This document shows positions 1 through 64,000 of a stretch of DNA of 64,000 nucleotides, in pieces. The stretch lies in assembly GCA_903851195.1 (NCBI GenBank), contig CAINNJ010000046.1:1-64000 (forward strand), read 5' to 3'. A model generated the notes under the pieces. The model was given only the letters and a program-made list of their open reading frames with translations. It searched no databases and was not told the DNA's origin. The translations under genes and the position numbers were made by a program. This stretch comes from an uncultured Acidobacteriia bacterium (lineage in GTDB: Bacteria > Acidobacteriota > Terriglobia > Bryobacterales > Bryobacteraceae). Each line of letters opens with the position of its first letter. Position 1 is the stretch's first letter.

Positions 1-17
1 ATCTGCCTCCGCCCGAC

Positions 18-203
18 TCAGGTGCCGCCGATGCTTCTTTGCTGCTTGCTTCTGGACCACGCTCCCACTTCATCAGAACTGCACCCACGAAGAAAGATGC
101 CGTTGCTCTGACGCTTACCATCGTGGGGCCAAAATTCGGAGCTTTCCGCATTCTCATTTGAGAAGTCCAATTCAATGAACGCTTCAGTGCTTAGTTCGTC
201 CAT
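18..203 (-). CDS. uncertain small ORF downstream of TerY-P kinase
   Basis: A 61-codon frame lies beyond the kinase stop on the same strand. The product is acidic at the N-terminus and basic towards the end, with no motif I recognise and no convincing ribosome binding site. The first 308 bases otherwise hold only overlapping shadow frames. It could be a small last gene of the TerY-P operon, a remnant, or chance. I see nothing that decides between these. Confidence 0.2.
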   Translation of the reverse strand: MDELSTEAFIELDFSNENAESSEFWPHDGKRQSNGIFLRGCSSDEVGAWSRSKQQRSIGGT

Positions 204-308
204 TCGAAAGTCACCATGTCCTTTTGCTGAACTATGAAAATAATCGGGAATTGTGCAAGCTTATTTTTCGGCAATTCCACTCGGGCCACCAAGTACCTGC
301 TAGCTAAG

Positions 309-2282
309 CTAAAATCGCCCCAGAGCGCCATAGTTCGCTTTGGCTTGAGAAAGCGCGTTCGTGCAAAAATCGACATGCGAAATCGCACTGAAGCGTTCCG
401 TCTGCCAGGATTGGAGAACTCGCGCGAGCAAGGTCGGACCGTGCAAAAGTGCTTGGATCAGTTCAGTTTTTCTCTGTTCGATCTCGCGCTCGATCACCGA
501 AACATCGGCAGGATCAGGTGGCTCGTTCGGATTGAAAACGAAGCTCTGTTCCACCTGTTTCCGCCAGACAAGGAGGTTCGCCTTCAGCATCGGGCCAATT
601 CCTTTTATCGCGAGCGAAGGATGGACGTCATTGGCGTCTACGATTCCCCAGGCAATAAGAAGGGACTTTCTCCCCGATCCGATCCCCGTGATGGTCGCGT
701 CGGCGATCCGGTGCCGTTCGAGATGCCGGGCCAGTTGCCTGTTTCGTAGATCACTACTGAGCTTACGCATCCGCGCAGCTTTCAATACCGGAAGATTGTC
801 CAGTTCGTTCCGCTGCGTCTGTAGCAGCCTCTTAGCTTCCGCGAATGCCGGGGGCGGGTTCTGAAGAGCCTGCCACCGCGCGAACGCCACCTCATACGCC
901 AGGACAGCGTTCTCGTATGTCTTCGTAATCGGCTCCGCAATCTTTCGGCCCGATTGCCATAGCCTTGTTGCCCCAACCAATGCGGCGATCAGTATACCGA
1001 TGGACAGGAATTCTGGAAGCGTCCCGGGAGCAACTATTGCGACTGCCACGAGGATAACCCCTGCAGCCAGCATCCTCATTTTTCGGCGTTGCGAAGCCAG
1101 TTTTGGCACGGCAGGATCCGGGACATACTGTACGGCGTACGCACTTCCCAACTGTGGGGTCATGCTCGTATCAGGCTTAATAGCTTCGATTTTCGCCCAG
1201 ATGGCCACCAGGTCGAACTGTGCGCCGCGGATGACGGTCACGGTCGCGGCAAAGATCGGGATACCCGAGGCTTTCTCCGCAGTGCACCATGGACAGGCAC
1301 CAAGCTCATGACAAAAATGATGAGCGGCGTTCGTGGCGCAGCGCTTCAGGCTTCGCGAGAGACCTTCCAGCGCCCGCGTCCATTCATGCCCGGTTGGGCG
1401 TTTCCCGTTCACACCTTCGCTGCCGAAGGCTCGCGTGAAGAGCGCTCCGACGTCAGCCGGAAATGACCCAAGTTTTGGAACCCATGCAGGCTGATCCATC
1501 TCCGTAAGCGAGGAATCGGGTAGATAGGCGAATCGAAGCTCCCGAATCGCGTCCTCGATCGTTTTGTCGCCCTTACCCTGCCGGAAGATCCCCGAAAAAG
1601 GATGCCGTCCAAGGAACAGCATATGGAAGAGCAAGACCGCAAGGCCAAACGCATCGTGCTGGACGGTACGCCGGACGCCCGCGAAACTCTTGCCCTGCAG
1701 TTCGGGCGGCGTAAAGGTCGGAACGCCCACTAGACACGGAAAGAACAATCTGCCATCCGAAATCTCGAAGCTGTCGCAATCGATCAATTTGACCGTCGCA
1801 TCTTTCGAAATCATCAGATTTGCGTGGTTGACGTCGCCGATTACCTGTCCGGCATCATGCACCGTTGCGAAGGCGCGAGCAACATTGACAGCGGCATGAA
1901 GAATGAAGGGAAACTGGGCGTCCGGAAAGTGTGCGCGGCGGCTCTTGGGTGTGTAGAGAAGATGAGCCTCCTCGTAGCCCACGATTTTGGGCATTACAAA
2001 GCCCTGCGCGGTCGCGCCGGGCGAGGGCCGAAGAAGATCCGTCGGCCAGGCTGCGATGCGCAATAGACCGTCTGATTTTAGTCGGCACATCGCCTCGAGT
2101 TTCTTTGATTTTTCCTCGGTTAGCCCCTGATGGTAGAACTTCGCGACCAGATCCGGGGAGCCGGTGCCTCCGATGGACCACACGGAACCTTCGCCTCCTC
2201 TTCCAATTTCCCGATCCAGAGTTAGGCTCCGTTTGTCGGAGGTCCAGACAGCAAGACCGGGAGTCGGCGTGAAGTTGCTCAT
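309..2282 (-). CDS. TerY-P triad protein kinase with zinc-finger, membrane and helix-hairpin-helix regions
   Basis: Serine/threonine-kinase-like protein of the TerY-phosphorylation triad. The N-terminal third is the kinase fold: glycine loop IGRGGEGSVW, VAK lysine strand, catalytic loop IGDVNHANL (HRD replaced by GD, the usual look of this subfamily), and DCDSF in place of DFG. Around residues 330-340 a CHELGACPWC cluster suggests a small zinc finger. Two hydrophobic stretches near residues 410-445 could be a membrane hairpin. The C-terminal region carries helix-hairpin-helix-like motifs (ITGIGSGRK and IKGIGPMLK), which in this family suggest nucleic-acid contact. The start overlaps the phosphatase stop by ATGA, so the genes are translationally coupled. 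Kinase, PP2C and VWA genes in this order are the known TerY-P module, reported in an antiphage survey. Confidence 0.85.
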   Translation of the reverse strand: MSNFTPTPGLAVWTSDKRSLTLDREIGRGGEGSVWSIGGTGSPDLVAKFYHQGLTEEKSKKLEAMCRLKSDGLLRIAAWPTDLLRPSPGATAQGFVMPKIVGYEEAHLLYTPKSRRAHFPDAQFPFILHAAVNVARAFATVHDAGQVIGDVNHANLMISKDATVKLIDCDSFEISDGRLFFPCLVGVPTFTPPELQGKSFAGVRRTVQHDAFGLAVLLFHMLFLGRHPFSGIFRQGKGDKTIEDAIRELRFAYLPDSSLTEMDQPAWVPKLGSFPADVGALFTRAFGSEGVNGKRPTGHEWTRALEGLSRSLKRCATNAAHHFCHELGACPWCTAEKASGIPIFAATVTVIRGAQFDLVAIWAKIEAIKPDTSMTPQLGSAYAVQYVPDPAVPKLASQRRKMRMLAAGVILVAVAIVAPGTLPEFLSIGILIAALVGATRLWQSGRKIAEPITKTYENAVLAYEVAFARWQALQNPPPAFAEAKRLLQTQRNELDNLPVLKAARMRKLSSDLRNRQLARHLERHRIADATITGIGSGRKSLLIAWGIVDANDVHPSLAIKGIGPMLKANLLVWRKQVEQSFVFNPNEPPDPADVSVIEREIEQRKTELIQALLHGPTLLARVLQSWQTERFSAISHVDFCTNALSQAKANYGALGRF

Positions 2283-3043
2283 TGGTGCGCGCGAGACGCG
2301 AGGATCAACGTTTTGTCGTCATCTGTGCGCTTGTTCACGCGCTCAGAGACGAGAAATCCCTCGATTTGCTTTCCTAGTTCCGGTGAGTTGCCTTCAGCGA
2401 GATGAAGCATATGCGGAAACAGTCCGCCGAAGAATGCGGTATGTGCCTCGCGTGCAGCGAAATCGAGAGCAAGTCGCTCAATTCCGTCGCTCAGTATCGC
2501 CACTTCTTCGATCTGCGCCTTCCTGATGCTTACCTGTGTTTCCTCCTGCGCCCGAACATCGGTGATGAAGAATGTGACGTTTGCGTAGTCGCCCTTCTCC
2601 GGCCAGTAGACGCATCTGTATTGATCCGATCCAGCCTCCCGCACGCAAATTGCGCCATCTCCGACCTGCCAGAACGAGACACGCTCATCCGAGACAATTG
2701 CGACCAGCATCGTGCAGGCAAAGTCCCGGATCGTCAGACCTTGGCTGTCCGCCTCCTCGAAGAGTACCCCGCGCAACTTTTCAACCGTGTCACGCGCAAA
2801 CGACTCAGTAAAGAGCCTTGCGGGATCGCACGCCTCGGCTGCGCGGACGATGAAGTCACATGTTAGGCGAGATCCGATCTGTGCGTGAGAGGCCGATCCG
2901 GCGCCATCAGACACGACGCCCAGGAACGCCGAGGCATGATCCAGAAACTTGACCGCGTGCGAGTCCTGGCAAACCCCCTCAGCAGATTTCTGATGCGACG
3001 TGCCGATGACCGAAGCGGCCGCGAACTTCCAGCCGCCCGGCAT
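2279..3043 (-). CDS. PP2C-family protein phosphatase of the TerY-P triad
   Basis: Metal-dependent serine/threonine phosphatase expected to oppose the neighbouring kinase. Visible PP2C motifs are VVSDGAGSA near residue 43 (first metal-binding aspartate), LSDGIERLA in the middle and TDDDKTLIL near the C-terminus (last metal aspartate). At 254 residues it is a bare catalytic domain with no signal peptide or membrane segment. It overlaps the VWA stop as TGATG and the kinase start as ATGA, so all three are one tightly coupled transcription unit. Confidence 0.85.
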   Translation of the reverse strand: MPGGWKFAAASVIGTSHQKSAEGVCQDSHAVKFLDHASAFLGVVSDGAGSASHAQIGSRLTCDFIVRAAEACDPARLFTESFARDTVEKLRGVLFEEADSQGLTIRDFACTMLVAIVSDERVSFWQVGDGAICVREAGSDQYRCVYWPEKGDYANVTFFITDVRAQEETQVSIRKAQIEEVAILSDGIERLALDFAAREAHTAFFGGLFPHMLHLAEGNSPELGKQIEGFLVSERVNKRTDDDKTLILASRAHQ

Positions 3044-3735
3044 CAGACAGAAGCCCAGCCTTGCGGGGTAACAGGGTTTTGCAACTCAATCTTGTCCCCG
3101 AGGGAGGACCTTGAGACGGAGCCGAGCGAGTTCGAGAGCCAAATAAAGAGATCGCGAAAGCGCAATTCCTTTAGTTTTAGTGGTTCCCGAGCAGAAATCT
3201 GGCTAAGAATATCCATGCGCGCGCCTTCGACACCGACCGCAAAGAAGGAGAAGTGATTGGCAGCTTCGCCTGCTCTGACCTTGGCGGCCGCTTCTTGCCA
3301 TAAGTCAGTGGGACCACCATCGGTGATGAGGAACACCCAAGGTCGATAGAAGGATACCCCGTTCGCGCGGTATGCCTGCTTGCGCTGATCGAGAAGGGAA
3401 AGTCCCGTTTCGATTGCCGCTCCCATCGGAGTGTCGCCGGTAGTCTGCAGCGTCGGGACTTGAAAGACGTCTGCAGTCTGAAAATCGGTGATGGTTTTCA
3501 CCGGCCCAAAACCGATTATCGCGATCTCGACCCGCTTCGACGCCATCGCATCGGCGCTCAGCTCATCTCGAAAGACCCGGATTCCCTCGTTCAGCGAATC
3601 AATGGCCTTGCTGCGCATCGACACCGATGTGTCCAGCAACAACACGCACGGACAACGCGGTTCTGGATTATCAACGAACTCCACGCCCGCGCCAAAGCCA
3701 ACTTGATCGTTGAAAGGAACTTGCTCGTAAGGCAT
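3043..3735 (-). CDS. terY: TerY-like von Willebrand factor A domain protein
   Basis: Single VWA domain, the TerY component of the triad. The metal-ion-dependent adhesion site is complete: DTSVSM near residue 30, the GDTPMG threonine, and the LITDGGPTD loop. The ORF track begins this frame at 3879, but residues before MPYEQVPF look unrelated to the fold and lie inside the DUF4236 gene, so I start at the ATG at 3733-3735. That gives 230 residues, a usual TerY length, and leaves a 19-base gap to the DUF4236 stop. VWA proteins typically act as metal-dependent interaction scaffolds. A role in presenting targets to the kinase/phosphatase pair is inference. Confidence 0.85.
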   Translation of the reverse strand: MPYEQVPFNDQVGFGAGVEFVDNPEPRCPCVLLLDTSVSMRSKAIDSLNEGIRVFRDELSADAMASKRVEIAIIGFGPVKTITDFQTADVFQVPTLQTTGDTPMGAAIETGLSLLDQRKQAYRANGVSFYRPWVFLITDGGPTDLWQEAAAKVRAGEAANHFSFFAVGVEGARMDILSQISAREPLKLKELRFRDLFIWLSNSLGSVSRSSLGDKIELQNPVTPQGWASV

Positions 3736-3754
3736 AAGTTTATCTGTAAATATG

Positions 3755-4102
3755 TTAAAAAATCGCACGGACCAGAGCGTAGAGCAGAAGCCCGCTTCCG
3801 CAATAAAGTACCCACTGCGACCAGATTGCCCGCGGTTGCCGAACACCGGTTTGCGGCGCTCCTTGTAGAGGCGAAACACGACCTTGCTGCTGAGAATGGG
3901 GCGATGCCGAACCTTTCACATTGCCGTAATAGTCTCGTCGATAAATTCCGGTTTGCGGAATCGAGACATGAGTGTACTTACGCCCCTTCGCGTCACGACC
4001 GATGCGGGCACCGCGGATACCAGCGGAGTACCCAATGCCCGACCTGGAAAAATTCACCCGAAATGGACCAAGGGCTATGCTTCGGCGAAAATTCCATCCC
4101 AC
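3755..4102 (-). CDS. DUF4236-domain protein with C-terminal membrane segment
   Basis: The first 55 residues match my memory of DUF4236: GWNFRRSIALGPFRVN, then a glycine-rich SRSGIGYSAGIRGARIG stretch and a YTHVSIPQTGIYRR end. A basic, Gln-rich linker follows, then a hydrophobic C-terminal segment (WVLYCGSGLLLYALV) that could anchor the protein. No function is established for this family. It is 19 bases upstream of the TerY start on the same strand and probably heads the operon, which makes it a candidate fourth component of the TerY-P locus. Confidence 0.7.
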   Translation of the reverse strand: MGWNFRRSIALGPFRVNFSRSGIGYSAGIRGARIGRDAKGRKYTHVSIPQTGIYRRDYYGNVKGSASPHSQQQGRVSPLQGAPQTGVRQPRAIWSQWVLYCGSGLLLYALVRAIF

Positions 4103-4144
4103 GTGCGAGGAAGCTCCGATCCCGTCTTTTGCGACAGTAGCTGA

Positions 4145-4504
4145 TTATACAGCATCAGGCAGATCAGCGTAGGAAACCGAAAACCTGTCCGGACCCAACT
4201 CGTTGCACGTTGTCTGATCTGAGGGCAACAGATTTCTTAGGATGGGGGCCGGGAGAATCCGCAGCATGTCGACCCGCCACTTTGCGGGCTCGTCGAGCTC
4301 CGCCTTCAGCTCCATCCAGGTCACGCAATCTTCCCGGTCGCCGTTGAGCGTACTCAGACGGGAATCGAGCTCCGCCCGCTGCGCCACCGTCAAGGGAAGC
4401 TCGCCATTGTCAAGGCTATCCCAAAGTTGCGCGATCAGCGCAATGCGCTCTGGCGATGACAAGGGGGCAATTTCATCGTCCGTGAACTGCGCTTCCATGG
4501 CCAT
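4145..4504 (-). CDS. putative addiction-module antitoxin with non-canonical C-terminal extension
   Basis: Residues 12-70 match the short addiction-module component family (LSSPERIALIAQLWDSL, then an ELDSRL helix and a TWMELKAEL end). Members are usually 65-80 residues and end just after that Trp-containing motif. Here the frame continues for about 50 further residues of unrelated sequence, suggesting loss of the native stop. An AGGAG box lies a few bases upstream of two in-frame ATGs (4504 and 4498). No RelE/ParE toxin follows: the next gene downstream is DUF4236. It is therefore an orphan or decaying antitoxin beside the TerY-P operon. Confidence 0.55.
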   Translation of the reverse strand: MAMEAQFTDDEIAPLSSPERIALIAQLWDSLDNGELPLTVAQRAELDSRLSTLNGDREDCVTWMELKAELDEPAKWRVDMLRILPAPILRNLLPSDQTTCNELGPDRFSVSYADLPDAV

Positions 4505-4750
4505 TGGCTCCTGGGCTGCTGTCTCCCCGTACTGCTTTCAGCGTAGAGCAAACGGCAGGACCTGTCATCTCACGGTCCGGCATCCGCCCGTTCATCCGCC
4601 ATCCGGTGCTCGAAGCGGCGGCCGTGAGTCCCACGATTCTCCAACCTCTATCTCCAATTCTCTCAACAACATCCCGCAAACCCCACCGCTTTCCACCCTC
4701 CCCCACTCCTCATCCTGACCACGAGGAGACACACCCGAAAACCAAAAACC

Positions 4751-4990
4751 ATGGCCATCGAAGAGCAGATCTACGCCAACCGCGAAAACGCGAAAAAATC
4801 CACCGGCACTGGAGATGTAAGCCCCTGCTTATCTGGGCAAGAGCCCGTGACCAGGAACGCCAGTGGTGAAGGCAAAGCCATCGCCCCCCCAAACTCCCGT
4901 CGGCACAACCACCTCGCCCAATCTATCCTCCTCTCCACTGAAAACGGGAAACCTTTCTGTAGCCGCATCCTCCACCCCCAAGCCCCCCGC
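4751..4990 (+). pseudogene. remnant of an HG-family protein (ANR..NA..STG signature) with internal insertion
   Basis: The frame begins MAIEEQIYANRENAKKSTG, the characteristic start of a repeated acidobacterial family whose members continue GPxTxEGKAxSxxNAxxHGL. Here the continuation (GEGKAIAPPNSRRHNHLAQS) is pushed about 19 codons downstream by an intervening stretch bounded by CACTGG and CCAGTG. After roughly 80 codons the frame dissolves into proline-rich C-tract sequence. The ORF track joins it in frame to the S55 gene, but that gene has its own promoter, start and signal peptide. A better-preserved relative is at 55737-56441. Function unknown. Confidence 0.55.
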
Positions 4991-5109
4991 CCATCCAACC
5001 CCGCCCAACCTCCCTCCATCCCGCCCCAATCCCCCCACGAACCCAATCCCCCAACCCCTAAACCCATGAAAAACCGAGCCCCAAACCCCGCCAACCCCGC
5101 CCGAAAATC

Positions 5110-5162
5110 GGCTTCGCAAGGCTTCGCAAAGGCTTCGCAATCGGTCCGCTTTCGCTTCGCAA
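5110..5162. repeat. four copies of a GGCTTCGCAA decamer
   Basis: GGCTTCGCAA occurs at 5110, 5120 and 5131, with a one-mismatch copy (CGCTTCGCAA) at 5153. Spacing is 10, 11 and 22 bases, close to whole helical turns. The cluster ends directly upstream of the TACACT box of the S55 gene. It could be an iterated regulator site or simple slippage of a short unit. Confidence 0.6.
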
Positions 5163-5168
5163 AGGCGC

Positions 5169-5174
5169 TACACT
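5169..5174 (+). promoter_or_regulatory. -10 box giving a probably leaderless S55 transcript
   Basis: TACACT lies eight bases before the ATG at 5183, so transcription would begin at or within a base or two of the start codon. No Shine-Dalgarno sequence is present, which fits a leaderless message. No good -35 is visible; the decamer repeat occupies that position. Confidence 0.4.
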
Positions 5175-5182
5175 GGACTGAA

Positions 5183-6979
5183 ATGCTCACCCGGCCCGCC
5201 TCCCTGAACGCCACCCTGAGCGCCCTCCTCCTCTCCTTCACCGTGCAAGCCCAGCCTCCCCGCGCCGGCAAAGTCGAAATCATGAAGGCCAGCGATGTCA
5301 AACCCGGCATGAAAGCCACCGCCTGGACCGTCTTCCAGGGCGACACCCCCGAAGCCGTGCCCATCGAAATCATCGGCAACTGGCGCAACATGTGGGGACC
5401 CGGCCAGGACGTCATCGTCGGCAAAATGGGCGGCAAAGCCGAGCGCACCAACGTCGCCGGCGGCATGAGCGGCAGCCCCGTTTACATCGACGGCAAACTC
5501 GTCGGAGCCGTCGCCCTCCGCCTCAGCCAGTTCTCCCCGGACGCCATCTGCGGAATCACCCCCATCGAACTCATGCTCGAAATCAACCAGTTCGACCAGA
5601 CCCGCCCCTCCGACGCCCGCACCCCAGATAAAGCCCCGCGCGCCTCCGCCGGCGGCCCCGCGCCCCCCGCCCTGCAACAGATCGCCACGCCCCTCCTCTT
5701 CTCCGGCTTCCATGAGGAAGCCCTCCAGGCCTTCGCGCCCCTCTTCAATCAGCTCGGCGTCCAGGCCGCGCAGGGCGGGGCAGCCGGCACCGTGCAATCC
5801 ACCAAACCCGCCAGGGACTGGCAAAACGCCCTCCAGCCCGGCCAGAGCGTCGCCGGCGTCCTCGTCTCCGGCGACATGGGCGTCACCGGCCTTGGCACCG
5901 TCACTTACAACGACGGCAAACGCATCCTCGCCTTCGGCCACCCCTTCTTCAACATCGGCCCGGTCGACATGCCCATGAGCAAAGGCGAAGTCCTCATGGT
6001 GCTCAGCTCCGCCTACCAGCCCAACAAAATCGCCAACGCCACCGAAATCGTCGGCGCCCTCCATCAGGACCGCCACTCCGGCATCATGGGCGTCCTCGGC
6101 GACGAAGCCCCCATGGCCCCTGTCTCCGTCAAGGTCCGCTCACTCGGCCCCGGCGACACCATGCGCTCCGAAAAGACTTACCACTTCAACGTCTTCCAGC
6201 AGCAAAAATGGACCCCGCAGCTCATGATGATGACCCTGTACAACTCCCTCACGGGCATCAACGATTCCGTCGATGAGGCCACCTACCGCCTAACCGGAAC
6301 CGCCGAGCTCACCGAAGGCGGCACCCTGCATCTCACCACCCTCCAGACCTCGGGCGACATGCCCATGCCCGCCCCCATGATCGTCGCCGCCTGGTGGGGC
6401 GACAAGTTCAATCGCCTCTTCAACAACGCCGTCAAAGTCCCCAGCCTCAAATCGGCCGACGTCACCGTCGACCTGCTTCCCGAACGCCGCATCGCCACCA
6501 TTGAGAACGCGTGGACGCCCAACAGCGACGTGCGCGCCGGCGACGAAATCCCCGTCAAAGTCTTCCTGCGCCCCTGGCGCGGCGAGCGCCTCGAACGCGA
6601 GTTCAGACTGAAGCTCCCCGCCGGCCTCGCCAAAGGCGAGCACCGCATCCTCGTCAGCGACGCCGATACCGCCAACCGCATCCAGTCCCTCGGCTTCGCC
6701 TCCAATCGCTACATGGACGTGCCGCAACTCGTCTCCCTCATCAATCAGGAACGCGGCAACAACAAGCTCTACGTCTCGCTCGTCGCCGCCAATCCCACGG
6801 CCTTTTATGAGGACAAAACGCTGCCCAGCCTGCCCTCGTCCATCCTTAACGTCATGCAGGCCGGCCGCACCGCCGCCCAGGCCGTCCTGACCTCGCCCGA
6901 AAGCGCCAGCGAACAGACCTCCCTCCCGTTCGATTACGTGGTCAACGGCAGTTACACCCTTCGCCTCACCATCAAATAA
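5183..6979 (+). CDS. secreted SpoIVB-type (S55) peptidase-domain protein
   Basis: The 598-residue product begins with a signal peptide (MLTRPASLNATLSALLLSFT, cleavage near VQA-QP). Residues 30-130 form the S55 SpoIVB domain, with the GGMSGSPVYIDGK motif containing the likely nucleophilic serine and a following GAVAL strand. A second conserved block (ILAFGHPFFNIGPVDMPM) lies near residue 260. The rest is beta-rich without recognised motifs. The ORF track extends this frame 144 codons upstream into a decayed gene and C-rich spacer; I reject that start. The beta-propeller gene follows after four bases, so the two are co-transcribed. Many acidobacterial S55 proteins have unknown substrates. Confidence 0.75.
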   Translation: MLTRPASLNATLSALLLSFTVQAQPPRAGKVEIMKASDVKPGMKATAWTVFQGDTPEAVPIEIIGNWRNMWGPGQDVIVGKMGGKAERTNVAGGMSGSPVYIDGKLVGAVALRLSQFSPDAICGITPIELMLEINQFDQTRPSDARTPDKAPRASAGGPAPPALQQIATPLLFSGFHEEALQAFAPLFNQLGVQAAQGGAAGTVQSTKPARDWQNALQPGQSVAGVLVSGDMGVTGLGTVTYNDGKRILAFGHPFFNIGPVDMPMSKGEVLMVLSSAYQPNKIANATEIVGALHQDRHSGIMGVLGDEAPMAPVSVKVRSLGPGDTMRSEKTYHFNVFQQQKWTPQLMMMTLYNSLTGINDSVDEATYRLTGTAELTEGGTLHLTTLQTSGDMPMPAPMIVAAWWGDKFNRLFNNAVKVPSLKSADVTVDLLPERRIATIENAWTPNSDVRAGDEIPVKVFLRPWRGERLEREFRLKLPAGLAKGEHRILVSDADTANRIQSLGFASNRYMDVPQLVSLINQERGNNKLYVSLVAANPTAFYEDKTLPSLPSSILNVMQAGRTAAQAVLTSPESASEQTSLPFDYVVNGSYTLRLTIK

Positions 6980-6983
6980 CGCC

Positions 6984-9125
6984 ATGAAAATCTCCCTGCT
7001 CACGCCCGCCAGCTCATGGTGCAGCGCCGCCGTCCTCGTCTTCGTGTCCGCGGCCCTGGCGACCGAGACCCGTACCTGGTCCCAGTCCGACGCGGCCGAC
7101 TTCGGCAAGGGCGTCCGCAAAAACCTCTCCATCCGCAGCGACGGCCGACTCTCCGTTGCCCCCCGCACCGCCGAGGTCTTCGATTCCTCCAGCGCCTACC
7201 TCTGGACCCTCGCCGCCGATTCGAAAGGCAACCTCTACACCGCCGGAGGCCCCGGCGCGAAACTCTATCGCATCCCCGCCGGCGTTAACGGAGCCGGAGG
7301 CGGCAAAGGCGAAAAAATCGCCGATTTCGACGCCCTCGAAATCCACGCCATCGCCATCGACCCCAAAGACCGTATCTACGTCGCCACCGCCCCCGACGGC
7401 AAAATCTACCGCGTCGACGCCGCCGGCAAATCCACTCTCTTTTACGACCCCAAACAGAAGTACATCTGGCAACTCCTCTGCGACCCCGCCGGCAACATCT
7501 ATATCGCCACCGGCGACCAGGGCGAGATCCACAAAGTCACGCCCGAAGGCAAAGGCGAGGTCTTCTTCAAGAGCGACGAAACCCACGCCCGCTCCATCGC
7601 CTTCGATCGCGACGGCAACCTCATCTGCGGCACCGAACCCGGCGGCCTCGTCATCCGCATCTCACCCCAAGGCGAAGGCTTTGTCCTCTACCAGATGCCG
7701 AAACGCGAAGTCACCGCCCTTGCCATCGGACCGAAGAACCAGATCTACGCCGCCGCCGTTGGCAGCAAAAACGCTCCCCGTCCCCCGGCCCCTCCGCAGC
7801 CTCCGCCCGCTGTCAACATGCCCGGCGCAATCCCGGCTCCCGTCGCGCCCGTCCTGCTCGCCCCCACCATGATCCCTGGCGGCTCCGACGTCTACCTGAT
7901 CCCCGCCAAAGAGCAACCTACCCGCCTCTGGACCGGCGCGCAGGACGTCGTCTACGCCCTCGCCTTCGACGCCGCCGGCCGCCTCCTCCTCGCCTCCGGC
8001 AACAAAAGCAACCTCTACCGCCTCGAAGACCACTCCCTCTCCACCACCCTGGTCTCGTTCCCCACGGAGGAAATCACCGCCCTCCTCTCCGCCAAAGACG
8101 GCACCCTCTACGCCGCCACCGGCAACGTCGGCAAGGTCTTTCGCGTCGGCCCCGGCCTCGAAACCGAAGGCACCATCGAGAGCGACGTCTTCGATTCCGG
8201 CGGCTTCACCACCTGGGGCGCCATCCAGACCGGCTCCGACCTCAACGGCGGCAAAATCGCCATCGTCGCCCGCTCCGGCAACCTCGACCGCCCCCAGAAG
8301 AACTGGAGCCCCTGGTCCGACCCCGCCGCCGCGCCCCCCGCCCGTTTCCTCCAGTGGAAAGCCACCCTTCAGGGTGCCGCCACGCTGGACTCCGTCGATG
8401 CCGCCTACCTCCGCCAGAACGTCGCCCCGAAGATCGAACAGGTCGAAATCACGCCCTACAACTACCGCTTTCCCACGGCCTCCGCGCCTCTGACTCTCTC
8501 CAGCGCGGCCACCCTGACCCTCCCCGCCATCGGTGCCAAACCGCCGTCCATCCACCCATCGTCTACCGGCAATACCTACCCCGCGATGACCTGGCAAAAA
8601 GGCGCGCTCGGCGTCCGCTGGACCTCCTCCGACGAAAACGGCGACTCCCTCCTCAACACCGTCGAAATCCGCGGCGCGAAAGAGAAAAACTGGAAGCTCC
8701 TCCGCGACAAAGTCTACGAAAAATACCTCTCCTTCGACTCCACCGCTTTCCCCGATGGCGACTACCGACTCCGCATCACCGCCTCCGACTCGCCCTCCAA
8801 CACCCCCGACGACGCGCTCACCGCCGCCGAAGAGTCCGACCCCTTCACCATCGACAACACGCCCCCCGCCATCACGCAACTCCGCGCCGCCGGCAACGTG
8901 ATCCGCTGGCGTGCCGCCGACGCCCTCAGCATGATCTACAAGGCCGAATACGCCCTCGACGGCGCCGACTGGACCGTCGTCGATCCAGTCGGCCGCTTGT
9001 CCGGAGCGCAGGCTCTGGAATATGCTTTGACACTGAAAGGACTGCCGCCGGGCGAGCACACGGTGGCGGTAAGGGTCAGCGACTCGAATGACAACACAGC
9101 GGTCGAAAAACTGGTGCTTCAATAG
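6984..9125 (+). CDS. secreted beta-propeller (WD40-like) protein
   Basis: A 713-residue protein with an N-terminal signal sequence (SLLTPASSWCSAAVLVFVSA). The first 400 residues hold repeated blades of the type GNLYTAGGPGAKLYRI, DRIYVATAPDGKIYRV and GNIYIATGDQGEIHKV, the look of a six- or seven-bladed propeller of the NHL/SMP-30 kind. A Pro/Ala-rich linker interrupts it near residues 262-285. The C-terminal half resembles extracellular beta-sandwich modules (FTIDNTPPAI). It starts four bases after the S55 gene, so the two probably act together outside the cytoplasm. Substrate unknown. Confidence 0.7.
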   Translation: MKISLLTPASSWCSAAVLVFVSAALATETRTWSQSDAADFGKGVRKNLSIRSDGRLSVAPRTAEVFDSSSAYLWTLAADSKGNLYTAGGPGAKLYRIPAGVNGAGGGKGEKIADFDALEIHAIAIDPKDRIYVATAPDGKIYRVDAAGKSTLFYDPKQKYIWQLLCDPAGNIYIATGDQGEIHKVTPEGKGEVFFKSDETHARSIAFDRDGNLICGTEPGGLVIRISPQGEGFVLYQMPKREVTALAIGPKNQIYAAAVGSKNAPRPPAPPQPPPAVNMPGAIPAPVAPVLLAPTMIPGGSDVYLIPAKEQPTRLWTGAQDVVYALAFDAAGRLLLASGNKSNLYRLEDHSLSTTLVSFPTEEITALLSAKDGTLYAATGNVGKVFRVGPGLETEGTIESDVFDSGGFTTWGAIQTGSDLNGGKIAIVARSGNLDRPQKNWSPWSDPAAAPPARFLQWKATLQGAATLDSVDAAYLRQNVAPKIEQVEITPYNYRFPTASAPLTLSSAATLTLPAIGAKPPSIHPSSTGNTYPAMTWQKGALGVRWTSSDENGDSLLNTVEIRGAKEKNWKLLRDKVYEKYLSFDSTAFPDGDYRLRITASDSPSNTPDDALTAAEESDPFTIDNTPPAITQLRAAGNVIRWRAADALSMIYKAEYALDGADWTVVDPVGRLSGAQALEYALTLKGLPPGEHTVAVRVSDSNDNTAVEKLVLQ

Positions 9126-9133
9126 GTCGGCTT

Positions 9134-10741
9134 ATGGCGCTTGAAAAAAACCGCGCGAACGTCGCCCCGCTCACCCCGCTCACCTTTCTCCGCTGGAGTG
9201 GCGAAGTCTGCCCCGATCGTCTGGCCATCGTCCATGGCGCCCGCCGCTTCACCTGGGGCGAAACCTACGCGCGCTGCCGCCGTCTCGCATCCGCCCTGGC
9301 CCGCCTCGGCATCGCCGCGGGCGACACCGTCGCCGTCATGCTCGCCAATACCCCGGAAATGCTCGAAGTCCACTTCGGCGTTCCGATGCTCGGCGCGATC
9401 CTGAACACGCTGAACACCCGCCTCGACGCCGCCACCCTCGCCTTCATGCTCGGCCACGGCGAAGCGAAGGTCCTGCTCTGCGACCGCGAGTACTCCGCCG
9501 TCATGACCGACGCCCTGTCCCGCATGGAAAACCCGCCTCTCGTGGTGGACATCGACGACTCCGAATACGCCGGTCCCGGCACGCGTCTCGGCACCCTCGA
9601 ATACGAAGCCTGGCTCGCCGCCGCCGATCCGGACTACCACTGGCAGCCCCCCGCCGACGAGTGGGAGTCCATCTCCCTCAACTACACCTCCGGCACCACC
9701 GGCAACCCGAAAGGCGTCGTCTACAGCCACCGCGGCGCGTACCTCAACGCCCTCGGCGACATCATGGCCTGGTCCATGCCCAGACACCCCGTGTTCCTCT
9801 GGACCGTCCCCATGTTCCACTGCAACGGCTGGTGTTTCCCCTGGGCCATTGCCGCGCTTACCGGCGTCAACGTCTGCCTCCGCAAGGTCGAAGCCGCCAC
9901 CATCTACCGGCTCATGAAAGAACACGGAGTCACCCACTACGGCGGCGCGCCCATCGTCCACAACCTGCTGCTCAACGCCCCGGCCAGCCTCCGTGAAGGC
10001 CTGCCGCACCGCATCAAAGGGATCATCGCCGGAGCCGCTCCGCCCGTCGCCACCATCGCCGGCATGGAGCGGATCGGTTTCGACCTCACCCACGTCTACG
10101 GCCTCACCGAGAGCTACGGTCCCGCCACCTCCTGCGTGCAGCAGGAAGGCTGGGCCGACCTACCCGTCGACGAACGCGCCCAGCTCAACGGGCGTCAGGG
10201 CGTCCGCTTCCTCCTCGAAGAAGAGTGCACCGTGCTCCATCCGGATACCCTGCAGCCCGTGCCTCCGGATGGCGAAACTATCGGCGAAATTATGTTCCGC
10301 GGCAACATCCTCATGAAGGGCTACCTCAAGAACCCAGCCGCCACCGAGGAAGCCTTCGCCGGCGGCTGGTTCCACTCCGGCGACCTCGCCGTGCTCGATT
10401 CTGCCGGCTACATGAAGATCAAAGACCGCTCGAAAGACGTCATCATCTCGGGCGGCGAAAACATCTCCTCGCTCGAAGTGGAGGACGCCCTCTGCCATCA
10501 CCCGGCCGTGCTCGCCGCGGCCGTCGTCGCGCGGCCTGATGAGAAATGGGGCGAGACCCCATGCGCGTTCGTCGAACTGAAAGATGGCGCAGCACCCACG
10601 GAGCGCGAACTCATCGACCACTGCCGCGCGAAACTGGCGCACTACAAAGCGCCCAAAACCGTCGTCTTCGGACCTCTGCCCAAAACCTCCACGGGCAAGG
10701 TGCAGAAGTACGCTTTACGCGATCGGGCGCGTGAGTTATGA
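9134..10741 (+). CDS. AMP-dependent fatty acyl-CoA synthetase
   Basis: Acyl-adenylate-forming ligase that activates a carboxylic acid with ATP and transfers it to CoA. The 535-residue length fits the medium/long-chain acyl-CoA ligase group. Motifs: the phosphate-binding loop YTSGTTGNPKGV near residue 185, HVYGLTESYGP (A5), GWFHSGDLAVLD (A7), DRSKDVIISGGENIS (A8 hinge) and the catalytic lysine in PKTSTGKVQK near the C-terminus. It starts nine bases after the propeller gene and overlaps the enoyl-CoA hydratase start by ATGA, so a fatty-acid or related carboxylate degradation role is likely. The exact substrate cannot be read. Confidence 0.85.
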   Translation: MALEKNRANVAPLTPLTFLRWSGEVCPDRLAIVHGARRFTWGETYARCRRLASALARLGIAAGDTVAVMLANTPEMLEVHFGVPMLGAILNTLNTRLDAATLAFMLGHGEAKVLLCDREYSAVMTDALSRMENPPLVVDIDDSEYAGPGTRLGTLEYEAWLAAADPDYHWQPPADEWESISLNYTSGTTGNPKGVVYSHRGAYLNALGDIMAWSMPRHPVFLWTVPMFHCNGWCFPWAIAALTGVNVCLRKVEAATIYRLMKEHGVTHYGGAPIVHNLLLNAPASLREGLPHRIKGIIAGAAPPVATIAGMERIGFDLTHVYGLTESYGPATSCVQQEGWADLPVDERAQLNGRQGVRFLLEEECTVLHPDTLQPVPPDGETIGEIMFRGNILMKGYLKNPAATEEAFAGGWFHSGDLAVLDSAGYMKIKDRSKDVIISGGENISSLEVEDALCHHPAVLAAAVVARPDEKWGETPCAFVELKDGAAPTERELIDHCRAKLAHYKAPKTVVFGPLPKTSTGKVQKYALRDRAREL

Positions 10742-11520
10742 CCGAGCCCTTCCTAATAACGAATCGCGAAGCCGGGCTCGTCACCGTGACCCTGAACCGC
10801 CCCGAGCGCTTCAACCCGCTCTCGCTCGAAATGATCGCGGCGCTCCAGTCGGAACTGGATTCCCTCGCGTCGGATCCTTCGGTGCGCGTGGTGGTGATCG
10901 CCGGCGCGGGTCGCGGCTTCTGCGCCGGTCACGATCTGAAAGAAATGCGCGCCCACACCGGCGACACCGTCTGGCAGCGCCGCCTGTTCGACGACTGCAG
11001 CCGGATGATGATAACCCTGACCCGCCTGCCGCAACCGGTCATCGCCCGCGTTCACGGCATTGCCACCGCCGCCGGTTGTCAGTTGGTCGCCATGTGCGAC
11101 CTCGCAGTCGCTTCCGAAACCGCGACCTTCGCGACACCCGGCGTGAACATCGGCGTCTTCTGTTCCACTCCCGCCGTCGGCCTCGCCCGCAACGTGGGCC
11201 GCAAGCGCGCCATGGAGATGCTGCTGACCGGCGCGCCCATCGACGCCGCTACCGCGCTCGACTGGGGTCTCGTGAACAAAGTCGTCCCCGCTTCAGAACT
11301 GGACGCCGCCGTTCGCCAATTCACCGACGTGATCCTCTCGAAAAGCGCCCAGTCGATCCGTCTCGGCAAAGAGACCTTTTACCGCCAACTCGATCCCGCC
11401 CTCGGCGCCGCCTACGCCCTCGCCAGCGAAACCATGGCGTGCAACATGGCCATCGAAGACGCGGAGGAAGGCATCGGAGCTTTCCTCGAAAAACGCCCGG
11501 CAAACTGGAGAACCTATTGA
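10738..11520 (+). CDS. enoyl-CoA hydratase/isomerase family protein
   Basis: A 260-residue crotonase-fold protein, normal length for the family, which hydrates or isomerises enoyl-CoA thioesters. The oxyanion-hole segment GAGRGFCAGHDLKEM lies near residue 55, and the second oxyanion segment with HGIATAAGCQLVAMCDLAVA near residues 105-125. A downstream ATPGVNIGVFCSTPA loop lacks the usual hydratase glutamates at the positions I would expect, so it may be an isomerase or have another crotonase activity. It overlaps the acyl-CoA ligase by four bases, placing it as the next beta-oxidation-like step. Confidence 0.8.
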   Translation: MTEPFLITNREAGLVTVTLNRPERFNPLSLEMIAALQSELDSLASDPSVRVVVIAGAGRGFCAGHDLKEMRAHTGDTVWQRRLFDDCSRMMITLTRLPQPVIARVHGIATAAGCQLVAMCDLAVASETATFATPGVNIGVFCSTPAVGLARNVGRKRAMEMLLTGAPIDAATALDWGLVNKVVPASELDAAVRQFTDVILSKSAQSIRLGKETFYRQLDPALGAAYALASETMACNMAIEDAEEGIGAFLEKRPANWRTY

Positions 11521-12962
11521 CCCATCACCTTATGCAGAGCTTCCACCGTCACCAGTGACGGTTTGAAATTGCCGAAGCGGTGACCTTCGGCGATCGTCAG
11601 GGGCGTCCACCCCTGCTTGTTTTTCTGGTCCCAGATTTCCCGTTTTGCGCCATGCGCGGCCAGAAACTCCACCGCTTTGGGATGATTCCGGTACGCCGCC
11701 CCGTGCATCGCGGTCTCGCCGTTGTTATCCACGGCATTAATATCGGCCCCGAGGTCGAGCGCGGCCTGCAGCGCCTCCAGCACCTCGGATTCCGTCCCGG
11801 CGTCTTCACCGGGCGAACGTGTCCCCAGACCTGCCACGGCCATCAGGGGCGTGCTGTTATCGGCGTTGTTCATGGAGGTGTCGGCGCCCAGCTTCACCAG
11901 ATAACGCATCAGTTCGGCGTCGGCGGTCCGCGACGCGAGGAAGTAAGGCGTGGCGCCCAAAGTATTGAGGCCGGTCAGTCCGAATTTGATCGCCTTGGTC
12001 GTCCGGGCATTAATATTCGCTCCCTTATCGACCATTTTTTTGACGAATTCGAGGCTGGTCATGTTCCCGGAGCCTTCCGGGGCGGGGTCGTTATCCCCCA
12101 GGCCCGATTTGCGCACCGAGGGCACGACGTGCAGCGCGGTATACCCGGCGCCGGCCGCATTCGGGTCCGCTCCCTGATCGAGCAGGAACGCAGCGAGTTC
12201 GAAATGGGCGTTCGAAGCCGCCAGCACAAGCGCGCTCTCGCCGACGCGCGGTCCACCGGCGCCGGAAGCCAGCTTGAGCCCGGTCTCGTCTTTGTGCCGG
12301 GTCACCGTCTCGTTTACGTCGGCGCCGGCTTTGAGCAGCGCGCGCACGGCGGGCAGGCGGCCTTCACGGACCGCGAAGAGCAGCGGCGTGTAGCCGGAAT
12401 CGAGCTGTTCGTCGAGTTTCGCGCCGCCCTTCAGCAGCAGTTCGATGGCCTCCACGTTGCCTTCCGCGGCGGCCCACATCAGGGCCGTCTGGCCCCGGCG
12501 TGGCTCCTTCGCGTTGACGAGGGCGTCATGGGCGATCAGTGCCTGGATCGCTCCAGCACGGCCGGTCCGTGCCGCCGTCATGAGCACGGTCTCGCCGCCG
12601 GGCAGCGTGGTGTTCGGATCCGCGCCGGCCTTCAGAAAGAGCTCGACCATCTCGCCGTTGCCGTTGCCGCACGCGAGAGAAAGCGGTGTCACTCCGTAGC
12701 GGTTGACGGCCTTGACGTTGGCGCCCGCCGCGACCAGCAGCCGTGCGGCCTCCAGGTCGTCGCGGAACGCGGCCCAGTGGAGCGCGGACATGCCGTCCAC
12801 CTGCGTGGCGTTGACGTCGGCGTGTTGGGCCAGCAGCGAGCGGATCGCTGCCTGATCGGCCTCCTCGGCCGCGTCGGCGAGCGGAGCTGTGGAGCGGGCG
12901 GCGGAAAGGCCGAACGCCGCCAGAGGGAGCAGCAGAGCGATACGTCGCACGGTCCGCCTCAC
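11514..12962 (-). CDS. secreted ankyrin-repeat protein
   Basis: A 482-residue protein with a signal peptide (RRIALLLPLAAFGLSAARS) and roughly nine to ten ankyrin repeats. Recognisable units include DGMSALHWAAFRDDLEAARL, YGVTPLSLACGNGNGEMVEL and GQTALMWAAAEGNVEAIELL, ending with NGETAMHGAAYRNHPKAVEF. Ankyrin repeats bind proteins. Its start overlaps the DUF1552 stop (12959-12962), so it is the third gene of the DUF1592-DUF1552-ankyrin operon, an arrangement common in Acidobacteria and Planctomycetes. It converges with the hydratase gene, overlapping by seven bases. Confidence 0.85.
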   Translation of the reverse strand: MRRTVRRIALLLPLAAFGLSAARSTAPLADAAEEADQAAIRSLLAQHADVNATQVDGMSALHWAAFRDDLEAARLLVAAGANVKAVNRYGVTPLSLACGNGNGEMVELFLKAGADPNTTLPGGETVLMTAARTGRAGAIQALIAHDALVNAKEPRRGQTALMWAAAEGNVEAIELLLKGGAKLDEQLDSGYTPLLFAVREGRLPAVRALLKAGADVNETVTRHKDETGLKLASGAGGPRVGESALVLAASNAHFELAAFLLDQGADPNAAGAGYTALHVVPSVRKSGLGDNDPAPEGSGNMTSLEFVKKMVDKGANINARTTKAIKFGLTGLNTLGATPYFLASRTADAELMRYLVKLGADTSMNNADNSTPLMAVAGLGTRSPGEDAGTESEVLEALQAALDLGADINAVDNNGETAMHGAAYRNHPKAVEFLAAHGAKREIWDQKNKQGWTPLTIAEGHRFGNFKPSLVTVEALHKVMGQ

Positions 12963-14293
12963 AGCGTCGCCGGCGCCTGCAGTTCCGCCACCTTGCCCTT
13001 GCTGTCGGCGAAAGAATCGATCCGCACGCCGGCGCGGTCGAGCATCGTGAGGTGCACGTTGGCGAGCGGCGCCGCTTCTTTGTACGTGATGTGGCGGCCG
13101 TTCCTGTGGCCGGTGCCGCCGGCGACAAGGATCGGCATGTTCACGTGGTCGTGTTTATCGCCGTTGCCCATGCCGCTGCCGTAGAGGTACATGGTGTGGT
13201 CGAGCAGGTTGCCGTCGCCGTCCGGTGTCTTTTTGAGTTTGTCGAGGAAATAGGAGAACAACGAAACGTGGAACGTATTGATCAGCGCGACTTTGGCCAG
13301 CTTCTCGGGATCGCCGCCGTTGTGTGTCAGTGGATGGTGCGGGTCCGGCACGCCGATCTCCGGGTACGTCCGTGTGCTCGTCTCGCGCGCCAGCTGGAAC
13401 GTCACCACGCGCGTGACGTCGGACTGCAGCGCCAGCACCTGCAGGTCGAACATGAGCTTCGCGTGATCGGCATAAGCGGCGGGAACGCCCAACGGACGAT
13501 CCAGATCGCGCGCCCCCGCGCCGGTCGTTTCGGATTCGGCCTGCTGAATGCGCCGTTCCACTTCACGCACTGTGTCGAGGTACTGCGTCACCTTCACGCG
13601 GTCCTCGGCCCCGAGCTTCTTCTGCAGCCGCGAAATGTCTTCGGTGACGACGTCGAGCAGGCTCTCGCGCCGCTTCAGTTCCGCCAGCCGGTCCGCCACG
13701 CTGCCACCCTCACCGAACAGCCGTTCGAACGCGATACGCGGATGCGCTTCGGCGGGCAGGGGAGTGGTCGGCGACGACCACGACAGATTGTTCTGGTAAA
13801 CGCAGGCGTAGCCGTTATCGCACTGGCCCACCGTGGTCAGCAGATCCATGGCGAGTTCCAGCGATGGCAGCCGAGTGCCTTTTCCAATGTTCTGCGCGGC
13901 GATCTGATCGACGGTCGTGCCCAGCTGATAATCCGAACTCTCCGTCCACTTGGCGGTCGCGCAGCTCAGAAACGAAGCATTCGACGTGGCATGCGTGCCG
14001 GGATAGGCATTGCGGATTTCGAGGTTCGAAAGGACCGTCACCTGATCGCGGAAGGGCGCCAGCGAACGGAGGATCGGAGAAAGCTCGGTCAGGTCCGCGC
14101 CGGGCGGAGTCCACTCGGCCATGTGCGCGCCCATCGGGATATAAACGAATCCCAGCCTGCGCACCGGGTTGCCGGCCGTCGCGGAAAGCGGCGTCAGCGC
14201 GGGAATCATGGCGTCCAGCAGCGGCAGCGCCAGGGTCGTCCCGAGGCCCCGGAGCACGGTCCGGCGGGAAAGAGCTTTCTTCGTGATGATCAT
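12959..14293 (-). CDS. DUF1552 protein with Tat-like signal
   Basis: The 444-residue product starts with a twin-arginine-like leader (KKALSRRTVLRGLGTTLALP), suggesting folded export. The body matches the DUF1552 family: RLGFVYIPMGAHMAEWTPPG near residue 45, HATSNASFLS and a YQLGTTVDQIAAQNIG segment. The family has no established activity and is almost always encoded next to DUF1592-type cytochrome-like proteins, as here: the start is immediately after the DUF1592 stop (14294). The pair probably forms a periplasmic redox or polymer-degrading complex; that is inference from context. Confidence 0.85.
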   Translation of the reverse strand: MIITKKALSRRTVLRGLGTTLALPLLDAMIPALTPLSATAGNPVRRLGFVYIPMGAHMAEWTPPGADLTELSPILRSLAPFRDQVTVLSNLEIRNAYPGTHATSNASFLSCATAKWTESSDYQLGTTVDQIAAQNIGKGTRLPSLELAMDLLTTVGQCDNGYACVYQNNLSWSSPTTPLPAEAHPRIAFERLFGEGGSVADRLAELKRRESLLDVVTEDISRLQKKLGAEDRVKVTQYLDTVREVERRIQQAESETTGAGARDLDRPLGVPAAYADHAKLMFDLQVLALQSDVTRVVTFQLARETSTRTYPEIGVPDPHHPLTHNGGDPEKLAKVALINTFHVSLFSYFLDKLKKTPDGDGNLLDHTMYLYGSGMGNGDKHDHVNMPILVAGGTGHRNGRHITYKEAAPLANVHLTMLDRAGVRIDSFADSKGKVAELQAPATL

Positions 14294-16615
14294 TTACTTC
14301 GATCTCCTCATTTCGAATGGAGTGCTGTTGACGATCCCGACAATGATGGACGAAAAACGATAATCCGCCGCGCCCGCGTCGCGCACAATCCGGCGCACGG
14401 CTGGTTCGTCATAAAATTCCGTGCCGCGGCCCAGCGAGTAGGTCATGAGCTTTTCCGTCAGCGTGCTGACGAATATTTCCGGACGATTGAGCAACACCTT
14501 CTGCAACCCGGTCGCGCCCTCGAACTTCGTGCCGTCCGGCAGCACGCCGGAGGCGTCGATCGCCTTGTTTTCGTCGATGGTTCGCCAGCGGCCCACCGCG
14601 TCGTAGTTCTCGAGACTGAAGCCGAGCGGATCCATGATGTTGTGGCAACTGGCGCACACCGGATTGGCGCGATGCTGCGCGATACGTTCGCGCATGGGCA
14701 GGTTCTTCGTCCCGCCGGGATTATCCGTGAGCGCCGGCACCGCGGGCGGCGGCGGGGGCGGGGGAGAGCCGAGAATATTGTCGAGAATCCACTTCCCGCG
14801 AATCACGGGCGAAGTGCGGGTTGCATAGGACGTGACCGACAAAATGCTGCCCTGGCGAATCAGACCGCCGCGCACGTCGTCGTCACCGAATTCCACCCGT
14901 CGGAAACGGCTGCCATAGATGTTCGGGATGCCGTAGTGCTTCGCCAGTCGCTCATTGACGAACGAGTACTTCGCGCGCAACAGATCGAGCACGTTGCGGT
15001 CTTCGCGCATGACGCTTTCGAGAAACATCTGCGTCTCGGTATGGAAGGCGCGGCGCAGGTTGTCGTCGAAATCCGGGAAGGCGCGCATGTCCGGCGTGAG
15101 CGAGGCGAGATTCCGGAGATGCAGCCACTGTTCGGCGAAGTTCGTGATCAGCGCTCGCGACCGCGGGTCGGCCAGCATGCGCCGCGTCTGCTTTTCCAGA
15201 ACCGCCGGCTGGTGCAGTTCGTTCTTGATCGCAACGTCCAGAAGTTCGTCGTCCGGGATGCTGCTCCAAAGGAAGAACGAAAGGCGCGAGGCGAGTTCCA
15301 GATCGGTCAGGCGGTACGGGGTTTGGGGCGCCACGCCGGCCGGATCGCGCTCGATCCGGAAGATAAATTCGGGATTCACCAGAATCGCGCTCAGGCCCAT
15401 CTCGATCCCCGCTTCGAAACCCGATTCCGGATCCTGCTTGCGGGTCTGGCGATAAAGGCGAAGCGGCGCCTGCAGGTCCGTCTCTGCCACAGGGCGGCGG
15501 TACGCGCGCTTGATCGTTTCGGAGAAAATACGGCGCGCGCACGGCTCTTCTTCCGCGGGACCGGACGGCTTGCAGATAAAAATACGTTGCCGGCTCGGCG
15601 TGTCGCCTGGCCCCTTCGCGTTAAACGGACCATTGACCGTTACCGAATAAACCGCAGGCTGGATCCGCGGGTGCCGATCCATATTGAAGTGCGCCTGGTA
15701 GGGCTGCCGCTCATTTTCGAGCAGCAGGGACGGCTTCTTCACGAAAGCCGCGGCAACCTGGTGCGGACCGGCCTTCACGGGCACACGGACGTGCAGATTC
15801 TCGTCGACCAGATGATGATCCTGCCCCTTTGGCGGCGGCGCGACGGTGAACAGTTCGACACGCTCCCCGTCGATGGTCAGTTCCAGTTGGTGGGTTTCTT
15901 TCAGCCCCTCGATGTACTCGTTTCGATCCCGCGCCAGACGGATGCGGAACTCGTACTCGGCATCGAGCGGAAACGTATAGCGAACCGCCGTGCCGCCGCG
16001 GGTGCCCACCGGCAGCGCGTCGAAATGCTCCTCCTGCGTGAGATCGGGCGGCAGGCTGAACGTGTCGCCACCAGGAGCGTGTATCGGGCTGCCCACGGCC
16101 AGACGCACGATGCGTCGGGAAGCGGACAGATACCGATCGAGCAGTGTAGGCGAGAGGTCGCCGACCGTAATGTTGTCGAAGCCATGGCTCGATTCGTCGG
16201 CCGGCAGCAGCGCGGTCACGTCGGCATCGACGCGCAAAAGATCGCGGACGGCGTTCTGATACTCGGTGCGGTTCAGACGCCGAAACGTATCGGTGCGGCC
16301 CGGATTAACCGAAGCGCCATCCAGTTCGTGTTCGAGTCCGGCCTGCAGAGAGACGTATGTGGCCTCATCGGGACGAGGCAGTCCGGCCGGAGGCATGGAG
16401 CGGGAACGCAGCTTGCGAACGATCTTTTCCCATGCTTCGGGATTCTTCGCCGGGGCGGCGGCGGGGTCGAACACGAAGCTGCCCGCCTTCACCTTCGAAT
16501 TGTGGCAGCCGTTGCAGTACTGATTCAGCACCGCGACCGATCCCGCCGGAGCCGCTGCGAGCGAGACGGAAGCGGCACACAACAATACGAATCGGGCCCG
16601 AACCACGTACGGCAT
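14294..16615 (-). CDS. DUF1587/1592/1588/1585 c-type cytochrome-like protein
   Basis: A large secreted protein of the planctomycete-type DUF1592 group. A signal peptide (VVRARFVLLCAASVSLAAA) is followed by a single haem-binding CNGCH near residue 34. The domain series is then DUF1587 (RRLNRTEYQNAVRDLLRVDAD), DUF1592 (ASRLSFFLWSSIPDDELL), DUF1588 (VTSYATRTSPVIRGKWILDN) and DUF1585 (FEGATGLQKVLL). A second CXXCH (CASCHNIMDPLGF) sits in the DUF1588 region. I choose the ATG at 16613-16615, which has a GGTGAG box, rather than the track start at 16666, which lies inside a terminator hairpin. It is first gene of the operon with DUF1552 and the ankyrin protein. Confidence 0.85.
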   Translation of the reverse strand: MPYVVRARFVLLCAASVSLAAAPAGSVAVLNQYCNGCHNSKVKAGSFVFDPAAAPAKNPEAWEKIVRKLRSRSMPPAGLPRPDEATYVSLQAGLEHELDGASVNPGRTDTFRRLNRTEYQNAVRDLLRVDADVTALLPADESSHGFDNITVGDLSPTLLDRYLSASRRIVRLAVGSPIHAPGGDTFSLPPDLTQEEHFDALPVGTRGGTAVRYTFPLDAEYEFRIRLARDRNEYIEGLKETHQLELTIDGERVELFTVAPPPKGQDHHLVDENLHVRVPVKAGPHQVAAAFVKKPSLLLENERQPYQAHFNMDRHPRIQPAVYSVTVNGPFNAKGPGDTPSRQRIFICKPSGPAEEEPCARRIFSETIKRAYRRPVAETDLQAPLRLYRQTRKQDPESGFEAGIEMGLSAILVNPEFIFRIERDPAGVAPQTPYRLTDLELASRLSFFLWSSIPDDELLDVAIKNELHQPAVLEKQTRRMLADPRSRALITNFAEQWLHLRNLASLTPDMRAFPDFDDNLRRAFHTETQMFLESVMREDRNVLDLLRAKYSFVNERLAKHYGIPNIYGSRFRRVEFGDDDVRGGLIRQGSILSVTSYATRTSPVIRGKWILDNILGSPPPPPPPAVPALTDNPGGTKNLPMRERIAQHRANPVCASCHNIMDPLGFSLENYDAVGRWRTIDENKAIDASGVLPDGTKFEGATGLQKVLLNRPEIFVSTLTEKLMTYSLGRGTEFYDEPAVRRIVRDAGAADYRFSSIIVGIVNSTPFEMRRSK

Positions 16616-16637
16616 GCTCACCATCGAGTATATCGGC

Positions 16638-16697
16638 AAAAAAAGGGGGCGCCGCATACCGTACATACTATATCCACGGTTCCAGGCCCGGCGCCCC
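16638..16697 (-). terminator. rho-independent terminator
   Basis: On the minus strand GGGGCGCCG pairs with CGGCGCCCC across a 34-base loop and is followed by a run of seven T. It begins three bases after the stop of the small gene at 16700-17056 and lies before the DUF1592 start, so it separates the two units or attenuates transcription between them. A TATAGT in the loop could serve as a -10 for the downstream operon. Confidence 0.6.
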
Positions 16698-16699
16698 GT

Positions 16700-17056
16700 T
16701 CAGACGATGCGGGTACGACTCAAACTGACCGGCGATTCAGGCTCCCCATTCACAGGCAGCATGACGGGTCCGCTGGACAATGCCTGGAGAGCCGCTGCGA
16801 GCTCCGGCATCCGCAGCCTGAACGCACTCGGCAAACTATCGGACGCCGTTCGTTCCGCCAGTTGGCGGGCCACCGCGAAAGCGGCCCGCGCATCCCGCAG
16901 AACGGTCCAGCAGCGGCCCTGATTCCGCGTGATCCGGGCTGTTTCGATGAGGTGAAGGGTGAGGTCCAGCTGCAGGTCGAGAAACTCCCGCAGCAGACCC
17001 TGATTCAACGCGTGATCTGGTTTCAAGCATCCTCCCGGGATTGGTTCCGGCGGCAT
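16700..17056 (-). CDS. hypothetical alpha-helical protein
   Basis: The protein from MPPEPIPGG is 118 residues, predicted helical, with an amphipathic core (LREFLDLQLDLTLHLIETARI, then ARAAFAVARQLAERTA) and a conserved-looking PELAAALQALS end. The track start at 17152 adds 32 residues without family character, so I prefer 17056. A terminator directly after the stop supports a real gene. I do not recognise the family. It is divergent from the dehydrogenase operon, sharing a 180-base intergenic region that holds an inverted repeat. Confidence 0.5.
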   Translation of the reverse strand: MPPEPIPGGCLKPDHALNQGLLREFLDLQLDLTLHLIETARITRNQGRCWTVLRDARAAFAVARQLAERTASDSLPSAFRLRMPELAAALQALSSGPVMLPVNGEPESPVSLSRTRIV

Positions 17057-17155
17057 CGATCGGTACACCGTCAAACGGTGATCGAACACAAATCTGTAAT
17101 TTATCTTCCTGAATATGAGCCTAGCTCTTTTGCAGGGAGAGCATTTTGTCAAAAG

Positions 17156-17174
17156 TCGGATTTATTACATCCGA
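17156..17174. promoter_or_regulatory. inverted-repeat operator candidate
   Basis: TCGGAT, seven bases, ATCCGA: a perfect six-base inverted repeat in the divergent intergenic region, preceded by the palindrome TTTTGTCAAAA (17144-17154). Either could be a regulator site for the dehydrogenase operon starting at 17239. No adjacent regulator gene identifies the binding protein. Confidence 0.35.
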
Positions 17175-17238
17175 ATTTTCCTTTTTCCGTCTGGACAGGC
17201 GGCCGGATGCTCGTTGGATAGAATAAAGCGGAACTTAT

Positions 17239-18270
17239 ATGAATGCGCTTCTCTTAACTGAATACATGAAGCTGGAGATGGTCGATTTCCCCGAACCGGA
17301 AATCGGACCGGACGACGTCCTGGTGCGGGTTCGCGCCTGCGGCATTTGCGGCAGCGACGTCCACGGGTTTGACGGCTCCTCGGGCCGCCGCAATCCGCCG
17401 TTGATCATGGGCCACGAGGCCTCCGGCGAAGTCGCCAAACTGGGGTCGAATGTCACCGACCTGAAACCTGGCGACCGGGTCACCTTCGATTCCACCGTCT
17501 ACTGCGGCAAGTGCGCCTTCTGCGTGGCCGGCGACGTGAATCTCTGCGACAACCGCCAGGTGGTGGGCGTCGCGCCGAAGGAATTCAAGCGCCACGGGGC
17601 GTTTGCGGAATTCGTGTCCGTGCCGCGGCGGATTATGTATCGCCTGCCGGACAGCTTTCCGTTTGAACAGGCGGCGCTGATCGAGGCCGTTTCCATCGGC
17701 GTGCATGCGGTTTCCATCACGCCGATTAAACTCGGCGACACGGCGGTGGTGATCGGGGTCGGCATGATCGGCCTGGTGACGCTGCAGGCGGCCAAGGCTG
17801 CCGGGTGCTCGCGCATCATCGTGGTCGATATGGAAGAGAACAAGCTCGACGCCGCGATGTCGATGGGCGCGACGGACCGGATCAATCCGAAGACCGCCAA
17901 CGTGCCGGATACGGTGCGGGCGCTGACGGGCGGGCGCGGCGCCGATGTGGCGTTCGAGTGCGTCGGTTACACGGTGCCGGTGGTGAGCGCGATCCAGTCG
18001 GTCCGCAAGGGCGGCACGGTCACGCTGATCGGCAATCTGCAGCCGAATGTCGAAATCCCGCTTCAATATGTGGTGACGCGGCAGATCCGCCTGCAGGGCT
18101 CGTGCGCGTCGAACGGTGAGTATCCGCAGTGCATCGACCTGATGGCCCGCGGGGTGATCAAGGTGGCTCCGCTCATCTCGGCCGTCGCGCCGCTCTCCGA
18201 TGGTGCGTCCTGGTTCAACCGTCTGTACAATCACGAGCCGAATCTGATGAAGGTGGTGCTGGTTCCTTAA
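17239..18270 (+). CDS. zinc-dependent medium-chain alcohol/sugar-alcohol dehydrogenase
   Basis: A 343-residue MDR-family NAD(P)-dependent dehydrogenase. The catalytic zinc ligands are in CGICGSDVHG and GHEASGEV. The structural zinc site is intact as CGKCAFCVAGDVNLC. The cofactor-binding strand VVIGVGMIGLVTLQAAK lies near residue 170. Sequence style resembles sorbitol, galactitol-phosphate and threonine dehydrogenases; the substrate cannot be fixed. The stop overlaps the SDR start as TAATG, and the phosphodiesterase follows, so the three genes form one operon. Confidence 0.85.
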   Translation: MNALLLTEYMKLEMVDFPEPEIGPDDVLVRVRACGICGSDVHGFDGSSGRRNPPLIMGHEASGEVAKLGSNVTDLKPGDRVTFDSTVYCGKCAFCVAGDVNLCDNRQVVGVAPKEFKRHGAFAEFVSVPRRIMYRLPDSFPFEQAALIEAVSIGVHAVSITPIKLGDTAVVIGVGMIGLVTLQAAKAAGCSRIIVVDMEENKLDAAMSMGATDRINPKTANVPDTVRALTGGRGADVAFECVGYTVPVVSAIQSVRKGGTVTLIGNLQPNVEIPLQYVVTRQIRLQGSCASNGEYPQCIDLMARGVIKVAPLISAVAPLSDGASWFNRLYNHEPNLMKVVLVP

Positions 18271-19064
18271 TGAGCAACAACAAACTTTTCGATCTGACCG
18301 GCAAGGTAGCGCTGGTCACGGGCACCAGCCGCGGGCTGGGTCAATACATGGGCCGTGCGCTGGCCAAGGCGGGCGCGGACCTGGTGATCACCAGCCGGAA
18401 GCTGGCGGATCTGGAGCCCTTCAAAGCGGAAGTGGAGGCACTCGGGCGCAAGGCGTTTCCCGTGGAACTCGACGTCCGGAATTACGACAGCATTCAGAAC
18501 GCCGTCAAGGCGGCGATCGGCCACTATGGCAAGATCGACATTCTGGTGAACAACGCCGGCCTGAACGTCCGGAAGCCCGCCGTGGATATCACGTGGGACG
18601 ACTGGAATCTGGTGCTCGAGACGAATCTGCGCGGCGAGTTCTTCGTGGCGCAGGCGGTGGCGCGCGATACGATGATCCCGAACAAGTACGGCCGGATCAT
18701 CAATATCGGCTCCGTGACCAGCGTCTTCGGTTATGCCGGGCTGACCCCCTACTCCGCCAGCCGCGGCGGTGTGAAGCAGATGACGATGAGCCTGGCGGAC
18801 GACTGGGGCAAGCACGGCATCACCGTGAACTGCCTTGCGCCCGGCTGGTTCAAGACCGCGCAGAACGCGGTGCTTTACGAAAACAAAGAGTGGCTGGAAT
18901 ACATCGTGGACCGCATTCCGATGCGGCGGCCCGGTGCCCCGAAAGATCTGGACGGAGCCGTGGTCTTCCTCGCTTCCGATGCCAGTGAGTATTTCACCGG
19001 CCAGACCATGCTGGTGGACGGCGGCATCTCCACCGGCGCCACCCGGGCGACAGTCAACAAATGA
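18270..19064 (+). CDS. SDR-family oxidoreductase with YxxxR active site
   Basis: Short-chain dehydrogenase of 264 residues starting at the ATG in TAATG, not the longer track start at 18129. It has the cofactor motif TGTSRGLGQ, the NNAG motif, the catalytic serine in IINIGSVTS, and YSASRGGVKQ, in which the usual catalytic lysine of YxxxK is arginine. The C-terminal LASDASEYFTGQTMLVDGG is typical of gluconate/glucose dehydrogenase-like SDRs. Coupling to the MDR gene suggests two oxidation steps on one polyol or sugar acid. The K-to-R change may tune or impair activity. Confidence 0.85.
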   Translation: MSNNKLFDLTGKVALVTGTSRGLGQYMGRALAKAGADLVITSRKLADLEPFKAEVEALGRKAFPVELDVRNYDSIQNAVKAAIGHYGKIDILVNNAGLNVRKPAVDITWDDWNLVLETNLRGEFFVAQAVARDTMIPNKYGRIINIGSVTSVFGYAGLTPYSASRGGVKQMTMSLADDWGKHGITVNCLAPGWFKTAQNAVLYENKEWLEYIVDRIPMRRPGAPKDLDGAVVFLASDASEYFTGQTMLVDGGISTGATRATVNK

Positions 19065-19939
19065 GACTCGCATTCGTTTACGGGCTTGCCTGCGCGGCCC
19101 TGTTCGGCCAGTTCAGCAGGCCCGTGGCGGATGCGCACAACTGCTATCCCTACGAAGGGCAACACAAAGACCGGCTCGACCGGGCTCTGAGCCTCGGATT
19201 TCCGGTGGCCATCGAGCAGGACATCGGCTTTTTCGATGGCCAGGCCGTCGTGACGCACACCGATAAGACGACGGGCTCCGAGCCGACGCTCAAAGCGCAC
19301 TTCTTCGAGCGGGTTCGTCCGATCGTCGAAAAGGCTTTGAAAGAGAACAAACGCGACCAGTGGCCGCTGATTATTTTGCATTTCGATTTCAAAGACCTGC
19401 AGCCGGCCACCCTGCATGCCGTGTGGGACGTGCTGACCGAGTATGAGCCGTGGCTCGCGACGGGCGATAAGGCCAGCGGCAGTGTCACGATGAAGCCGAT
19501 CTTCGTGATGACCGAAGACGCCGATGAACAGGAAGCTGTCTTCGGTGTGGGACCGAAGTTGCGCGTCTTCGGTTCGGCGCACACGAAGGACCTGACGGCG
19601 CGGGCGACCAGTTACCGGCGCTGGCTGAATTACTCCTGGCACGAGGTGGAACCGGAGGGCCAGAACAAGGCCGGCCCGTGGACGGAAGAAAAGAATCTTC
19701 GGCTGAAGGCTCTGGTCGACAATGCCCATAAGCTCGGCTACTGGATCCGGTTTTACACCCTCGACGGCTTCACGCCGGACGAAAATCAGGGCTGGTTCGA
19801 GAGTTACAATTTCGGCTCGCACGCCGCCGTGGAAACGCGCTGGAAAGCGGCGCTGGATGCGGGCGTGGACCTGATCGCGAGCGATCAGTACGAAGCGCTG
19901 GGGGCGTTCATGAAGGCGCATCCCCCGGCCGGCCACTGA
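19061..19939 (+). CDS. secreted PLC-like phosphodiesterase
   Basis: A 292-residue TIM-barrel protein of the PLC-like phosphodiesterase superfamily with a short signal sequence (LAFVYGLACAALFGQ). DAHNCYPY near residue 25, IEQDIGFFDGQAVVTH near residues 47-62 and ILHFDFKD near residue 108 correspond to the conserved His/Glu/Asp and second-His positions of this fold. DLIASDQYEAL closes the barrel. It could be a glycerophosphodiester or Ca-dependent phosphoinositide phosphodiesterase. It overlaps the SDR gene by ATGA, an unusual partner for polyol dehydrogenases. Confidence 0.65.
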   Translation: MRLAFVYGLACAALFGQFSRPVADAHNCYPYEGQHKDRLDRALSLGFPVAIEQDIGFFDGQAVVTHTDKTTGSEPTLKAHFFERVRPIVEKALKENKRDQWPLIILHFDFKDLQPATLHAVWDVLTEYEPWLATGDKASGSVTMKPIFVMTEDADEQEAVFGVGPKLRVFGSAHTKDLTARATSYRRWLNYSWHEVEPEGQNKAGPWTEEKNLRLKALVDNAHKLGYWIRFYTLDGFTPDENQGWFESYNFGSHAAVETRWKAALDAGVDLIASDQYEALGAFMKAHPPAGH

Positions 19940-19943
19940 CGCT

Positions 19944-20687
19944 TTAGCCTTCGGAAATCTCCCGGAACTTGTTGTACCCGCCGCGGCTCATCGGGATCTT
20001 CGAGCCATCGGTCAGAACGGCCAGCCAGGTGTCTTTCGTGTTCGCGTCAATGCGGGCGATGCGATCGACGTTCACGAGATACGAACGGTGCACGCGGAGG
20101 AAACGCCGCGGGTCGAGCGCCGCATCGAGACTTGAGATGGTCTGCTGTTTGAGCCAGCTCTTGCCCTCGCTGCGGAGGGCGACGTAATCGTCCTGGGCTT
20201 CGGCATAGTCGAGCTTGCCGGCCGGGATGACATGGACGCGCGGCCCGTCTTTCACGACGATTCGTTCGAGATACTCGCCTGGCGCGCGCGCTGCCTGCTT
20301 GAGGTCGGCCGGCAGGCGTACGGAGCGCGCTTCACGCAGACGGACGCGCACGCGGTCGAGCGAGGCGCGGAGCCGGTCCGAAGTAAACGGCTTCAGCAGG
20401 TAGTCCACGGCCGCGGCATCGAACGCGCGCATGGCGTACTGGTCGTAGGCGGTGACGAAGACAACGGCAGCGCCCTCGTCGATCAGTTCGAGCACCTCGA
20501 ATCCATCGAGCTTCGGCATCTGGATATCGAGAAAGATCACATCCGGGCGGAGTTCGTTGATCGCCTTCACGGCCTCGAAGCCGTTGCCGCACTCGGCCAC
20601 GATCTCCAGATCGGGCTCGGCCGCAAGGTATTCGCGGAGCAGACGCCGCGCCAGTTCTTCGTCGTCCGCCATGAGAACCCGCATCAT
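19944..20687 (-). CDS. LytTR-family response regulator
   Basis: A 247-residue regulator: receiver domain with acidic DD near the N-terminus, phosphoacceptor in VIFLDIQMPKLDG and the FVTAYDQYA switch region, then a C-terminal LytTR DNA-binding domain (YAEAQDDYVALRSEGKSWL and HRSYLVNVDRIARI). Its start overlaps the LytS-type kinase stop by four bases. It is the output of the envelope-sensing operon running from 22662 to here. Targets are not visible. Confidence 0.9.
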   Translation of the reverse strand: MMRVLMADDEELARRLLREYLAAEPDLEIVAECGNGFEAVKAINELRPDVIFLDIQMPKLDGFEVLELIDEGAAVVFVTAYDQYAMRAFDAAAVDYLLKPFTSDRLRASLDRVRVRLREARSVRLPADLKQAARAPGEYLERIVVKDGPRVHVIPAGKLDYAEAQDDYVALRSEGKSWLKQQTISSLDAALDPRRFLRVHRSYLVNVDRIARIDANTKDTWLAVLTDGSKIPMSRGGYNKFREISEG

Positions 20688-21718
20688 TTGTGTGTCCTTA
20701 CAGGTATTGTCAGAGTGACCCGGTACAAACGTTCCTCCACTTCGATGTCGAGGCGGGCGGCTGTGCCGTAGAAGGCTTCCAGACGCTCGCGGATGTTGCG
20801 GAGTCCGATGCCGTTGCGCCCGGTGGAGGGGGCTTCGGGATCGAAGGGATTGACGATGGTGAAGCGCATCCAGTTCTGGTCGTGCCGCACGGACATGGAA
20901 ATCTCACCGCCCTCGTCCATCATGGCGATGCCGTGTTTGACGGCGTTTTCGACCAGCGGCTGGATCACGAGCGCGGGCACGGAGCAGTTCGCGCAGGCCG
21001 GATTCACATCCTGCACGACGCGCAACTTGCCGCCGAAGCGGACCTGTTCGACGTCCAGATACATCCGGGTAAGCGCGAGTTCTTCGGCCAGCGGGATGGT
21101 GAGGCGCTCGCCGAGGCGCAGCGAGGTGCGGAGGAAGTCCGCGAGGCGAATGCACATGTCGCGGGCTTCGGCGGGATTGATAGCCGTGAGAGCGCTGATG
21201 GAGTTGAGGCTGTTGAACAGGAAGTGCGGATTGACCTGGGCCTTCAATGCTTTGAGCTGGGACTCCCGGGCAAGGATTTCGGCACGGCGGGAAGTCTCCA
21301 GTTCGAGCGCGGCGTAGTGCAGCGCGATGGCCATCTCATACACCAGCAGCACGATGACGGAAAGCACGGGCACCGCGGCCAGGAATCGCTGTTCCACGCC
21401 GGGGAAGGTCGGCACGAGCATGGCGGCGGTGAAGCGGCCGATCAGCATCACGGCGGCAGTAAGAATCAGCGCGGCGGCGAGGTGGTTCATCATCAGACGG
21501 AACGGATGCGAGGAGCGCAGGGGCAGGGAACGGCAGACATAGAACGGCGAGAGGCAGACGAAGGCGAACACCACGATGGCGGGTGCCATGACGGCGGTCG
21601 CTTCGAGATAGCTCATGCGGCCCGAGAGGTGCGCGATCAGGACGAGGATGGCGCCGACGGGGATCCAGCCCGCCATCCAGGTCGCGAAACGCCGCCAGCT
21701 TTGGAGAATCGGATGCAT
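20684..21718 (-). CDS. LytS-type sensor histidine kinase
   Basis: A 344-residue membrane kinase with about four N-terminal hydrophobic segments (residues 15-165), then the His_kinase domain with its phosphoacceptor in NPHFLFNSLNSISAL. The ATPase region includes a PALVIQPLVENAVKHG N-box and a GIGLRNIRERLEAFYG G-box. It pairs with the LytTR regulator immediately downstream and sits 12 bases after the LiaF-like gene, which may modulate its signal as LiaF does for LiaS in Firmicutes; that analogy is inference. Confidence 0.9.
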   Translation of the reverse strand: MHPILQSWRRFATWMAGWIPVGAILVLIAHLSGRMSYLEATAVMAPAIVVFAFVCLSPFYVCRSLPLRSSHPFRLMMNHLAAALILTAAVMLIGRFTAAMLVPTFPGVEQRFLAAVPVLSVIVLLVYEMAIALHYAALELETSRRAEILARESQLKALKAQVNPHFLFNSLNSISALTAINPAEARDMCIRLADFLRTSLRLGERLTIPLAEELALTRMYLDVEQVRFGGKLRVVQDVNPACANCSVPALVIQPLVENAVKHGIAMMDEGGEISMSVRHDQNWMRFTIVNPFDPEAPSTGRNGIGLRNIRERLEAFYGTAARLDIEVEERLYRVTLTIPVRTHK

Positions 21719-21730
21719 CCGTTAGAAGAG

Positions 21731-22504
21731 CTAATTCCGCACTACGACGGCGCCGAAAGCCGTGCCGCCGTTGATGATGAGCGTCGGCGTTTCAAAGCCG
21801 GGCTCAGGGCGGGGAGGAATGGTCTTGTCTTCGTAAGTGCCGAAGATGGCGTGCCCCTGGACGCTGAGCTTCCACGTCTCCGGAATGCGGATTTCAATGC
21901 CGCCGAAGACGGCGTTGGCTTCAATGGCGATCACGCGGGTGAGGGAACTGACGGCGCAATAGCGGAGGTCGAGTTCGATACTGCCGAAGACGGCTACCAG
22001 TTCTCCGCCTTCAAAGCCGCTGGTCTCCACGCGCTTCTTAATCGCACTGAATACTCCCACTTCCTGGAGCTTGTTCTGCGAAGTCGCGGTTTTAGCGCTG
22101 GTTCCGATGTGAACCCGCTCGGTGAACGACTGCCAGCGCAGGCGATAGATCAACATCACGATGCCGGTCGCGATCAGGATCAGCGGCCAGATGATGCCAG
22201 CCGTGGCGTGAATCACGTGGAACGTGCCGAGCAGCAGCAGCGTGCCGCCGATCATGCCGGTGACCGTCCACACTCTCGCCGGCAGACTGGTGGAACGCAG
22301 AAAGCCGACGGCGCTGACGACGAACAGAACAAGAGGCCAGAATGCGCCCGAGATATCGATCGGCAGGATGCCGAGATTGTCGATGAACAGCAGCGTGCCG
22401 CCGGTAATCAGCAGCAGGCCGAAAATCATACTCGCGCTGAGCGGGCCGCTCCCCACGGCGCCGCGAACCTGCGCCCTCAGCCGATTCGTTTCGTAGTTGC
22501 CCAC
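21731..22504 (-). CDS. LiaF-like / toast-rack membrane protein
   Basis: The protein from the GTG at 22502-22504 is 257 residues. That start has a near-perfect GGAGGAGGT box six bases upstream, so I reject the 389-residue track start. The N-terminal half has four hydrophobic segments of the DUF5668/LiaF type (IFGLLLITGGTLLFIDNLGI; FWPLVLFVVSAVGFL). The C-terminal half is the repetitive beta-helix toast-rack domain with repeated VFG motifs (VAVFGSIELDL, ANAVFGGIEIRI, HAIFGTYEDK). It overlaps the small gene upstream by 28 bases and precedes the LytS kinase, so it probably senses envelope state. Confidence 0.8.
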   Translation of the reverse strand: MGNYETNRLRAQVRGAVGSGPLSASMIFGLLLITGGTLLFIDNLGILPIDISGAFWPLVLFVVSAVGFLRSTSLPARVWTVTGMIGGTLLLLGTFHVIHATAGIIWPLILIATGIVMLIYRLRWQSFTERVHIGTSAKTATSQNKLQEVGVFSAIKKRVETSGFEGGELVAVFGSIELDLRYCAVSSLTRVIAIEANAVFGGIEIRIPETWKLSVQGHAIFGTYEDKTIPPRPEPGFETPTLIINGGTAFGAVVVRN

Positions 22505-22662
22505 AAGTACACCTCCTCCAGGCCGGTGGCGATCAGCGTGACGGGCCAGAGGCTCCAGACACGCGCGAACGAAATGATACCGAAGTTGCTCATCACGGAA
22601 AGCGCGCTGAGGAAAAGCAGGATAACGGGGATCATCAGCGCGCCGGGATAGTGGATTCTCAT
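22477..22662 (-). CDS. small membrane protein of the LiaF-type operon
   Basis: A 61-residue protein with two hydrophobic segments (LMIPVILLFLSALSVM and VWSLWPVTLIATGLEEVYLW). The latter matches the repeated unit of LiaF/DUF5668 membrane domains, so this is a single-unit relative of the next gene. A GAGGGA box lies 7 bases before the ATG. Its 3' end contains the ribosome binding site and start of the LiaF-like gene, so the two are translationally coupled. Confidence 0.7.
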   Translation of the reverse strand: MRIHYPGALMIPVILLFLSALSVMSNFGIISFARVWSLWPVTLIATGLEEVYLWATTKRIG

Positions 22663-22784
22663 CGATTGTTCCCTCGATGTGATGGTAAGCGGGGCGGCGG
22701 GCGCCGGGCATCTGAAAATCGGCGAATGGCGCTAAGGCATCGGTGAATGCCGCCGCATAGTAAACTGAGGCAAAGAAAAGGCGA

Positions 22785-25160
22785 ATGTCAGAATCTCTGT
22801 CACTTCTGTTTCCGGAACTCCCGGCGCCGCCGCAAAAGGGCGATCTGACACCGGTGGTGCAGAAATTCGAACGCATGGCGCTGTATGACGACAGCCCCAT
22901 CCGGGCGATTCAGCGGACGCCCCCGCGCGCGGCCGAGTACGGCGAGTTTCCGCCGACGCTGAATCCGAAGTTGCGGGACGTGCTGCGGGCGCGCGGCATT
23001 GCGCGGCCTTATACGCATCAATCGGAAGCGTATGAACGCATCGCCGCGGGCGCGAACGTCGTGATCGTCACGCCGACGGCGAGCGGGAAAACGCTTTGTT
23101 ATAACCTGCCGGTGCTGGACCGGCTCACGGCGGAACCGGGCGCGCGGGCGATGTACCTGTTCCCGACCAAGGCGCTCTCGGAAGATCAACTGGAAGAACT
23201 GCACGGGGTCATCGAGGAGATGGGGTCCGACCTGTGCGCGTTCACTTATGATGGGGACACGCCGCAGGACGCGCGGCGGGCCATCCGGCAGCGGGCCAAT
23301 ATCATCCTGACCAACCCGGACATGCTGCACACCGGGATCCTGCCGCACCATACGAAGTGGGCCAGGTTATTCGAGAACCTGCGCTACATCGTGGTGGACG
23401 AACTGCATTACTACCGGGGCGTGTATGGCAGCCATCTGGGGAACATCATGCGGCGGTTGCGGCGGCTGTGTGAGTTTTACGGATCGAAACCGCAGTTCGT
23501 GGCGTGTTCGGCCACCATCGCGAATCCCAGGGAACTGGCCGAAACGCTGATGGAGGCTCCGTTCGAGCTGATCGATAAGAACGGGGCTCCTTCGGGAGAG
23601 AAGATTTTCGTCTGTTATAACCCGCCGGTGGTGAACCGGCAGCTGGGAATCCGGCGCAGTTACATCAATGAGAGCCGGCGGCTGGCGCTGGAGTTACTCG
23701 ACCACGGCCAGCAGACGCTGGTTTTCACCAACAACCGGCTGGCGACTGAGTTACTGCTGACTTATCTGAAAGACGCCTGTGATAAGGGGCGTGTGCCGAC
23801 GGATTCGGTCCGGGGCTATCGCGGCGGCTATCTGCCGCGGGAAAGACGCGAGATCGAAAAGCGGCTGCGGCTGGGGCAGATTCGCGCGGTAGTGGCGACG
23901 AACGCGCTGGAGTTGGGGATCGACGTCGGATCGCTTGACGCCGTGGTGATGGCGGGATATCCGGGCACCATCGCGTCCACGTGGCAGAGGGCGGGGCGCG
24001 CGGGACGGCGGAATACGACGTCGCTCGCCGTGATGGTGGCTTCGAGCGCGCCCGTGGACCAGTATGTGGTGGAGCATCCGGAGTATATGTTCGGGCGCTC
24101 GCCGGAGCATGCCTACGTGAATCCGGATAACCTCGAAGTGCTGCTGAGCCATTTGAAGTGCGCGGCGTTTGAGTTGCCGGTGCGTGTGGGGGAGAAATTC
24201 GGCCCGCACGAGACCACGGAGTTGTGCGAATTTATCGCCGAATCCGGCTTTTTACACCGGTCGGGCGAGGCGTGGCACTGGACCAGCGACAGTTATCCGG
24301 CGGATGCGGTGAGTTTGCGGTCGGTGTCGAGCGATAACTTCGTGGTGGTGGATATTACGGGCGAGGCGAAGATTATCGGGGAAGTTTCTTTCACCACCGC
24401 GCTGACCACGCTGCATGAGAAAGCCATTTATCTGCATGAGGCGAAGCAGTTCCACGTGGAGCGTTTCGATTACAAAGAACGCAAGGCTTACGTGAAGAAG
24501 GTGGATTCCGATTACTACACCGACGCGATTGACTACACGCAGGTGAAGACACTGCGGGAGTTCGGGAAGGTTCCCGTGCTGGAAACGGTGGATCAGGCGC
24601 ACGGGGATGTGCGGGTGAACCGGCAGATTGTCGGTTTTAAGAAGATCAAGTTCTATACGGGTGAGAACGTGGGGGCGGGGCAGCTATCGATGCCGGAACA
24701 GGAGATGCATACCACGGCGTTCTGGCTGCATTTCGGCGCGGAGTTCCTGGCGGGGTTCGCCGAGTATACGCCGACTGAACGGCAGAACGGTTTGACCGGG
24801 TTAGGGAATGCGTTCCGGACCATTGCGTCTTTGCTGCTGATGTGCGATCCGCGGGATTTGGGGATGGCGCTGACGGAGGATATCGCGGGGAGCCTGGCGT
24901 CCTGGGAACCGAATCTGTATTTGTATGACAGTTACTCCGGGGGCGTGGGGCTGAGCGCGCCGTTGTACCGGTTGAGCGCGCAGTTATTTCGCCAGACGGC
25001 GGAATTGATCGGTGGATGCGGGTGTGAGGCGGGTTGCCCGGCTTGCGTGGGGCCGGTGGGAGAGATCGGGGACAAAGGTAAGCAGGTCGCGTCGGAAATA
25101 CTGGGACGTCTGCTGAATACGGAGGTCGCTCAGGCGCCTTCGAGTGTGATGTCGCGATAG
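22785..25160 (+). CDS. MrfA-like DEAD/DEAH-box helicase with C-terminal DUF1998 zinc domain
   Basis: A 791-residue superfamily 2 helicase. The DNA-binding Q-like segment PYTHQSEAYE precedes Walker A VTPTASGKT, motif Ib FPTKALSEDQ, Walker B as VVDELHYYRG, and motif III ACSATIANP. Motifs V and VI (VATNALELGIDVG, QRAGRAGRR) complete the second RecA fold. The C-terminus is a DUF1998 module with a cysteine cluster (GGCGCEAGCPACVGP). This matches the MrfA/YprA family known from mitomycin-damage repair in Bacillus. The partner exonuclease MrfB is not adjacent. Its last codons overlap the convergent Uma2 gene by 31 bases. Confidence 0.85.
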   Translation: MSESLSLLFPELPAPPQKGDLTPVVQKFERMALYDDSPIRAIQRTPPRAAEYGEFPPTLNPKLRDVLRARGIARPYTHQSEAYERIAAGANVVIVTPTASGKTLCYNLPVLDRLTAEPGARAMYLFPTKALSEDQLEELHGVIEEMGSDLCAFTYDGDTPQDARRAIRQRANIILTNPDMLHTGILPHHTKWARLFENLRYIVVDELHYYRGVYGSHLGNIMRRLRRLCEFYGSKPQFVACSATIANPRELAETLMEAPFELIDKNGAPSGEKIFVCYNPPVVNRQLGIRRSYINESRRLALELLDHGQQTLVFTNNRLATELLLTYLKDACDKGRVPTDSVRGYRGGYLPRERREIEKRLRLGQIRAVVATNALELGIDVGSLDAVVMAGYPGTIASTWQRAGRAGRRNTTSLAVMVASSAPVDQYVVEHPEYMFGRSPEHAYVNPDNLEVLLSHLKCAAFELPVRVGEKFGPHETTELCEFIAESGFLHRSGEAWHWTSDSYPADAVSLRSVSSDNFVVVDITGEAKIIGEVSFTTALTTLHEKAIYLHEAKQFHVERFDYKERKAYVKKVDSDYYTDAIDYTQVKTLREFGKVPVLETVDQAHGDVRVNRQIVGFKKIKFYTGENVGAGQLSMPEQEMHTTAFWLHFGAEFLAGFAEYTPTERQNGLTGLGNAFRTIASLLLMCDPRDLGMALTEDIAGSLASWEPNLYLYDSYSGGVGLSAPLYRLSAQLFRQTAELIGGCGCEAGCPACVGPVGEIGDKGKQVASEILGRLLNTEVAQAPSSVMSR

Positions 25161-25687
25161 ATGTCCGCGAGGGCGATCTCCACGTCAATTGACGTGAGTT
25201 CGCAAGTCGCGGCTTCGCCGAGACATGCGGTGAGAGTCCATTTGCCGTCGGGGCCTTTGGCGAAAATTTCGACACGCGGCTCGGTGTGAGAAATCAGAAC
25301 GTATTCGCGAAGCGAGTCGATGCGGCGATAGTGAGCGAATTTGTTGCCGCGATCATAGGCCTCGCTGGATTTCGAGAGAACTTCAAAAACGATCGTTGGG
25401 TTCAGCAGAGTGTCGTGATAGTTGTCGGCTAAACGGGGTTCGCCACAATAGATAGCGGCATCGGGATAGACGAAGGGTCCCTGCGCGGAAATGGCAACGC
25501 GGAGATCCGAATCGGTGACCTCGCATCGACGACCTTGCAATGCTCTCGCCAGCGCGCCAACCAGCCGAACCTTCAGCAGTGAGTGTGGCAGTGTTCCGCC
25601 GGACATGGCGAACATCTGGCCGTCGTGAAACTCACTTCGGATCTCAGCCTCGCGGTCGATCTTCAGATATTCGTCGGTAGAGATCAA
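25130..25687 (-). CDS. Uma2-family nuclease-fold protein, second tandem copy
   Basis: A 185-residue Uma2-family protein (PD-(D/E)XK fold). Core motifs are FVYPDAAIYC (metal aspartate) and VFEVLSKSSEAYDRG. The family is abundant in Acidobacteria and cyanobacteria; cellular role is unclear. I start at the TTG at 25685-25687, which overlaps the upstream copy's TGA as TTGA and has a GAGGCGG stretch just upstream, rather than the track ATG at 25795 inside the other copy. It is very similar to that copy. Confidence 0.7.
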   Translation of the reverse strand: MISTDEYLKIDREAEIRSEFHDGQMFAMSGGTLPHSLLKVRLVGALARALQGRRCEVTDSDLRVAISAQGPFVYPDAAIYCGEPRLADNYHDTLLNPTIVFEVLSKSSEAYDRGNKFAHYRRIDSLREYVLISHTEPRVEIFAKGPDGKWTLTACLGEAATCELTSIDVEIALADIYRDITLEGA

Positions 25688-26245
25688 GCCGCCTCGAGCG
25701 TGACGTCCCGATAGACTTCCGCCAGGGGAATTTCGACACCGACTGACACGAGTTCGCAGGTGGCGGCCTCGCCCAGAAACTCGGTGAGGGTCCACTTGCC
25801 GTAGGGTCCCTTGGCGAAGATTTCGATACGGGGCTCGGTCTGAGAAATCAGAACGTATTCGCGAAGCGAGTCGATGCGGCGGTACTGAGCGAATTTGTGA
25901 CCGCGGTCATAAGCCTCGCTGGATTTTGAGAGGACTTCAAAGAGGATAGTCGGGTTCAGGAGTGTGTCGCGATAGTTGTCGGCCAAACGGGGTTCGCCAC
26001 AATAGATGGCTGCATCGGGATAGACGAAGGGTCCCTGCGCGGAAATGGCAACGCGGAGATCCGAATCGGTGACCTCGCATCGACGACCTTGCAATGCTCT
26101 CGCCAGCGCGCCAACCAGCCGAACCTTCAGCAGGGAGTGCGGCAGAGTCCCGCCGGACATGGCGAACATCTGGCCATCGTGATACTCGCTCCGGATCTCC
26201 GCCTCGCGGTCGATCTTCAGATACTCTTCGGGAGTGAGGCGCGGA
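25136..26245. repeat. direct tandem duplication of a Uma2 gene (about 557-bp unit)
   Basis: The two Uma2 genes are head-to-tail copies with a period of about 557 bases. Long stretches, including GCATCGACGACCTTGCAATG and neighbouring sequence, are identical at the nucleotide level, while the 3' quarters have diverged more. This is expected for a fairly recent duplication with possible local gene conversion. Confidence 0.75.
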
Positions 26246-26262
26246 ACCGCGTGCGCGGACAT
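25684..26262 (-). CDS. Uma2-family nuclease-fold protein, first tandem copy
   Basis: A 192-residue Uma2 protein with PEEYLKIDREAEIRSEYHDG at the N-terminus, the FVYPDAAIYC metal-site strand and ILFEVLSKSSEAYDRG. It has its own start (MSAHAVPRLTPEEY), so it is the more complete of the pair. It ends at 25684 within the overlapping TTGA of the second copy. Almost all differences between the copies are conservative or silent, and one stretch around 25525-25575 / 26085-26135 is nearly base-identical. Function in the cell unknown. Confidence 0.8.
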   Translation of the reverse strand: MSAHAVPRLTPEEYLKIDREAEIRSEYHDGQMFAMSGGTLPHSLLKVRLVGALARALQGRRCEVTDSDLRVAISAQGPFVYPDAAIYCGEPRLADNYRDTLLNPTILFEVLSKSSEAYDRGHKFAQYRRIDSLREYVLISQTEPRIEIFAKGPYGKWTLTEFLGEAATCELVSVGVEIPLAEVYRDVTLEAA

Positions 26263-26271
26263 AGCTACAGT

Positions 26272-28524
26272 TTAGCTGGCGCTTTGGGCTTTCGTGATCG
26301 CGGCCAGGATGTCGGCGGGCTTCGTAAAGCCCTCGAAGCGCTGCACGGTCTTGCCATTCCGGTCGATCACGAGGGTGATCGGCAATTGACCGATCGTCCC
26401 GCTGCCGAGACCGATCGTATATTTCACCGGGACCTGCTGCAGGAACGGCTTCACGGATTCCGCCCCGTCTTCGTCCATCGAGATGCCCACCACCTCGACG
26501 CCTTTGCTTTGCAGATCGGCCTGCATGCGATTGAACTCGGGAATTTCCTGGCGGCAGGGGATGCACCAGGTCGCCCAGTAGTTCAGCACAACCACTTTGC
26601 CCTTCCAGTCCGCGGTCGAGAGCGGCGTCCCGTCGAGAGTTTTGAACGGAGCGCCTTCGAGCGCCGGGGCCGAAGTTGCAGCGGTGGCAGCAGGTGCGGC
26701 GGCGTTCAGAAAAGCCAGGAACTTCGCGGAATCGTCCGTGCGGTCCGGGAACGTGGCGAGGACGTTCCGGGCGGGATCGTAAACGACGTAGAACGGAATG
26801 GCGACGGTCTGGAACTTCTCCGCCTCCAACTTCTGGAAAGACTCGGACAGCGGGTCGGACCGATCCGTGTAGAGTTCCACCAGCACCATATTCTTCATCA
26901 CGGCGCCGATTTCCGGCCGAATGAACATATTCGCCTTCATCCACTTGCAGTTCGTGCAGGCATCGCCGGTGAAATCGACCAGAACCTTCTTATTCTCCGC
27001 TTTGGCTTTGGCGAAGGCGCCTTCGAGATCGTTCTCCAGCCAGACCAGTTGATCGGCCGTCGCGCCGCCGCCGCCCGAGAACACCGAACTCGTGGCCGGG
27101 GGCACGTAGGCCTCGATCTCGCCCAGGCGCGCGCCGAACATGCCCGGGATTAAGCTAAGTCCACCGGCAACCGCGAGCATCCCGAACAGCAGGCGGGAGA
27201 CGCCGAGTTCGGCATCCTGCGAAATACCGGGCAGGCGCAGATAACCGAGCAGGTAGAGCCCGGTCATCACGGCCAGCACCACCCAAGCGGCGAGGAAGCG
27301 TTCCCGTGTGAGGAAATTCCAGTGCAGCACGTCATCCACGTTGTGCAGGTACTTCAGCATCGCCGCCAGCACCAGAAAACCCATCACGACTTTCACGCGG
27401 GCCAGCCACTCACCGGAGCGGGGCAGTTTCTTCAGCGATGCCGGAAACAACGCGAGCAGGAAAAACGGGAAGGAAAGGCCGCTGGCGAAGGTGGCCATTC
27501 CGGCTACAGGGCGAAGCTTATTGCCCGTTACGGAGGCCGCCAGCAGTGTTCCCATAAACGGCCCGACGCAGGCGAAGGAGGCGAGGGCAAAGGTCAATCC
27601 CATCAGGAGGGAGCCGATAAAGCCGCCCTGCCCGGAAGCGTGATTCAGCTTCGTAAGGATGCCGGACGGGATGGTGATCTCGAAAGCGCCCAGCAGGCTC
27701 AGGCCAAACACGAAAAAGATAATCGAGATAAAGCCGTTCACCCAGACACTGGCGCCCACGTGGTTCACGCCCGCGGGGCCGAGAAAAATCGTGGCCAGCA
27801 GACCGAGTCCGGTAAACAAAACCACGATGCCGAGGCAAAACGTAAAAGCCTGCGCGAATCCGCCTTTCTGTCCCACGAAATACGACATCGTAATGGGAAT
27901 CATCGGGAAGACGCAGGGTGTAAAAACAGAGGCGAGACCGACGCCGAACGCCAGGACTAAAAAGCTGCCCCAGGCGGAATCCTGCGGCCCGGGCGCAACG
28001 GAACTGCTCAAAGGGGCCACTGCGCCCGGCTTCACTTCGATGTAGCCGGCGGCAATCGCGGTGGAACCGGCCGTCGCGAGATCCGCAGGGTTCAAAGACG
28101 CCGTCACACGGCGGGTGCGCGGCGGAATGCAGGAAGTCCCGCTGCAGGTCTGATAACGCGGTTCAAATGTAATCTTGACCGGAACACCCGCGGGCAGGTC
28201 CTTATTGAACTGCAATTTCGCGAAAAAGGTCTGCGTGCCTTCGTAAGTCTCGGTATCGGCGTTGAAATTCGGATCGAATTTACGGACCGGGGGCGGTTCG
28301 AAGAGGGAGAACGACGCAACGGCGGGGCTGTCGACCAGCTTGATCGTGGTGGGAATCGGTCCGGGCGGCGTGGTCAGCGAATACATGTGCCACTCCGGGT
28401 CGATCTCCGCCCGGAGAGTCGCGACAGAGCCGCTCGTTGTCACAGTCCACTGGACGTGATTAAATTTCTCGGCCTGTCCGAAGACACTCAGGGCGGCGAA
28501 CGCCCCCAAAAGCAAAACACGCAT
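26272..28524 (-). CDS. DsbD-type thiol-disulfide interchange protein fused to a TlpA-like thioredoxin
   Basis: A 750-residue membrane redox relay. The signal peptide (MRVLLLGAFAALSVFGQA) is followed by a periplasmic DsbD-alpha-like domain with cysteines in YQTCSGTSCIPP. Residues about 190-480 form the eight-helix transmembrane domain with its redox cysteines in SVFTPCVFPMIP and ASFACVGPFMG. Then comes a gamma-type thioredoxin domain (GDACTNCKWMK) and finally a TlpA/redoxin domain (WATWCIPCRQE) replacing a separate partner gene. Electrons would pass from cytoplasmic thioredoxin to the last domain outside. It sits two bases downstream of plsX on the same strand. Confidence 0.85.
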   Translation of the reverse strand: MRVLLLGAFAALSVFGQAEKFNHVQWTVTTSGSVATLRAEIDPEWHMYSLTTPPGPIPTTIKLVDSPAVASFSLFEPPPVRKFDPNFNADTETYEGTQTFFAKLQFNKDLPAGVPVKITFEPRYQTCSGTSCIPPRTRRVTASLNPADLATAGSTAIAAGYIEVKPGAVAPLSSSVAPGPQDSAWGSFLVLAFGVGLASVFTPCVFPMIPITMSYFVGQKGGFAQAFTFCLGIVVLFTGLGLLATIFLGPAGVNHVGASVWVNGFISIIFFVFGLSLLGAFEITIPSGILTKLNHASGQGGFIGSLLMGLTFALASFACVGPFMGTLLAASVTGNKLRPVAGMATFASGLSFPFFLLALFPASLKKLPRSGEWLARVKVVMGFLVLAAMLKYLHNVDDVLHWNFLTRERFLAAWVVLAVMTGLYLLGYLRLPGISQDAELGVSRLLFGMLAVAGGLSLIPGMFGARLGEIEAYVPPATSSVFSGGGGATADQLVWLENDLEGAFAKAKAENKKVLVDFTGDACTNCKWMKANMFIRPEIGAVMKNMVLVELYTDRSDPLSESFQKLEAEKFQTVAIPFYVVYDPARNVLATFPDRTDDSAKFLAFLNAAAPAATAATSAPALEGAPFKTLDGTPLSTADWKGKVVVLNYWATWCIPCRQEIPEFNRMQADLQSKGVEVVGISMDEDGAESVKPFLQQVPVKYTIGLGSGTIGQLPITLVIDRNGKTVQRFEGFTKPADILAAITKAQSAS

Positions 28525-28526
28525 AG

Positions 28527-29549
28527 TTAACCAGCTCGTGCGAACTCACGCAACTCTTCTTCGATGCGTTGGTTCATGTTGCTGGATGCAAACTCCGCAG
28601 CCACACGGATGGCATTTTTTATCGCATTGGCGTCGGAGCGGCCGTGGCAAATAATACAGACGCCCTTCACGCCGAGAAGCGGCGCGCCGCCGATCTCCGC
28701 GTAATCGACCCGCTTCTTGAAATCTTTGAACGCGGAGCGGGAGAGAGCGTAGCCGATCTTACTGGAAATGGTCGCGCTGAGCGATTCCTTCAGCATCCGG
28801 CTCATCATCTCGGCCAGACCCTCTGCCACTTTCAGCGCCACGTTGCCGACGAATCCATCGCAGACGATGACGTCGGCGTGGCCCGAGAAGAGATCGCGGC
28901 CTTCCACGTTCCCGATGAAATCGATGTCGAGTTCTTTGAGAAGCGGTGTGGCGTCGCGGGTGAGCGCGTTGCCCTTATGCTCCTCTTCGCCGATGGACAG
29001 CAGACCCACGCGGGGCCTCTTGACCTTCAGAACCAGACGCGAATAGATCTGCCCCATGAGGCCGAACTGCGCCAGCATGGCGGCTTCGCAATCGACGTTG
29101 GCGCCCACGTCGACAACGACAACCGGAGTTCCTTTTTGAGAGGGGAAAACGCCCGAGAGGGCGGGGCGATCGACACCCGGCACCTTGCCGAGGACCATCT
29201 TGGCGATGGCCATGCAGGCTCCGGTGTTGCCGGCGGAGATGTAACCGTCCGCCTTGCCGTCCGCCACCAGCCGGGCACACGAATGCATCGAACTGCCCTT
29301 CTTGCTGCGGGCAGCCTTGGCGGCATGGTCGTCCATGGTGATGCGCTCGGTGGCATGGACGACTTCAATGGGCAGCGACCCGCCGGATTCCGCGCTCAGA
29401 TCGTGGGTATCCAGCTTGTGGTGAATCGCGTCGCGATCCCCAACCAGAATGATCCGGTGACCAAATTGACGGGCCGCCTGAACTGCACCTTCTACCTCGG
29501 GAACCGGGGCTTTATCGCCTCCCATCGCGTCTACTGCAATGGTGATCAT
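28527..29549 (-). CDS. plsX: phosphate acyltransferase PlsX
   Basis: PlsX makes acyl-phosphate from acyl-ACP for phospholipid synthesis. At 340 residues it has family length. Motifs: [19 protein letters not shown] at the N-terminus, [29 protein letters not shown] and a [17 protein letters not shown] end. Its position after yceD and rpmF is the classic bacterial order and supports the call. Confidence 0.95.
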
Positions 29550-29589
29550 TCGCTCAGGTTATCGCGTTTTGAAACGGGACTGAAAGAAA

Positions 29590-29772
29590 TTATTCAGCGG
29601 CGGTTTCGATCACTTCGCGGCCCTTGTACTGACCACACTTCGGGCAGACGCGGTGAGGAACCTTGGGCTCATGGCAATTCGGGCATTCGGCGAGAGCCGG
29701 CTTGCGGAGGGCATCGTGGGCGCGACGGCTTTGCGTGCGTTGATTGGAGTGGCGTCGTTTCGGATTCGGCAT
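29590..29772 (-). CDS. rpmF: 50S ribosomal protein L32
   Basis: A 60-residue L32: MPNPKRRHSNQRTQSRRAHD at the N-terminus and a complete four-cysteine zinc ribbon (CPNCHEP, then CPKCGQYKG). The zinc-binding (C+) form is therefore present. It lies between yceD and plsX with short gaps and is surely co-transcribed with them. Confidence 0.95.
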   Translation of the reverse strand: MPNPKRRHSNQRTQSRRAHDALRKPALAECPNCHEPKVPHRVCPKCGQYKGREVIETAAE

Positions 29773-29790
29773 TGCAAATACTTCCCTTAG

Positions 29791-30345
29791 TTAATTTCTC
29801 TGTTCAATATGAACGGTCTTCAGCGCGTTCCAGCGATCGTCGTTCGGCGGATTGGCGGCCGGGAGCGTTTCACAGTGGCAATCGGTTTCATTCCGGTTGC
29901 CGCCACACACCAGGCAGATCCCCTTACAGGTTTCGCTGCAGACACGCTGCATGGGGAGCTGTAGTAAGACCTGCTCCCGCAGAATTTCTTCCAGCTCAAG
30001 GCCGGGCAACTCATAGAATCCCATTTCCGCCTCCCCTTCGTCGAGAGCAATTTCCTCTTCCACGGGGGCGTTGGGGTCCAGCAGTTTGTAAAAAAGATTG
30101 AAAGGCGTTTCGACGCGAAACGACGCGCGGCCGAGACAACGGTCGCATTCCGTTTCGAGCGTCGCCTGCACCGAGCCATGAACATGCACCTCGCCGCCGG
30201 TATGCGGCAGCAGTTCGGCCTCGCCTTCGGCGCTGAGCGGACCGGATTGCGTGGTCCCGGAATCGGAGAAATCGATCTCTCCGGCTTGCCAGGTGTGCGC
30301 AAACGGCAGCTTGCGCAACTCCATCTCCTTGATGCTCAGTAACAT
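29791..30345 (-). CDS. yceD: YceD/DUF177 family protein
   Basis: A 184-residue DUF177 protein, linked to 23S rRNA and rpmF in other bacteria. It has the central CDRCLGRASFRVETPF motif, an acidic middle, and the ILREQVLLQLPMQRVCSETC - CLVCGGNRNETDC tail with cysteines. The first in-frame ATG is at 30345; another at 30324 (MELRKLPF) looks equally plausible as the start. It is first in yceD-rpmF-plsX. Confidence 0.85.
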   Translation of the reverse strand: MLLSIKEMELRKLPFAHTWQAGEIDFSDSGTTQSGPLSAEGEAELLPHTGGEVHVHGSVQATLETECDRCLGRASFRVETPFNLFYKLLDPNAPVEEEIALDEGEAEMGFYELPGLELEEILREQVLLQLPMQRVCSETCKGICLVCGGNRNETDCHCETLPAANPPNDDRWNALKTVHIEQRN

Positions 30346-30455
30346 GACTGTAGATTGGGAAACCTTGATTCTAGCATGGCGGGCCTTTCCGGCGGATTCC
30401 GGCCATCAAAACAACATAGCACGCCCTGTTCTTGTGCGGGAATCGGCCGATGTTG

Positions 30456-30485
30456 TTGTAATCGTGCTGTAGTTTGTATTAGAAT
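30456..30485 (+). promoter_or_regulatory. promoter for rplU-rpmA-obgE
   Basis: TTGTAA, an 18-base spacer and TAGAAT (one mismatch from TATAAT) lie upstream of rplU, giving a leader of about 60 bases before the L21 start. The leader has GC-rich complementary segments and may fold into an autoregulatory L21 leader, but I cannot match a defined motif. Confidence 0.45.
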
Positions 30486-30551
30486 CAAAGATCTGGCGAT
30501 AGCCCGGGCGCTGTACGTGTGCGCCTGAGCATCCGAAGAGGTAAAACTCCC

Positions 30552-30878
30552 ATGCATGCAATAGTTGAGACAGGTGGAAAGCAGTTCCGTGTCGCCCCGG
30601 GCGACTTGGTTCGCGTTCCCAAACTGATCGGTGACCCGGGTTCGGAAATTGCTCTCGGTAAAGTACTGGCGGTGTTTAAAGATGGCGGCGAACTGGCTCT
30701 GGCCGGCAATGCCGCGGAGAGCGATATGACGGCCGTTCGCGTGAACGCCACCATTACCGCGCACGATCGCGGCGACAAAGTTCTGGTATTTAAGTTCAAG
30801 CGCAAGAAACAGTACAAGCGCACCCAGGGACATCGTCAGGATTACACGGAGGTTCGGATTCGCGACATCGTTGCCTAA
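30552..30878 (+). CDS. rplU: 50S ribosomal protein L21
   Basis: A 108-residue L21 ([18 protein letters not shown], ending [11 protein letters not shown]), with the basic [16 protein letters not shown] loop that contacts 23S rRNA. I start at the ATG at 30552, nine bases after a GAGGTA box, rather than the GTG at 30519. First gene of the conserved rplU-rpmA-obgE cluster. Confidence 0.95.
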
Positions 30879-30920
30879 GCCCGGCGGGCTTGAGCACGAA
30901 GCGAATTTCAAAGATTTGTC

Positions 30921-31178
30921 ATGGCACATAAAAAAGGTTTAGGCAGTTCCAAAAACGGCCGCGATTCCAACGCGCAGCGGCTCGGTATCAAAGCTTTCGG
31001 TGGTGAACTGGTTTCCGGCGGTTCCATCCTGGTCCGTCAGCGCGGCACGAAGATCAAACCCGGCACCAACGTGGGCTGGGGCAAAGACGACACGCTGTTC
31101 GCTAAAATCACCGGCACCGTGCTGTTCCGCGATCGCGGCAGCATGGGCAAGTACGTGAACATCGTCGCCGCCGAATAG
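30921..31178 (+). CDS. rpmA: 50S ribosomal protein L27
   Basis: An 85-residue L27. [20 protein letters not shown] is the flexible N-terminal tail reaching the peptidyl-transferase centre; [19 protein letters not shown] is the core. There is no Firmicute-type cleavable N-terminal extension. It follows rplU and is followed by a hairpin terminator. Confidence 0.95.
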
Positions 31179-31203
31179 TTTTTTTCTTCTCCCCACCGTT
31201 CCC

Positions 31204-31239
31204 GGCCGCTGGTGAATGAACCAGCGGCCTCTTCGTTTT
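31204..31239 (+). terminator. terminator after rpmA
   Basis: GGCCGCTGGT, six bases, ACCAGCGGCC, then TCTTCGTTTT. A perfect ten-base stem with a T-rich tail, 26 bases after the rpmA stop. It would reduce read-through into obgE. Confidence 0.65.
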
Positions 31240-31295
31240 GGTGCTCACATTCCCGTTCGCAATTACCTGTCAGTCCAGTTATTCCCGGAAAAACC

Positions 31296-32297
31296 ATGTT
31301 AGTAGATGAAGTCAGAATTACAGTCAAGGCCGGCGACGGCGGCAACGGCTGTCTTGCGTTTCGGCGCGAGAAGTACGTGCCCCGCGGCGGTCCCTCCGGC
31401 GGCGATGGCGGCAACGGCGGCGATATCCGCATGGTCGCGACCATCCACCGCAATACCCTGCTGCATTTCCGGTTCAATCCGGAATATACGGCGCAGCGCG
31501 GACGCCACGGCGAAGGCAGCAACTGCAAAGGGCACGAGGGCGAGAGCATAACTGTCCAGGTGCCGGTCGGAACCACGGTGTACGACGAGGAGTCCGGCGA
31601 AAAGCTTTACGATTTCACGCATGACAAAGAAGAGTGGCTGGCCGCCAAAGGCGGGCGCGGCGGCAAAGGCAACGCGCGCTTCACCAGTTCCACGCACCAG
31701 GCGCCCACCGAGCACGAGGCCGGCTTTCCGGGCGAATTTAAAAAGCTGCAACTGAAGCTTCGCCTGCTGGCGGACGTGGGGCTGGTGGGATATCCGAATG
31801 CGGGAAAATCCACTCTGATTTCGCGTATTTCCGCGGCCCGGCCGAAGATTGCGGATTATCCGTTTACCACCCTCGAGCCGAACCTCGGCGTGGTGCAGTT
31901 GCCGGATCACCGTTCGTTCGTGGTGGCCGATATTCCGGGCATCATCGAAGGCGCGCATGAAGGCCGCGGGCTGGGCATCCAGTTTCTGAGGCACGTCGAA
32001 CGCACACAGGTGCTGGTGCATCTGGTCGATATGTCGGCGACGGGCCGCGACCCGGTGCATGACTTTGAAACCCTGATGACGGAACTCCAGAGTTACAGTC
32101 CGGAACTCGCGGAGAAGCCCATGCTGGTGCTGGCGAGCAAGATGGATGCGGCGCAGGATCCGGAGAAAGTGCGGGCGGTTCGGGAAGCGGCGGAGGCGGG
32201 CGGACACCCGTTCTTCGAATTGTCCAGCGTCACGGGGCAGGGAATCGACCTGCTGAAATTCGCGCTCGCTGGCCTGGTTCTGCCGTCCATGGAATAA
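31296..32297 (+). CDS. obgE: GTPase ObgE/CgtA
   Basis: A 333-residue ribosome-assembly GTPase. The glycine-rich Obg fold opens [18 protein letters not shown] and holds [16 protein letters not shown]. The G domain has G1 [13 protein letters not shown]3 [16 protein letters not shown] and G4 LASKMD. The protein ends soon after the G domain, so the optional C-terminal OCT domain is absent. The track start at 31212 lies within the rpmA terminator; the ATG at 31296 gives the canonical N-terminus. Confidence 0.95.
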
Positions 32298-32332
32298 AAA
32301 ACGGCGCGGAGAGCACTCCCGCTCTCCGCGCC
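32296..32332 (-). terminator. terminator after the rpsF-rplI-SDR operon
   Basis: GGCGCGGAGAGC and GCTCTCCGCGCC form a perfect 12-base stem with a six-base loop. On the minus strand it is followed by GTTTTTTATT, so it ends the operon whose last gene stops at 32354. On the plus strand the same stem is preceded by A-rich sequence and could also help end obgE transcripts. Confidence 0.75.
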
Positions 32333-32353
32333 CGTACCGCAAGTCCGAATGAC

Positions 32354-33097
32354 TTAGTAAGTTGCCCGGCCGCCGCTGGCGTCATAACACTGCGCCGTCA
32401 CGAACGAGCAGTCCGGACTGGCCAGGAAATGCACCACGGCCGCAATCTCCACCGGCTCGCCGGTGCGCCGCATGGGGATCTTATCCGTCATGTACGTCAC
32501 CTGCTGCGGAGTGAGCTGCTCCAGGATTTTCGTGCGAACCACGGCGGGCGAAACGGCGTTCACGCAGATGCCGTCCGTCGCCACTTCCTTGCCCAAAGAC
32601 TTCGTCATCCCGATCACCGCCGCCTTGCTGCCCGAATAAGCAATCATGTTCGGATTGCCTTCCTTGCCCGCGATGGAAGCGATATTCACGATGCGCCCGT
32701 ATTTGTGCTCCCGCATATGTGGCACCACGGCACGGCAAACATAAAACACGCCGTTGACGTTGATGGCCATCACGCGCGAGAACTCGTCGTCCGGCTGATC
32801 CTGAATCGGGGCCGCTTTGCCGGCGATACCGGCATTGTTCACCGCGATGTGGATCCGTCCGGTGCGCGCCAGAACCTCGGCGACTGCTGCGTTGACCGAG
32901 GCCGAATTGGCCACGTCCATCTGCACGCCGAACGAGCCATTACCCAGGGCTGCGGCCAGTTGCTCCGCGCCTTCTTTGTTGAGATCCGCCACCGCAACCG
33001 TGGCGCCGGCCTCGGCAAGGCGTCTGGAGATCGCCTCGCCGATACCGGTCGCGCCACCCGTTACGATTGCCGTTTGTCCGCTAAGATCGAACGGCAT
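32354..33097 (-). CDS. SDR-family oxidoreductase (FabG-like)
   Basis: A 247-residue classical short-chain dehydrogenase: cofactor loop TGGATGIGE, VNNAGIAG, catalytic serine in IVNIASIAG, YSGSKAAVIGMTKSLG with intact YxxxK, and an ASPDCSFVTAQCYDASGGRA end. FabG-like length and motifs; the physiological substrate is undetermined. It starts six bases after rplI in the ribosomal-protein operon. Confidence 0.85.
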   Translation of the reverse strand: MPFDLSGQTAIVTGGATGIGEAISRRLAEAGATVAVADLNKEGAEQLAAALGNGSFGVQMDVANSASVNAAVAEVLARTGRIHIAVNNAGIAGKAAPIQDQPDDEFSRVMAINVNGVFYVCRAVVPHMREHKYGRIVNIASIAGKEGNPNMIAYSGSKAAVIGMTKSLGKEVATDGICVNAVSPAVVRTKILEQLTPQQVTYMTDKIPMRRTGEPVEIAAVVHFLASPDCSFVTAQCYDASGGRATY

Positions 33098-33103
33098 GGC
33101 GGG

Positions 33104-33550
33104 TTATTCCTCGCGAGTCACGTTCACCGTGATCTCGGTCGATACTTCGCGATGCAGTTTCACGGTGACTTTGTGCTCACCCAGCGTGCGGATCGGCTCT
33201 TCGAGCTGAATCTTGCGCCGGTCCACGTTGTAATGCTGCGCGGCGAGCAGATCCGCCACGTCGTTGGCCGTAACGGAACCGAACAAGTGATCGGACTCGC
33301 CGGCCTTGCGCGCGACGGTCAGCGTGAGAGCGCTGATCATCTTCGCCAGGTCCTGCGCTTCGCCCGCCAGCTTGGCTTCTTTGCGGAGATGAGACTGCTT
33401 CTCCTGCTCCACGATTTTCTTGTTGGAATCGGTTGCCGGAACAGCGATCCGGCGGGGCAGCAGGAAGTTGCGCGCATAACCCGCCGCAACCTTGACCACT
33501 TCGCCGCGGGCGCCCAGTTTTTCGATGTCTTCCCGAAGAATGACTTCCAT
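33104..33550 (-). CDS. rplI: 50S ribosomal protein L9
   Basis: A 148-residue L9 with the usual two-domain layout: N-terminal rRNA-binding domain (MEVILREDIEKLGARGEVVK, RNFLLPRRIAVPAT), a long connecting helix from about residue 45 to 75, and the C-terminal domain (LFGSVTANDVADLL). Third ribosomal gene of rpsF-rpsR-rplI. Confidence 0.95.
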   Translation of the reverse strand: MEVILREDIEKLGARGEVVKVAAGYARNFLLPRRIAVPATDSNKKIVEQEKQSHLRKEAKLAGEAQDLAKMISALTLTVARKAGESDHLFGSVTANDVADLLAAQHYNVDRRKIQLEEPIRTLGEHKVTVKLHREVSTEITVNVTREE

Positions 33551-33561
33551 GATTTAGCTCC

Positions 33562-33864
33562 TTACACCGAGGCCGCGAACGGCAGCAGCGCAATGTTGCG
33601 CGCCTTCAGAATCGCGTCCGTGAGGCGGCGCTGGTGCGGTGCGCAAACGCCTGAAATCCGGCGAGGGACAATCTTGCCCCGCTCCGCAATGAACGCCTGC
33701 AGCATCTTGACGTCCTTGTAGTTGATGTCATCGATCTTTTCGACGCAGAAACGGCAAACCTTTTTGCGCCGGAAGTATTGTTTCTTGCCTACCGCGGCCG
33801 CTTTATCGCCGCCCGTGGGGCGCTGCGAAGCCGCGATCGGTCTTCCACCTTTTTGTTCAGCCAT
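33562..33864 (-). CDS. rpsR: 30S ribosomal protein S18
   Basis: A 100-residue S18 with an N-terminal extension of about 25 residues before [14 protein letters not shown]. The CRFC pair and a later CAPHQ cysteine indicate the zinc-binding form. The core is [15 protein letters not shown] with [20 protein letters not shown]. Between rpsF and rplI. Confidence 0.95.
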
Positions 33865-33888
33865 GTGAGATCTCCTGTTTTGAGTCGA

Positions 33889-34377
33889 TTATTCCGTGGG
33901 AACGCCCGGAGCCGGATGAACCGGTTCTGCCGGGACTGCGGGAACCGGCGCGCCGGGCGCCGCATGCTGACCTTCCGCGCCGCCGCCCAGCATCTGCTGC
34001 GCGAGAGAAGGCTGCGGGGCCGGGGGTTGCGGACGGCGGTGCGCGCGCTTCTCGCGCTCTTTCTTCCGCTTGTCGATCCGCTTCAGCGTTTCGTCGATTC
34101 GGACCGTCAGGAACTTGATCACCGAATCCTGCACGCGCAGGCGGCGTTCGAACTCTTTCACGGTTTCCGGCAGGGCCGTAAACTGCATCAGCACATAGCT
34201 GCCTTCACGCTGCTTTTCAACGCGATAGGCGAGCCGGCGTTTTCCCCACTTATCCACTTTGTCCACAGTGCCACCGGCTTTGGTGACATGTGAGGACATG
34301 AGTTCGATAAGATGGTCGATCTCTTCTTCCGTTGCATCGGGTCTTACGATGAACAGATTTTCGTAGATTCTCATCAT
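33889..34377 (-). CDS. rpsF: 30S ribosomal protein S6 with long C-terminal extension
   Basis: The first ~105 residues are S6 ([57 protein letters not shown]). A lysine/arginine-rich segment and a 50-residue Pro/Ala-rich tail follow, making 162 residues against about 95-135 in most bacteria. Its ATG overlaps the pth stop as ATGA. Confidence 0.95.
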
Positions 34378-34985
34378 TCCTCTTTTGCTGCCCCGGGCGC
34401 GACCGTTTCAACGCGACCGTTGAATCGGGTCATGGACAATTCGACGCCTTCGGCGATTATGGATTCCGCTGCATCGGCCGCAAGGTCGATGAACGCATCC
34501 AGGGTTTCGTTCTGCTGCCGCGTAAACCGCGACAACAAATAATCCGCTCCCGTCCTGCCCTGCGACGTCAGCGGATGGCCGGGGTGCACCCCCAACCGGA
34601 TCCTCGGAAACTCCTGCGTGCCCAGCTTCGCGATCAGATCTTTGGCGCCGTTATGTCCGGCGGCCGAACCTTTGGGGCGGATTCTCATCGCGCCCCAGGG
34701 AAGATCCAGCTCATCGTAAACGGCAATCAGACCGGCCGGCGGCACTTCATACTTTTCCAGCAGCGGGCGAACCGCCACGCCGCTGAGGTTCATAAAAGTC
34801 TGCGGTTTGGCCAGAAGCACGGTCTTACCGCGAACCGTGCCTTGCCCCACGAGTGCCTGGCATTCCTTCCTGGTGACGCGGATTCCGTGCCGCGCGGCAA
34901 GCCGGTCCACCACCAGAAACCCCAGGTTATGGGGGGTAGCGGCATACTGCTCGCCAGGGTTGCCGAGACCGGCCACCAGGAACAT
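34374..34985 (-). CDS. pth: peptidyl-tRNA hydrolase
   Basis: A 203-residue Pth that releases peptides from drop-off peptidyl-tRNA. [21 protein letters not shown] carries the catalytic histidine; [23 protein letters not shown] and [13 protein letters not shown] are the other signatures. It sits between rplY and rpsF, a common arrangement. Confidence 0.95.
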
Positions 34986-34991
34986 GCCCGA

Positions 34992-35702
34992 TTACTTCTT
35001 CTTCTTGTCCGCGGCGGGCGCTTTGGCGGCGGGAGCTTTCCCGGCGGCAGCGGCCGGAGCCTTGGCGTCTTCCTTCTTGCCCTTCTTGCCGGCCACTTCC
35101 GGCTCCGCCTTGGCTTCCCCATCCGCCGCCGCCGCATCTTCCTTGATGCCGACCACGTGCGCGATCACGGCATCGCCGGCCGTCAGGACGCGAACGCCTT
35201 CTTTGAGCGGGAGGTCCGAAACGCGGATCCCGTCGCCGATCATCAGTTCGGTTACCGTCACATCGAACTGATTCGGAATGTCGTCCGGAATGCACTCGAT
35301 TTCGACCGAGCGGGTCACCACGTCGAGGATGCCGCCCTGCTGCTTCACACCCTTGGATTCGCCCGACACATGGATCGGCACGGAGACGCGCAGCTTGCGG
35401 GTCAGATCGATGCGGCGGAGGTCGATATGCAGCAGATTGCCCTTGATGGGATCGTAGGCTTCGTCGGCGACAATCACCGGCGTCTTTTCCAGACCCTCGA
35501 TATCCACGTCGAAGATCGAGTTGTGGCCCGTCTTGCTGTGGATGATCCTGGTAATGTCTTTGGGGTTCAGGCTGATGGCTACGGGATCTTTGAAAGCGCC
35601 GTAAACGACGCCCGGAATGCGGCCCGAAACGCGCACGCGGCGCGCTTCATTCTTGCCGCGGCTGGCGCGCGGCAGCGCTGGAACGACTGTATCTAATCTC
35701 AA
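34992..35702 (-). CDS. rplY: 50S ribosomal protein L25 (CTC/TL5 form)
   Basis: A 236-residue 5S rRNA-binding protein of the long CTC type. The N-terminal domain includes RVSGRIPGVVYGAFKDPVAI; the beta-domain includes LLHIDLRRIDLTRKL. A tail of about 45 residues is almost entirely Ala, Lys, Gly and Pro. It starts the rplY-pth-rpsF-rpsR-rplI-SDR transcription unit; a 209-base non-coding gap to prs lies upstream, probably holding its promoter. Confidence 0.95.
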   Translation of the reverse strand: MRLDTVVPALPRASRGKNEARRVRVSGRIPGVVYGAFKDPVAISLNPKDITRIIHSKTGHNSIFDVDIEGLEKTPVIVADEAYDPIKGNLLHIDLRRIDLTRKLRVSVPIHVSGESKGVKQQGGILDVVTRSVEIECIPDDIPNQFDVTVTELMIGDGIRVSDLPLKEGVRVLTAGDAVIAHVVGIKEDAAAADGEAKAEPEVAGKKGKKEDAKAPAAAAGKAPAAKAPAADKKKK

Positions 35703-35911
35703 TTTCTTTCTCCCTTGCGCAAGTCCGTTTCAGAGCGCCCGGCGCCGGCTGTTTCAGGCACACCGGATCACTCTGAGTCGTGGGTTGCGTTGACCAAAAC
35801 TACTTCGACCAAAACTTTTTGCGTTAATGATGCTGCGTTGAAACCGCGAGGAACCACAACAACGAGGCTTTACGGAAACATCCACAAACGAACACCTCAG
35901 TTTAACACGCT
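35703..35911. other. intergenic region between prs and rplY
   Basis: A 209-base gap downstream of prs and upstream of rplY. A GACCAAAACT unit is repeated at about 35790 and 35806 (GACCAAAACTACTTCGACCAAAACTTT). No gene or clear terminator is seen. It probably contains the promoter for the rplY operon. Confidence 0.4.
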
Positions 35912-36856
35912 CTATTGAAAGAGGATACTGACCGAGGTTTCCTCGTGGATCGACTGCACGCCGCGCGCCAGCAGATTCGCCACCGACAGTTGCCGGATTT
36001 TGCCGCAGGCCTTCGCCGCCGCGGACAGCGGAATCGAATTGGAAAACACGACTTCTTTGATGGCGGATTCCTGAATGCGCTGTACGGCGGGGCCCGAAAG
36101 GACGGCATGGGTTGCACAGGCCGACACACTCGCCGCGCCGAACTGCAGCAGCGCGTCCGCGCCCTTCACCAGCGTCCCGCCGGTGTCGATCAGATCGTCC
36201 ACGATGAGGCAGTTCTGGCCGCGCACGTCGCCGATGACGTTCATCACTTCGGCCACGTTGGCCTCTTCGCGGCGCTTATCGATAATCGCCAGCGGGGCGT
36301 TCAGTCGTTTGGCGACGGACCTCGCGCGCTCCACGCCGCCGGCGTCCGGCGAGACCACCGTCAGATTGGGAATACTCTGCGGCTTGAAATAATCGATCAT
36401 CACCGGGCGGAAGAACAGATGGTCCACCGGCACGTCGAAGAAGCCCTGAATCTGCGCGGCGTGCAGGTCGAGGGACATGATGCGGTCCGCGCCCGCGGTT
36501 TCGAGCAGGGAGGCGACTAGCTTGGCGGAAATCGGCACGCGCGGTTTGTCCTTGCGATCCTGCCGGCCATAGCCATAGTAAGGAAGCACTGCGGTGATGC
36601 GTTCCGCCGAGGACCGCTTCAGGGCGTCCATCATGCAGAGGATCTCCATCAAATGGAACTCCACGGGCGAGCAGGTGGGCTGCACCACGAAGCAATCGGC
36701 CCCGCGAACATTCTCCAGAAGCTGCAGATTGATCTCGCCGTCCGAGAAGCGTTTCAGCTTGATCTGCCCGACCGGCAGGCCGAGGTTGGCGCACATCTCT
36801 TCGGCAAGGCCGGGATTCGCGCTTCCCGAGAAGATTTTGATGCGGTCTGGATTCAT
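35912..36856 (-). CDS. prs: ribose-phosphate pyrophosphokinase
   Basis: PRPP synthase of 314 residues, supplying PRPP to nucleotide synthesis. [20 protein letters not shown] starts the protein; PYYGYGRQDRKDKPRVPIS is the ATP-binding flexible loop, DLHAAQIQGFFDVPVDHL the metal site, and NCLIVDDLIDTGGTL the PRPP-binding loop. The ATG at 36856 overlaps the ispE stop as ATGA, so I choose it over the track start at 36883. Confidence 0.95.
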   Translation of the reverse strand: MNPDRIKIFSGSANPGLAEEMCANLGLPVGQIKLKRFSDGEINLQLLENVRGADCFVVQPTCSPVEFHLMEILCMMDALKRSSAERITAVLPYYGYGRQDRKDKPRVPISAKLVASLLETAGADRIMSLDLHAAQIQGFFDVPVDHLFFRPVMIDYFKPQSIPNLTVVSPDAGGVERARSVAKRLNAPLAIIDKRREEANVAEVMNVIGDVRGQNCLIVDDLIDTGGTLVKGADALLQFGAASVSACATHAVLSGPAVQRIQESAIKEVVFSNSIPLSAAAKACGKIRQLSVANLLARGVQSIHEETSVSILFQ

Positions 36857-37830
36857 TGCGCGTATCGGCTTGGGGGCGGCCATAGATTTCCTTTTAGCGA
36901 TCCGGTTTGACCGGCAGGCACGTCAATATGAGCAGCCAGGGCGCGCCGCCAGGCGGAACGGTAGCGGGCGCGGCTGAGAAACGATACGGCAAACGATTTT
37001 TCCGGTTCCAATGCCTTCCGTGCCGGTTCCAAAAGCCCGGAATCTTCAAAAATCCCGAATATCGACGATCCGCTGCCGGTCATAATGACCGGCCCGGCGC
37101 CCGCTGTCTTCAGCCGGGTACTGATTTGCCGGAGTTCCGGATAGCGGTCGAACACGACCTCTTCGAAGTCGTTCACCGTCCAGTTGCCGGGACCCGCCCA
37201 GATTTGTTGCTGGAATGTAACCAGTTTATTTTGCAGGACGTTTGCTGTCAATTGTTCGGGCCGATTCAGCCGCGCGGAAAGATCGCGGTAGGCGTCGGCG
37301 GTGGAAGAATGTACGGCGGGCGCCACCAGCAGCACCCGGCGCGGCGGCTCATCGGGCAGCGGATAAAGTTCTTCGCCGCGGCCCAGACCGAGCGCCGTGC
37401 CGCCATGTAAAAAGAACGGCACATCGCTGCCGAGTTTCGCCGCCAGTTCAAACAGGCGCGGCGCGGGAATTGTTTTTCCGGCCAGAACCGGCAGCGCCAG
37501 CAGAACCGCAGCCGCATCGGTGGATCCGCCGCCCAGTCCCGCCCCGGCCGGAATGTGCTTATAAAGGTCGAACTCCACATCGGCATGGAGTTGCATCTCG
37601 TCCAGCACCAGACGCGCCGCCCGCTCCACCAGGTTATCGGGAATGTGCGGCGTGCCGTTGATCTGAATCCGGGTTTGGGCAGCGGCGGTGAAACGAACGT
37701 CGATCCGGTCCGCCAGCGAGATGGTCTGGAAGATGGTGCGGAGTTCGTGGTAGCCATCCGCCCGCCGGAAAAGCACGCGGAGTCCCAGGTTCAGCTTGGC
37801 GTACGCGGGAAGGCGCGCGGTACGGGTCAT
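36853..37830 (-). CDS. ispE: 4-diphosphocytidyl-2-C-methyl-D-erythritol kinase
   Basis: GHMP kinase of the MEP isoprenoid pathway, 325 residues. [22 protein letters not shown] carries the substrate-binding lysine region; [18 protein letters not shown] is the ATP-binding loop with catalytic aspartate nearby; [16 protein letters not shown] is the third GHMP motif. It overlaps apt and prs by four bases each, so apt-ispE-prs are one coupled operon. Confidence 0.95.
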
Positions 37831-38348
37831 TTATCGTATTGAAGCAGCGAGTAGACGTCGTAGCTGCCGAGTTTCTCACGCCCGCCGAGGAAGGTGAGTT
37901 CCACCATGAAGCCAAGACCGGCGACGGTGCCGCCCAGTTGCTCCACCAGTTGCGTGACCGCCTTCGCGGTGCCGCCGGTGGCGAGAAGGTCGTCCAGAAT
38001 CAGCACCCGCGATCCCGGCGCGATGGCGTCCCGGTGAATTTCCAGAGTATCGGTGCCGTATTCCAGATCGTAGGAAATCGTGGCGCACAGCGACGGCAGC
38101 TTCTTCGGCTTGCGGACCGGCACGAATCCCGCTCCCAGCGCGTACGCCAGCACGGGGGCGAAGATGAAGCCCCTGGCCTCGATGCCGAGCACCACATCGA
38201 CGCCGAGCCCGGCATAACGTTCCCGGAACGCGTCGATGGTGGCGCGCAGACCCTCGCGATCCTTCAGCAGAGTCGTGATGTCATAAAAAAGGATTCCCTT
38301 CTTCGGAAAATCCGGCACTTCGCGGATGAGTTGTTTGAGAGTGTCCAA
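37827..38348 (-). CDS. apt: adenine phosphoribosyltransferase
   Basis: A 173-residue adenine salvage enzyme using PRPP, which the nearby prs makes. [19 protein letters not shown] at the N-terminus, [27 protein letters not shown] and the PRPP loop [14 protein letters not shown] are all present. First gene of apt-ispE-prs, divergent from the subtilase gene. Confidence 0.95.
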
Positions 38349-38605
38349 TGCAACAGTTTACCTTCATGACATTCGCGATATAGCTGTTCGACCCGCGCGC
38401 GCGAAACGGTAGCCGCGCGGCGGACGCGAGTTTGGCCGGAGATCCGCGCCTGCGTTGGCAGGCACCCCGCATAGCTCCCCGGGGCAATCAGAATAACTGA
38501 TTAAAGTATCTTGCTGAGTTACTGCCGTAAATTAGTGTTGACCGCAGGTGTTATTGGTGATAAATAATACTTAACATCGTTTTGGATCGGATATTAGTGA
38601 AATTG

Positions 38606-40309
38606 ATGACATTTACTTCAAAGCTGATTGCCGGCGTCCTCGCCTGCTGCCTCTCCGGTATTGCCGCGTCACCGAAGCTGGCGCCCGATGCCGTTTCCGG
38701 CTCTCCCGGTAACATCGTCCACGTGATTGTGCAGTACGAGACCTCCCCGACTGCTCTCCACGCGCAGCGAGTAATCCGGTTAGGTGGCGTTGAAAAAGCA
38801 AGCCTGGAAGGCATCCGGGGCAAGCTGATTGCGATTCGCTCCGGAGCTCTGGAAGAACTGGCCGCGCAACCCGGGGTCCTGCACGTCTCGCCCGATCGCG
38901 CCGTTCACGCCACCCTGGACAATGCGGCCCCGTCTGCCGGCGCGCGAATGGCTTTCGAGGCGGGCTGGAGCGGCGCGGGCGTCGGCGTGGCCGTGATCGA
39001 CAGTGGCATTCAGCCCGCGCGGGACCTCAACGGCGCAAGCGGACTCTCGCGTATTGTGCATCGGGAAAGCTTCGTCCCTTCGCGGGAAGCCGGCCAGGAA
39101 AGCCTTTCGAAAGATCCTTATGGACATGGCACGCACGTGGCCGGAATCATTGGCGGGAACGGCGCCGCGTCGATGGGCTCACATGCATTGCGGACGTTCC
39201 GCGGCATGGCGCCCGGCGCGTCGCTGATCGACCTGCAGGTACTGGACGAGACCGGAGCCGGCACCGACAGCCAGGTGATTCTCGCCATCGACGCGGCGAT
39301 CCGTCTTCGGTCGAAATTCAATATCCGGGTCATCAACCTGTCGGTCGGGCGTCCGGTCATGGAAAGCTACACGACCGATCCGCTCTGTCAGGCCGTCGAG
39401 AGGGCCTGGCGGGCGGGTATTGTGGTGGTGGTCGCGGCGGGAAACGGAGGCCGGGAACCTCTGACCAGCGGCTACGGAACCATTACTTCGCCGGGTAACG
39501 ACCCGCTGGCGATCACCGTCGGCGCCATGAATTCGATGGACACGCCGTCCCGGCTGGACGATGTCATCGCAAGCTACAGTTCGAAGGGGCCGACGCTGCT
39601 CGACCATGTCGTGAAACCCGATCTGCTGGCGCCCGGCAACCGGGTAATTTCATTGCAATCGGAACACAGCCTGCTGCAGTCCGCCGCCGCGAATAAAGTG
39701 TTCCGCTCGTTTTATGAGAGGACCGCGAGCGTCGCGGAGTCCGCCGACTATATGAAACTCAGCGGCACCAGTATGGCCGCGCCGATGGTGAGCGGGGCGG
39801 TGGCGCTGCTTTTATCGAAGGACGAAACGCTGACTCCGGAAACCGTGAAAGCCCGACTGATGAAGACGGCTACCAAGGCTTTTCCCTTATTCAGCAGCGT
39901 AACCGACCCGGTTACTCAGATCACTTACACCAGCCAGTACGACCTGTTTACCGTTGGGGCTGGTTACTTAGACATCTGGGGAGCCCTGCACAGCACCGAT
40001 ACCGTTCCGGACGGCCGGACTACCGCGTCGCCGGTTGCCATTTACGATGCGGCCAGCAATAGCGCCACGGTGGTCGGCCCGGATGCCGCGGTGTGGGGCT
40101 CGGCCGCGGTATGGGGAACGGCCGCGGTATGGGGGACGAATGTGTTTATTGGCGGCGAGGCTGCGGTCTGGGGTTCGGCCGCGGTGTGGGGAACGGCCGC
40201 CGTCTGGGGTACGGGAGGGACGCGGGGCAACGCCGCCGTCTGGGGCAGCGCGGCCGTTTGGGGAACCGCCGTTGGGGGAAGCTCGATGCCGGCCGCCGGC
40301 GAGGAATAG
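38606..40309 (+). CDS. secreted subtilisin-like (S8) protease with AVWG-repeat tail
   Basis: From the ATG at 38606 the product is 567 residues: signal peptide (FTSKLIAGVLACCLSGIAA), an inhibitor-I9-like propeptide (IVHVIVQYETSPTALHAQRV), then the S8 catalytic domain with triad aspartate in VAVIDSGIQP, histidine in YGHGTHVAGIIGG and serine in LSGTSMAAPMVSGAVALL. The last 75 residues are repeats of A-A-V-W-G-S/T. The track starts at a TTG eight codons earlier. The same repeat ending occurs on other bacterial subtilases; its function is unknown to me. Confidence 0.85.
   Translation: MTFTSKLIAGVLACCLSGIAASPKLAPDAVSGSPGNIVHVIVQYETSPTALHAQRVIRLGGVEKASLEGIRGKLIAIRSGALEELAAQPGVLHVSPDRAVHATLDNAAPSAGARMAFEAGWSGAGVGVAVIDSGIQPARDLNGASGLSRIVHRESFVPSREAGQESLSKDPYGHGTHVAGIIGGNGAASMGSHALRTFRGMAPGASLIDLQVLDETGAGTDSQVILAIDAAIRLRSKFNIRVINLSVGRPVMESYTTDPLCQAVERAWRAGIVVVVAAGNGGREPLTSGYGTITSPGNDPLAITVGAMNSMDTPSRLDDVIASYSSKGPTLLDHVVKPDLLAPGNRVISLQSEHSLLQSAAANKVFRSFYERTASVAESADYMKLSGTSMAAPMVSGAVALLLSKDETLTPETVKARLMKTATKAFPLFSSVTDPVTQITYTSQYDLFTVGAGYLDIWGALHSTDTVPDGRTTASPVAIYDAASNSATVVGPDAAVWGSAAVWGTAAVWGTNVFIGGEAAVWGSAAVWGTAAVWGTGGTRGNAAVWGSAAVWGTAVGGSSMPAAGEE
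40085..40274 (+). repeat. AVWG-coding tandem repeats
   Basis: About nine units of GCX-GCX-GTX-TGG-GGX-(AGC/ACX) encode AAVWGS/T, split by two short non-repeat inserts (NVFIGGE; GGTRGN). Codons vary at third positions, so the repeat is kept at protein level rather than freshly amplified. Confidence 0.8.
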
Positions 40310-40522
40310 ACCGCGTACCGCAATTTAACCGCCCACGTACACGAACTTACATCCGGGAGTTCGGCGGGTCCGGAAAAACGTAAGGGTTTAGTATGTTAGC
40401 TTGCATACTTTGTAAGTAAACGTCTAGAATGGCGAGTATTCCGTGCTAACTGATGTCATTCCGGGTGTGTCCGATCACATCGGACCCGATGCAGTCGGGC
40501 GGTTTTCTCCGGAATTCAGGTC

Positions 40523-42838
40523 ATGACGGCCAGAGCGCGGTTCTACATCGCCGCTGTAATCCTGTCGGGACTCGTTTGTCTCTGCTGGGGAATCGCGCAT
40601 GGGGACGGATCAAACCCGCTCGGATTCCTGTTCTGGCTCGGGCTCGCCTTACCAGCTTCCTGCCTGAAAATTCGTTTGCCCGGGGTCACGGGAACCATGT
40701 CCGTGCTGTTTCTTTTTCTGCTGGGCGCGGTGGTGGAACTGAACCTGGCGGAAGCCCTGCTGCTGGGCGCGGTATGCGTGGGCGCGCAGAGTTTCTGGAA
40801 TGCGAAAACGCGGCCCCGCGCGGTCCACGTATCGTTCAGCATGGCGGCAATTATTAATGCCGTCGCGGTCACGTATTTGACGTATAGCATCGCGACAGTG
40901 CTGCCGGGTTCCATCCGCCTCCTGGCGGCTTCGGTGGTCTTGTTCCTGGCGAACACCGTTCCGATTGCCCTCGTGATCGCGATGACCGAACACCGCTCCG
41001 TGCGCGGCATCTGGGCCCGGAGCTATCTTTGGTACTTTCCTTATTACCTGGCCGGCGCGGGCATCGTCGGCGCTTTTCATTTCGTGACGCAAACACTGGG
41101 ATGGCAGGCGGCCATCCTGGCGTTTCCCATCGCCTGGGTAATCTATCGGTCTTATGTTCTCTATCTGAGTCAGTTGCAGGGTGAAAGGAAGCGCGTGGAA
41201 GAGGAGCATGCGCACGCCGCTGAAGTGGAGCAACTGCACGCGCGGACACTCGACGCGCTCGCGGCCGCGACCCGGGCCGGCGCGCGGCTGGACGCGGTGT
41301 TTCGGGCTTCTCCCCTGGCCATGCTCACCGTGGACGGCGAGGGCGCCGTCTCCAGCTGGAACAGGATGGCGGAGCGCATCTTTCGCTGGACCGCGGACGA
41401 AGTCACCGGTCGGCCTTTGCCCGTGCCCGCCGGCTGTTCCGAGCCGATCGCGCGGGGCTTCGCCGAAAGAACGCTGCAGGGAGAACATATCGACGGCGTG
41501 GAACTGAAACAGTGGCGCAAGGACGGTTCCTCCTTTCACGCCGCGATCTGGACGGCCGCTCTGCTGAGCGCTCCGGAAGCCGACGCGGCGGGAATTTCCG
41601 ATACCCTCATCACGGTAGCGGATGTCAGCGACCGCCGGGCCCTCGAAGAGCGATTGCGCCATTCGCAGAAGATGGAAGCCATTGGACAGCTCGCGGGCGG
41701 CGTCGCGCACGATTTCAATAATCTGCTGACCGTCATCAACGGCTTCAGCTCTTTGTTGCTCGACACGGTGGGCGGAAATCCCGCTGCGGTAAGTCAGGTG
41801 GAGGAGATACTTGGCGCGGGCACGCGCGCCGCCGAACTGGTTTCGCAGCTTCTCTCCTTTAGCCGGCGTCAGACAATCAAGCCGACCACGTTTGAAGTGA
41901 ATCAGTTCGTCCGCGAGGTGCAGCGGCTTCTGGTTCGCGTCATTGGCGAGCACATCGAACTGCGCACCCGACTCGCGCCCGACGCCGGCTGGATACATGC
42001 CGACCGCAATCAGATGGAAAGCGTGTTGCTGAATCTCGCCTCCAATGCGCGCGATGCGATGCCCGAAGGGGGCGTTCTGACCATCGGGACGGAAAGAGTG
42101 GAGGTGCGGACGGACCAGCCGGAAACAGGCGCGGACCTTGCACCCGGCACTTATGTTCGCCTGAAGATAAGAGATACCGGTTGTGGCATGGATGCCCACA
42201 CGAGACAGCACTTGTTCGAACCGTTCTACACCACCAAGGAGCGTGGCAAGGGCACCGGGCTGGGACTTTCCAGCGTTTATGGCAACATCGAGCAAAACCG
42301 CGGTCGCATCATGGTAGCCAGTGAGCCGGGACTCGGCAGTGAGTTTTCCGTCTATCTTCCAGGTGTCGGCCCGCCGGATCCTCCGGCCCCTGGCGTACCC
42401 GGTCTTACGGCTCCCGTCCACGGAACGGAGACGATTTTGCTGGTGGAGGATGAAAATTCGGTGCGGCTGATGTTACGGGAGGCGCTGGTGAAAGCCGGCT
42501 ACCGCGTCTGGGAAGCCTGCAACGGGGCCGATGCAATCAGCCGGTGGGCCTGCCAGATCGACCGGGTCGATCTGGTCGTGACCGATATGGTGATGCCGGC
42601 GATGAACGGACTGAAAATGTCGGAAGAGCTGAGGAAACTGCGGCCCGGCCTGAACGTGGTTTTTATGTCGGGACATGCAGAGGAGGTAATCAGGACCCAG
42701 GGTGGTTCGGGTGAATTCGAGGACATGTTGCAAAAACCCTTTGTTCCTGTGGTCCTGGTGCGCAAGGTTCGTGAAGTGCTGGACCAACCGGCGCGCAGGG
42801 GAAATACGGCGTACCCGTCGCTTCGCGCTTCTTCGTAA
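40523..42838 (+). CDS. hybrid sensor histidine kinase with membrane, PAS, HisKA, ATPase and receiver domains
   Basis: A 771-residue kinase. Residues 1-215 hold about eight hydrophobic segments resembling a MASE-type sensor. A coiled linker leads to a PAS domain (AVFRASPLAMLTVDGEGAV). HisKA follows (MEAIGQLAGGVAHDFNNLLT), then HATPase (NLASNARDAMPEGG; GTGLGLSSVYG) and a C-terminal receiver (ETILLVEDENSVRLML; LVVTDMVMPAMNG). The terminal receiver makes it a hybrid that needs a phosphotransfer partner or signals through its own receiver; none is adjacent. Ligand unknown. Confidence 0.9.
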   Translation: MTARARFYIAAVILSGLVCLCWGIAHGDGSNPLGFLFWLGLALPASCLKIRLPGVTGTMSVLFLFLLGAVVELNLAEALLLGAVCVGAQSFWNAKTRPRAVHVSFSMAAIINAVAVTYLTYSIATVLPGSIRLLAASVVLFLANTVPIALVIAMTEHRSVRGIWARSYLWYFPYYLAGAGIVGAFHFVTQTLGWQAAILAFPIAWVIYRSYVLYLSQLQGERKRVEEEHAHAAEVEQLHARTLDALAAATRAGARLDAVFRASPLAMLTVDGEGAVSSWNRMAERIFRWTADEVTGRPLPVPAGCSEPIARGFAERTLQGEHIDGVELKQWRKDGSSFHAAIWTAALLSAPEADAAGISDTLITVADVSDRRALEERLRHSQKMEAIGQLAGGVAHDFNNLLTVINGFSSLLLDTVGGNPAAVSQVEEILGAGTRAAELVSQLLSFSRRQTIKPTTFEVNQFVREVQRLLVRVIGEHIELRTRLAPDAGWIHADRNQMESVLLNLASNARDAMPEGGVLTIGTERVEVRTDQPETGADLAPGTYVRLKIRDTGCGMDAHTRQHLFEPFYTTKERGKGTGLGLSSVYGNIEQNRGRIMVASEPGLGSEFSVYLPGVGPPDPPAPGVPGLTAPVHGTETILLVEDENSVRLMLREALVKAGYRVWEACNGADAISRWACQIDRVDLVVTDMVMPAMNGLKMSEELRKLRPGLNVVFMSGHAEEVIRTQGGSGEFEDMLQKPFVPVVLVRKVREVLDQPARRGNTAYPSLRASS

Positions 42839-42924
42839 GAGCTCACGCGAATAGAAACAACGATGCGCCGGCGGCACAGGGCCACCGGCGCGGAGGATAA
42901 AAACTAAAAGTCTGAAGCCGGTTC

Positions 42925-43239
42925 TTAATTGGTCTTGCGGGGACGGCCACGCTTGCCGGGAACCTTCTTCACCGCAGCCGGTTTGGATTCCCCTTCGGCG
43001 GCCTTGCGGGCTGCCCAGCGCGCCTTCAATGCCGCAATCAGGCGTTGCTTGCCTTCCGGCGTCATGCCGCCCTTGCGCTTCTTCTTCGCGGCCGCTTTGC
43101 CGCTCGGGGACGCCGACGACGCGGCGGGCGCGCTTACCGTGGGATTTTCGTCCACTTCGCGCAGAGCGGAAAGGGCACGCTCGATGGCGACCCGCTGTTG
43201 TTCCAGCTGTGTAATGATGTCTTTAATTCCTGCTGCCAT
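42925..43239 (-). CDS. small basic protein with AT-hook end
   Basis: A 104-residue protein: a short coiled-coil start (IKDIITQLEQQRVAIERALSAL), a Lys/Ala-rich linker, a GGMTPEGKQRLIAALKARWA segment, and KRGRPRK, a perfect AT-hook core, at the C-terminus. This composition suggests a chromosome-binding protein. A GC-rich inverted repeat at 42865-42891 (GCGCCGG/CCGGCGC) may act as its terminator, but the T-run is weak. Confidence 0.65.
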   Translation of the reverse strand: MAAGIKDIITQLEQQRVAIERALSALREVDENPTVSAPAASSASPSGKAAAKKKRKGGMTPEGKQRLIAALKARWAARKAAEGESKPAAVKKVPGKRGRPRKTN

Positions 43240-43319
43240 GTGTTCTTCTCAATTGTACATAGAACTGACATAGGAATCATAACTCTTACCGATTCTTTTT
43301 TGAGAGCCCCGCAACTCAG

Positions 43320-43616
43320 GTGAGGATGGACTATTTCGCCGCCCTGGTTTCAAGTGAGGATGTCGCGCGGGGCCGTCCTTCGCCCTTCATGATCTTCCAC
43401 GCCATGGAAACAGCGGCGGTCGACAGCGTCGCGGAGGTGGTGACGGCTGGCGATACCCCTCTCGACCTGCGGGCGGGCGCCAATGCGGGTCTGCGCGGCA
43501 ACGTCGGCGTATTATCCGGAGCCTCCGGCGAGGACAAACTGCGGCCGGAGCCGCACACCCATATTCTGCGCAGCGTGGCGGATCTTCCCGCGCTGCTCCG
43601 GGAAGCCTTCGAGTAA
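43320..43616 (+). pseudogene. C-terminal fragment of a phosphonatase-like HAD hydrolase
   Basis: Reads as the second half of a HAD-superfamily enzyme: a DEVARGRP-like EDVARGRPSPFMIFHAM block and the metal-binding VVTAGDTPLDLRAGANAG, ending as phosphonatase-like proteins do (HILRSVADLPALLREAF). The N-terminal half, including the nucleophile DxD motif and cap, is absent; the frame opens at a GTG with no proper start context. Upstream lies only an 80-base gap to the AT-hook gene. A deletion remnant. Confidence 0.7.
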
Positions 43617-43626
43617 GTTCGTCGAA

Positions 43627-44259
43627 TCAGGGCGCTCCGGCCGGCCATGCAAGCATGGCTAAATCCACCACCCGCAGCAACTCCTCCCGGCCCGCGCCGC
43701 CCGCCGCCTGCACGGCCAGGCCCCGCACCACTGTAATCAGATAGCGCGCGAGGTCGGCCGGATCGGAATCGGCCGGCAGATCGCCCTCCTCCCGCGCGCG
43801 CTCCAGGCGTTGGCAGACCAGCCGCTCCACCGCATCGCGGCGGCCGATCAGTTCCTGCCGGATGCACTCGTTCCTCGCGCCTCCCGCGAGCGCTCCCTGC
43901 ACCACCAGACAGCCGGGCGGATGCGCCTCGTCCGTCGTATAACCGGCGACGCCCCGCAACAACGTCAGCGCGAAGCCCCGGGCAGTCGGTTGCGCCGCCG
44001 CCTCGGTCATATAACAGGACTGCGCCTCGTAGCGGTCCAGAGCTTTGCGAAACAGTTCCCGCTTGTCGCCGAACGCCGCATAAAGACTGGGGCGGTTGAT
44101 GCCCATCGCGACGGTCAGATCCTGCAGCGACGCCCCTTCGTAGCCCTGCTTCCAGAACACCTGCATCGCCGCCTCCAGAGCGGCATCCCGGTCGAAGGAC
44201 AGGGGCCGCCCCCTCGCGGGCGTTGCCGGCCTCCGTTTCGGTTTCGGTGAAGATGCCAT
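43627..44259 (-). CDS. TetR-family transcriptional regulator
   Basis: A 210-residue one-component repressor. The HTH is in AAMQVFWKQGYEGASLQDLT and INRPSLYAAFGDKRELFRKAL. The C-terminal ligand domain includes PPGCLVVQGALAGGARNE, typical of one TetR subgroup. I choose the ATG at 44259 over the one at 44283. The gene faces gyrA divergently; its target is unknown, and the truncated HAD gene next to it may once have been one. Confidence 0.85.
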   Translation of the reverse strand: MASSPKPKRRPATPARGRPLSFDRDAALEAAMQVFWKQGYEGASLQDLTVAMGINRPSLYAAFGDKRELFRKALDRYEAQSCYMTEAAAQPTARGFALTLLRGVAGYTTDEAHPPGCLVVQGALAGGARNECIRQELIGRRDAVERLVCQRLERAREEGDLPADSDPADLARYLITVVRGLAVQAAGGAGREELLRVVDLAMLAWPAGAP

Positions 44260-44281
44260 GTTCAGATAGACCAGCCCGGAC

Positions 44282-44309
44282 AATCCAACGTCCCGAGGGA
44301 ATCCAACGT
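44282..44309. promoter_or_regulatory. direct repeat AATCCAACGT upstream of the TetR gene
   Basis: AATCCAACGT occurs at 44282-44291 and 44300-44309, a spacing of 18 bases, in the TetR/gyrA divergent region. TetR repressors usually bind inverted repeats, so this could be another regulator's site. Confidence 0.35.
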
Positions 44310-44374
44310 AAGGATAGCGTTTTGTTTGCGGGCCCTGCCGGGCGAAACCGTCAAAACACCGTCTAACTCCCTGC

Positions 44375-44380
44375 TATACT
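44375..44380 (+). promoter_or_regulatory. -10 box of gyrA
   Basis: TATACT (one mismatch from consensus) lies 19 bases before the gyrA ATG, implying a leader of about 12 bases. GTCAAA about 19 bases upstream is a poor -35. No Shine-Dalgarno sequence is visible. Confidence 0.45.
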
Positions 44381-44399
44381 AAGACTTAACCTTACTAAC

Positions 44400-46991
44400 A
44401 TGGCAGACCAGGACAATCCCCCGCAGGGTCCTCCACCGCCCCCCGAACCTCCCGTGACGGCTGGTCTCGAGGGCGGCGGAAACCACCTCCCCATCAATAT
44501 CGAAGATGAGATGCGGCGTTCGTACATCGATTACGCGATGAGCGTGATCGTTGGCCGCGCCCTTCCCGATATTCGCGACGGACTGAAGCCGGTCCATCGC
44601 CGCATTCTGTTCGGCATGAGCGAACTGGGCCTCACGCCCAACCGTCCCACCCGCAAATGCGCCAAGATCGTCGGTGAAGTTCTCGGTAAGTACCACCCGC
44701 ACGGCGACGCCTCCGTCTATGATTCGCTCGTTCGCATGGCTCAGCCCTTCAGCCTGCGATACCCTCTGGTGGATGGCCAGGGGAACTTCGGCTCGGTGGA
44801 CGGCGATCCGCCCGCGGCTATGCGGTATACCGAAGCCCGTCTTTCGAAGATCGCCACCTATCTTCTGGAAGATCTCGACAAGGAAACCGTCGATTTCCGC
44901 CCGAACTACGACGAAAGCGAATCCGAGCCCGAAGTCCTTCCCACCCGCGTTCCGAACCTCCTGATCAACGGCTCTTCCGGCATCGCCGTCGGCATGGCCA
45001 CCAATATCCCGCCGCATAATCTGAGCGAGATCATTGAAGCGACCATCCTTCTTATTCAGGAACCGAACACCTCGCTGGAGCGCATCTGCGAGATCGTGCA
45101 GGGACCCGACTTTCCGACCGGCGGCTATATTCTCGGCCGGCAGGGAATTCTCGATGCGTTCCGCACAGGGCGGGGAAGTCTCCGCATCCGCGCCAAAGCC
45201 GATATCCAGCCGATGGGCAAGGACCGGCAGCAGATCGTCGTCACCGAAATCCCGTATCAGGTGAATAAGTCGCGGCTGCTCGAAGCCTCCGCGGCGCTGG
45301 TCAACGAGAAGAAAATCGAAGGCATCTCCGAAATTCGCGATGAGAGCGATCGCGACGGCATGCGCATCGTGTTCGAACTCAAGCGCGGCGAGCAGGCCGA
45401 GGTCATTCTTAATAACCTCTATAAGAACACCCAGCTGCAGGTCAGCTTCGGCATCATTAATCTCTCCATCGTGAACGGTCAGCCCCGTGAACTCGGGCTG
45501 ATCAGCACCATTAAGTACTTCATCGAACATCGCGTCGATGTGGTGCGCCGCCGGACCGATTACGAACTGCGCAAAGCCCGCGAGCGCGAGCATATCCTGC
45601 TTGGCTTCCGTCTGGCGCTCGATAATATCGACGAAGTCATCCGGATCATCCGGGCCGCCAAAAGCCCGCGGGAAGCGCGCGATTCCCTGGTTGCCGCCTC
45701 CACCACGTTCGTCTTCAACCCCCTGTATTTAAAGGCCGCGGGAGCCGATGCTCCCCTCACGCAGCTGAGTGACCGGCAGGCCCAGGCGATCATCGAACTC
45801 CAGTTACAGCGCCTCACCGGCATGGAACAGGACAAGATCGCCAACGAACTGGCCGACATCCAGCGCCGTATCGGCGAGTATCTGGAAATTCTGGGTTCCG
45901 AAAAAGTGCTGCGCGCTCTGATTATCAAGGAACTCAAGGAAGTCAAAGACAACTTTGGCGATGCGCGCCGGACGCAGATTATCGAAGACACCGGTAACAT
46001 CAGTCTGGAAGATCTGGTGGCCGTGGAAGACATGGCCGTTACGGTCACTCACGCCGGTTACCTGAAGCGCACCGCCGTGGATACTTACCGGCGGCAGACC
46101 CGGGGCGGCAAGGGCCGCATCGGGATGGGCACGCGCACCGAGGACTTCGTGCAGTACTTCCTCGTCGCCTCGACCCATAACTACCTGCTGGTCTTTACCA
46201 ATAAGGGCCGCGTCTACTGGCTCAAGGTCTATGAGATTCCGGACGCCTCGACAACCGGGAAAGGCAAACACGTTTCCAACCTCATCCAGTTGCAGCCGGA
46301 TGAGACCGTGAAAGCTTTCCTCCCGGTGCGCCAGTTCGTGCCGGACCAGTTCATCGTCATGGTGACCAAGCTCGGGGTGATTAAGAAGTCCGAACTCACG
46401 GAATTCAACAATCCGCTCTCCCGTGGCATTATCGCCATCGGCGTGGACGATGGCGACGAACTGATCGCGGCGCGGCTCACTTCCGGTAAGAACTATATCG
46501 TTCTGGGCTCGCATGAAGGCCAGGCGATTCGTTTCAATGAGACGCAGGTGCGGCCCATGGGCCGTCCGGCGCGCGGCGTGCGCGGTATGGATCTGGCGAA
46601 AAACGACTTTATCGTCGGCGCCGAGGTGGTGGGCGAAGAAGGCCTGATCCTCTCGATTTCCGAGAACGGCTACGGCAAGCGCACCAATCTTACCGACTAC
46701 CGGCTGACCAATCGCGGCGTCAAGGGCGTCATCAACATGAAGACGACCCGGAAGACCGGCAACGTGGTCGGAATTCTTTCCGTGAAGGAAGATTCCGAAC
46801 TCATGATTGTCACTCGCGACGGGAAGATGATCCGCATCGATTCCAGTGAAATCCGCCAGGCGGGACGCTCCACGCAGGGTGTCCGGCTGGTGCGGATGGA
46901 CGAGAACGACCAGGTCGCCGCCGCGTCTTTGATTCCGGAAGCGGATGAGAAGGCGATCGAAGAGGCCATCGAGCCGCCGCCCGTTCAGTAG
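44400..46991 (+). CDS. gyrA: DNA gyrase subunit A
   Basis: An 863-residue gyrase/topoisomerase IV A subunit. DIEDEM-like [19 protein letters not shown] opens the breakage-reunion domain; the active-site tyrosine is in [16 protein letters not shown]. The quinolone region reads [17 protein letters not shown], with Ala at the Ser83 position of E. coli. The C-terminal six-blade domain contains QTRGGKG, close to the gyrase-specific QRRGGKG box, favouring GyrA over ParC. A Pro-rich 25-residue N-terminal extension precedes the conserved start. Confidence 0.93.
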
Positions 46992-47002
46992 TTTCTCAGG
47001 AC

Positions 47003-47629
47003 TTAGTACAGGGTGAGAGGCACTCTCACCCTGGCTTCGTCATCCACCGCTTTCGCTTCCACAAAACCGTTGGTATGCGCCGCCAGCATCTCTCCGAACG
47101 TGGGGACTGCGCCTGGCGCGGCATACTTCGCGGGATTCCACAAATCCGCCCGCACCAGCGCCCGGCTGCAGTGTATATAAGCCTCTTTCACCCGGATCAC
47201 GATCACCGTGCGGGGTTCTTTCTCCTGCACGGTGAACAGCGACGTTAAAGCGGGATCCCGGCTCAACACCGCTTCGCCGTTGACCCGAAAAGTCTCGTTG
47301 GCGCCGGGGATCAGGAACAGCAATCCTACCGCCGGGTTCCGGACGATATTGCGCAGGGAATCGAGCCGGTTGTTGCCGCGCCGGTCCGGCAGAAGCAGCG
47401 TATGATCGTCCGCTACCCGGACAAAGCCGGGCGCGTCGCCGCGGGGCGAGGCATCGGCAAATCCCGCGAACTGCGTCCCCAGAATCACCAGAGGAGAAGC
47501 CGCGATAAAAGCCCGGCAGTAATCGTCCAGACGATCGAGTCGCTTGCGGACGGAACGTTCAAGCGCCGGCCCGTAGAGGGCCGGCAACTCGTCTTCATCG
47601 CGAATAACCCAAGCCGGATCGAAGTCCAT
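47003..47629 (-). CDS. pyridoxamine 5'-phosphate oxidase-fold flavoprotein
   Basis: A 208-residue split-barrel protein resembling the MSMEG_1061-like FMN-dependent group: FVRVADDHTLLLPDRRGNNRLDS, NIVRNPAVGLLFLIPG and VKEAYIHCSRAL are its signatures. It probably binds FMN or a related flavin and reduces a small molecule, but the substrate is unknown. It converges with gyrA and lies ten bases downstream of the KimA-like gene on the same strand. A CAGGGTGAGA/TCTCACCCTG hairpin covers its last codons. Confidence 0.75.
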   Translation of the reverse strand: MDFDPAWVIRDEDELPALYGPALERSVRKRLDRLDDYCRAFIAASPLVILGTQFAGFADASPRGDAPGFVRVADDHTLLLPDRRGNNRLDSLRNIVRNPAVGLLFLIPGANETFRVNGEAVLSRDPALTSLFTVQEKEPRTVIVIRVKEAYIHCSRALVRADLWNPAKYAAPGAVPTFGEMLAAHTNGFVEAKAVDDEARVRVPLTLY

Positions 47630-47638
47630 GCCTACATC

Positions 47639-49846
47639 TTAGTGGTGTTTGACTTCGTAGTCGATATCGGCAAGCGCCTGGCTCTGGCGCTCGGGATCTT
47701 CCAGATCCCGCTCCAGACGGCGCAACGCGGTACCCAGAACGTCCCGGTGATGCAGTTTCGCCCCGAACTCACCCTGGCTCAGCTGCAGCCAGAGTTCGTG
47801 CAGACGGGCCACATCCTCCGGCCACAGACGCGGCGGGTGCGGTCCCAGATTGACGAAGAACGACGGTTTGTCGCTCTGCAGAATTTCCAGTGAAAACGGA
47901 TGACGGGGTTCCGGAAGCTTTTCCCACGCCAGACCGATACGCCGCGCCAGTTCGGCGGTTTCCATACGCAGGGAAGCGCCCGTGACCACGCGGGATACCT
48001 GGAGCTTCTGCGCGGTCTGCACAATCGCTTCGAACGGATCCGAGCCCGGCACCACCAGCAGTTCCACCGTCTTGCCTTCCTTTTCCGCCATTTCGACGAC
48101 TTTGGAAAACAACTCTCGTTCGTAGTCCGTGAAGAGCTGACTTTGGGCCAGTTGCAGTTCACCGGTGGTAATCTGCCGCACCGTCATCACGACAATGTCG
48201 TGCCGCCGCATGTTGGTCTTCTGAATCACGCTCCGCAGATGGGAAAGATTGCTGACGTCGCGAACGGCAATCAGAATCGAGCCCGGCCGCGCCTTCAGCA
48301 TGGAGGTTTCCACCTCCGGCTGCAGGTCGAGATTGAACTCCTCCAGCGCGTGTTTGTTGCCGTGCATCTTCTTGCGGTTAATATGCTCGGAAACCGTGAA
48401 GATCAGGAACAGGATAATGGTGAAGGCGAGACCGTAAATCGTCGCGAATTTCTTCGAGAACAGATTCGCGATAGCGGTGCAGCCGAGCAGCAGCGTTGTC
48501 GCGCCGAGCCCGATCGGCAGTTCAATGCCGCCGATCGTGATATTGCCGGGGAACTTGTATTCCTGATCGTGGCGGTGATAACGAAGCACCAGCACGCCGA
48601 GCGCCTTCAGGAAGAAGCTCCACACCACGCCGAACGCGTAAGCTTCGCCGAGCAGGTAGACGTCGCCGCCGCTCAGAAGAATCGTAATAATCTGCAGCAG
48701 CGCGATGAGATTGATAATCCGGTACGTGGTGCCGAACCGGCGATGCGGTTTCCGGAACCAGTCGACCAGCACGCCGTCTTCCGCCACGCGGTTCATCACG
48801 CCGTTGCCGCCGATGATCGACGTATTCACCGCGCCCGCCAGAATCAGCACGCCCACTACGACGACAAACACGTGAAACGCGAGCCGCAGGATTTCCGGGC
48901 CCGCCAGATGCATCGCGAGACCGCCCAGCAGATTGTCCACATAAGTGGGCCGGATCTTATCGGGAATGATCAGAGCGGCAAACAGGGTAATCAGGCCGGT
49001 GCTGACCGCCGCATAGACGCAGACGATGTTGCCGGTAATCTGCAGGTTCTTCAGCTTCGGATAGGCGATTTCGCGATAGACCTGCGCCAGGGTCTCGAAG
49101 CCGCTCATGGAAAGCAGCGAGTGACCGAAGGCGATCATCACGGCGACAATCGGAATCGTCGGCCAGATGGTTCCCTTAAACCAGCCCAGCGCGGTGTCGC
49201 CGAACTGCAGATTGTGCGCCACAGGAGCCGGCGGAATCTGCGCGGGACCACGCAATAACAAGGTCAGCGGGCACCAGATCAGGAAGATCACCACCATGAC
49301 GGTCGTAATCTGCATGATGCGCAGCGCCTTGCCGCTCGATTCATGCATGCCCTTGGTGTTTTCCCACCAGAAGTACACCGTCACCAGCACGGCGAAACCG
49401 GCCGAAAACCAGTTGGGCGACAGCACCATTTTCGAGTGCGTCATGACCAGAATTTCATTGATCAGCCCGGCCAGATACTGGCCGGCGCTGACGACGCTGA
49501 TCGGTCCGGTGAGAATGTAGTCGAACAGCAGCGACGAGACGGAAATGCGCGCGACGAAAGGTCCCATCGCGTCGCGAACCACGACGTAAACGCCGCCCCG
49601 CACGAACATGGAAGAGCTTTCCAGATAGACGGACCGGACCGCGAAACTGAACAACATCACGCCGAGTACGAACCACGGCGCGGCGGGTCCGACGGCCTTT
49701 TCGGCAATGCCGCCCGCGTAAAAGGCGGACGACGCCAAATCGCTGAGAACGATGGATGCCGCGCGCCAGAAGGAAATAAACGCCAGCGCCACCGTAGTGG
49801 CGACAACAACTTTTGCGCCGGTCTTACCGGCGGATTCCGATGTCAT
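47639..49846 (-). CDS. kimA: KimA-like potassium uptake transporter (APC superfamily)
   Basis: A 735-residue APC-fold permease with about 12 membrane segments and a ~200-residue cytoplasmic C-terminus of universal-stress-protein type (GSILIAVRDVSNLSHLRSV). TM1 has LSDLASSAFY, with Asp36 and Tyr43 at the numbering I recall for K+-binding residues of B. subtilis KimA; TM3 has DYILTGPIS (Asp, Tyr, Thr, Ser in the same spacing). In TM6 the motif is SGFE with Ser where KimA has Thr. The ATG at 49844-49846 is chosen because the track start at 49957 falls in the riboswitch. The c-di-AMP riboswitch upstream supports potassium transport. Confidence 0.8.
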   Translation of the reverse strand: MTSESAGKTGAKVVVATTVALAFISFWRAASIVLSDLASSAFYAGGIAEKAVGPAAPWFVLGVMLFSFAVRSVYLESSSMFVRGGVYVVVRDAMGPFVARISVSSLLFDYILTGPISVVSAGQYLAGLINEILVMTHSKMVLSPNWFSAGFAVLVTVYFWWENTKGMHESSGKALRIMQITTVMVVIFLIWCPLTLLLRGPAQIPPAPVAHNLQFGDTALGWFKGTIWPTIPIVAVMIAFGHSLLSMSGFETLAQVYREIAYPKLKNLQITGNIVCVYAAVSTGLITLFAALIIPDKIRPTYVDNLLGGLAMHLAGPEILRLAFHVFVVVVGVLILAGAVNTSIIGGNGVMNRVAEDGVLVDWFRKPHRRFGTTYRIINLIALLQIITILLSGGDVYLLGEAYAFGVVWSFFLKALGVLVLRYHRHDQEYKFPGNITIGGIELPIGLGATTLLLGCTAIANLFSKKFATIYGLAFTIILFLIFTVSEHINRKKMHGNKHALEEFNLDLQPEVETSMLKARPGSILIAVRDVSNLSHLRSVIQKTNMRRHDIVVMTVRQITTGELQLAQSQLFTDYERELFSKVVEMAEKEGKTVELLVVPGSDPFEAIVQTAQKLQVSRVVTGASLRMETAELARRIGLAWEKLPEPRHPFSLEILQSDKPSFFVNLGPHPPRLWPEDVARLHELWLQLSQGEFGAKLHHRDVLGTALRRLERDLEDPERQSQALADIDYEVKHH

Positions 49847-49937
49847 ATGGTTCTGCCTGCGCGCCCAGGCTGGTGGGAAGGAAACGGTGTGCGGAATTGC
49901 GTCAACAAGGTAGATCTCCTGATTTCCGGCTCCCGCG

Positions 49938-50090
49938 GACGGGATGCCTGCCTTCAAATCCTGCCTGCGGGGTTAGCTGACGGGCTGGAGCTTGAAAGTA
50001 CTCCGTCCGGAATCGGACTTAGCCCCCGGACAAATCTGGGTCCCCCACTTCGTCTGTGAAGAGTCTCACAACGAACTCGGCTCTAACAGG
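49938..50090 (-). promoter_or_regulatory. ydaO-yuaA (c-di-AMP) riboswitch
   Basis: The minus-strand leader of the KimA-like gene has the hallmarks of the ydaO family: GGGGGACCCAGATTTG and GGGGGCTAAGTCCG in the first half, a central variable hairpin, then CCGTCAGCTAACCCCGCAGG and a GAAGGCAGG close. CAGCTAACC.CG.AGGC is the most diagnostic string. c-di-AMP binding is expected to turn expression off. Between the aptamer and the ATG about 90 bases hold no strong U-tract, so control may be translational. The rest of 49847-50146 is non-coding and also carries the divergent AraC promoter. Confidence 0.8.
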
Positions 50091-50146
50091 TTAACACGCG
50101 AAACCACGCTGCAATTTCCCGCGAAGGACTACGTTAATATCGACCG

Positions 50147-51064
50147 ATGGTTGTGTCCTCATCGGAAGCCACACGCCGCGAATACGCCGCGCGCATGAAT
50201 CGCGTGATCGACCATATTCAGGCCCATTTGAACGAACCTCTGGACCTCGAACTCCTCGCCTCAGTGGCCTGCTTCAGCCCGTTCCACTTTCACCGCCTCT
50301 TTCGCGCCATGAACGGCGAAACCCCGCAGGCGTACATTCACCGGTTGCGTCTGGAGCGGGCGGCCCAGTTGCTTGTCTTCGACCCGTTTCGCGCCATCTC
50401 GGACATTGCGCTCGATTGCGGCTTCTCCGGTTCCGCGCCCTTTGCCCGCGCCTTCAAAACCGCGTGGGGCGTTTCCGCCTCCGAGTGGAGAAAACGCAGG
50501 ATCCGTCAACCGGAAAGCAAGCCGCGGGAAGCGCCCGGAGCCCTGTATTTGGCACGATCGAAGCAAACAGCCATGACTCACCCATTCCAGGTTCACGTGC
50601 GAAACATAGCGCCCGTCACCGTTGCCTACCTGCGGCACATTGGCCCCTATATCGGAAACACAGCGCTGTTCCGGCGCCTTTTCGGAGAACTGTTCGCATG
50701 GGCGGAACCACGAGGTCTTTTCGGCCCCGACGCTCTTTGGCTCAGCGTGTTCGAGGATAATCCCCACTTCACTCCCGCCGCGAAACAGCGTTTGGAAGTC
50801 GCGCTGATCGTTCCCGCAGGGACGCCTCCGTCGGGGAAAATCGGCGTCAGGAAAATGGAGGCGGGCCGCTGTGCAACAGTGCGCGTCCGCGTCCGCATCG
50901 AGGACTACGCCGCGCAGTGGGATCGACTCATCGGCGACTGGCTGCCGGGCAGCGGCTACCAGCCGGATCACCGGCCAGCGCTGGAGTTCTACCACAATAA
51001 TCCGGAAACCGATCCGGAAGGGAAGTACGATATTGAAATCTGCTTACCCGTCCAGCCTCTTTAA
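50147..51064 (+). CDS. AraC-family regulator with GyrI-like effector domain
   Basis: A 305-residue regulator. Two helix-turn-helix motifs occupy residues 10-115 (LELLASVACFSPFHFHRLF; ISDIALDCGFSGSAPFARAF). After a linker, residues 140-305 form a GyrI-like/SOUL-type domain (PVTVAYLRHIGPY; GPDALWLSVFEDNP; DIEICLPVQ). This Rob/SoxS-like architecture binds hydrophobic small molecules and controls efflux or stress genes in relatives. It is divergent from the KimA leader. Confidence 0.85.
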   Translation: MVVSSSEATRREYAARMNRVIDHIQAHLNEPLDLELLASVACFSPFHFHRLFRAMNGETPQAYIHRLRLERAAQLLVFDPFRAISDIALDCGFSGSAPFARAFKTAWGVSASEWRKRRIRQPESKPREAPGALYLARSKQTAMTHPFQVHVRNIAPVTVAYLRHIGPYIGNTALFRRLFGELFAWAEPRGLFGPDALWLSVFEDNPHFTPAAKQRLEVALIVPAGTPPSGKIGVRKMEAGRCATVRVRVRIEDYAAQWDRLIGDWLPGSGYQPDHRPALEFYHNNPETDPEGKYDIEICLPVQPL

Positions 51065-51089
51065 GAACGTCAGGCGCTGCGAATCCGTC

Positions 51090-51218
51090 TTAAGAATCCA
51101 CCCGCTCCTGCTCGAACAGTTCCGGCACCTCGCGGTCGATCCTGTCCTCGCGATTCTCCCGTTTTTCCCGCTCGATCCGAATCTCGCGTTCTGCCCGTTC
51201 CTCACGACCGTCGCTCAT
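51090..51218 (-). CDS. small highly charged 42-residue protein
   Basis: A frame too short for most callers: MSDGREERAEREIRIEREKR and a similar continuation, almost entirely Arg and Glu repeats with heptad-like spacing, ending ELFEQERVDS. A perfect AGGAGG box precedes the ATG by four bases, far better than at most genes here. The track lists a longer form from 51341, but the extra residues look random. It is antiparallel to the AraC gene and divergent from the DUF1080 gene. Function unknown. Confidence 0.5.
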   Translation of the reverse strand: MSDGREERAEREIRIEREKRENREDRIDREVPELFEQERVDS

Positions 51219-51280
51219 GCCGCCTCCTGTCCTGAGTGTAATGCGGCGGAACGCAGTATGCTGGAAAGGGCCAAAAACGA

Positions 51281-52166
51281 ATGAACCATTTTCTTCACCG
51301 AATCCTGCCTGCCGCCGTCGCCTTCGCGATGTTCGCGGCAATCCCGGCGACCGCTCAGAACCCGGCGCCCGCCGCCACCAAGACCAAGGCCGACCCGCAC
51401 GCTAACGACCTTGGCTATGACGACACACCGATGATCCCCGGTCTGCCTTATCGCGTCCACGATAAGACACGGCCGCACCCGCACGTCGTCACTCCGGCCG
51501 CGCAGTTGGGCGGAGCGCCGTCCGACGCCATCGTCCTTTTCGACGGCAAAGATCTCTCGCAGTGGCGCGCCGCGAAAGCCGGCCCCAACGGCGGCATCTA
51601 TCCCACGGCCGACCCCGCGCCCTGGAAGCTCGAAAACGGCATCTTTGAAGCCACGCCCGGCAAGAGCGACATTGCCACGGTGGAAAAATTCGGCGACATC
51701 CAGATCCACCTCGAATGGCAGCCGCCGGCCACGCCCCGCGGCGATAGCCAGAACCGCGGCAACAGCGGCCTGAAGCTGCAGGGCCGCTATGAGCTGCAGA
51801 TTCTCGATTCTTTTAACAACCCCCACCTATGCCGATGGCCAGGCCGGTTCCATCTACGGCGAGTGGCCGCCGCTCGTCAACGCCGTCCGCAAACCCGGCG
51901 AATGGAACGTCTACGATGTCGTGTTCGAAGCCCCGAAGTTCGACGGCGAGAAGCTCGTGAAACCGGGCTATCTCACGGTTTTCCTGAACGGCATCCTGCT
52001 CCACAACCGCAAAGAGATTATGGGAATCACGGCCCATCGCCAGGCCCCGAAATACCAGCCCCAGGCAGCCGAAGAGTCCCTCGTGCTGCAGAATCACAAC
52101 GGCGGCGAGCGCTTCCGCAATATATGGGTCCGGCGCCTGGGCGGTTACGACCAGCCGGAAAAATAG
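51281..52166 (+). pseudogene. DUF1080 (3-keto-disaccharide hydrolase-like) gene with a single-base frameshift
   Basis: A signal peptide (RILPAAVAFAMFAAIPATAQ) leads a beta-jelly-roll DUF1080 domain: IVLFDGKDLSQWRA, WKLENGIFEA, IHLEWQPP and GNSGLKLQGRYELQILDS. At a five-C run (51820-51824) the frame breaks. Deleting one C restores TYADGQAGSIYGEWPPLVNA, VFLNGILLHN and FRNIWVRRL in the +1 frame, to the stop at 52166. It may be a real slippage mutation or a sequencing error. The last 228 bases are duplicated at 53254-53481. Confidence 0.85.
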
Positions 52167-52176
52167 ACCGTACAAC

Positions 52177-52206
52177 CATGCCGCCGGCATCAGCCCCGGC
52201 GGCATG
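52177..52206 (+). terminator. hairpin after the DUF1080 gene
   Basis: CATGCCGCCGG, eight bases, CCGGCGGCATG: a perfect 11-base stem starting ten bases after the stop. The tail (CCTTCCGAAACTTCTT) is only weakly T-rich. It follows copy A of the duplicated segment and not copy B, suggesting A is the native 3' end. Confidence 0.45.
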
Positions 52207-52437
52207 CCTTCCGAAACTTCTTACAGACGCCGCTCTTTCTCATCGGGCATTTCCATCACTGCCGCGAAATCGTCCCACCATCACATCAAAACGTTGGGAA
52301 CCAGGATGTCATTCACAGGAGCCAGAATGTCCCCCGCCCGGTTGTCCCACCATTCTTTTTTCGCAGACGGGCGGTGGCAGCAAACCTCCCGGGAAATCAC
52401 GCTCGAGCCGACTTGCGACAATGAAGACAGAATCGTC

Positions 52438-52692
52438 ATGAGCCTGGACGTAAATCCCGATACCGAAGCCCGGTTGCTCGCGCTCGCCCACGCGAGTGGC
52501 TTGTCGGTGGAGGAATTCCTTAAAGAGGTCGTTGAGGAAAGAAGCAGACAACTGCACGTCTCCGCGTCACCTCCGCTCACGCCGCTGGAGCGGGCGGCTG
52601 CATGGCGGGATTCCGTCAAGGGCCTCCCTCGGACGACGCCACTGTCGGATGAAGCGATCGGGCGCGAAAGCATCTATAGCGAACGCGGCTAA
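52438..52692 (+). CDS. antitoxin of a VapBC-like module
   Basis: An 84-residue protein from the ATG at 52438: a ribbon-helix-helix-like start (DPDTEARLLALAHASGLSVE as NPDTEARLLAL...), EEFLKEVVEERSRQ, then a linker and a C-terminal tail with LSDEAIGRESIYSERG, the usual toxin-wrapping end of PIN antitoxins. The track's 162-residue version adds unrelated sequence upstream. It is nine bases before the PIN gene, so the pair is an operon. Confidence 0.7.
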   Translation: MSLDVNPDTEARLLALAHASGLSVEEFLKEVVEERSRQLHVSASPPLTPLERAAAWRDSVKGLPRTTPLSDEAIGRESIYSERG

Positions 52693-52700
52693 CCAGCCAG

Positions 52701-53150
52701 ATGAGCATTCTCGCCGACACCAATGTCCTGTTGCGCAGGACACAGCCAGGGCATGAGCATCACGTTCAGGCGGTGGAAAGCGTGGCGAGATTGCTCGCCA
52801 GCGGTGAGACGGTCTGTTACACGCCGCAGAACATTGCCGGGTTCTGGAACGTGGCCACCCGGCCGGCGGACAAAAACGGGATCGGTCTGTCAGCGGAAAC
52901 CGCGCGCGGCGAGGTCCAAAAAATCGAGCGCCTTCTGACTCTTCTTCCCGACTCGCCACTCGCCTTTGAAGAGTGGAAGTGGTTGGTAGGGCGTCACAGG
53001 GTCATGGGAGTTCAGGTTCATGATGCCCGGTTAGTGGCGCTGATGGCCGTGCACGGAGTGCGACGAATACTGACTTTTAACGGGGAGCATTTCACCCGGT
53101 ACGGAATTGAGGTGCTGGATCCCGGCGCACTCGCCCTCCAAATCGGCTGA
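52701..53150 (+). CDS. PIN-domain toxin of a VapBC-like module
   Basis: A 149-residue PIN ribonuclease: MSILADTNVLLRR has the first acidic residue, FWNVATRP the helix-2 block, VHDARLVALMAVHG the catalytic acidic residues and ILTFNGEHFTRYG the C-terminal strand with the last acidic/Asn position. Length and motifs fit the VapC-like group with TNVLLR starts. It pairs with the antitoxin nine bases upstream. The operon is bracketed by the 228-base direct repeat of the DUF1080 3' end. Confidence 0.8.
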   Translation: MSILADTNVLLRRTQPGHEHHVQAVESVARLLASGETVCYTPQNIAGFWNVATRPADKNGIGLSAETARGEVQKIERLLTLLPDSPLAFEEWKWLVGRHRVMGVQVHDARLVALMAVHGVRRILTFNGEHFTRYGIEVLDPGALALQIG

Positions 53151-53253
53151 GCCATACGCCTGCGGGGTGTCCGCACCGGCGAAGCTGCGTACCCGCCAGG
53201 CCCGAGCTTACAAAGCCCGGGGCTTACGCGCTGCTGTCCTGTCGCACTGCCCG

Positions 53254-53481
53254 TTCGATGGCGAAAAGCTCGTGAAACCGGGCTATCTCACGGTTTTCCT
53301 GAACGGCATCCTGCTCCACAACCGCAAAGAGATTATGGGAATCACGGCCCATCGCCACGCCCCGAAATACCAGCCCCAGGCAGCCGAAGAGTCCCTCGTG
53401 CTGCAGAATCACAACGGCGGCGAGCGCTTCCGCAATATCTGGGTCCGGCGCCTGGGCGGTTACGACCAGCCCGAAAAATAA
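53254..53481 (+). pseudogene. duplicated 3' end of the DUF1080 gene
   Basis: Aligns without gaps to 51939-52166: 228 bases with about six differences by eye, including the stop (TAG versus TAA). It encodes FDGEKLVKPGYLTVFLNG to the terminal QPEK. No 5' portion is present. The sequence between 53151 and 53253 is a GC-rich joint of no recognised origin, so the fragment is unlikely to be translated. Confidence 0.85.
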
Positions 53482-53548
53482 ATCCCGGAAAAACCCGCTG
53501 TCACCTTTTCGCGCGCTCTGCATCCTGCAATCCGGAGAGGAAATTACC

Positions 53549-53956
53549 ATGGAAGTGACAGCAAAATACGTGGGCGGCTCAAAGTTCGAGGCGAATGCGC
53601 GGGGGCACCGGATCGTTTCCGATCAGCCCCCGGACAACGGCGGGGCCGACGAGGGGATGACGCCGCCGGAGCTGCTTCTCGCCTCCCTCGCGACCTGCGC
53701 TGCCTGGTATGCGTCCCGTTATCTGATTGCCCGTGGACTATCCGCCGAGACCCTCGAAGTCCGCGTCAGCGCGGAAAAAGCAAAACAGCCGGCGCGTCTT
53801 TCGTCTTTCCACATCGAACTGACGGCCGCCGGACTCGACGCGCGTACCGAAGAAGGAATGCTGCGCGCCGCCCGCGCCTGCCTGATCCACAACACGCTTC
53901 TTGGCGCGCCGGAAATTGAAGTCTCCCTGAAACCGGCGATTCCCGTGGCGGCCTGA
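53549..53956 (+). CDS. OsmC-family peroxiredoxin-like protein
   Basis: A 135-residue OsmC/Ohr-fold protein. GGSKFEANARGHRIVSDQ, the GMTPPELLLASLATCAAWYA motif with the conserved cysteine, and the second redox-position cysteine in RAARACLIHNTLL fit thiol-dependent peroxide reduction. A GGAGAGG box precedes the ATG. It may be co-regulated with the ECF sigma gene that follows after 20 bases. Confidence 0.85.
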   Translation: MEVTAKYVGGSKFEANARGHRIVSDQPPDNGGADEGMTPPELLLASLATCAAWYASRYLIARGLSAETLEVRVSAEKAKQPARLSSFHIELTAAGLDARTEEGMLRAARACLIHNTLLGAPEIEVSLKPAIPVAA

Positions 53957-53965
53957 GCTTCCACT

Positions 53966-53971
53966 TACAAT
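53966..53971 (+). promoter_or_regulatory. -10 box for a leaderless ECF sigma transcript
   Basis: TACAAT is five bases before the TTG start at 53977, so the transcript would begin at or near the start codon. No Shine-Dalgarno sequence is present there. Confidence 0.4.
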
Positions 53972-53976
53972 CGCTC

Positions 53977-54552
53977 TTGGACCGCACAGACGAAACCGAA
54001 CTGGCCCGCCGCCTGATGTCCGGCGATGCCAACGCCTTCGACGCCTTCGTGGATCACTTCCGGGCAAAGATCTTTCGTTACACGTGGCTGATGTGTGGTC
54101 AGCGCGAAGATGCCGAAGACGTCGCGCAGGATACGCTCCTCCAGGCGTTCGCCAGTTTCGGGCAGCTTCGCGAGCCCGAACGGATCCGTCCCTGGATTTT
54201 TCGCATCGCCAGAAATGCCTGCCTCACGAAGCGGAGAAAGAGTGTGTTCGCGCCGTCTCAGGAACTTTCGGCCGAGGAGTTCCCGCCGGTGGCCGACTGG
54301 TCCGGCCTTCCCGATCGCCAGTTCCTGCAGGCGGAACTCAGACACGTGCTCGAACACTCCATCGGCGCCTTACCGGAGAACTATAAGGCGGTCATGCTGC
54401 TGCGCGACGTGGAGGAACTGTCCACCCACGAAACGGCCGGAATTCTGGATTTAACGGAGGATGTCGTCAAGACCCGCCTGCATCGCGCGCGTCTGGCCGT
54501 CAGGCGGAAACTCGTTGAATACCTGCGGGTCAGACCGTTGGGAGGCGGATAG
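53977..54552 (+). CDS. ECF-type RNA polymerase sigma factor
   Basis: A 191-residue sigma-70 family ECF factor. Region 2 lies in LARRLMSGDANAFDAFVDHF and REDAEDVAQDTLLQAFASF (binding core and -10); region 4 in IGALPENYKAVMLLRDVEEL with the HTH TAGILDLTEDVVKTRLHRAR (binding -35). It starts with a TTG behind a TACAAT box. The anti-sigma gene starts two bases after its stop, a classic sigma/anti-sigma pair. Confidence 0.85.
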   Translation: MDRTDETELARRLMSGDANAFDAFVDHFRAKIFRYTWLMCGQREDAEDVAQDTLLQAFASFGQLREPERIRPWIFRIARNACLTKRRKSVFAPSQELSAEEFPPVADWSGLPDRQFLQAELRHVLEHSIGALPENYKAVMLLRDVEELSTHETAGILDLTEDVVKTRLHRARLAVRRKLVEYLRVRPLGGG

Positions 54553-54554
54553 GA

Positions 54555-54875
54555 ATGGCGCCGTTTCGGCCGGATGAGAAATGCGAAGAGATCTTCGCCC
54601 TGCTTTCGGAGTTTCTGAACGGGGAACTGCCGTCCGAAGTGTGTGAACGAATCGGGCGGCACATCGCGGATTGCCAGCCGTGCGCGGTTTTGGTGGAGAG
54701 TCTTCGCAAGACGGTGGACATCTGCCGCCAGTTCCGCCCCGGCATTCAGCCCGGACCGCTCGGCGAACAGGCCAGGAATCGTTTGATGGAAGCCTGCCGC
54801 GGAATGCTGGCGGGCCGAAAGAGGGCGGATTATGTACCAACATGTCTCTTGCCAACCGGCAACATGTGCTGGTGA
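54555..54875 (+). CDS. soluble zinc-finger anti-sigma factor (ZAS-like)
   Basis: A 106-residue protein. CEEIFALLSEFLNGELP and RIGRHIADCQPC carry the H-x3-C-x2-C zinc signature of anti-sigma factors. A basic region follows and there is no membrane segment, so it is a cytoplasmic member. It is two bases downstream of the ECF sigma gene. Its last ~10 residues (LPTGNMCW) look unlike the family, so the 3' end may be altered. Confidence 0.7.
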   Translation: MAPFRPDEKCEEIFALLSEFLNGELPSEVCERIGRHIADCQPCAVLVESLRKTVDICRQFRPGIQPGPLGEQARNRLMEACRGMLAGRKRADYVPTCLLPTGNMCW

Positions 54876-55018
54876 CCATCTCCGGCCTTCCGACAAACGC
54901 AGGCGACCTGGCCGGCTGTTTCGATCCGGAAGAATGGGCGGCCGCCAAACAAGACGATATCAGCCTCCAGGAAGTCCGCGAAACCCTTTCGTCGATTCCG
55001 GGGTCGCTGGCGGGACGC
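54842..55018 (+). pseudogene. remnant resembling a small PIN-associated antitoxin
   Basis: A frame from MSLANRQHV holds EEWAAAKQDDISLQEVRETL and SSIPGSLAG, which I recall as the helical core of small antitoxins encoded before PIN toxins. The frame then runs on into unrelated basic residues (RRRRITGRALIG) to 55231. It overlaps the anti-sigma end. The remaining sequence up to 55182 has no gene I can support. A decayed fragment. Confidence 0.3.
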
Positions 55019-55191
55019 CGTCGTCGCATCACGGGACGAGCCCTGATTGGACTTTCTGACATAGCTTGTCGCGCCGAATTTCCGACACCGCTGAAGAGGA
55101 TCCGAAGCCGAACTTGGCATCGTTCCGTCCCCTCGCTCGCCGCAATCCTCAAGTTTGACCTCCCGTTCAACCAGGCGGTACCGTGGAAAAC

Positions 55192-55458
55192 ATGGAAACG
55201 CTTCACCTGGAATTGCTGGTCGAACTCGTAACCGCGGCAAAACCCGATCAGGGGAACGGCGTTTCTCACGAAGCCGCGAAACGGATCGCGCTGGAGTTGT
55301 TCCGTGAAGACAAGATCTCACTGGGTCGCGCTGCCGAACTCTGTCAAACTCCCATTGAGGCATTCATGGAATACGTCAGTCGTCATGGAGTGCCCTTACA
55401 TTACGGACTGGATGATCTCCACGAAGACTGGCAGACGATCAATCGCCTGCGTTTGTAA
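55192..55458 (+). CDS. UPF0175-family antitoxin
   Basis: An 88-residue protein from the ATG at 55192 (the track uses a GTG three codons earlier). RIALELFREDKISLGRAAEL is the UPF0175 signature; FMEYVSRHGVPLHYGLDDL and DWQTIN complete it. Such genes are almost always followed by a DUF3368 PIN toxin, and a decayed one begins nine bases downstream, so the antitoxin has outlived its toxin. Confidence 0.75.
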   Translation: METLHLELLVELVTAAKPDQGNGVSHEAAKRIALELFREDKISLGRAAELCQTPIEAFMEYVSRHGVPLHYGLDDLHEDWQTINRLRL

Positions 55459-55467
55459 CGACTATCT

Positions 55468-55617
55468 GTGAGAGTCGTTTCCGACGCGTCGCCCCTCATC
55501 GCACTCGCACGGCCTTTTCGAACTCGAACGAAACTGATTGCCTCGACTTCTGCGGAAGCTCCATGGCCGCGTGCTGATTCCCAGCGAAGTGTAGGTCGAG
55601 GTCATGATTTGCCGGTG
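55468..55617 (+). pseudogene. decayed DUF3368 PIN-domain toxin
   Basis: Starts MRVVSDASPLIALAR, the DUF3368 opening with its metal aspartate. A frameshift follows within 30 bases. Another frame resumes RLLRKLHGRVLIPSEV, then a TAG stop and VEVM, as in DUF3368 proteins. After about 150 bases all similarity ends in C-rich sequence. The toxin is thus inactivated by a frameshift, a stop and loss of its 3' two-thirds. 55618-55736 is C-rich spacer. Confidence 0.7.
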
Positions 55618-55736
55618 ACAACAATTTCCAAATTTCTTCACCCTCCGTAACCCCATCAAACCAAAACAAAACCCGCCCCACCGCCCATCCCCCCACCCCG
55701 TATCCCGCCCACGCCCTTCCTCCATAATCAAACCGC

Positions 55737-56441
55737 ATGAGGACCGAACTCCAGCGCGAAGCCGCCCGCCGCAACGGCGCCAAATCCCGCGGCCCCCGCA
55801 CGCCCGCCGGCAAAGCCGTCTCCGCCCGCAACTCCTTCCGCCACGGCTGCTATGCCCGCGGCGGCTCCCCGGAAACCAACACCCACCTCGCCAACCTCGA
55901 CGCCCAACTCGCCGAACGCCCCATGCCCGCCCTCCCCCCGCGCGACCGCCTCACCCCGCATCACATTAAGCAGGACCACATCAACCTGCTCGCCCAATGG
56001 CTGCGCTGGAAACTCCACACACTCACGGCCTTCGAAACCCGCCTCCTCCAAACCGAAATCGCCCGTCAGCGCCGTCACGCCCAAAACGAACCGCAACCCG
56101 ATCCCACCGATCAGGTCCTCGCCGTTCGCGCCTACACCCGCCTGATGAAAGAAACCCGCATTCTCCAAACCCTCGCCCGCCGGGAAGGCGCCCTGCACCA
56201 CCAGATCCTGCGCCTCGCCGCCCTCGCCGTCGAACTCCAGAACCGCGAAAATAAAACGCAACGGAACGAACCCGGCAACTTCGGGGTCCCCGCCCCGAAA
56301 AAAATTGCAGAGGAACGAACCCGGCACTCCCACCCGCCCCGCCTGCCGCGCCGCCCCGCCTCCCGGCACTCCCACCCTCCCAACATCCCCCGCCCACCCC
56401 ACTCGCTGCGAAACGCCGCCGCATCTGTAACAATCGGTAGC
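55737..56441 (+). CDS. HG-family protein, read in frame into DPP III
   Basis: MRTELQREAARRNGAKSRGP, then RTPAGKAVSARNSFRHGC, is the conserved N-terminus of the acidobacterial family also seen as a remnant at 4751. A basic region (LTPHHIKQDHINLLAQWLRW) and a helical stretch follow, then ENKTQRNEPGN and Pro/His-rich C-tract sequence to residue 235. No stop separates it from the DPP III signal peptide. The natural end of the protein is unclear; 55737-56280 looks conserved and the rest looks like spacer. Function unknown. Confidence 0.5.
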
Positions 56442-58388
56442 GTGCGAGCCTTTCTCATTTCTTTACTCGTCTGCGGCCTCAGCTTTGCCGCATCCCCTCT
56501 GGTCGATCGCGTCGGCAAAACCGCCTTCGTCCAGCTCGAAGCGGACAGCTTCAACAGCCTCACCCCGAAGCAGCAGGCGCTCGCCTGGTGTCTCTCCCAG
56601 GCCTCCATCGCCATCGACCCCATCATTTACGATCAGGAATCCCGCTTCGGCCTGCGCCAGAAACGCGTCCTCGAAGCCGTGGTCGCCAATAAAGCCGGCG
56701 TCGATCCGGCCCTTTACGGCAAAATTCTCGATTTCACCAAGCTTTTCTGGGGCAATAAAGGCAATCACAACGAACTCACCTCCCAGAAGGTCATGCCGGA
56801 GTTCACCGCCGCCGACCTGAAGCGCGCTCTCACCCAGGCCGGCCACAAAGAACTGCTCGTCGAAGTCGATGCCCTCCAGGCCTCCCTCTTCGACCCCAAC
56901 TTCGAACCTCTGATGACCGCCAAAAGCCCGGCCGGCGGGAAGGACATCCTCCAGGCCAGCGCCAATAACTTCTATTTCGGCGTGGCACAGGCGGATCTGA
57001 AGGGCTTTACCGAAAAATATCGCCTCAATTCCCGCGTCATTAAGGAAAGCGGGAAACTCGTCGAAGAAGTCTACCGCGCCGGCACCCCCGACGGCCGCGT
57101 GAAACCCGGCCTCTACGCCGAATATCTGCGCAAAGCCAACAGCTTCCTCGAAAAGGCCAAAACCTACGCCGAACCGGCTCAGGCCAAAGTCATCGACGAA
57201 CTCATTCGCTACTACCAGACCGGCGAATACAGCGACTGGCACCAGTTCGGCGTCGACTGGGTCCAGAACGATTCCCCCGTCGATTTCGCCAACGGCTTCA
57301 TCGAAATCTACCGCGACGCCCGCGGCGCCAAAGGCACTTCGCAAAGCTTCGTCTGCATCACGGACCAGAAACTCTCCGCCGCCATTCACAAGATCGCCGA
57401 TAACGCGCAGTACTTCGAAGACCGCGCCCCCTGGAACGCTCTCTATAAGAAGCAGGGCGTCAAACCGCCCACCGCGAAGGCCGTGCAGACCACGGTTCTC
57501 ACCGGCGATTTCCACGTCACCACCATCGGCGACAATCTCCCGAATGAGGACGACATTCGCGCCAAATACGGCTCGAAGAGTTTCCTTTTCACCAGCAGTT
57601 CCAGCTCTTTCGGCGTCGTCACCGGCTCGGCCATGGTTGACGAATTCGTGCTGTCTCCCGCCGAAGCCGAACTCGACCGCAAATACGGCAATGAGGCCGA
57701 TGAACTCCTCACCGCCATGCATGAAGTCATCGGTCACGGCTCCGGCAAACTGAATCCGAAGCTCACGAACGTGGCGTCTTTTTACCTGAAGGAATACTTT
57801 TCCACGCTCGAAGAGGCCCGCGCCGACCTCATGGCGCTCTGGAACGTCTTCGATCCCAAACTGAAGGAACTCGGCATCGTCTCCTCGGACGATATCGGCC
57901 GCGTGATGTATAACAGCGCCGCCCGCACCCTGATCACCCAGTTGCGCCGCATCCCCGCCGGCGACACCATCGAGGAAGATCACCAGCGCAACCGCCAGCT
58001 CATCGCCAACTACATTCTCGATAAAACCGGCGCCATCGCCTACGAACACCGCAACGGCAAGACTTACGTGGTCGTGAAGGATTACGCCAAAATGCGCGAA
58101 GGCGTCGGCATGCTGCTCGCCGAACTCATGCGCATCAAAGGCGAAGGCGATTACGACGCCATCAAAAAACTCATCGACCAGTACGGCGTCCACTTCGACC
58201 CGAAGGTTCGCGACGAAATGGTCGCCCGCTACGAAAAGCTGAACCTGCCCACCTACTGGGCCGGCGTGAATTCCGATCTGACCCCGCATTTCGACGCGAA
58301 GGGCAACATCACGAAGGTCGATATCAGCTACCCGCGCGATGTCGTGAAACAACAACTGGCCTACAGCGCCATGTACACAGTGAAGTAA
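56442..58388 (+). CDS. dipeptidyl peptidase III (M49 family), exported
   Basis: The product from a GTG at 56442 is 648 residues with a signal peptide (RAFLISLLVCGLSFAA), cleaved near ASP. The M49 zinc site is HEVIGHGSGK, i.e. HEXXGH rather than the HEXXXGH of animal enzymes, and EEARADLMALW is the second zinc/glutamate motif. It removes dipeptides from peptide N-termini, here outside the cytoplasm. Only the absence of a stop links it to the HG-family gene upstream. No SD is seen. The ADOP permease starts immediately after its TAA. Confidence 0.85.
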   Translation: MRAFLISLLVCGLSFAASPLVDRVGKTAFVQLEADSFNSLTPKQQALAWCLSQASIAIDPIIYDQESRFGLRQKRVLEAVVANKAGVDPALYGKILDFTKLFWGNKGNHNELTSQKVMPEFTAADLKRALTQAGHKELLVEVDALQASLFDPNFEPLMTAKSPAGGKDILQASANNFYFGVAQADLKGFTEKYRLNSRVIKESGKLVEEVYRAGTPDGRVKPGLYAEYLRKANSFLEKAKTYAEPAQAKVIDELIRYYQTGEYSDWHQFGVDWVQNDSPVDFANGFIEIYRDARGAKGTSQSFVCITDQKLSAAIHKIADNAQYFEDRAPWNALYKKQGVKPPTAKAVQTTVLTGDFHVTTIGDNLPNEDDIRAKYGSKSFLFTSSSSSFGVVTGSAMVDEFVLSPAEAELDRKYGNEADELLTAMHEVIGHGSGKLNPKLTNVASFYLKEYFSTLEEARADLMALWNVFDPKLKELGIVSSDDIGRVMYNSAARTLITQLRRIPAGDTIEEDHQRNRQLIANYILDKTGAIAYEHRNGKTYVVVKDYAKMREGVGMLLAELMRIKGEGDYDAIKKLIDQYGVHFDPKVRDEMVARYEKLNLPTYWAGVNSDLTPHFDAKGNITKVDISYPRDVVKQQLAYSAMYTVK

Positions 58389-60776
58389 ATGAGGGTCCTG
58401 CTCCGGAACCGGCGCGCTTACCTTCCGGCCGTCGCGATCCTCGCCCTGGGTCTCGGCATGAGCGTCGCGATGTTTTCGCTGGTGGACGCGGTGCTTCTGC
58501 GCCCCCTGCCGTTCCCGGATCAGGACCGGATTCACGTCATCTGGAAGACCGATCCGCAGGCGGGCGTGCAGGTCGGGGAACTCGCCTACCCCGAGCTTGC
58601 GGACTTGCAACACGGCGTCCCGGAATTCGAGGCCGTGGCGCTGCTTCCCACGTCGCTTTATGGCTACGGCAGAGTTCTGCAGAACGGCGACAGAGAGCCG
58701 GTGCAGATCGAAAGCACTCCCGTCTCGCACGATTTCTTCCGCGTCCTCGGCGTCGTGCCCCGCCTGGGACGCGACTTCAACGCGGCCGATGAACGCGTCG
58801 GCTCGGCCCCGGTCGTCGTCCTTTCCGATCGCGTCTGGCAAACCGAGTTCGCCGCCGACCCCGCCATCGTCGGGCGCAGCATCCGCCTCAACCAGCAGGA
58901 CGTCACCGTCATCGGCGTTATGGCGCCGGACGTGGAATTCCCGCGCGGCGCGGGCCTCTGGATCCCTCTTGGCGTGGACGCGCGCATCGTGGACCGGCGC
59001 GGCGCGACCTTCCTCCAGGCCATCGCGCGCGCCCGCCCCGGCTTCGGGAATACCCGGATCGCCGCGGATGTGAACGCGCTCTTCCACCGGGTCGCGCGGG
59101 AACATCCCGAAGCCGAATACGGCGACCAGTCGGCGGTCGTCACCCCTTTGGTCGAATACTGGACCGGCTCGGCCCGCGCCCATCTGTGGATCATGCTCGG
59201 CGCGTCGCTGCTCCTGCTGGTTGCCGCAATCGTGAGCGCGGGCAATCTGATTCTGTCCCGCACTCTGTCGCGATCCCAGGAGTTTGCCGTTCGGATGGCG
59301 CTCGGTGCGCGCCGCCGGGAAATTCTTATCCAACTCGCCGGAGAAGGCGCACTGATCTCGCTGCTCGCCGCAATCGCCGGACTGGCCGTCGCGCAAACCG
59401 CCGTCCGTCTCCTGATCAGCTGGGCCCCCTCCGATATCCCGCGCCTGCTGAACGCCTCGGTCGATCTCCGCAGCTTCTGTTTCGCTGCGACTGTCGCCGC
59501 CCTGGCCGCCATCGCCTGCGTCGCGATTCCCGGCCGCACCGCCACGCAACTCCAGCTCGAAACGGCGTTACGCGAGGGCGGCGCGCGCCTCTCCCTCTCA
59601 CGCCGCGGCAACCGGACCAGAGGCTTTTTCGTCCTCACGCAGGCTGCCGTCACCGTCGTGCTGCTCGGCATGGCGGCACTGCTCGTTCTGAGCTACCGGG
59701 GCATGATCTCAGCGGACACGGGATTCAGCCATCGCGACGCTCTCACCATGAACCTGCAGTGGCGCGGCATTTCCGATCCGCAGGCCCGGCGGGCCGTCTA
59801 CGCGAAACTGCTCCATCAACTGCGGCAAGCGCCCGGTGTCACCGCTGCCGCCGCCGTTCTGCTGCGTCCTCTCGAAGGCGGCATCGGGTGGGACGTCTCT
59901 TACGACCTCGCCGGCGGGCAAAGCGCACAGGCCGGCCGCGTGCTGCCGAAGGCGAACTATGAAGTGGTTACGCCCGGTTATTTCGATGCCGTCGGCACCA
60001 CTCTCCTCGAAGGCCGCGACTTTAACGACCATGACACGGCCGATTCCGAACCGGTCGTCATCGTTAGCGGAAGCCTCGCCGCACGGATTCGCGCGGCCGG
60101 TTTCGCCCCGCTTGGACACCGTATCCGGCTGGGCCTCGGTCCGGCGGAAGGCGAAAAGATCGTCGGCATCGCGGCCGATGCCCGCTACCGCAACATCGCC
60201 CAGACTGGCGCCGACATCTTCGTGCCCGCGCCGCAGGCCGCCGCCCCGACGAACTATCTGGCGATTCGCGGCTCTGCCTCCGCCCGCGAGTTGAGCGCCC
60301 TGGTCCGGCACACCCTCGCGGAGATCGACCCGGCCCAGGCCATCGCCGGCGTCGCGACCATCGGCGAACTCATCGACCGCAACGCCGCCCGCCATCGCTT
60401 CAACATGGTCCTGCTGCTCTGGTTCGGCGTCTGTGCCGCGGTGCTCGCCGCCACCGGAGTCTACAGTGTTCTCGCGGAAGCCGTGGTCGTCCGCCGCCAT
60501 GAGATCGCCATCCGCATCGCGCTCGGCGCTCCCGCCCTTCGCCTCGTCCGGGACATCGTGTCCGGCACGCTGGCTTTCGTGGTGGCGGGCGAATTGCTGG
60601 GTATTGCTGTATTCCGGATTCTGGGCAGCGCCGGCGCCGAACTGTTTTACGGCGTCACGGCTTCGGATCCCGTGGTTCCCGGCGTCGTAGCGGTTCTGCT
60701 GTTTCTTTTGTCGCTGGCGGCAGCCGCAAAACCGGCCCGTGCGGCCGCCCTTCGGAACTGGACAGGACAAAAATGA
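58389..60776 (+). CDS. ADOP-type ABC transporter permease
   Basis: A 795-residue protein with two MacB-periplasmic/FtsX units, the acidobacterial duplicated orphan permease layout. First unit: AYLPAVAILALGLGMSVAMF, an extracytoplasmic MacB-like part (LLRPLPFPDQDRIHVIWKTD) and a three-helix FtsX segment with SRSQEFAVRMALGARRREIL. Second unit: FFVLTQAAVTVVLLGMAALL and RRHEIAIRIALGAPALRLV. It starts slightly short of typical members, lacking the usual leader (e.g. RYGIRMLRKNPGF). No ATPase gene is adjacent, as is normal for this group. Confidence 0.85.
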   Translation: MRVLLRNRRAYLPAVAILALGLGMSVAMFSLVDAVLLRPLPFPDQDRIHVIWKTDPQAGVQVGELAYPELADLQHGVPEFEAVALLPTSLYGYGRVLQNGDREPVQIESTPVSHDFFRVLGVVPRLGRDFNAADERVGSAPVVVLSDRVWQTEFAADPAIVGRSIRLNQQDVTVIGVMAPDVEFPRGAGLWIPLGVDARIVDRRGATFLQAIARARPGFGNTRIAADVNALFHRVAREHPEAEYGDQSAVVTPLVEYWTGSARAHLWIMLGASLLLLVAAIVSAGNLILSRTLSRSQEFAVRMALGARRREILIQLAGEGALISLLAAIAGLAVAQTAVRLLISWAPSDIPRLLNASVDLRSFCFAATVAALAAIACVAIPGRTATQLQLETALREGGARLSLSRRGNRTRGFFVLTQAAVTVVLLGMAALLVLSYRGMISADTGFSHRDALTMNLQWRGISDPQARRAVYAKLLHQLRQAPGVTAAAAVLLRPLEGGIGWDVSYDLAGGQSAQAGRVLPKANYEVVTPGYFDAVGTTLLEGRDFNDHDTADSEPVVIVSGSLAARIRAAGFAPLGHRIRLGLGPAEGEKIVGIAADARYRNIAQTGADIFVPAPQAAAPTNYLAIRGSASARELSALVRHTLAEIDPAQAIAGVATIGELIDRNAARHRFNMVLLLWFGVCAAVLAATGVYSVLAEAVVVRRHEIAIRIALGAPALRLVRDIVSGTLAFVVAGELLGIAVFRILGSAGAELFYGVTASDPVVPGVVAVLLFLLSLAAAAKPARAAALRNWTGQK

Positions 60777-61144
60777 CACCTCCCTTCCTGACGAAATCCC
60801 GCGCCACCACCGCGATCGTCGCCGGAGTCGCGGCCGATCTGATTCAGTTGCCGCTGACGCTCGGTTTTCTCTCGGGAGTTTTTTCCGTGCAGGCCGAAGC
60901 GCTCGACCTCCTGATCGACATCGGTATGGCGGGCCTCACCACCAGCCTGCTCGGCTTCCACTGGACCCTTCTGCCCACGGCTCTGATCGAGACCGTGCCG
61001 GGACTGGACGTCGCTCCCACCTGGACGGCCTGTGTCTCCTATGTCGTCTGGAAACGCACCCGGCCTTCCGTTACCGACACCACGTCTTCCGCGGTCACCC
61101 CGGGAGCCATCTCCAAAACCAGGAGCCCGTCCGGTGTCACCTGA
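60773..61144 (+). CDS. hypothetical membrane protein overlapping scoB antisense
   Basis: Starts with an ATGA overlap with the permease gene. Residues 1-95 have hydrophobic stretches ([40 protein letters not shown]) and look like a small membrane protein of unrecognised family. The last ~30 codons are antisense to scoB and read as a shadow, so the natural 3' end was probably lost. Confidence 0.45.
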
Positions 61145-61695
61145 ATCACCGCCAGTTCCGTGATGATCAGGTCCACCACGCCGTAACCGGTGAGCGGCAG
61201 CGTGCACTGCCGCAGGATCTTCGGGGCGCCGGCTTTTGTGGTGTGCTCCATGGCGACAATCACCCGTCTCGTGGACGCCACCAGATCCATCGCGCCGCCC
61301 ATACCGGTCACCATGCGGCCCGGCACCATCCAGTTGGCGAGATTGCCCGTCTCGTCCACTTCCATGGCCCCGAGAATACTGACGTCCATGTGCCCGCCGC
61401 GAATGATCGCGAACGAGTCCGCGCTTGAGAAATACGCCGAGCCGGGCAGTTCGGTCACGCTCTCTTTTCCGGCGTTCGTCAGGTCCGCGTCTTCCATCCC
61501 CGGCCAGGGATACGGGCCGACGCCGAGCATCCCGATCTCGGCCTGCAGCGTCACTTCGACGCCTTCCGGGACGTAGTTCGCAACCATCGTCGGAATGCCG
61601 ATGCCGAGGTTGACGTAGTCGCCGTTCCGCAGTTCGAGCGCGGCGCGGCGGGCGATGCGTTCCCGCCGTTCCGAGTCGGTCAGGGGCGGGATCAT
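61039..61695 (-). CDS. scoB: 3-oxoacid CoA-transferase subunit B
   Basis: A 218-residue beta subunit. [33 protein letters not shown] with the catalytic glutamate (usually SENG, here AEIG), [17 protein letters not shown] and [19 protein letters not shown] are diagnostic. With ScoA it transfers CoA between succinyl-CoA and 3-oxoacids. It overlaps scoA by four bases. Confidence 0.9.
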
Positions 61696-62414
61696 GCTGT
61701 CCGGTACCGCAGGCGGTCGATGCGCCGCTCATAGAGTTCGCCGCGGACGATGCGCTGGACGAAAATCCCCGGCGTCACGATGTGGTCCCCGTCGATCTCC
61801 CCGGGCTCGACCAGGTGCTCCACCTCGGCGATGGTGACACTTGCTGCGGTCGCCATCAGCGGATTGAAGTTGCGCGCGGTCTTCCGGTAGACAAGGTTGC
61901 CTTTGAGGTCGCCGCGCCACGCTTTGACCAGAGCGTAATCGGCATGGAGCGCTTCTTCGAGCAGGTACTGCCGGCCGCCGAAGGTGCGGGTTTCCTTGCC
62001 TTCGGCCACGACGGTGCCGACTCCGGTCGGCGTGTAAAACGCGGGGATACCGGCCCCCGCCGCCCGGATTCGCTCCGCCAGCGTGCCCTGTGGGACGAGG
62101 TTGAGCTTCAGCGCGCCGGAGAACGCGAGTTCCTGCAGCCGGCGGTTCCCGCCGACGTAACTGGCTGTCTGTTCGGCGACCGCGCCCGCTTCGAGCAGCA
62201 GTCCCATGCCGGCGCCTTCAATGCCGGTGTCGTTGGAAATGGTGTGGAGGCCGCGCACGCATCTTCGCGCCAGCGCGCGGATCAGATTCTCGGGGATGCC
62301 GCACAGCCCGAAGCCGCCCACCATCACGGTGGCGCCGTCGGGGATATCGGCGACCGCGGCCTCCGAGCTGGCCGCAACTTTGTCCAAAGTTCTTATCAAA
62401 GGAGTAGGCTTCAT
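61692..62414 (-). CDS. scoA: 3-oxoacid CoA-transferase subunit A
   Basis: A 240-residue alpha subunit: [19 protein letters not shown] near the N-terminus, [47 protein letters not shown]-like motif and [16 protein letters not shown]. The ATG at 62414 ([11 protein letters not shown]) gives the canonical start; another at 62432 adds six residues, and the track start at 62585 lies inside the divergent cupin gene. Confidence 0.9.
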
Positions 62415-62436
62415 GTTATAGAATTGCGCCATCACG

Positions 62437-63093
62437 ATGCGACGGAAATCTTTCTTTCTCGCCCTTGGCGCGGCCGCGGCCCTCTTCGCGGAGGAGACGG
62501 TGAAGAGGCCGATCAACGACGACAATGTTCGCGTGCTGGACGTCGTGGTCCAGCCGCGCGAGAAGACGAAGATGCATGAGCACAAGGCGAACCGCGTGAT
62601 GATCTATCGCACGGCGGGCGCCCAGAACTTCGAGTATGGTGACGGCCGCCGCGCCGTCCTGAAGTTCCGGCAGAACGAGGTGAAGTGGAGCCCGCAGGAA
62701 GGCATGCATCTGGCCGAAGTGGCCACCGGGAAGCCGGTGAACATCGTCGAGATTGAGCTGAAGAAGCCAGGGGCAGGGAAGAAGATCACCACCGCGCTCG
62801 ACCCGTTGAAGGTGGATCCGAAACACTACCACCTCGAGTTCGAGAACGACCAGGTCCGCGTCTTCCGGGTAAAGTTCGGCCCGCACGAAGGCGCCCCGAT
62901 GCATGAGCACCAGCTCAGCCGGATTATGGTCTATCTGACGGACGCGAAGGTTCAGGTGACCAGCGCGGACGGTAAGGTGGAGACCACGCCCCGGAAGGCC
63001 GGCGACATCGTTCAGGGTGGCGCCGCGAGACACAGTGAACTGAATACCACCGACCAGCCGGTGGAGGTTCTTGTGACGGAACTGAAGTATTAG
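62437..63093 (+). CDS. secreted double-cupin protein
   Basis: A 218-residue protein with a signal peptide (KSFFLALGAAAALFAEE) and two cupin repeats. The first has KTKMHEHKANRVMIY, the second GAPMHEHQLSRIMVYL and GGAARHSELN; both keep the two His-X-His metal ligands of motif 1. Small-molecule binding or a dioxygenase/isomerase role is possible. A TATAGAAT box lies 13 bases upstream. Confidence 0.75.
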   Translation: MRRKSFFLALGAAAALFAEETVKRPINDDNVRVLDVVVQPREKTKMHEHKANRVMIYRTAGAQNFEYGDGRRAVLKFRQNEVKWSPQEGMHLAEVATGKPVNIVEIELKKPGAGKKITTALDPLKVDPKHYHLEFENDQVRVFRVKFGPHEGAPMHEHQLSRIMVYLTDAKVQVTSADGKVETTPRKAGDIVQGGAARHSELNTTDQPVEVLVTELKY

Positions 63094-63135
63094 GCCGGGT
63101 GTGGTAAGATTTCATTTCAGGAGTTTTTTAATCGA

Positions 63136-63327
63136 ATGGCAAGAGTATGTGAAGTATGCGGCAAGGGTCCGCAGTTCGGGCATAAAGTAAGCCACGCCCA
63201 CAATGTGACGAACCGCCGGTGGAATGTGAACCTGCAGAGTGTTCGTGCCCTGGTGAACGGAGCCGGAAAACGGGTCCGCGCCTGCACATCCTGCATCCGC
63301 AACAACAAGATCCAGAAAGTCGCTTAG
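63136..63327 (+). CDS. rpmB: 50S ribosomal protein L28
   Basis: A 63-residue L28: [36 protein letters not shown], then [20 protein letters not shown] and CTSC form the zinc-binding (C+) site. A CAGGAG box precedes the ATG and TAAGAT lies about 25 bases upstream of it as a possible -10. Single-gene unit with its own terminator. Confidence 0.95.
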
Positions 63328-63351
63328 TCCGACTTCACCTCAGAAAATACG

Positions 63352-63400
63352 AAAGCCCTGGCCGGGAGCGAAGCTCTTCGGCGCAGGGCTTTTCTTTTTT
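63352..63400 (+). terminator. rho-independent terminator after rpmB
   Basis: AAAGCCCTG and CAGGGCTTT form the outer stem with a nested GCCG/CGGC and AGC/GCT inner stem, followed by TTTTCTTTTTT. Strong stem and U-tract, 24 bases after the stop. Confidence 0.85.
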
Positions 63401-63411
63401 GCGATACGACC

Positions 63412-63615
63412 CTAGAGTTCGGGGTAAAACTCAAAGAACGCATCGAGCGAAGTCATCAACTGCTTTCTGATCTCCGTCTCGGTGCGTCCCTCAATCACGT
63501 GCATGGTCACCGAAGCCGTCTTCCCGTCTTTGAGCTGGATCTTCGCTTCCTCGAAGCCCTCCAGTTCGTCGCCGGGGAGGAGGCGCAAGCCGTAAACCAG
63601 GGCCAGTTTGGCCAT
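63412..63615 (-). CDS. small conserved hypothetical protein
   Basis: A 67-residue protein with mixed alpha/beta character: ALVYGLRLLPGDELEGFEEA, then MHVIEGRTETEIRKQL. No recognised domain. Its start overlaps the stop of the upstream gene by one base (63615), so they form an operon that continues past the window edge. Confidence 0.6.
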   Translation of the reverse strand: MAKLALVYGLRLLPGDELEGFEEAKIQLKDGKTASVTMHVIEGRTETEIRKQLMTSLDAFFEFYPEL

Positions 63616-63989
63616 CAGATGAACATCTCTTCGTCCTGCGCGACCGAGTCGATACTCGGACGACCGCCGGCGGCGTAAGTGGCCACCGCGGCCTTCACGC
63701 CCGCCACGATGCCGCCCGCTTCGCGCACCGGCTTCATAACCGCTTCCTTGACGCTGGAGCCGGCGATTTGGGCCTTGACGAGGCTCTCGTCCACCACGGC
63801 ATCCACCCGGGCCACCTGAGCCTTGGTGCGGTCCGCCAAGTCACGACCGACTTCGGCGAAGTGGTGGGCCTGATCTTTGGCCACATACGAGATATCCTTC
63901 GCGTTGGCCGCGATCTGTTGGGCGTCGCTGGCGATGGCAGAGACCTTCGGCGCGTTCTGATCCGTCAGGCGGCGGGCCGTGTCGAGCAT
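63615..63989 (-). CDS. coiled-coil hypothetical protein, possibly partial at the window edge
   Basis: At least 124 residues of alanine-rich helix with heptad-like repeats (IASDAQQIAANAKDISYVAK; HHFAEVGRDLADRTKAQVAR; VKEAVMKPVREAGGIVAGVK). The end RPSIDSVAQDEEMFI recurs in acidobacterial proteins as I recall them. In-frame codons continue upstream from 63989 to the window end, so the true start may be outside. It precedes the small gene at 63412. Confidence 0.55.
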   Translation of the reverse strand: MLDTARRLTDQNAPKVSAIASDAQQIAANAKDISYVAKDQAHHFAEVGRDLADRTKAQVARVDAVVDESLVKAQIAGSSVKEAVMKPVREAGGIVAGVKAAVATYAAGGRPSIDSVAQDEEMFI

Positions 63990-64000
63990 CGGCTCGACAT

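Follow-up and report, generated by a model that had tools for sequence, protein, structure and literature searches.

A DUF4236 membrane protein recurs beside YegL-PphC-YegI triads and is probably a fourth component of an acidobacterial gene block

Does the trio of kinase, phosphatase and VWA genes found in an uncultured Acidobacteriia bacterium belong to an antiphage system, and is the DUF4236 gene at its head a fourth component? The four genes lie in the 64,000-nucleotide stretch of DNA that we analysed (hereafter the window), which runs from base 1 of its contig within a 7.7-Mb genome. Their arrangement is as follows:

309-2282, minus strand: kinase gene, 657 aa (Pkinase, E = 1.4e-8)
2279-3043, minus strand: PP2C gene, 254 aa (PF13672, E = 7.7e-43)
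3043-3735, minus strand: VWA gene, 230 aa (PF00092, E = 2.8e-8)
3736-3754, minus strand: DUF4236-VWA junction, a 19-bp gap
3755-4102, minus strand: DUF4236 gene, 115 aa (PF14020, E = 4.2e-20)

Gene calls and Pfam matches agree with the original prediction on the positions of the four genes, on the 19-bp gap and on the overlaps of one base between the VWA and PP2C genes and of four bases between the PP2C and kinase genes. For the VWA gene, we preferred the ATG at 3735 over the GTG at 3879, which gives the longest ORF, because the ATG fits the homologues and yields the gap originally described; the sequence ahead of this start shows no obvious strong ribosome-binding site. Since the window begins at contig base 1, the view downstream of the kinase is limited to 308 bp. 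The DUF4236-VWA junction is too short to hold a separate intrinsic terminator and has no predicted promoter, with promoter and terminator scans returning numbers at chance level. The short gap, the lack of a predicted promoter within it and a shared GC3 (see below) are only indirect pointers to co-transcription or interaction of DUF4236 with the triad.

Judged by sequence, the three proteins are homologous over their full length to YegL, PphC and YegI of Escherichia coli, and the triad belongs to TerY-P only in the broad sense. Phmmer comparisons with the E. coli proteins gave E-values of 3e-76 for YegL, 1.6e-34 for PphC and 6e-100 for YegI, and the gene order VWA-PP2C-kinase is identical. The module is complete, as originally proposed, with all three genes present and contiguous, and 79 of the 80 closest YegL loci in the genome collection carry the complete set in the same order. 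Alignment of the VWA protein, which is of the YegL/TerY type, shows the MIDAS residues (DTSVS, GDTP, TDGGPTD), and the PphC-type phosphatase has its metal-ligand motifs (SDGAGS, GDGAI, SDGIE, DDDKT). A TerY-like VWA protein, a PP2C phosphatase and a kinase with a C-terminal zinc-type cluster, as found here, are the elements of the broad TerY-P definition of Anantharaman et al. 2012, as summarised in PMC11090510. In our sample, homologues of YegI, PphC and YegL range from Paenibacillus to methanogenic archaea. Three PHROGs families of unknown function (phrog_37888, phrog_37072 and phrog_28389) gave near full-length matches to all three triad proteins; therefore, some phage or prophage record bears relatives of YegL, PphC and YegI.

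The literature describes E. coli YegI as an autophosphorylating Ser/Thr kinase bound to the membrane, and PphC as the phosphatase that acts on it (PMC13232886, citing Rajagopalan and colleagues 2018 and 2020); work cited in the same article came upon no inducing condition for yegI and pphC. By analogy with this work, the window proteins would have the same kinase and phosphatase activities. In the window kinase, the catalytic residues K48, D150, N152 and D168 are invariant in 31 aligned relatives, as is the zinc-type cluster C315/H321/C330/C333 (CxnHxnCxxC). A hydrophobic membrane hairpin is predicted at residues 400-439 and matches one in YegI. The HHH_5 profile matches the helical tail of the kinase in four of the 31 relatives, with E-values down to 1.8e-5, and has no match in the window kinase itself. 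The AlphaFold model of the kinase (mean pLDDT 89.8) contains only helices beyond residue 340, with no beta barrel. A search of PDB sequences with the kinase profile returned nothing at 1e-8, and a PDB fold search with the model found only generic kinases among the matches listed. A zinc finger, a membrane hairpin and helix-hairpin-helix motifs had been noted as additions to this kinase. All three are present, the last by way of the relatives, but they are not additions: because they recur across relatives or in YegI, we regard them as standard in the family. Drawn from the domains only, a link between membrane state, phospho-signalling and nucleic acid may be imagined for this set.

We compared the occurrence of DUF4236 beside the triad with its background frequency. 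Among the 80 closest YegL loci, eight have a DUF4236 gene (L057, L058, L064, L067, L079, L080, L127 and L128), whereas 0.01-0.02 loci would be expected from how densely the domain occurs across 396 genomes of Acidobacteriota and 349 of Pseudomonadota, with mean genome sizes rounded to 5.0 and 4.3 Mb. Roughly seven of the eight are independent, since L079 and L080 are both from Mesorhizobium. Every one of the eight copies lies less than 2 kb from the triad, and the other 71% of the flank contains no copy (binomial P = 4.6e-5). Sampling blind to DUF4236 (396 Acidobacteriota, 349 Pseudomonadota, 240 genomes of the window's class and 205 Alphaproteobacteria) gave 28 loci, excluding the window and two centre genomes; for three of these, the flank covered was about 1.5 kb only, and one (G930) begins near a contig edge. 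Two of the 28 have DUF4236 on the same strand upstream of the VWA gene, at 9 bp (G281) and 15 bp (G738). The 80-locus and 28-locus tests overlap at one locus, because G281 is L058, from Terriglobus albidus. In one of the samples, DUF4236 was found at none of ten alphaproteobacterial YegL loci, three of which had only about 1.5 kb of flank.

An all-against-all clustering of ORFs less than 4 kb from 85 triads, with no family preselected, also pointed to DUF4236, which had the widest spread across unrelated lineages (nine loci). The sole bigger cluster, a regulator, was restricted to the Competibacter lineage, where it occurs at 12 related loci. The gap between DUF4236 and the VWA gene is 19 bp in the window, 18 bp in L057, 9 bp in L058 and 15 bp in L154, the locus of G738. 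Outside this set, DUF4236 is convergent in L067, divergent in L128 and 0.7-2 kb away in L064, L079, L080 and L127. No DUF4236 gene is found near about 90% of YegL loci, and it is therefore not essential to the triad. Because its relatives adjoin the triad in unrelated bacteria far above chance, DUF4236 is probably a real fourth component of the trio, and its proposed membership of the operon is likewise probable. Adjacency no more frequent than chance, originally named as a refutation of the proposal, is not what these counts show. Our literature searches found DUF4236 in an unrelated context only and no text naming it with TerY or YegL, although Anantharaman 2012 and Rajagopalan 2018/2020 might mention such a link; the triad is already known, while the DUF4236 partner, whose recurrence is solid, appears to be unreported in the searchable literature.

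Other neighbours were seen during this survey. A second family occurs less than 4 kb from the triad across unrelated lineages (L061, L127, L132, L135 and L154) and consists of membrane or secreted proteins, some of them resembling the LprI type (DUF1311) by eye. Downstream of the L154 triad (138-3193), three same-strand genes look VWA-like, MotA-like and OmpA/MotB-like by eye and had no PADLOC match.

How this arrangement came about can be read in part from the kinase tree of 84 rows. The presence of DUF4236 requires six changes on this tree, five of them forced by well-supported branches, so the link recurs in at least five places of the tree. The three acidobacterial loci (window, L057 and L058) form one supported clade, in which the window kinase shares 48% identity with its L057 counterpart and 42% with that of L058. 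All three blocks start at DUF4236 and differ in the gene upstream of it, which is antitoxin-like in the window, a transposase in L057 and a response regulator in L058. The antitoxin-like gene was considered as a part of the module and rejected, given the other genes at this position in L057 and L058. It is a 119-aa ORF (4145-4504, minus strand) located 42 bp upstream of DUF4236, with an Unstab_antitox/TIGR02574 domain beyond which it extends well; no toxin partner was seen beside it, and it is possibly an orphan or relic antitoxin.

GC3 in the four genes is 0.51-0.66, compared with 0.76-0.84 in eleven neighbouring genes (4751-25160), and this common low value suggests that the four arrived jointly. 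The step itself is sharp, as if a transfer boundary lay near 4.1-4.7 kb. No match to the VWA protein turned up in five other genomes of the window's genus. The persistently short gaps, changing upstream genes, low GC3 and absence from these five genomes fit acquisition as one unit.

Neither sequence nor fold searches of the PDB found a significant solved relative of the DUF4236 protein. The assignment to the family itself is clear, with a full match to the 55 positions of PF14020 at 72.4 bits (Pfam cut-off 27). AlphaFold predicts six beta strands (residues 7-59, in a domain of about 1-60), a disordered linker and a membrane helix at 93-114, with a pLDDT of about 90 over residues 1-60, 94-96 over the helix and below 50 at 69-81 and 83-88. 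This helix, together with a hydrophobic stretch at 97-115, supports the C-terminal membrane segment that had been read from the translation. Divergence from the L057 and L058 genes is 0.64-0.68 at third, 0.40-0.48 at first and 0.29-0.40 at second codon positions, a ranking that fits the expectation under coding constraint.

Three architectures were found among the DUF4236 proteins at triads. In the first, the domain is followed by one membrane helix (window, L057, L058, and L154 with a short tail beyond the helix). The second adds membrane segments and an SH3_3 domain, recognised by Pfam in L079 and L128 and by sequence resemblance in L080. In the third, one or more membrane segments come with a stretch of about 200 aa or longer that matches no recognised domain (L064, L067 and L127). 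All three have just the DUF4236 domain and a membrane segment in common, and these are therefore the likely basis of the link with the triad. No fusion of DUF4236 to any triad gene was seen. Elsewhere, DUF4236 occurs in a phage tail region, beside Fic and beside a His-Xaa-Ser system, as well as on plasmids; because of these unrelated phage and plasmid contexts, we regard it as a general domain that is reused at the triad. The lists of plasmid records for DUF4236 and for the VWA protein had none in common among the 40 of 51 VWA records listed.

The reading that we prefer, and to which we give about half of our belief, is a horizontally acquired four-gene operon in which DUF4236 is an accessory subunit, anchored in the membrane, that docks or tunes a kinase/phosphatase switch. 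The YegI-type membrane Ser/Thr kinase and the PP2C phosphatase would form this switch, with the metal-binding VWA protein as a putative adaptor. DUF4236 would position its cytoplasmic beta domain on the inner membrane next to the kinase, and might dock or tune the switch in response to the state of the envelope or membrane; relatives bear a predicted periplasmic SH3b domain at the same position. This proposal builds on gene identity and order, the recurrence of DUF4236, foreign composition and predicted membrane segments, all computed here, from which we infer co-transcription, physical contact, membrane topology, signal and output of the four-gene set. A recurring membrane partner would be a concrete candidate for a sensor or docking subunit of YegI-PphC-YegL, and it gives a functional context to an uncharacterised domain whose model has no match among solved folds.

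More tentatively, DUF4236 proteins may form a recurrent family of membrane-anchored receptors or adaptors of YegI-type switches, recruited independently in several lineages, with interchangeable parts (a membrane helix alone, a periplasmic SH3b domain or a larger unknown part) that set the input sensed. If true, this would offer the first clue to the signal that the orphan YegI-PphC-YegL pathway responds to.

The genomic evidence for an accessory subunit applies equally to DUF4236 as an effector or substrate, in which case the switch would control phosphorylation of its Ser/Thr linker, or its membrane activity. The linker is predicted to be disordered and has Ser-Pro sites in the window protein, and C-terminal parts that vary (SH3_3 or a large unknown part) would be in keeping with interchangeable effectors. 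Conversely, the three acidobacterial proteins do not conserve the Ser/Thr positions of the linker, and DUF4236 has no recognised toxic or catalytic domain, so that we find this role unlikely.

DUF4236 might instead be a hitch-hiker, adjacent to the triad through shared mobility because both gather in accessory islands. Its occurrence beside unrelated genes on plasmids and phages agrees with this, as do the transposase upstream in L057, the antitoxin-like gene in the window and the position and orientation of DUF4236, which differ between lineages. Shared mobility does not, however, readily account for eight copies that all lie close to the triad with none in the rest of the flank, nor for same-strand junctions of 9-19 bp kept between loci whose kinases are just 42-49% identical, nor for a spread across unrelated lineages that exceeds that of every other neighbour. 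We consider adjacency of this kind quite improbable as the explanation.

In another reading, the whole module could be a TerY-P-type antiphage system with DUF4236 as an optional membrane component. Its three enzyme classes are those of antiphage TerY-P (PMC11090510, PMC7699616, PMC10889362), the PADLOC candidate families PDC-S06 and PDC-S31 flank two Pseudomonadota DUF4236 triads (L154 and L127, respectively), and in the window genome the module is patchy and foreign in its composition. However, PMC11090510 distinguishes TerY-P kinases with a zinc ribbon from the OB-fold kinase of the antiphage form, and the window kinase is essentially helical in the C-terminal region, with no OB-fold in its model beyond residue 340. 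At E ≤ 0.01, no PADLOC model matched the window VWA and PP2C proteins, although the library includes a TerY model (PDLC02224); E. coli YegL and PphC had no match either, and the window and E. coli kinases matched only generic kinase-type models. The neighbourhood at 4.7-25 kb is metabolic-looking by inspection. The description of the locus as a type reported to be antiphage thus falls away: because the triad is of a different subtype, YegI-PphC-YegL, and the TerY model misses both the window VWA protein and YegL, that report does not transfer to the window. Antiphage activity should not be assumed for this module, for which we think it a poor prospect, and the case cautions against calling every VWA/PP2C/kinase trio antiphage. 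Carriage of the triad by phages was rejected as an explanation on the sparse VWA matches: unannotated fecal phage contigs had only two, both partial, and viral contigs three.

Compared with known systems, the window DUF4236 resembles other PF14020 proteins, in which the PF14020 domain is N-terminal and frequently precedes a membrane segment and a C-terminal part that varies, but in the two phylum samples most genomes with DUF4236 lack any YegL homologue. The antiphage TerY-P of Gao et al. 2020, as described in PMC11090510 and PMC7699616, shares the three enzyme classes and differs in its OB-fold kinase and in the PADLOC TerY match, both lacking in the window. Broad TerY-P shares the VWA, PP2C and Ser/Thr kinase proteins and the Cys/His zinc-type cluster after the kinase domain, whereas the window has DUF4236 at its head, a kinase with a membrane hairpin and a helical, HhH-type tail, and no recognised restriction or DNA-processing neighbours in the available sequence. 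The E. coli YegI-PphC(YegK)-YegL locus is without DUF4236, and in MG1655 an inserted yegJ separates pphC from yegI, whereas the three triad genes of the window are contiguous. It nevertheless shares with the window the order of the genes, full-length homology of all three proteins and a kinase with the same membrane hairpin and C-terminal region.
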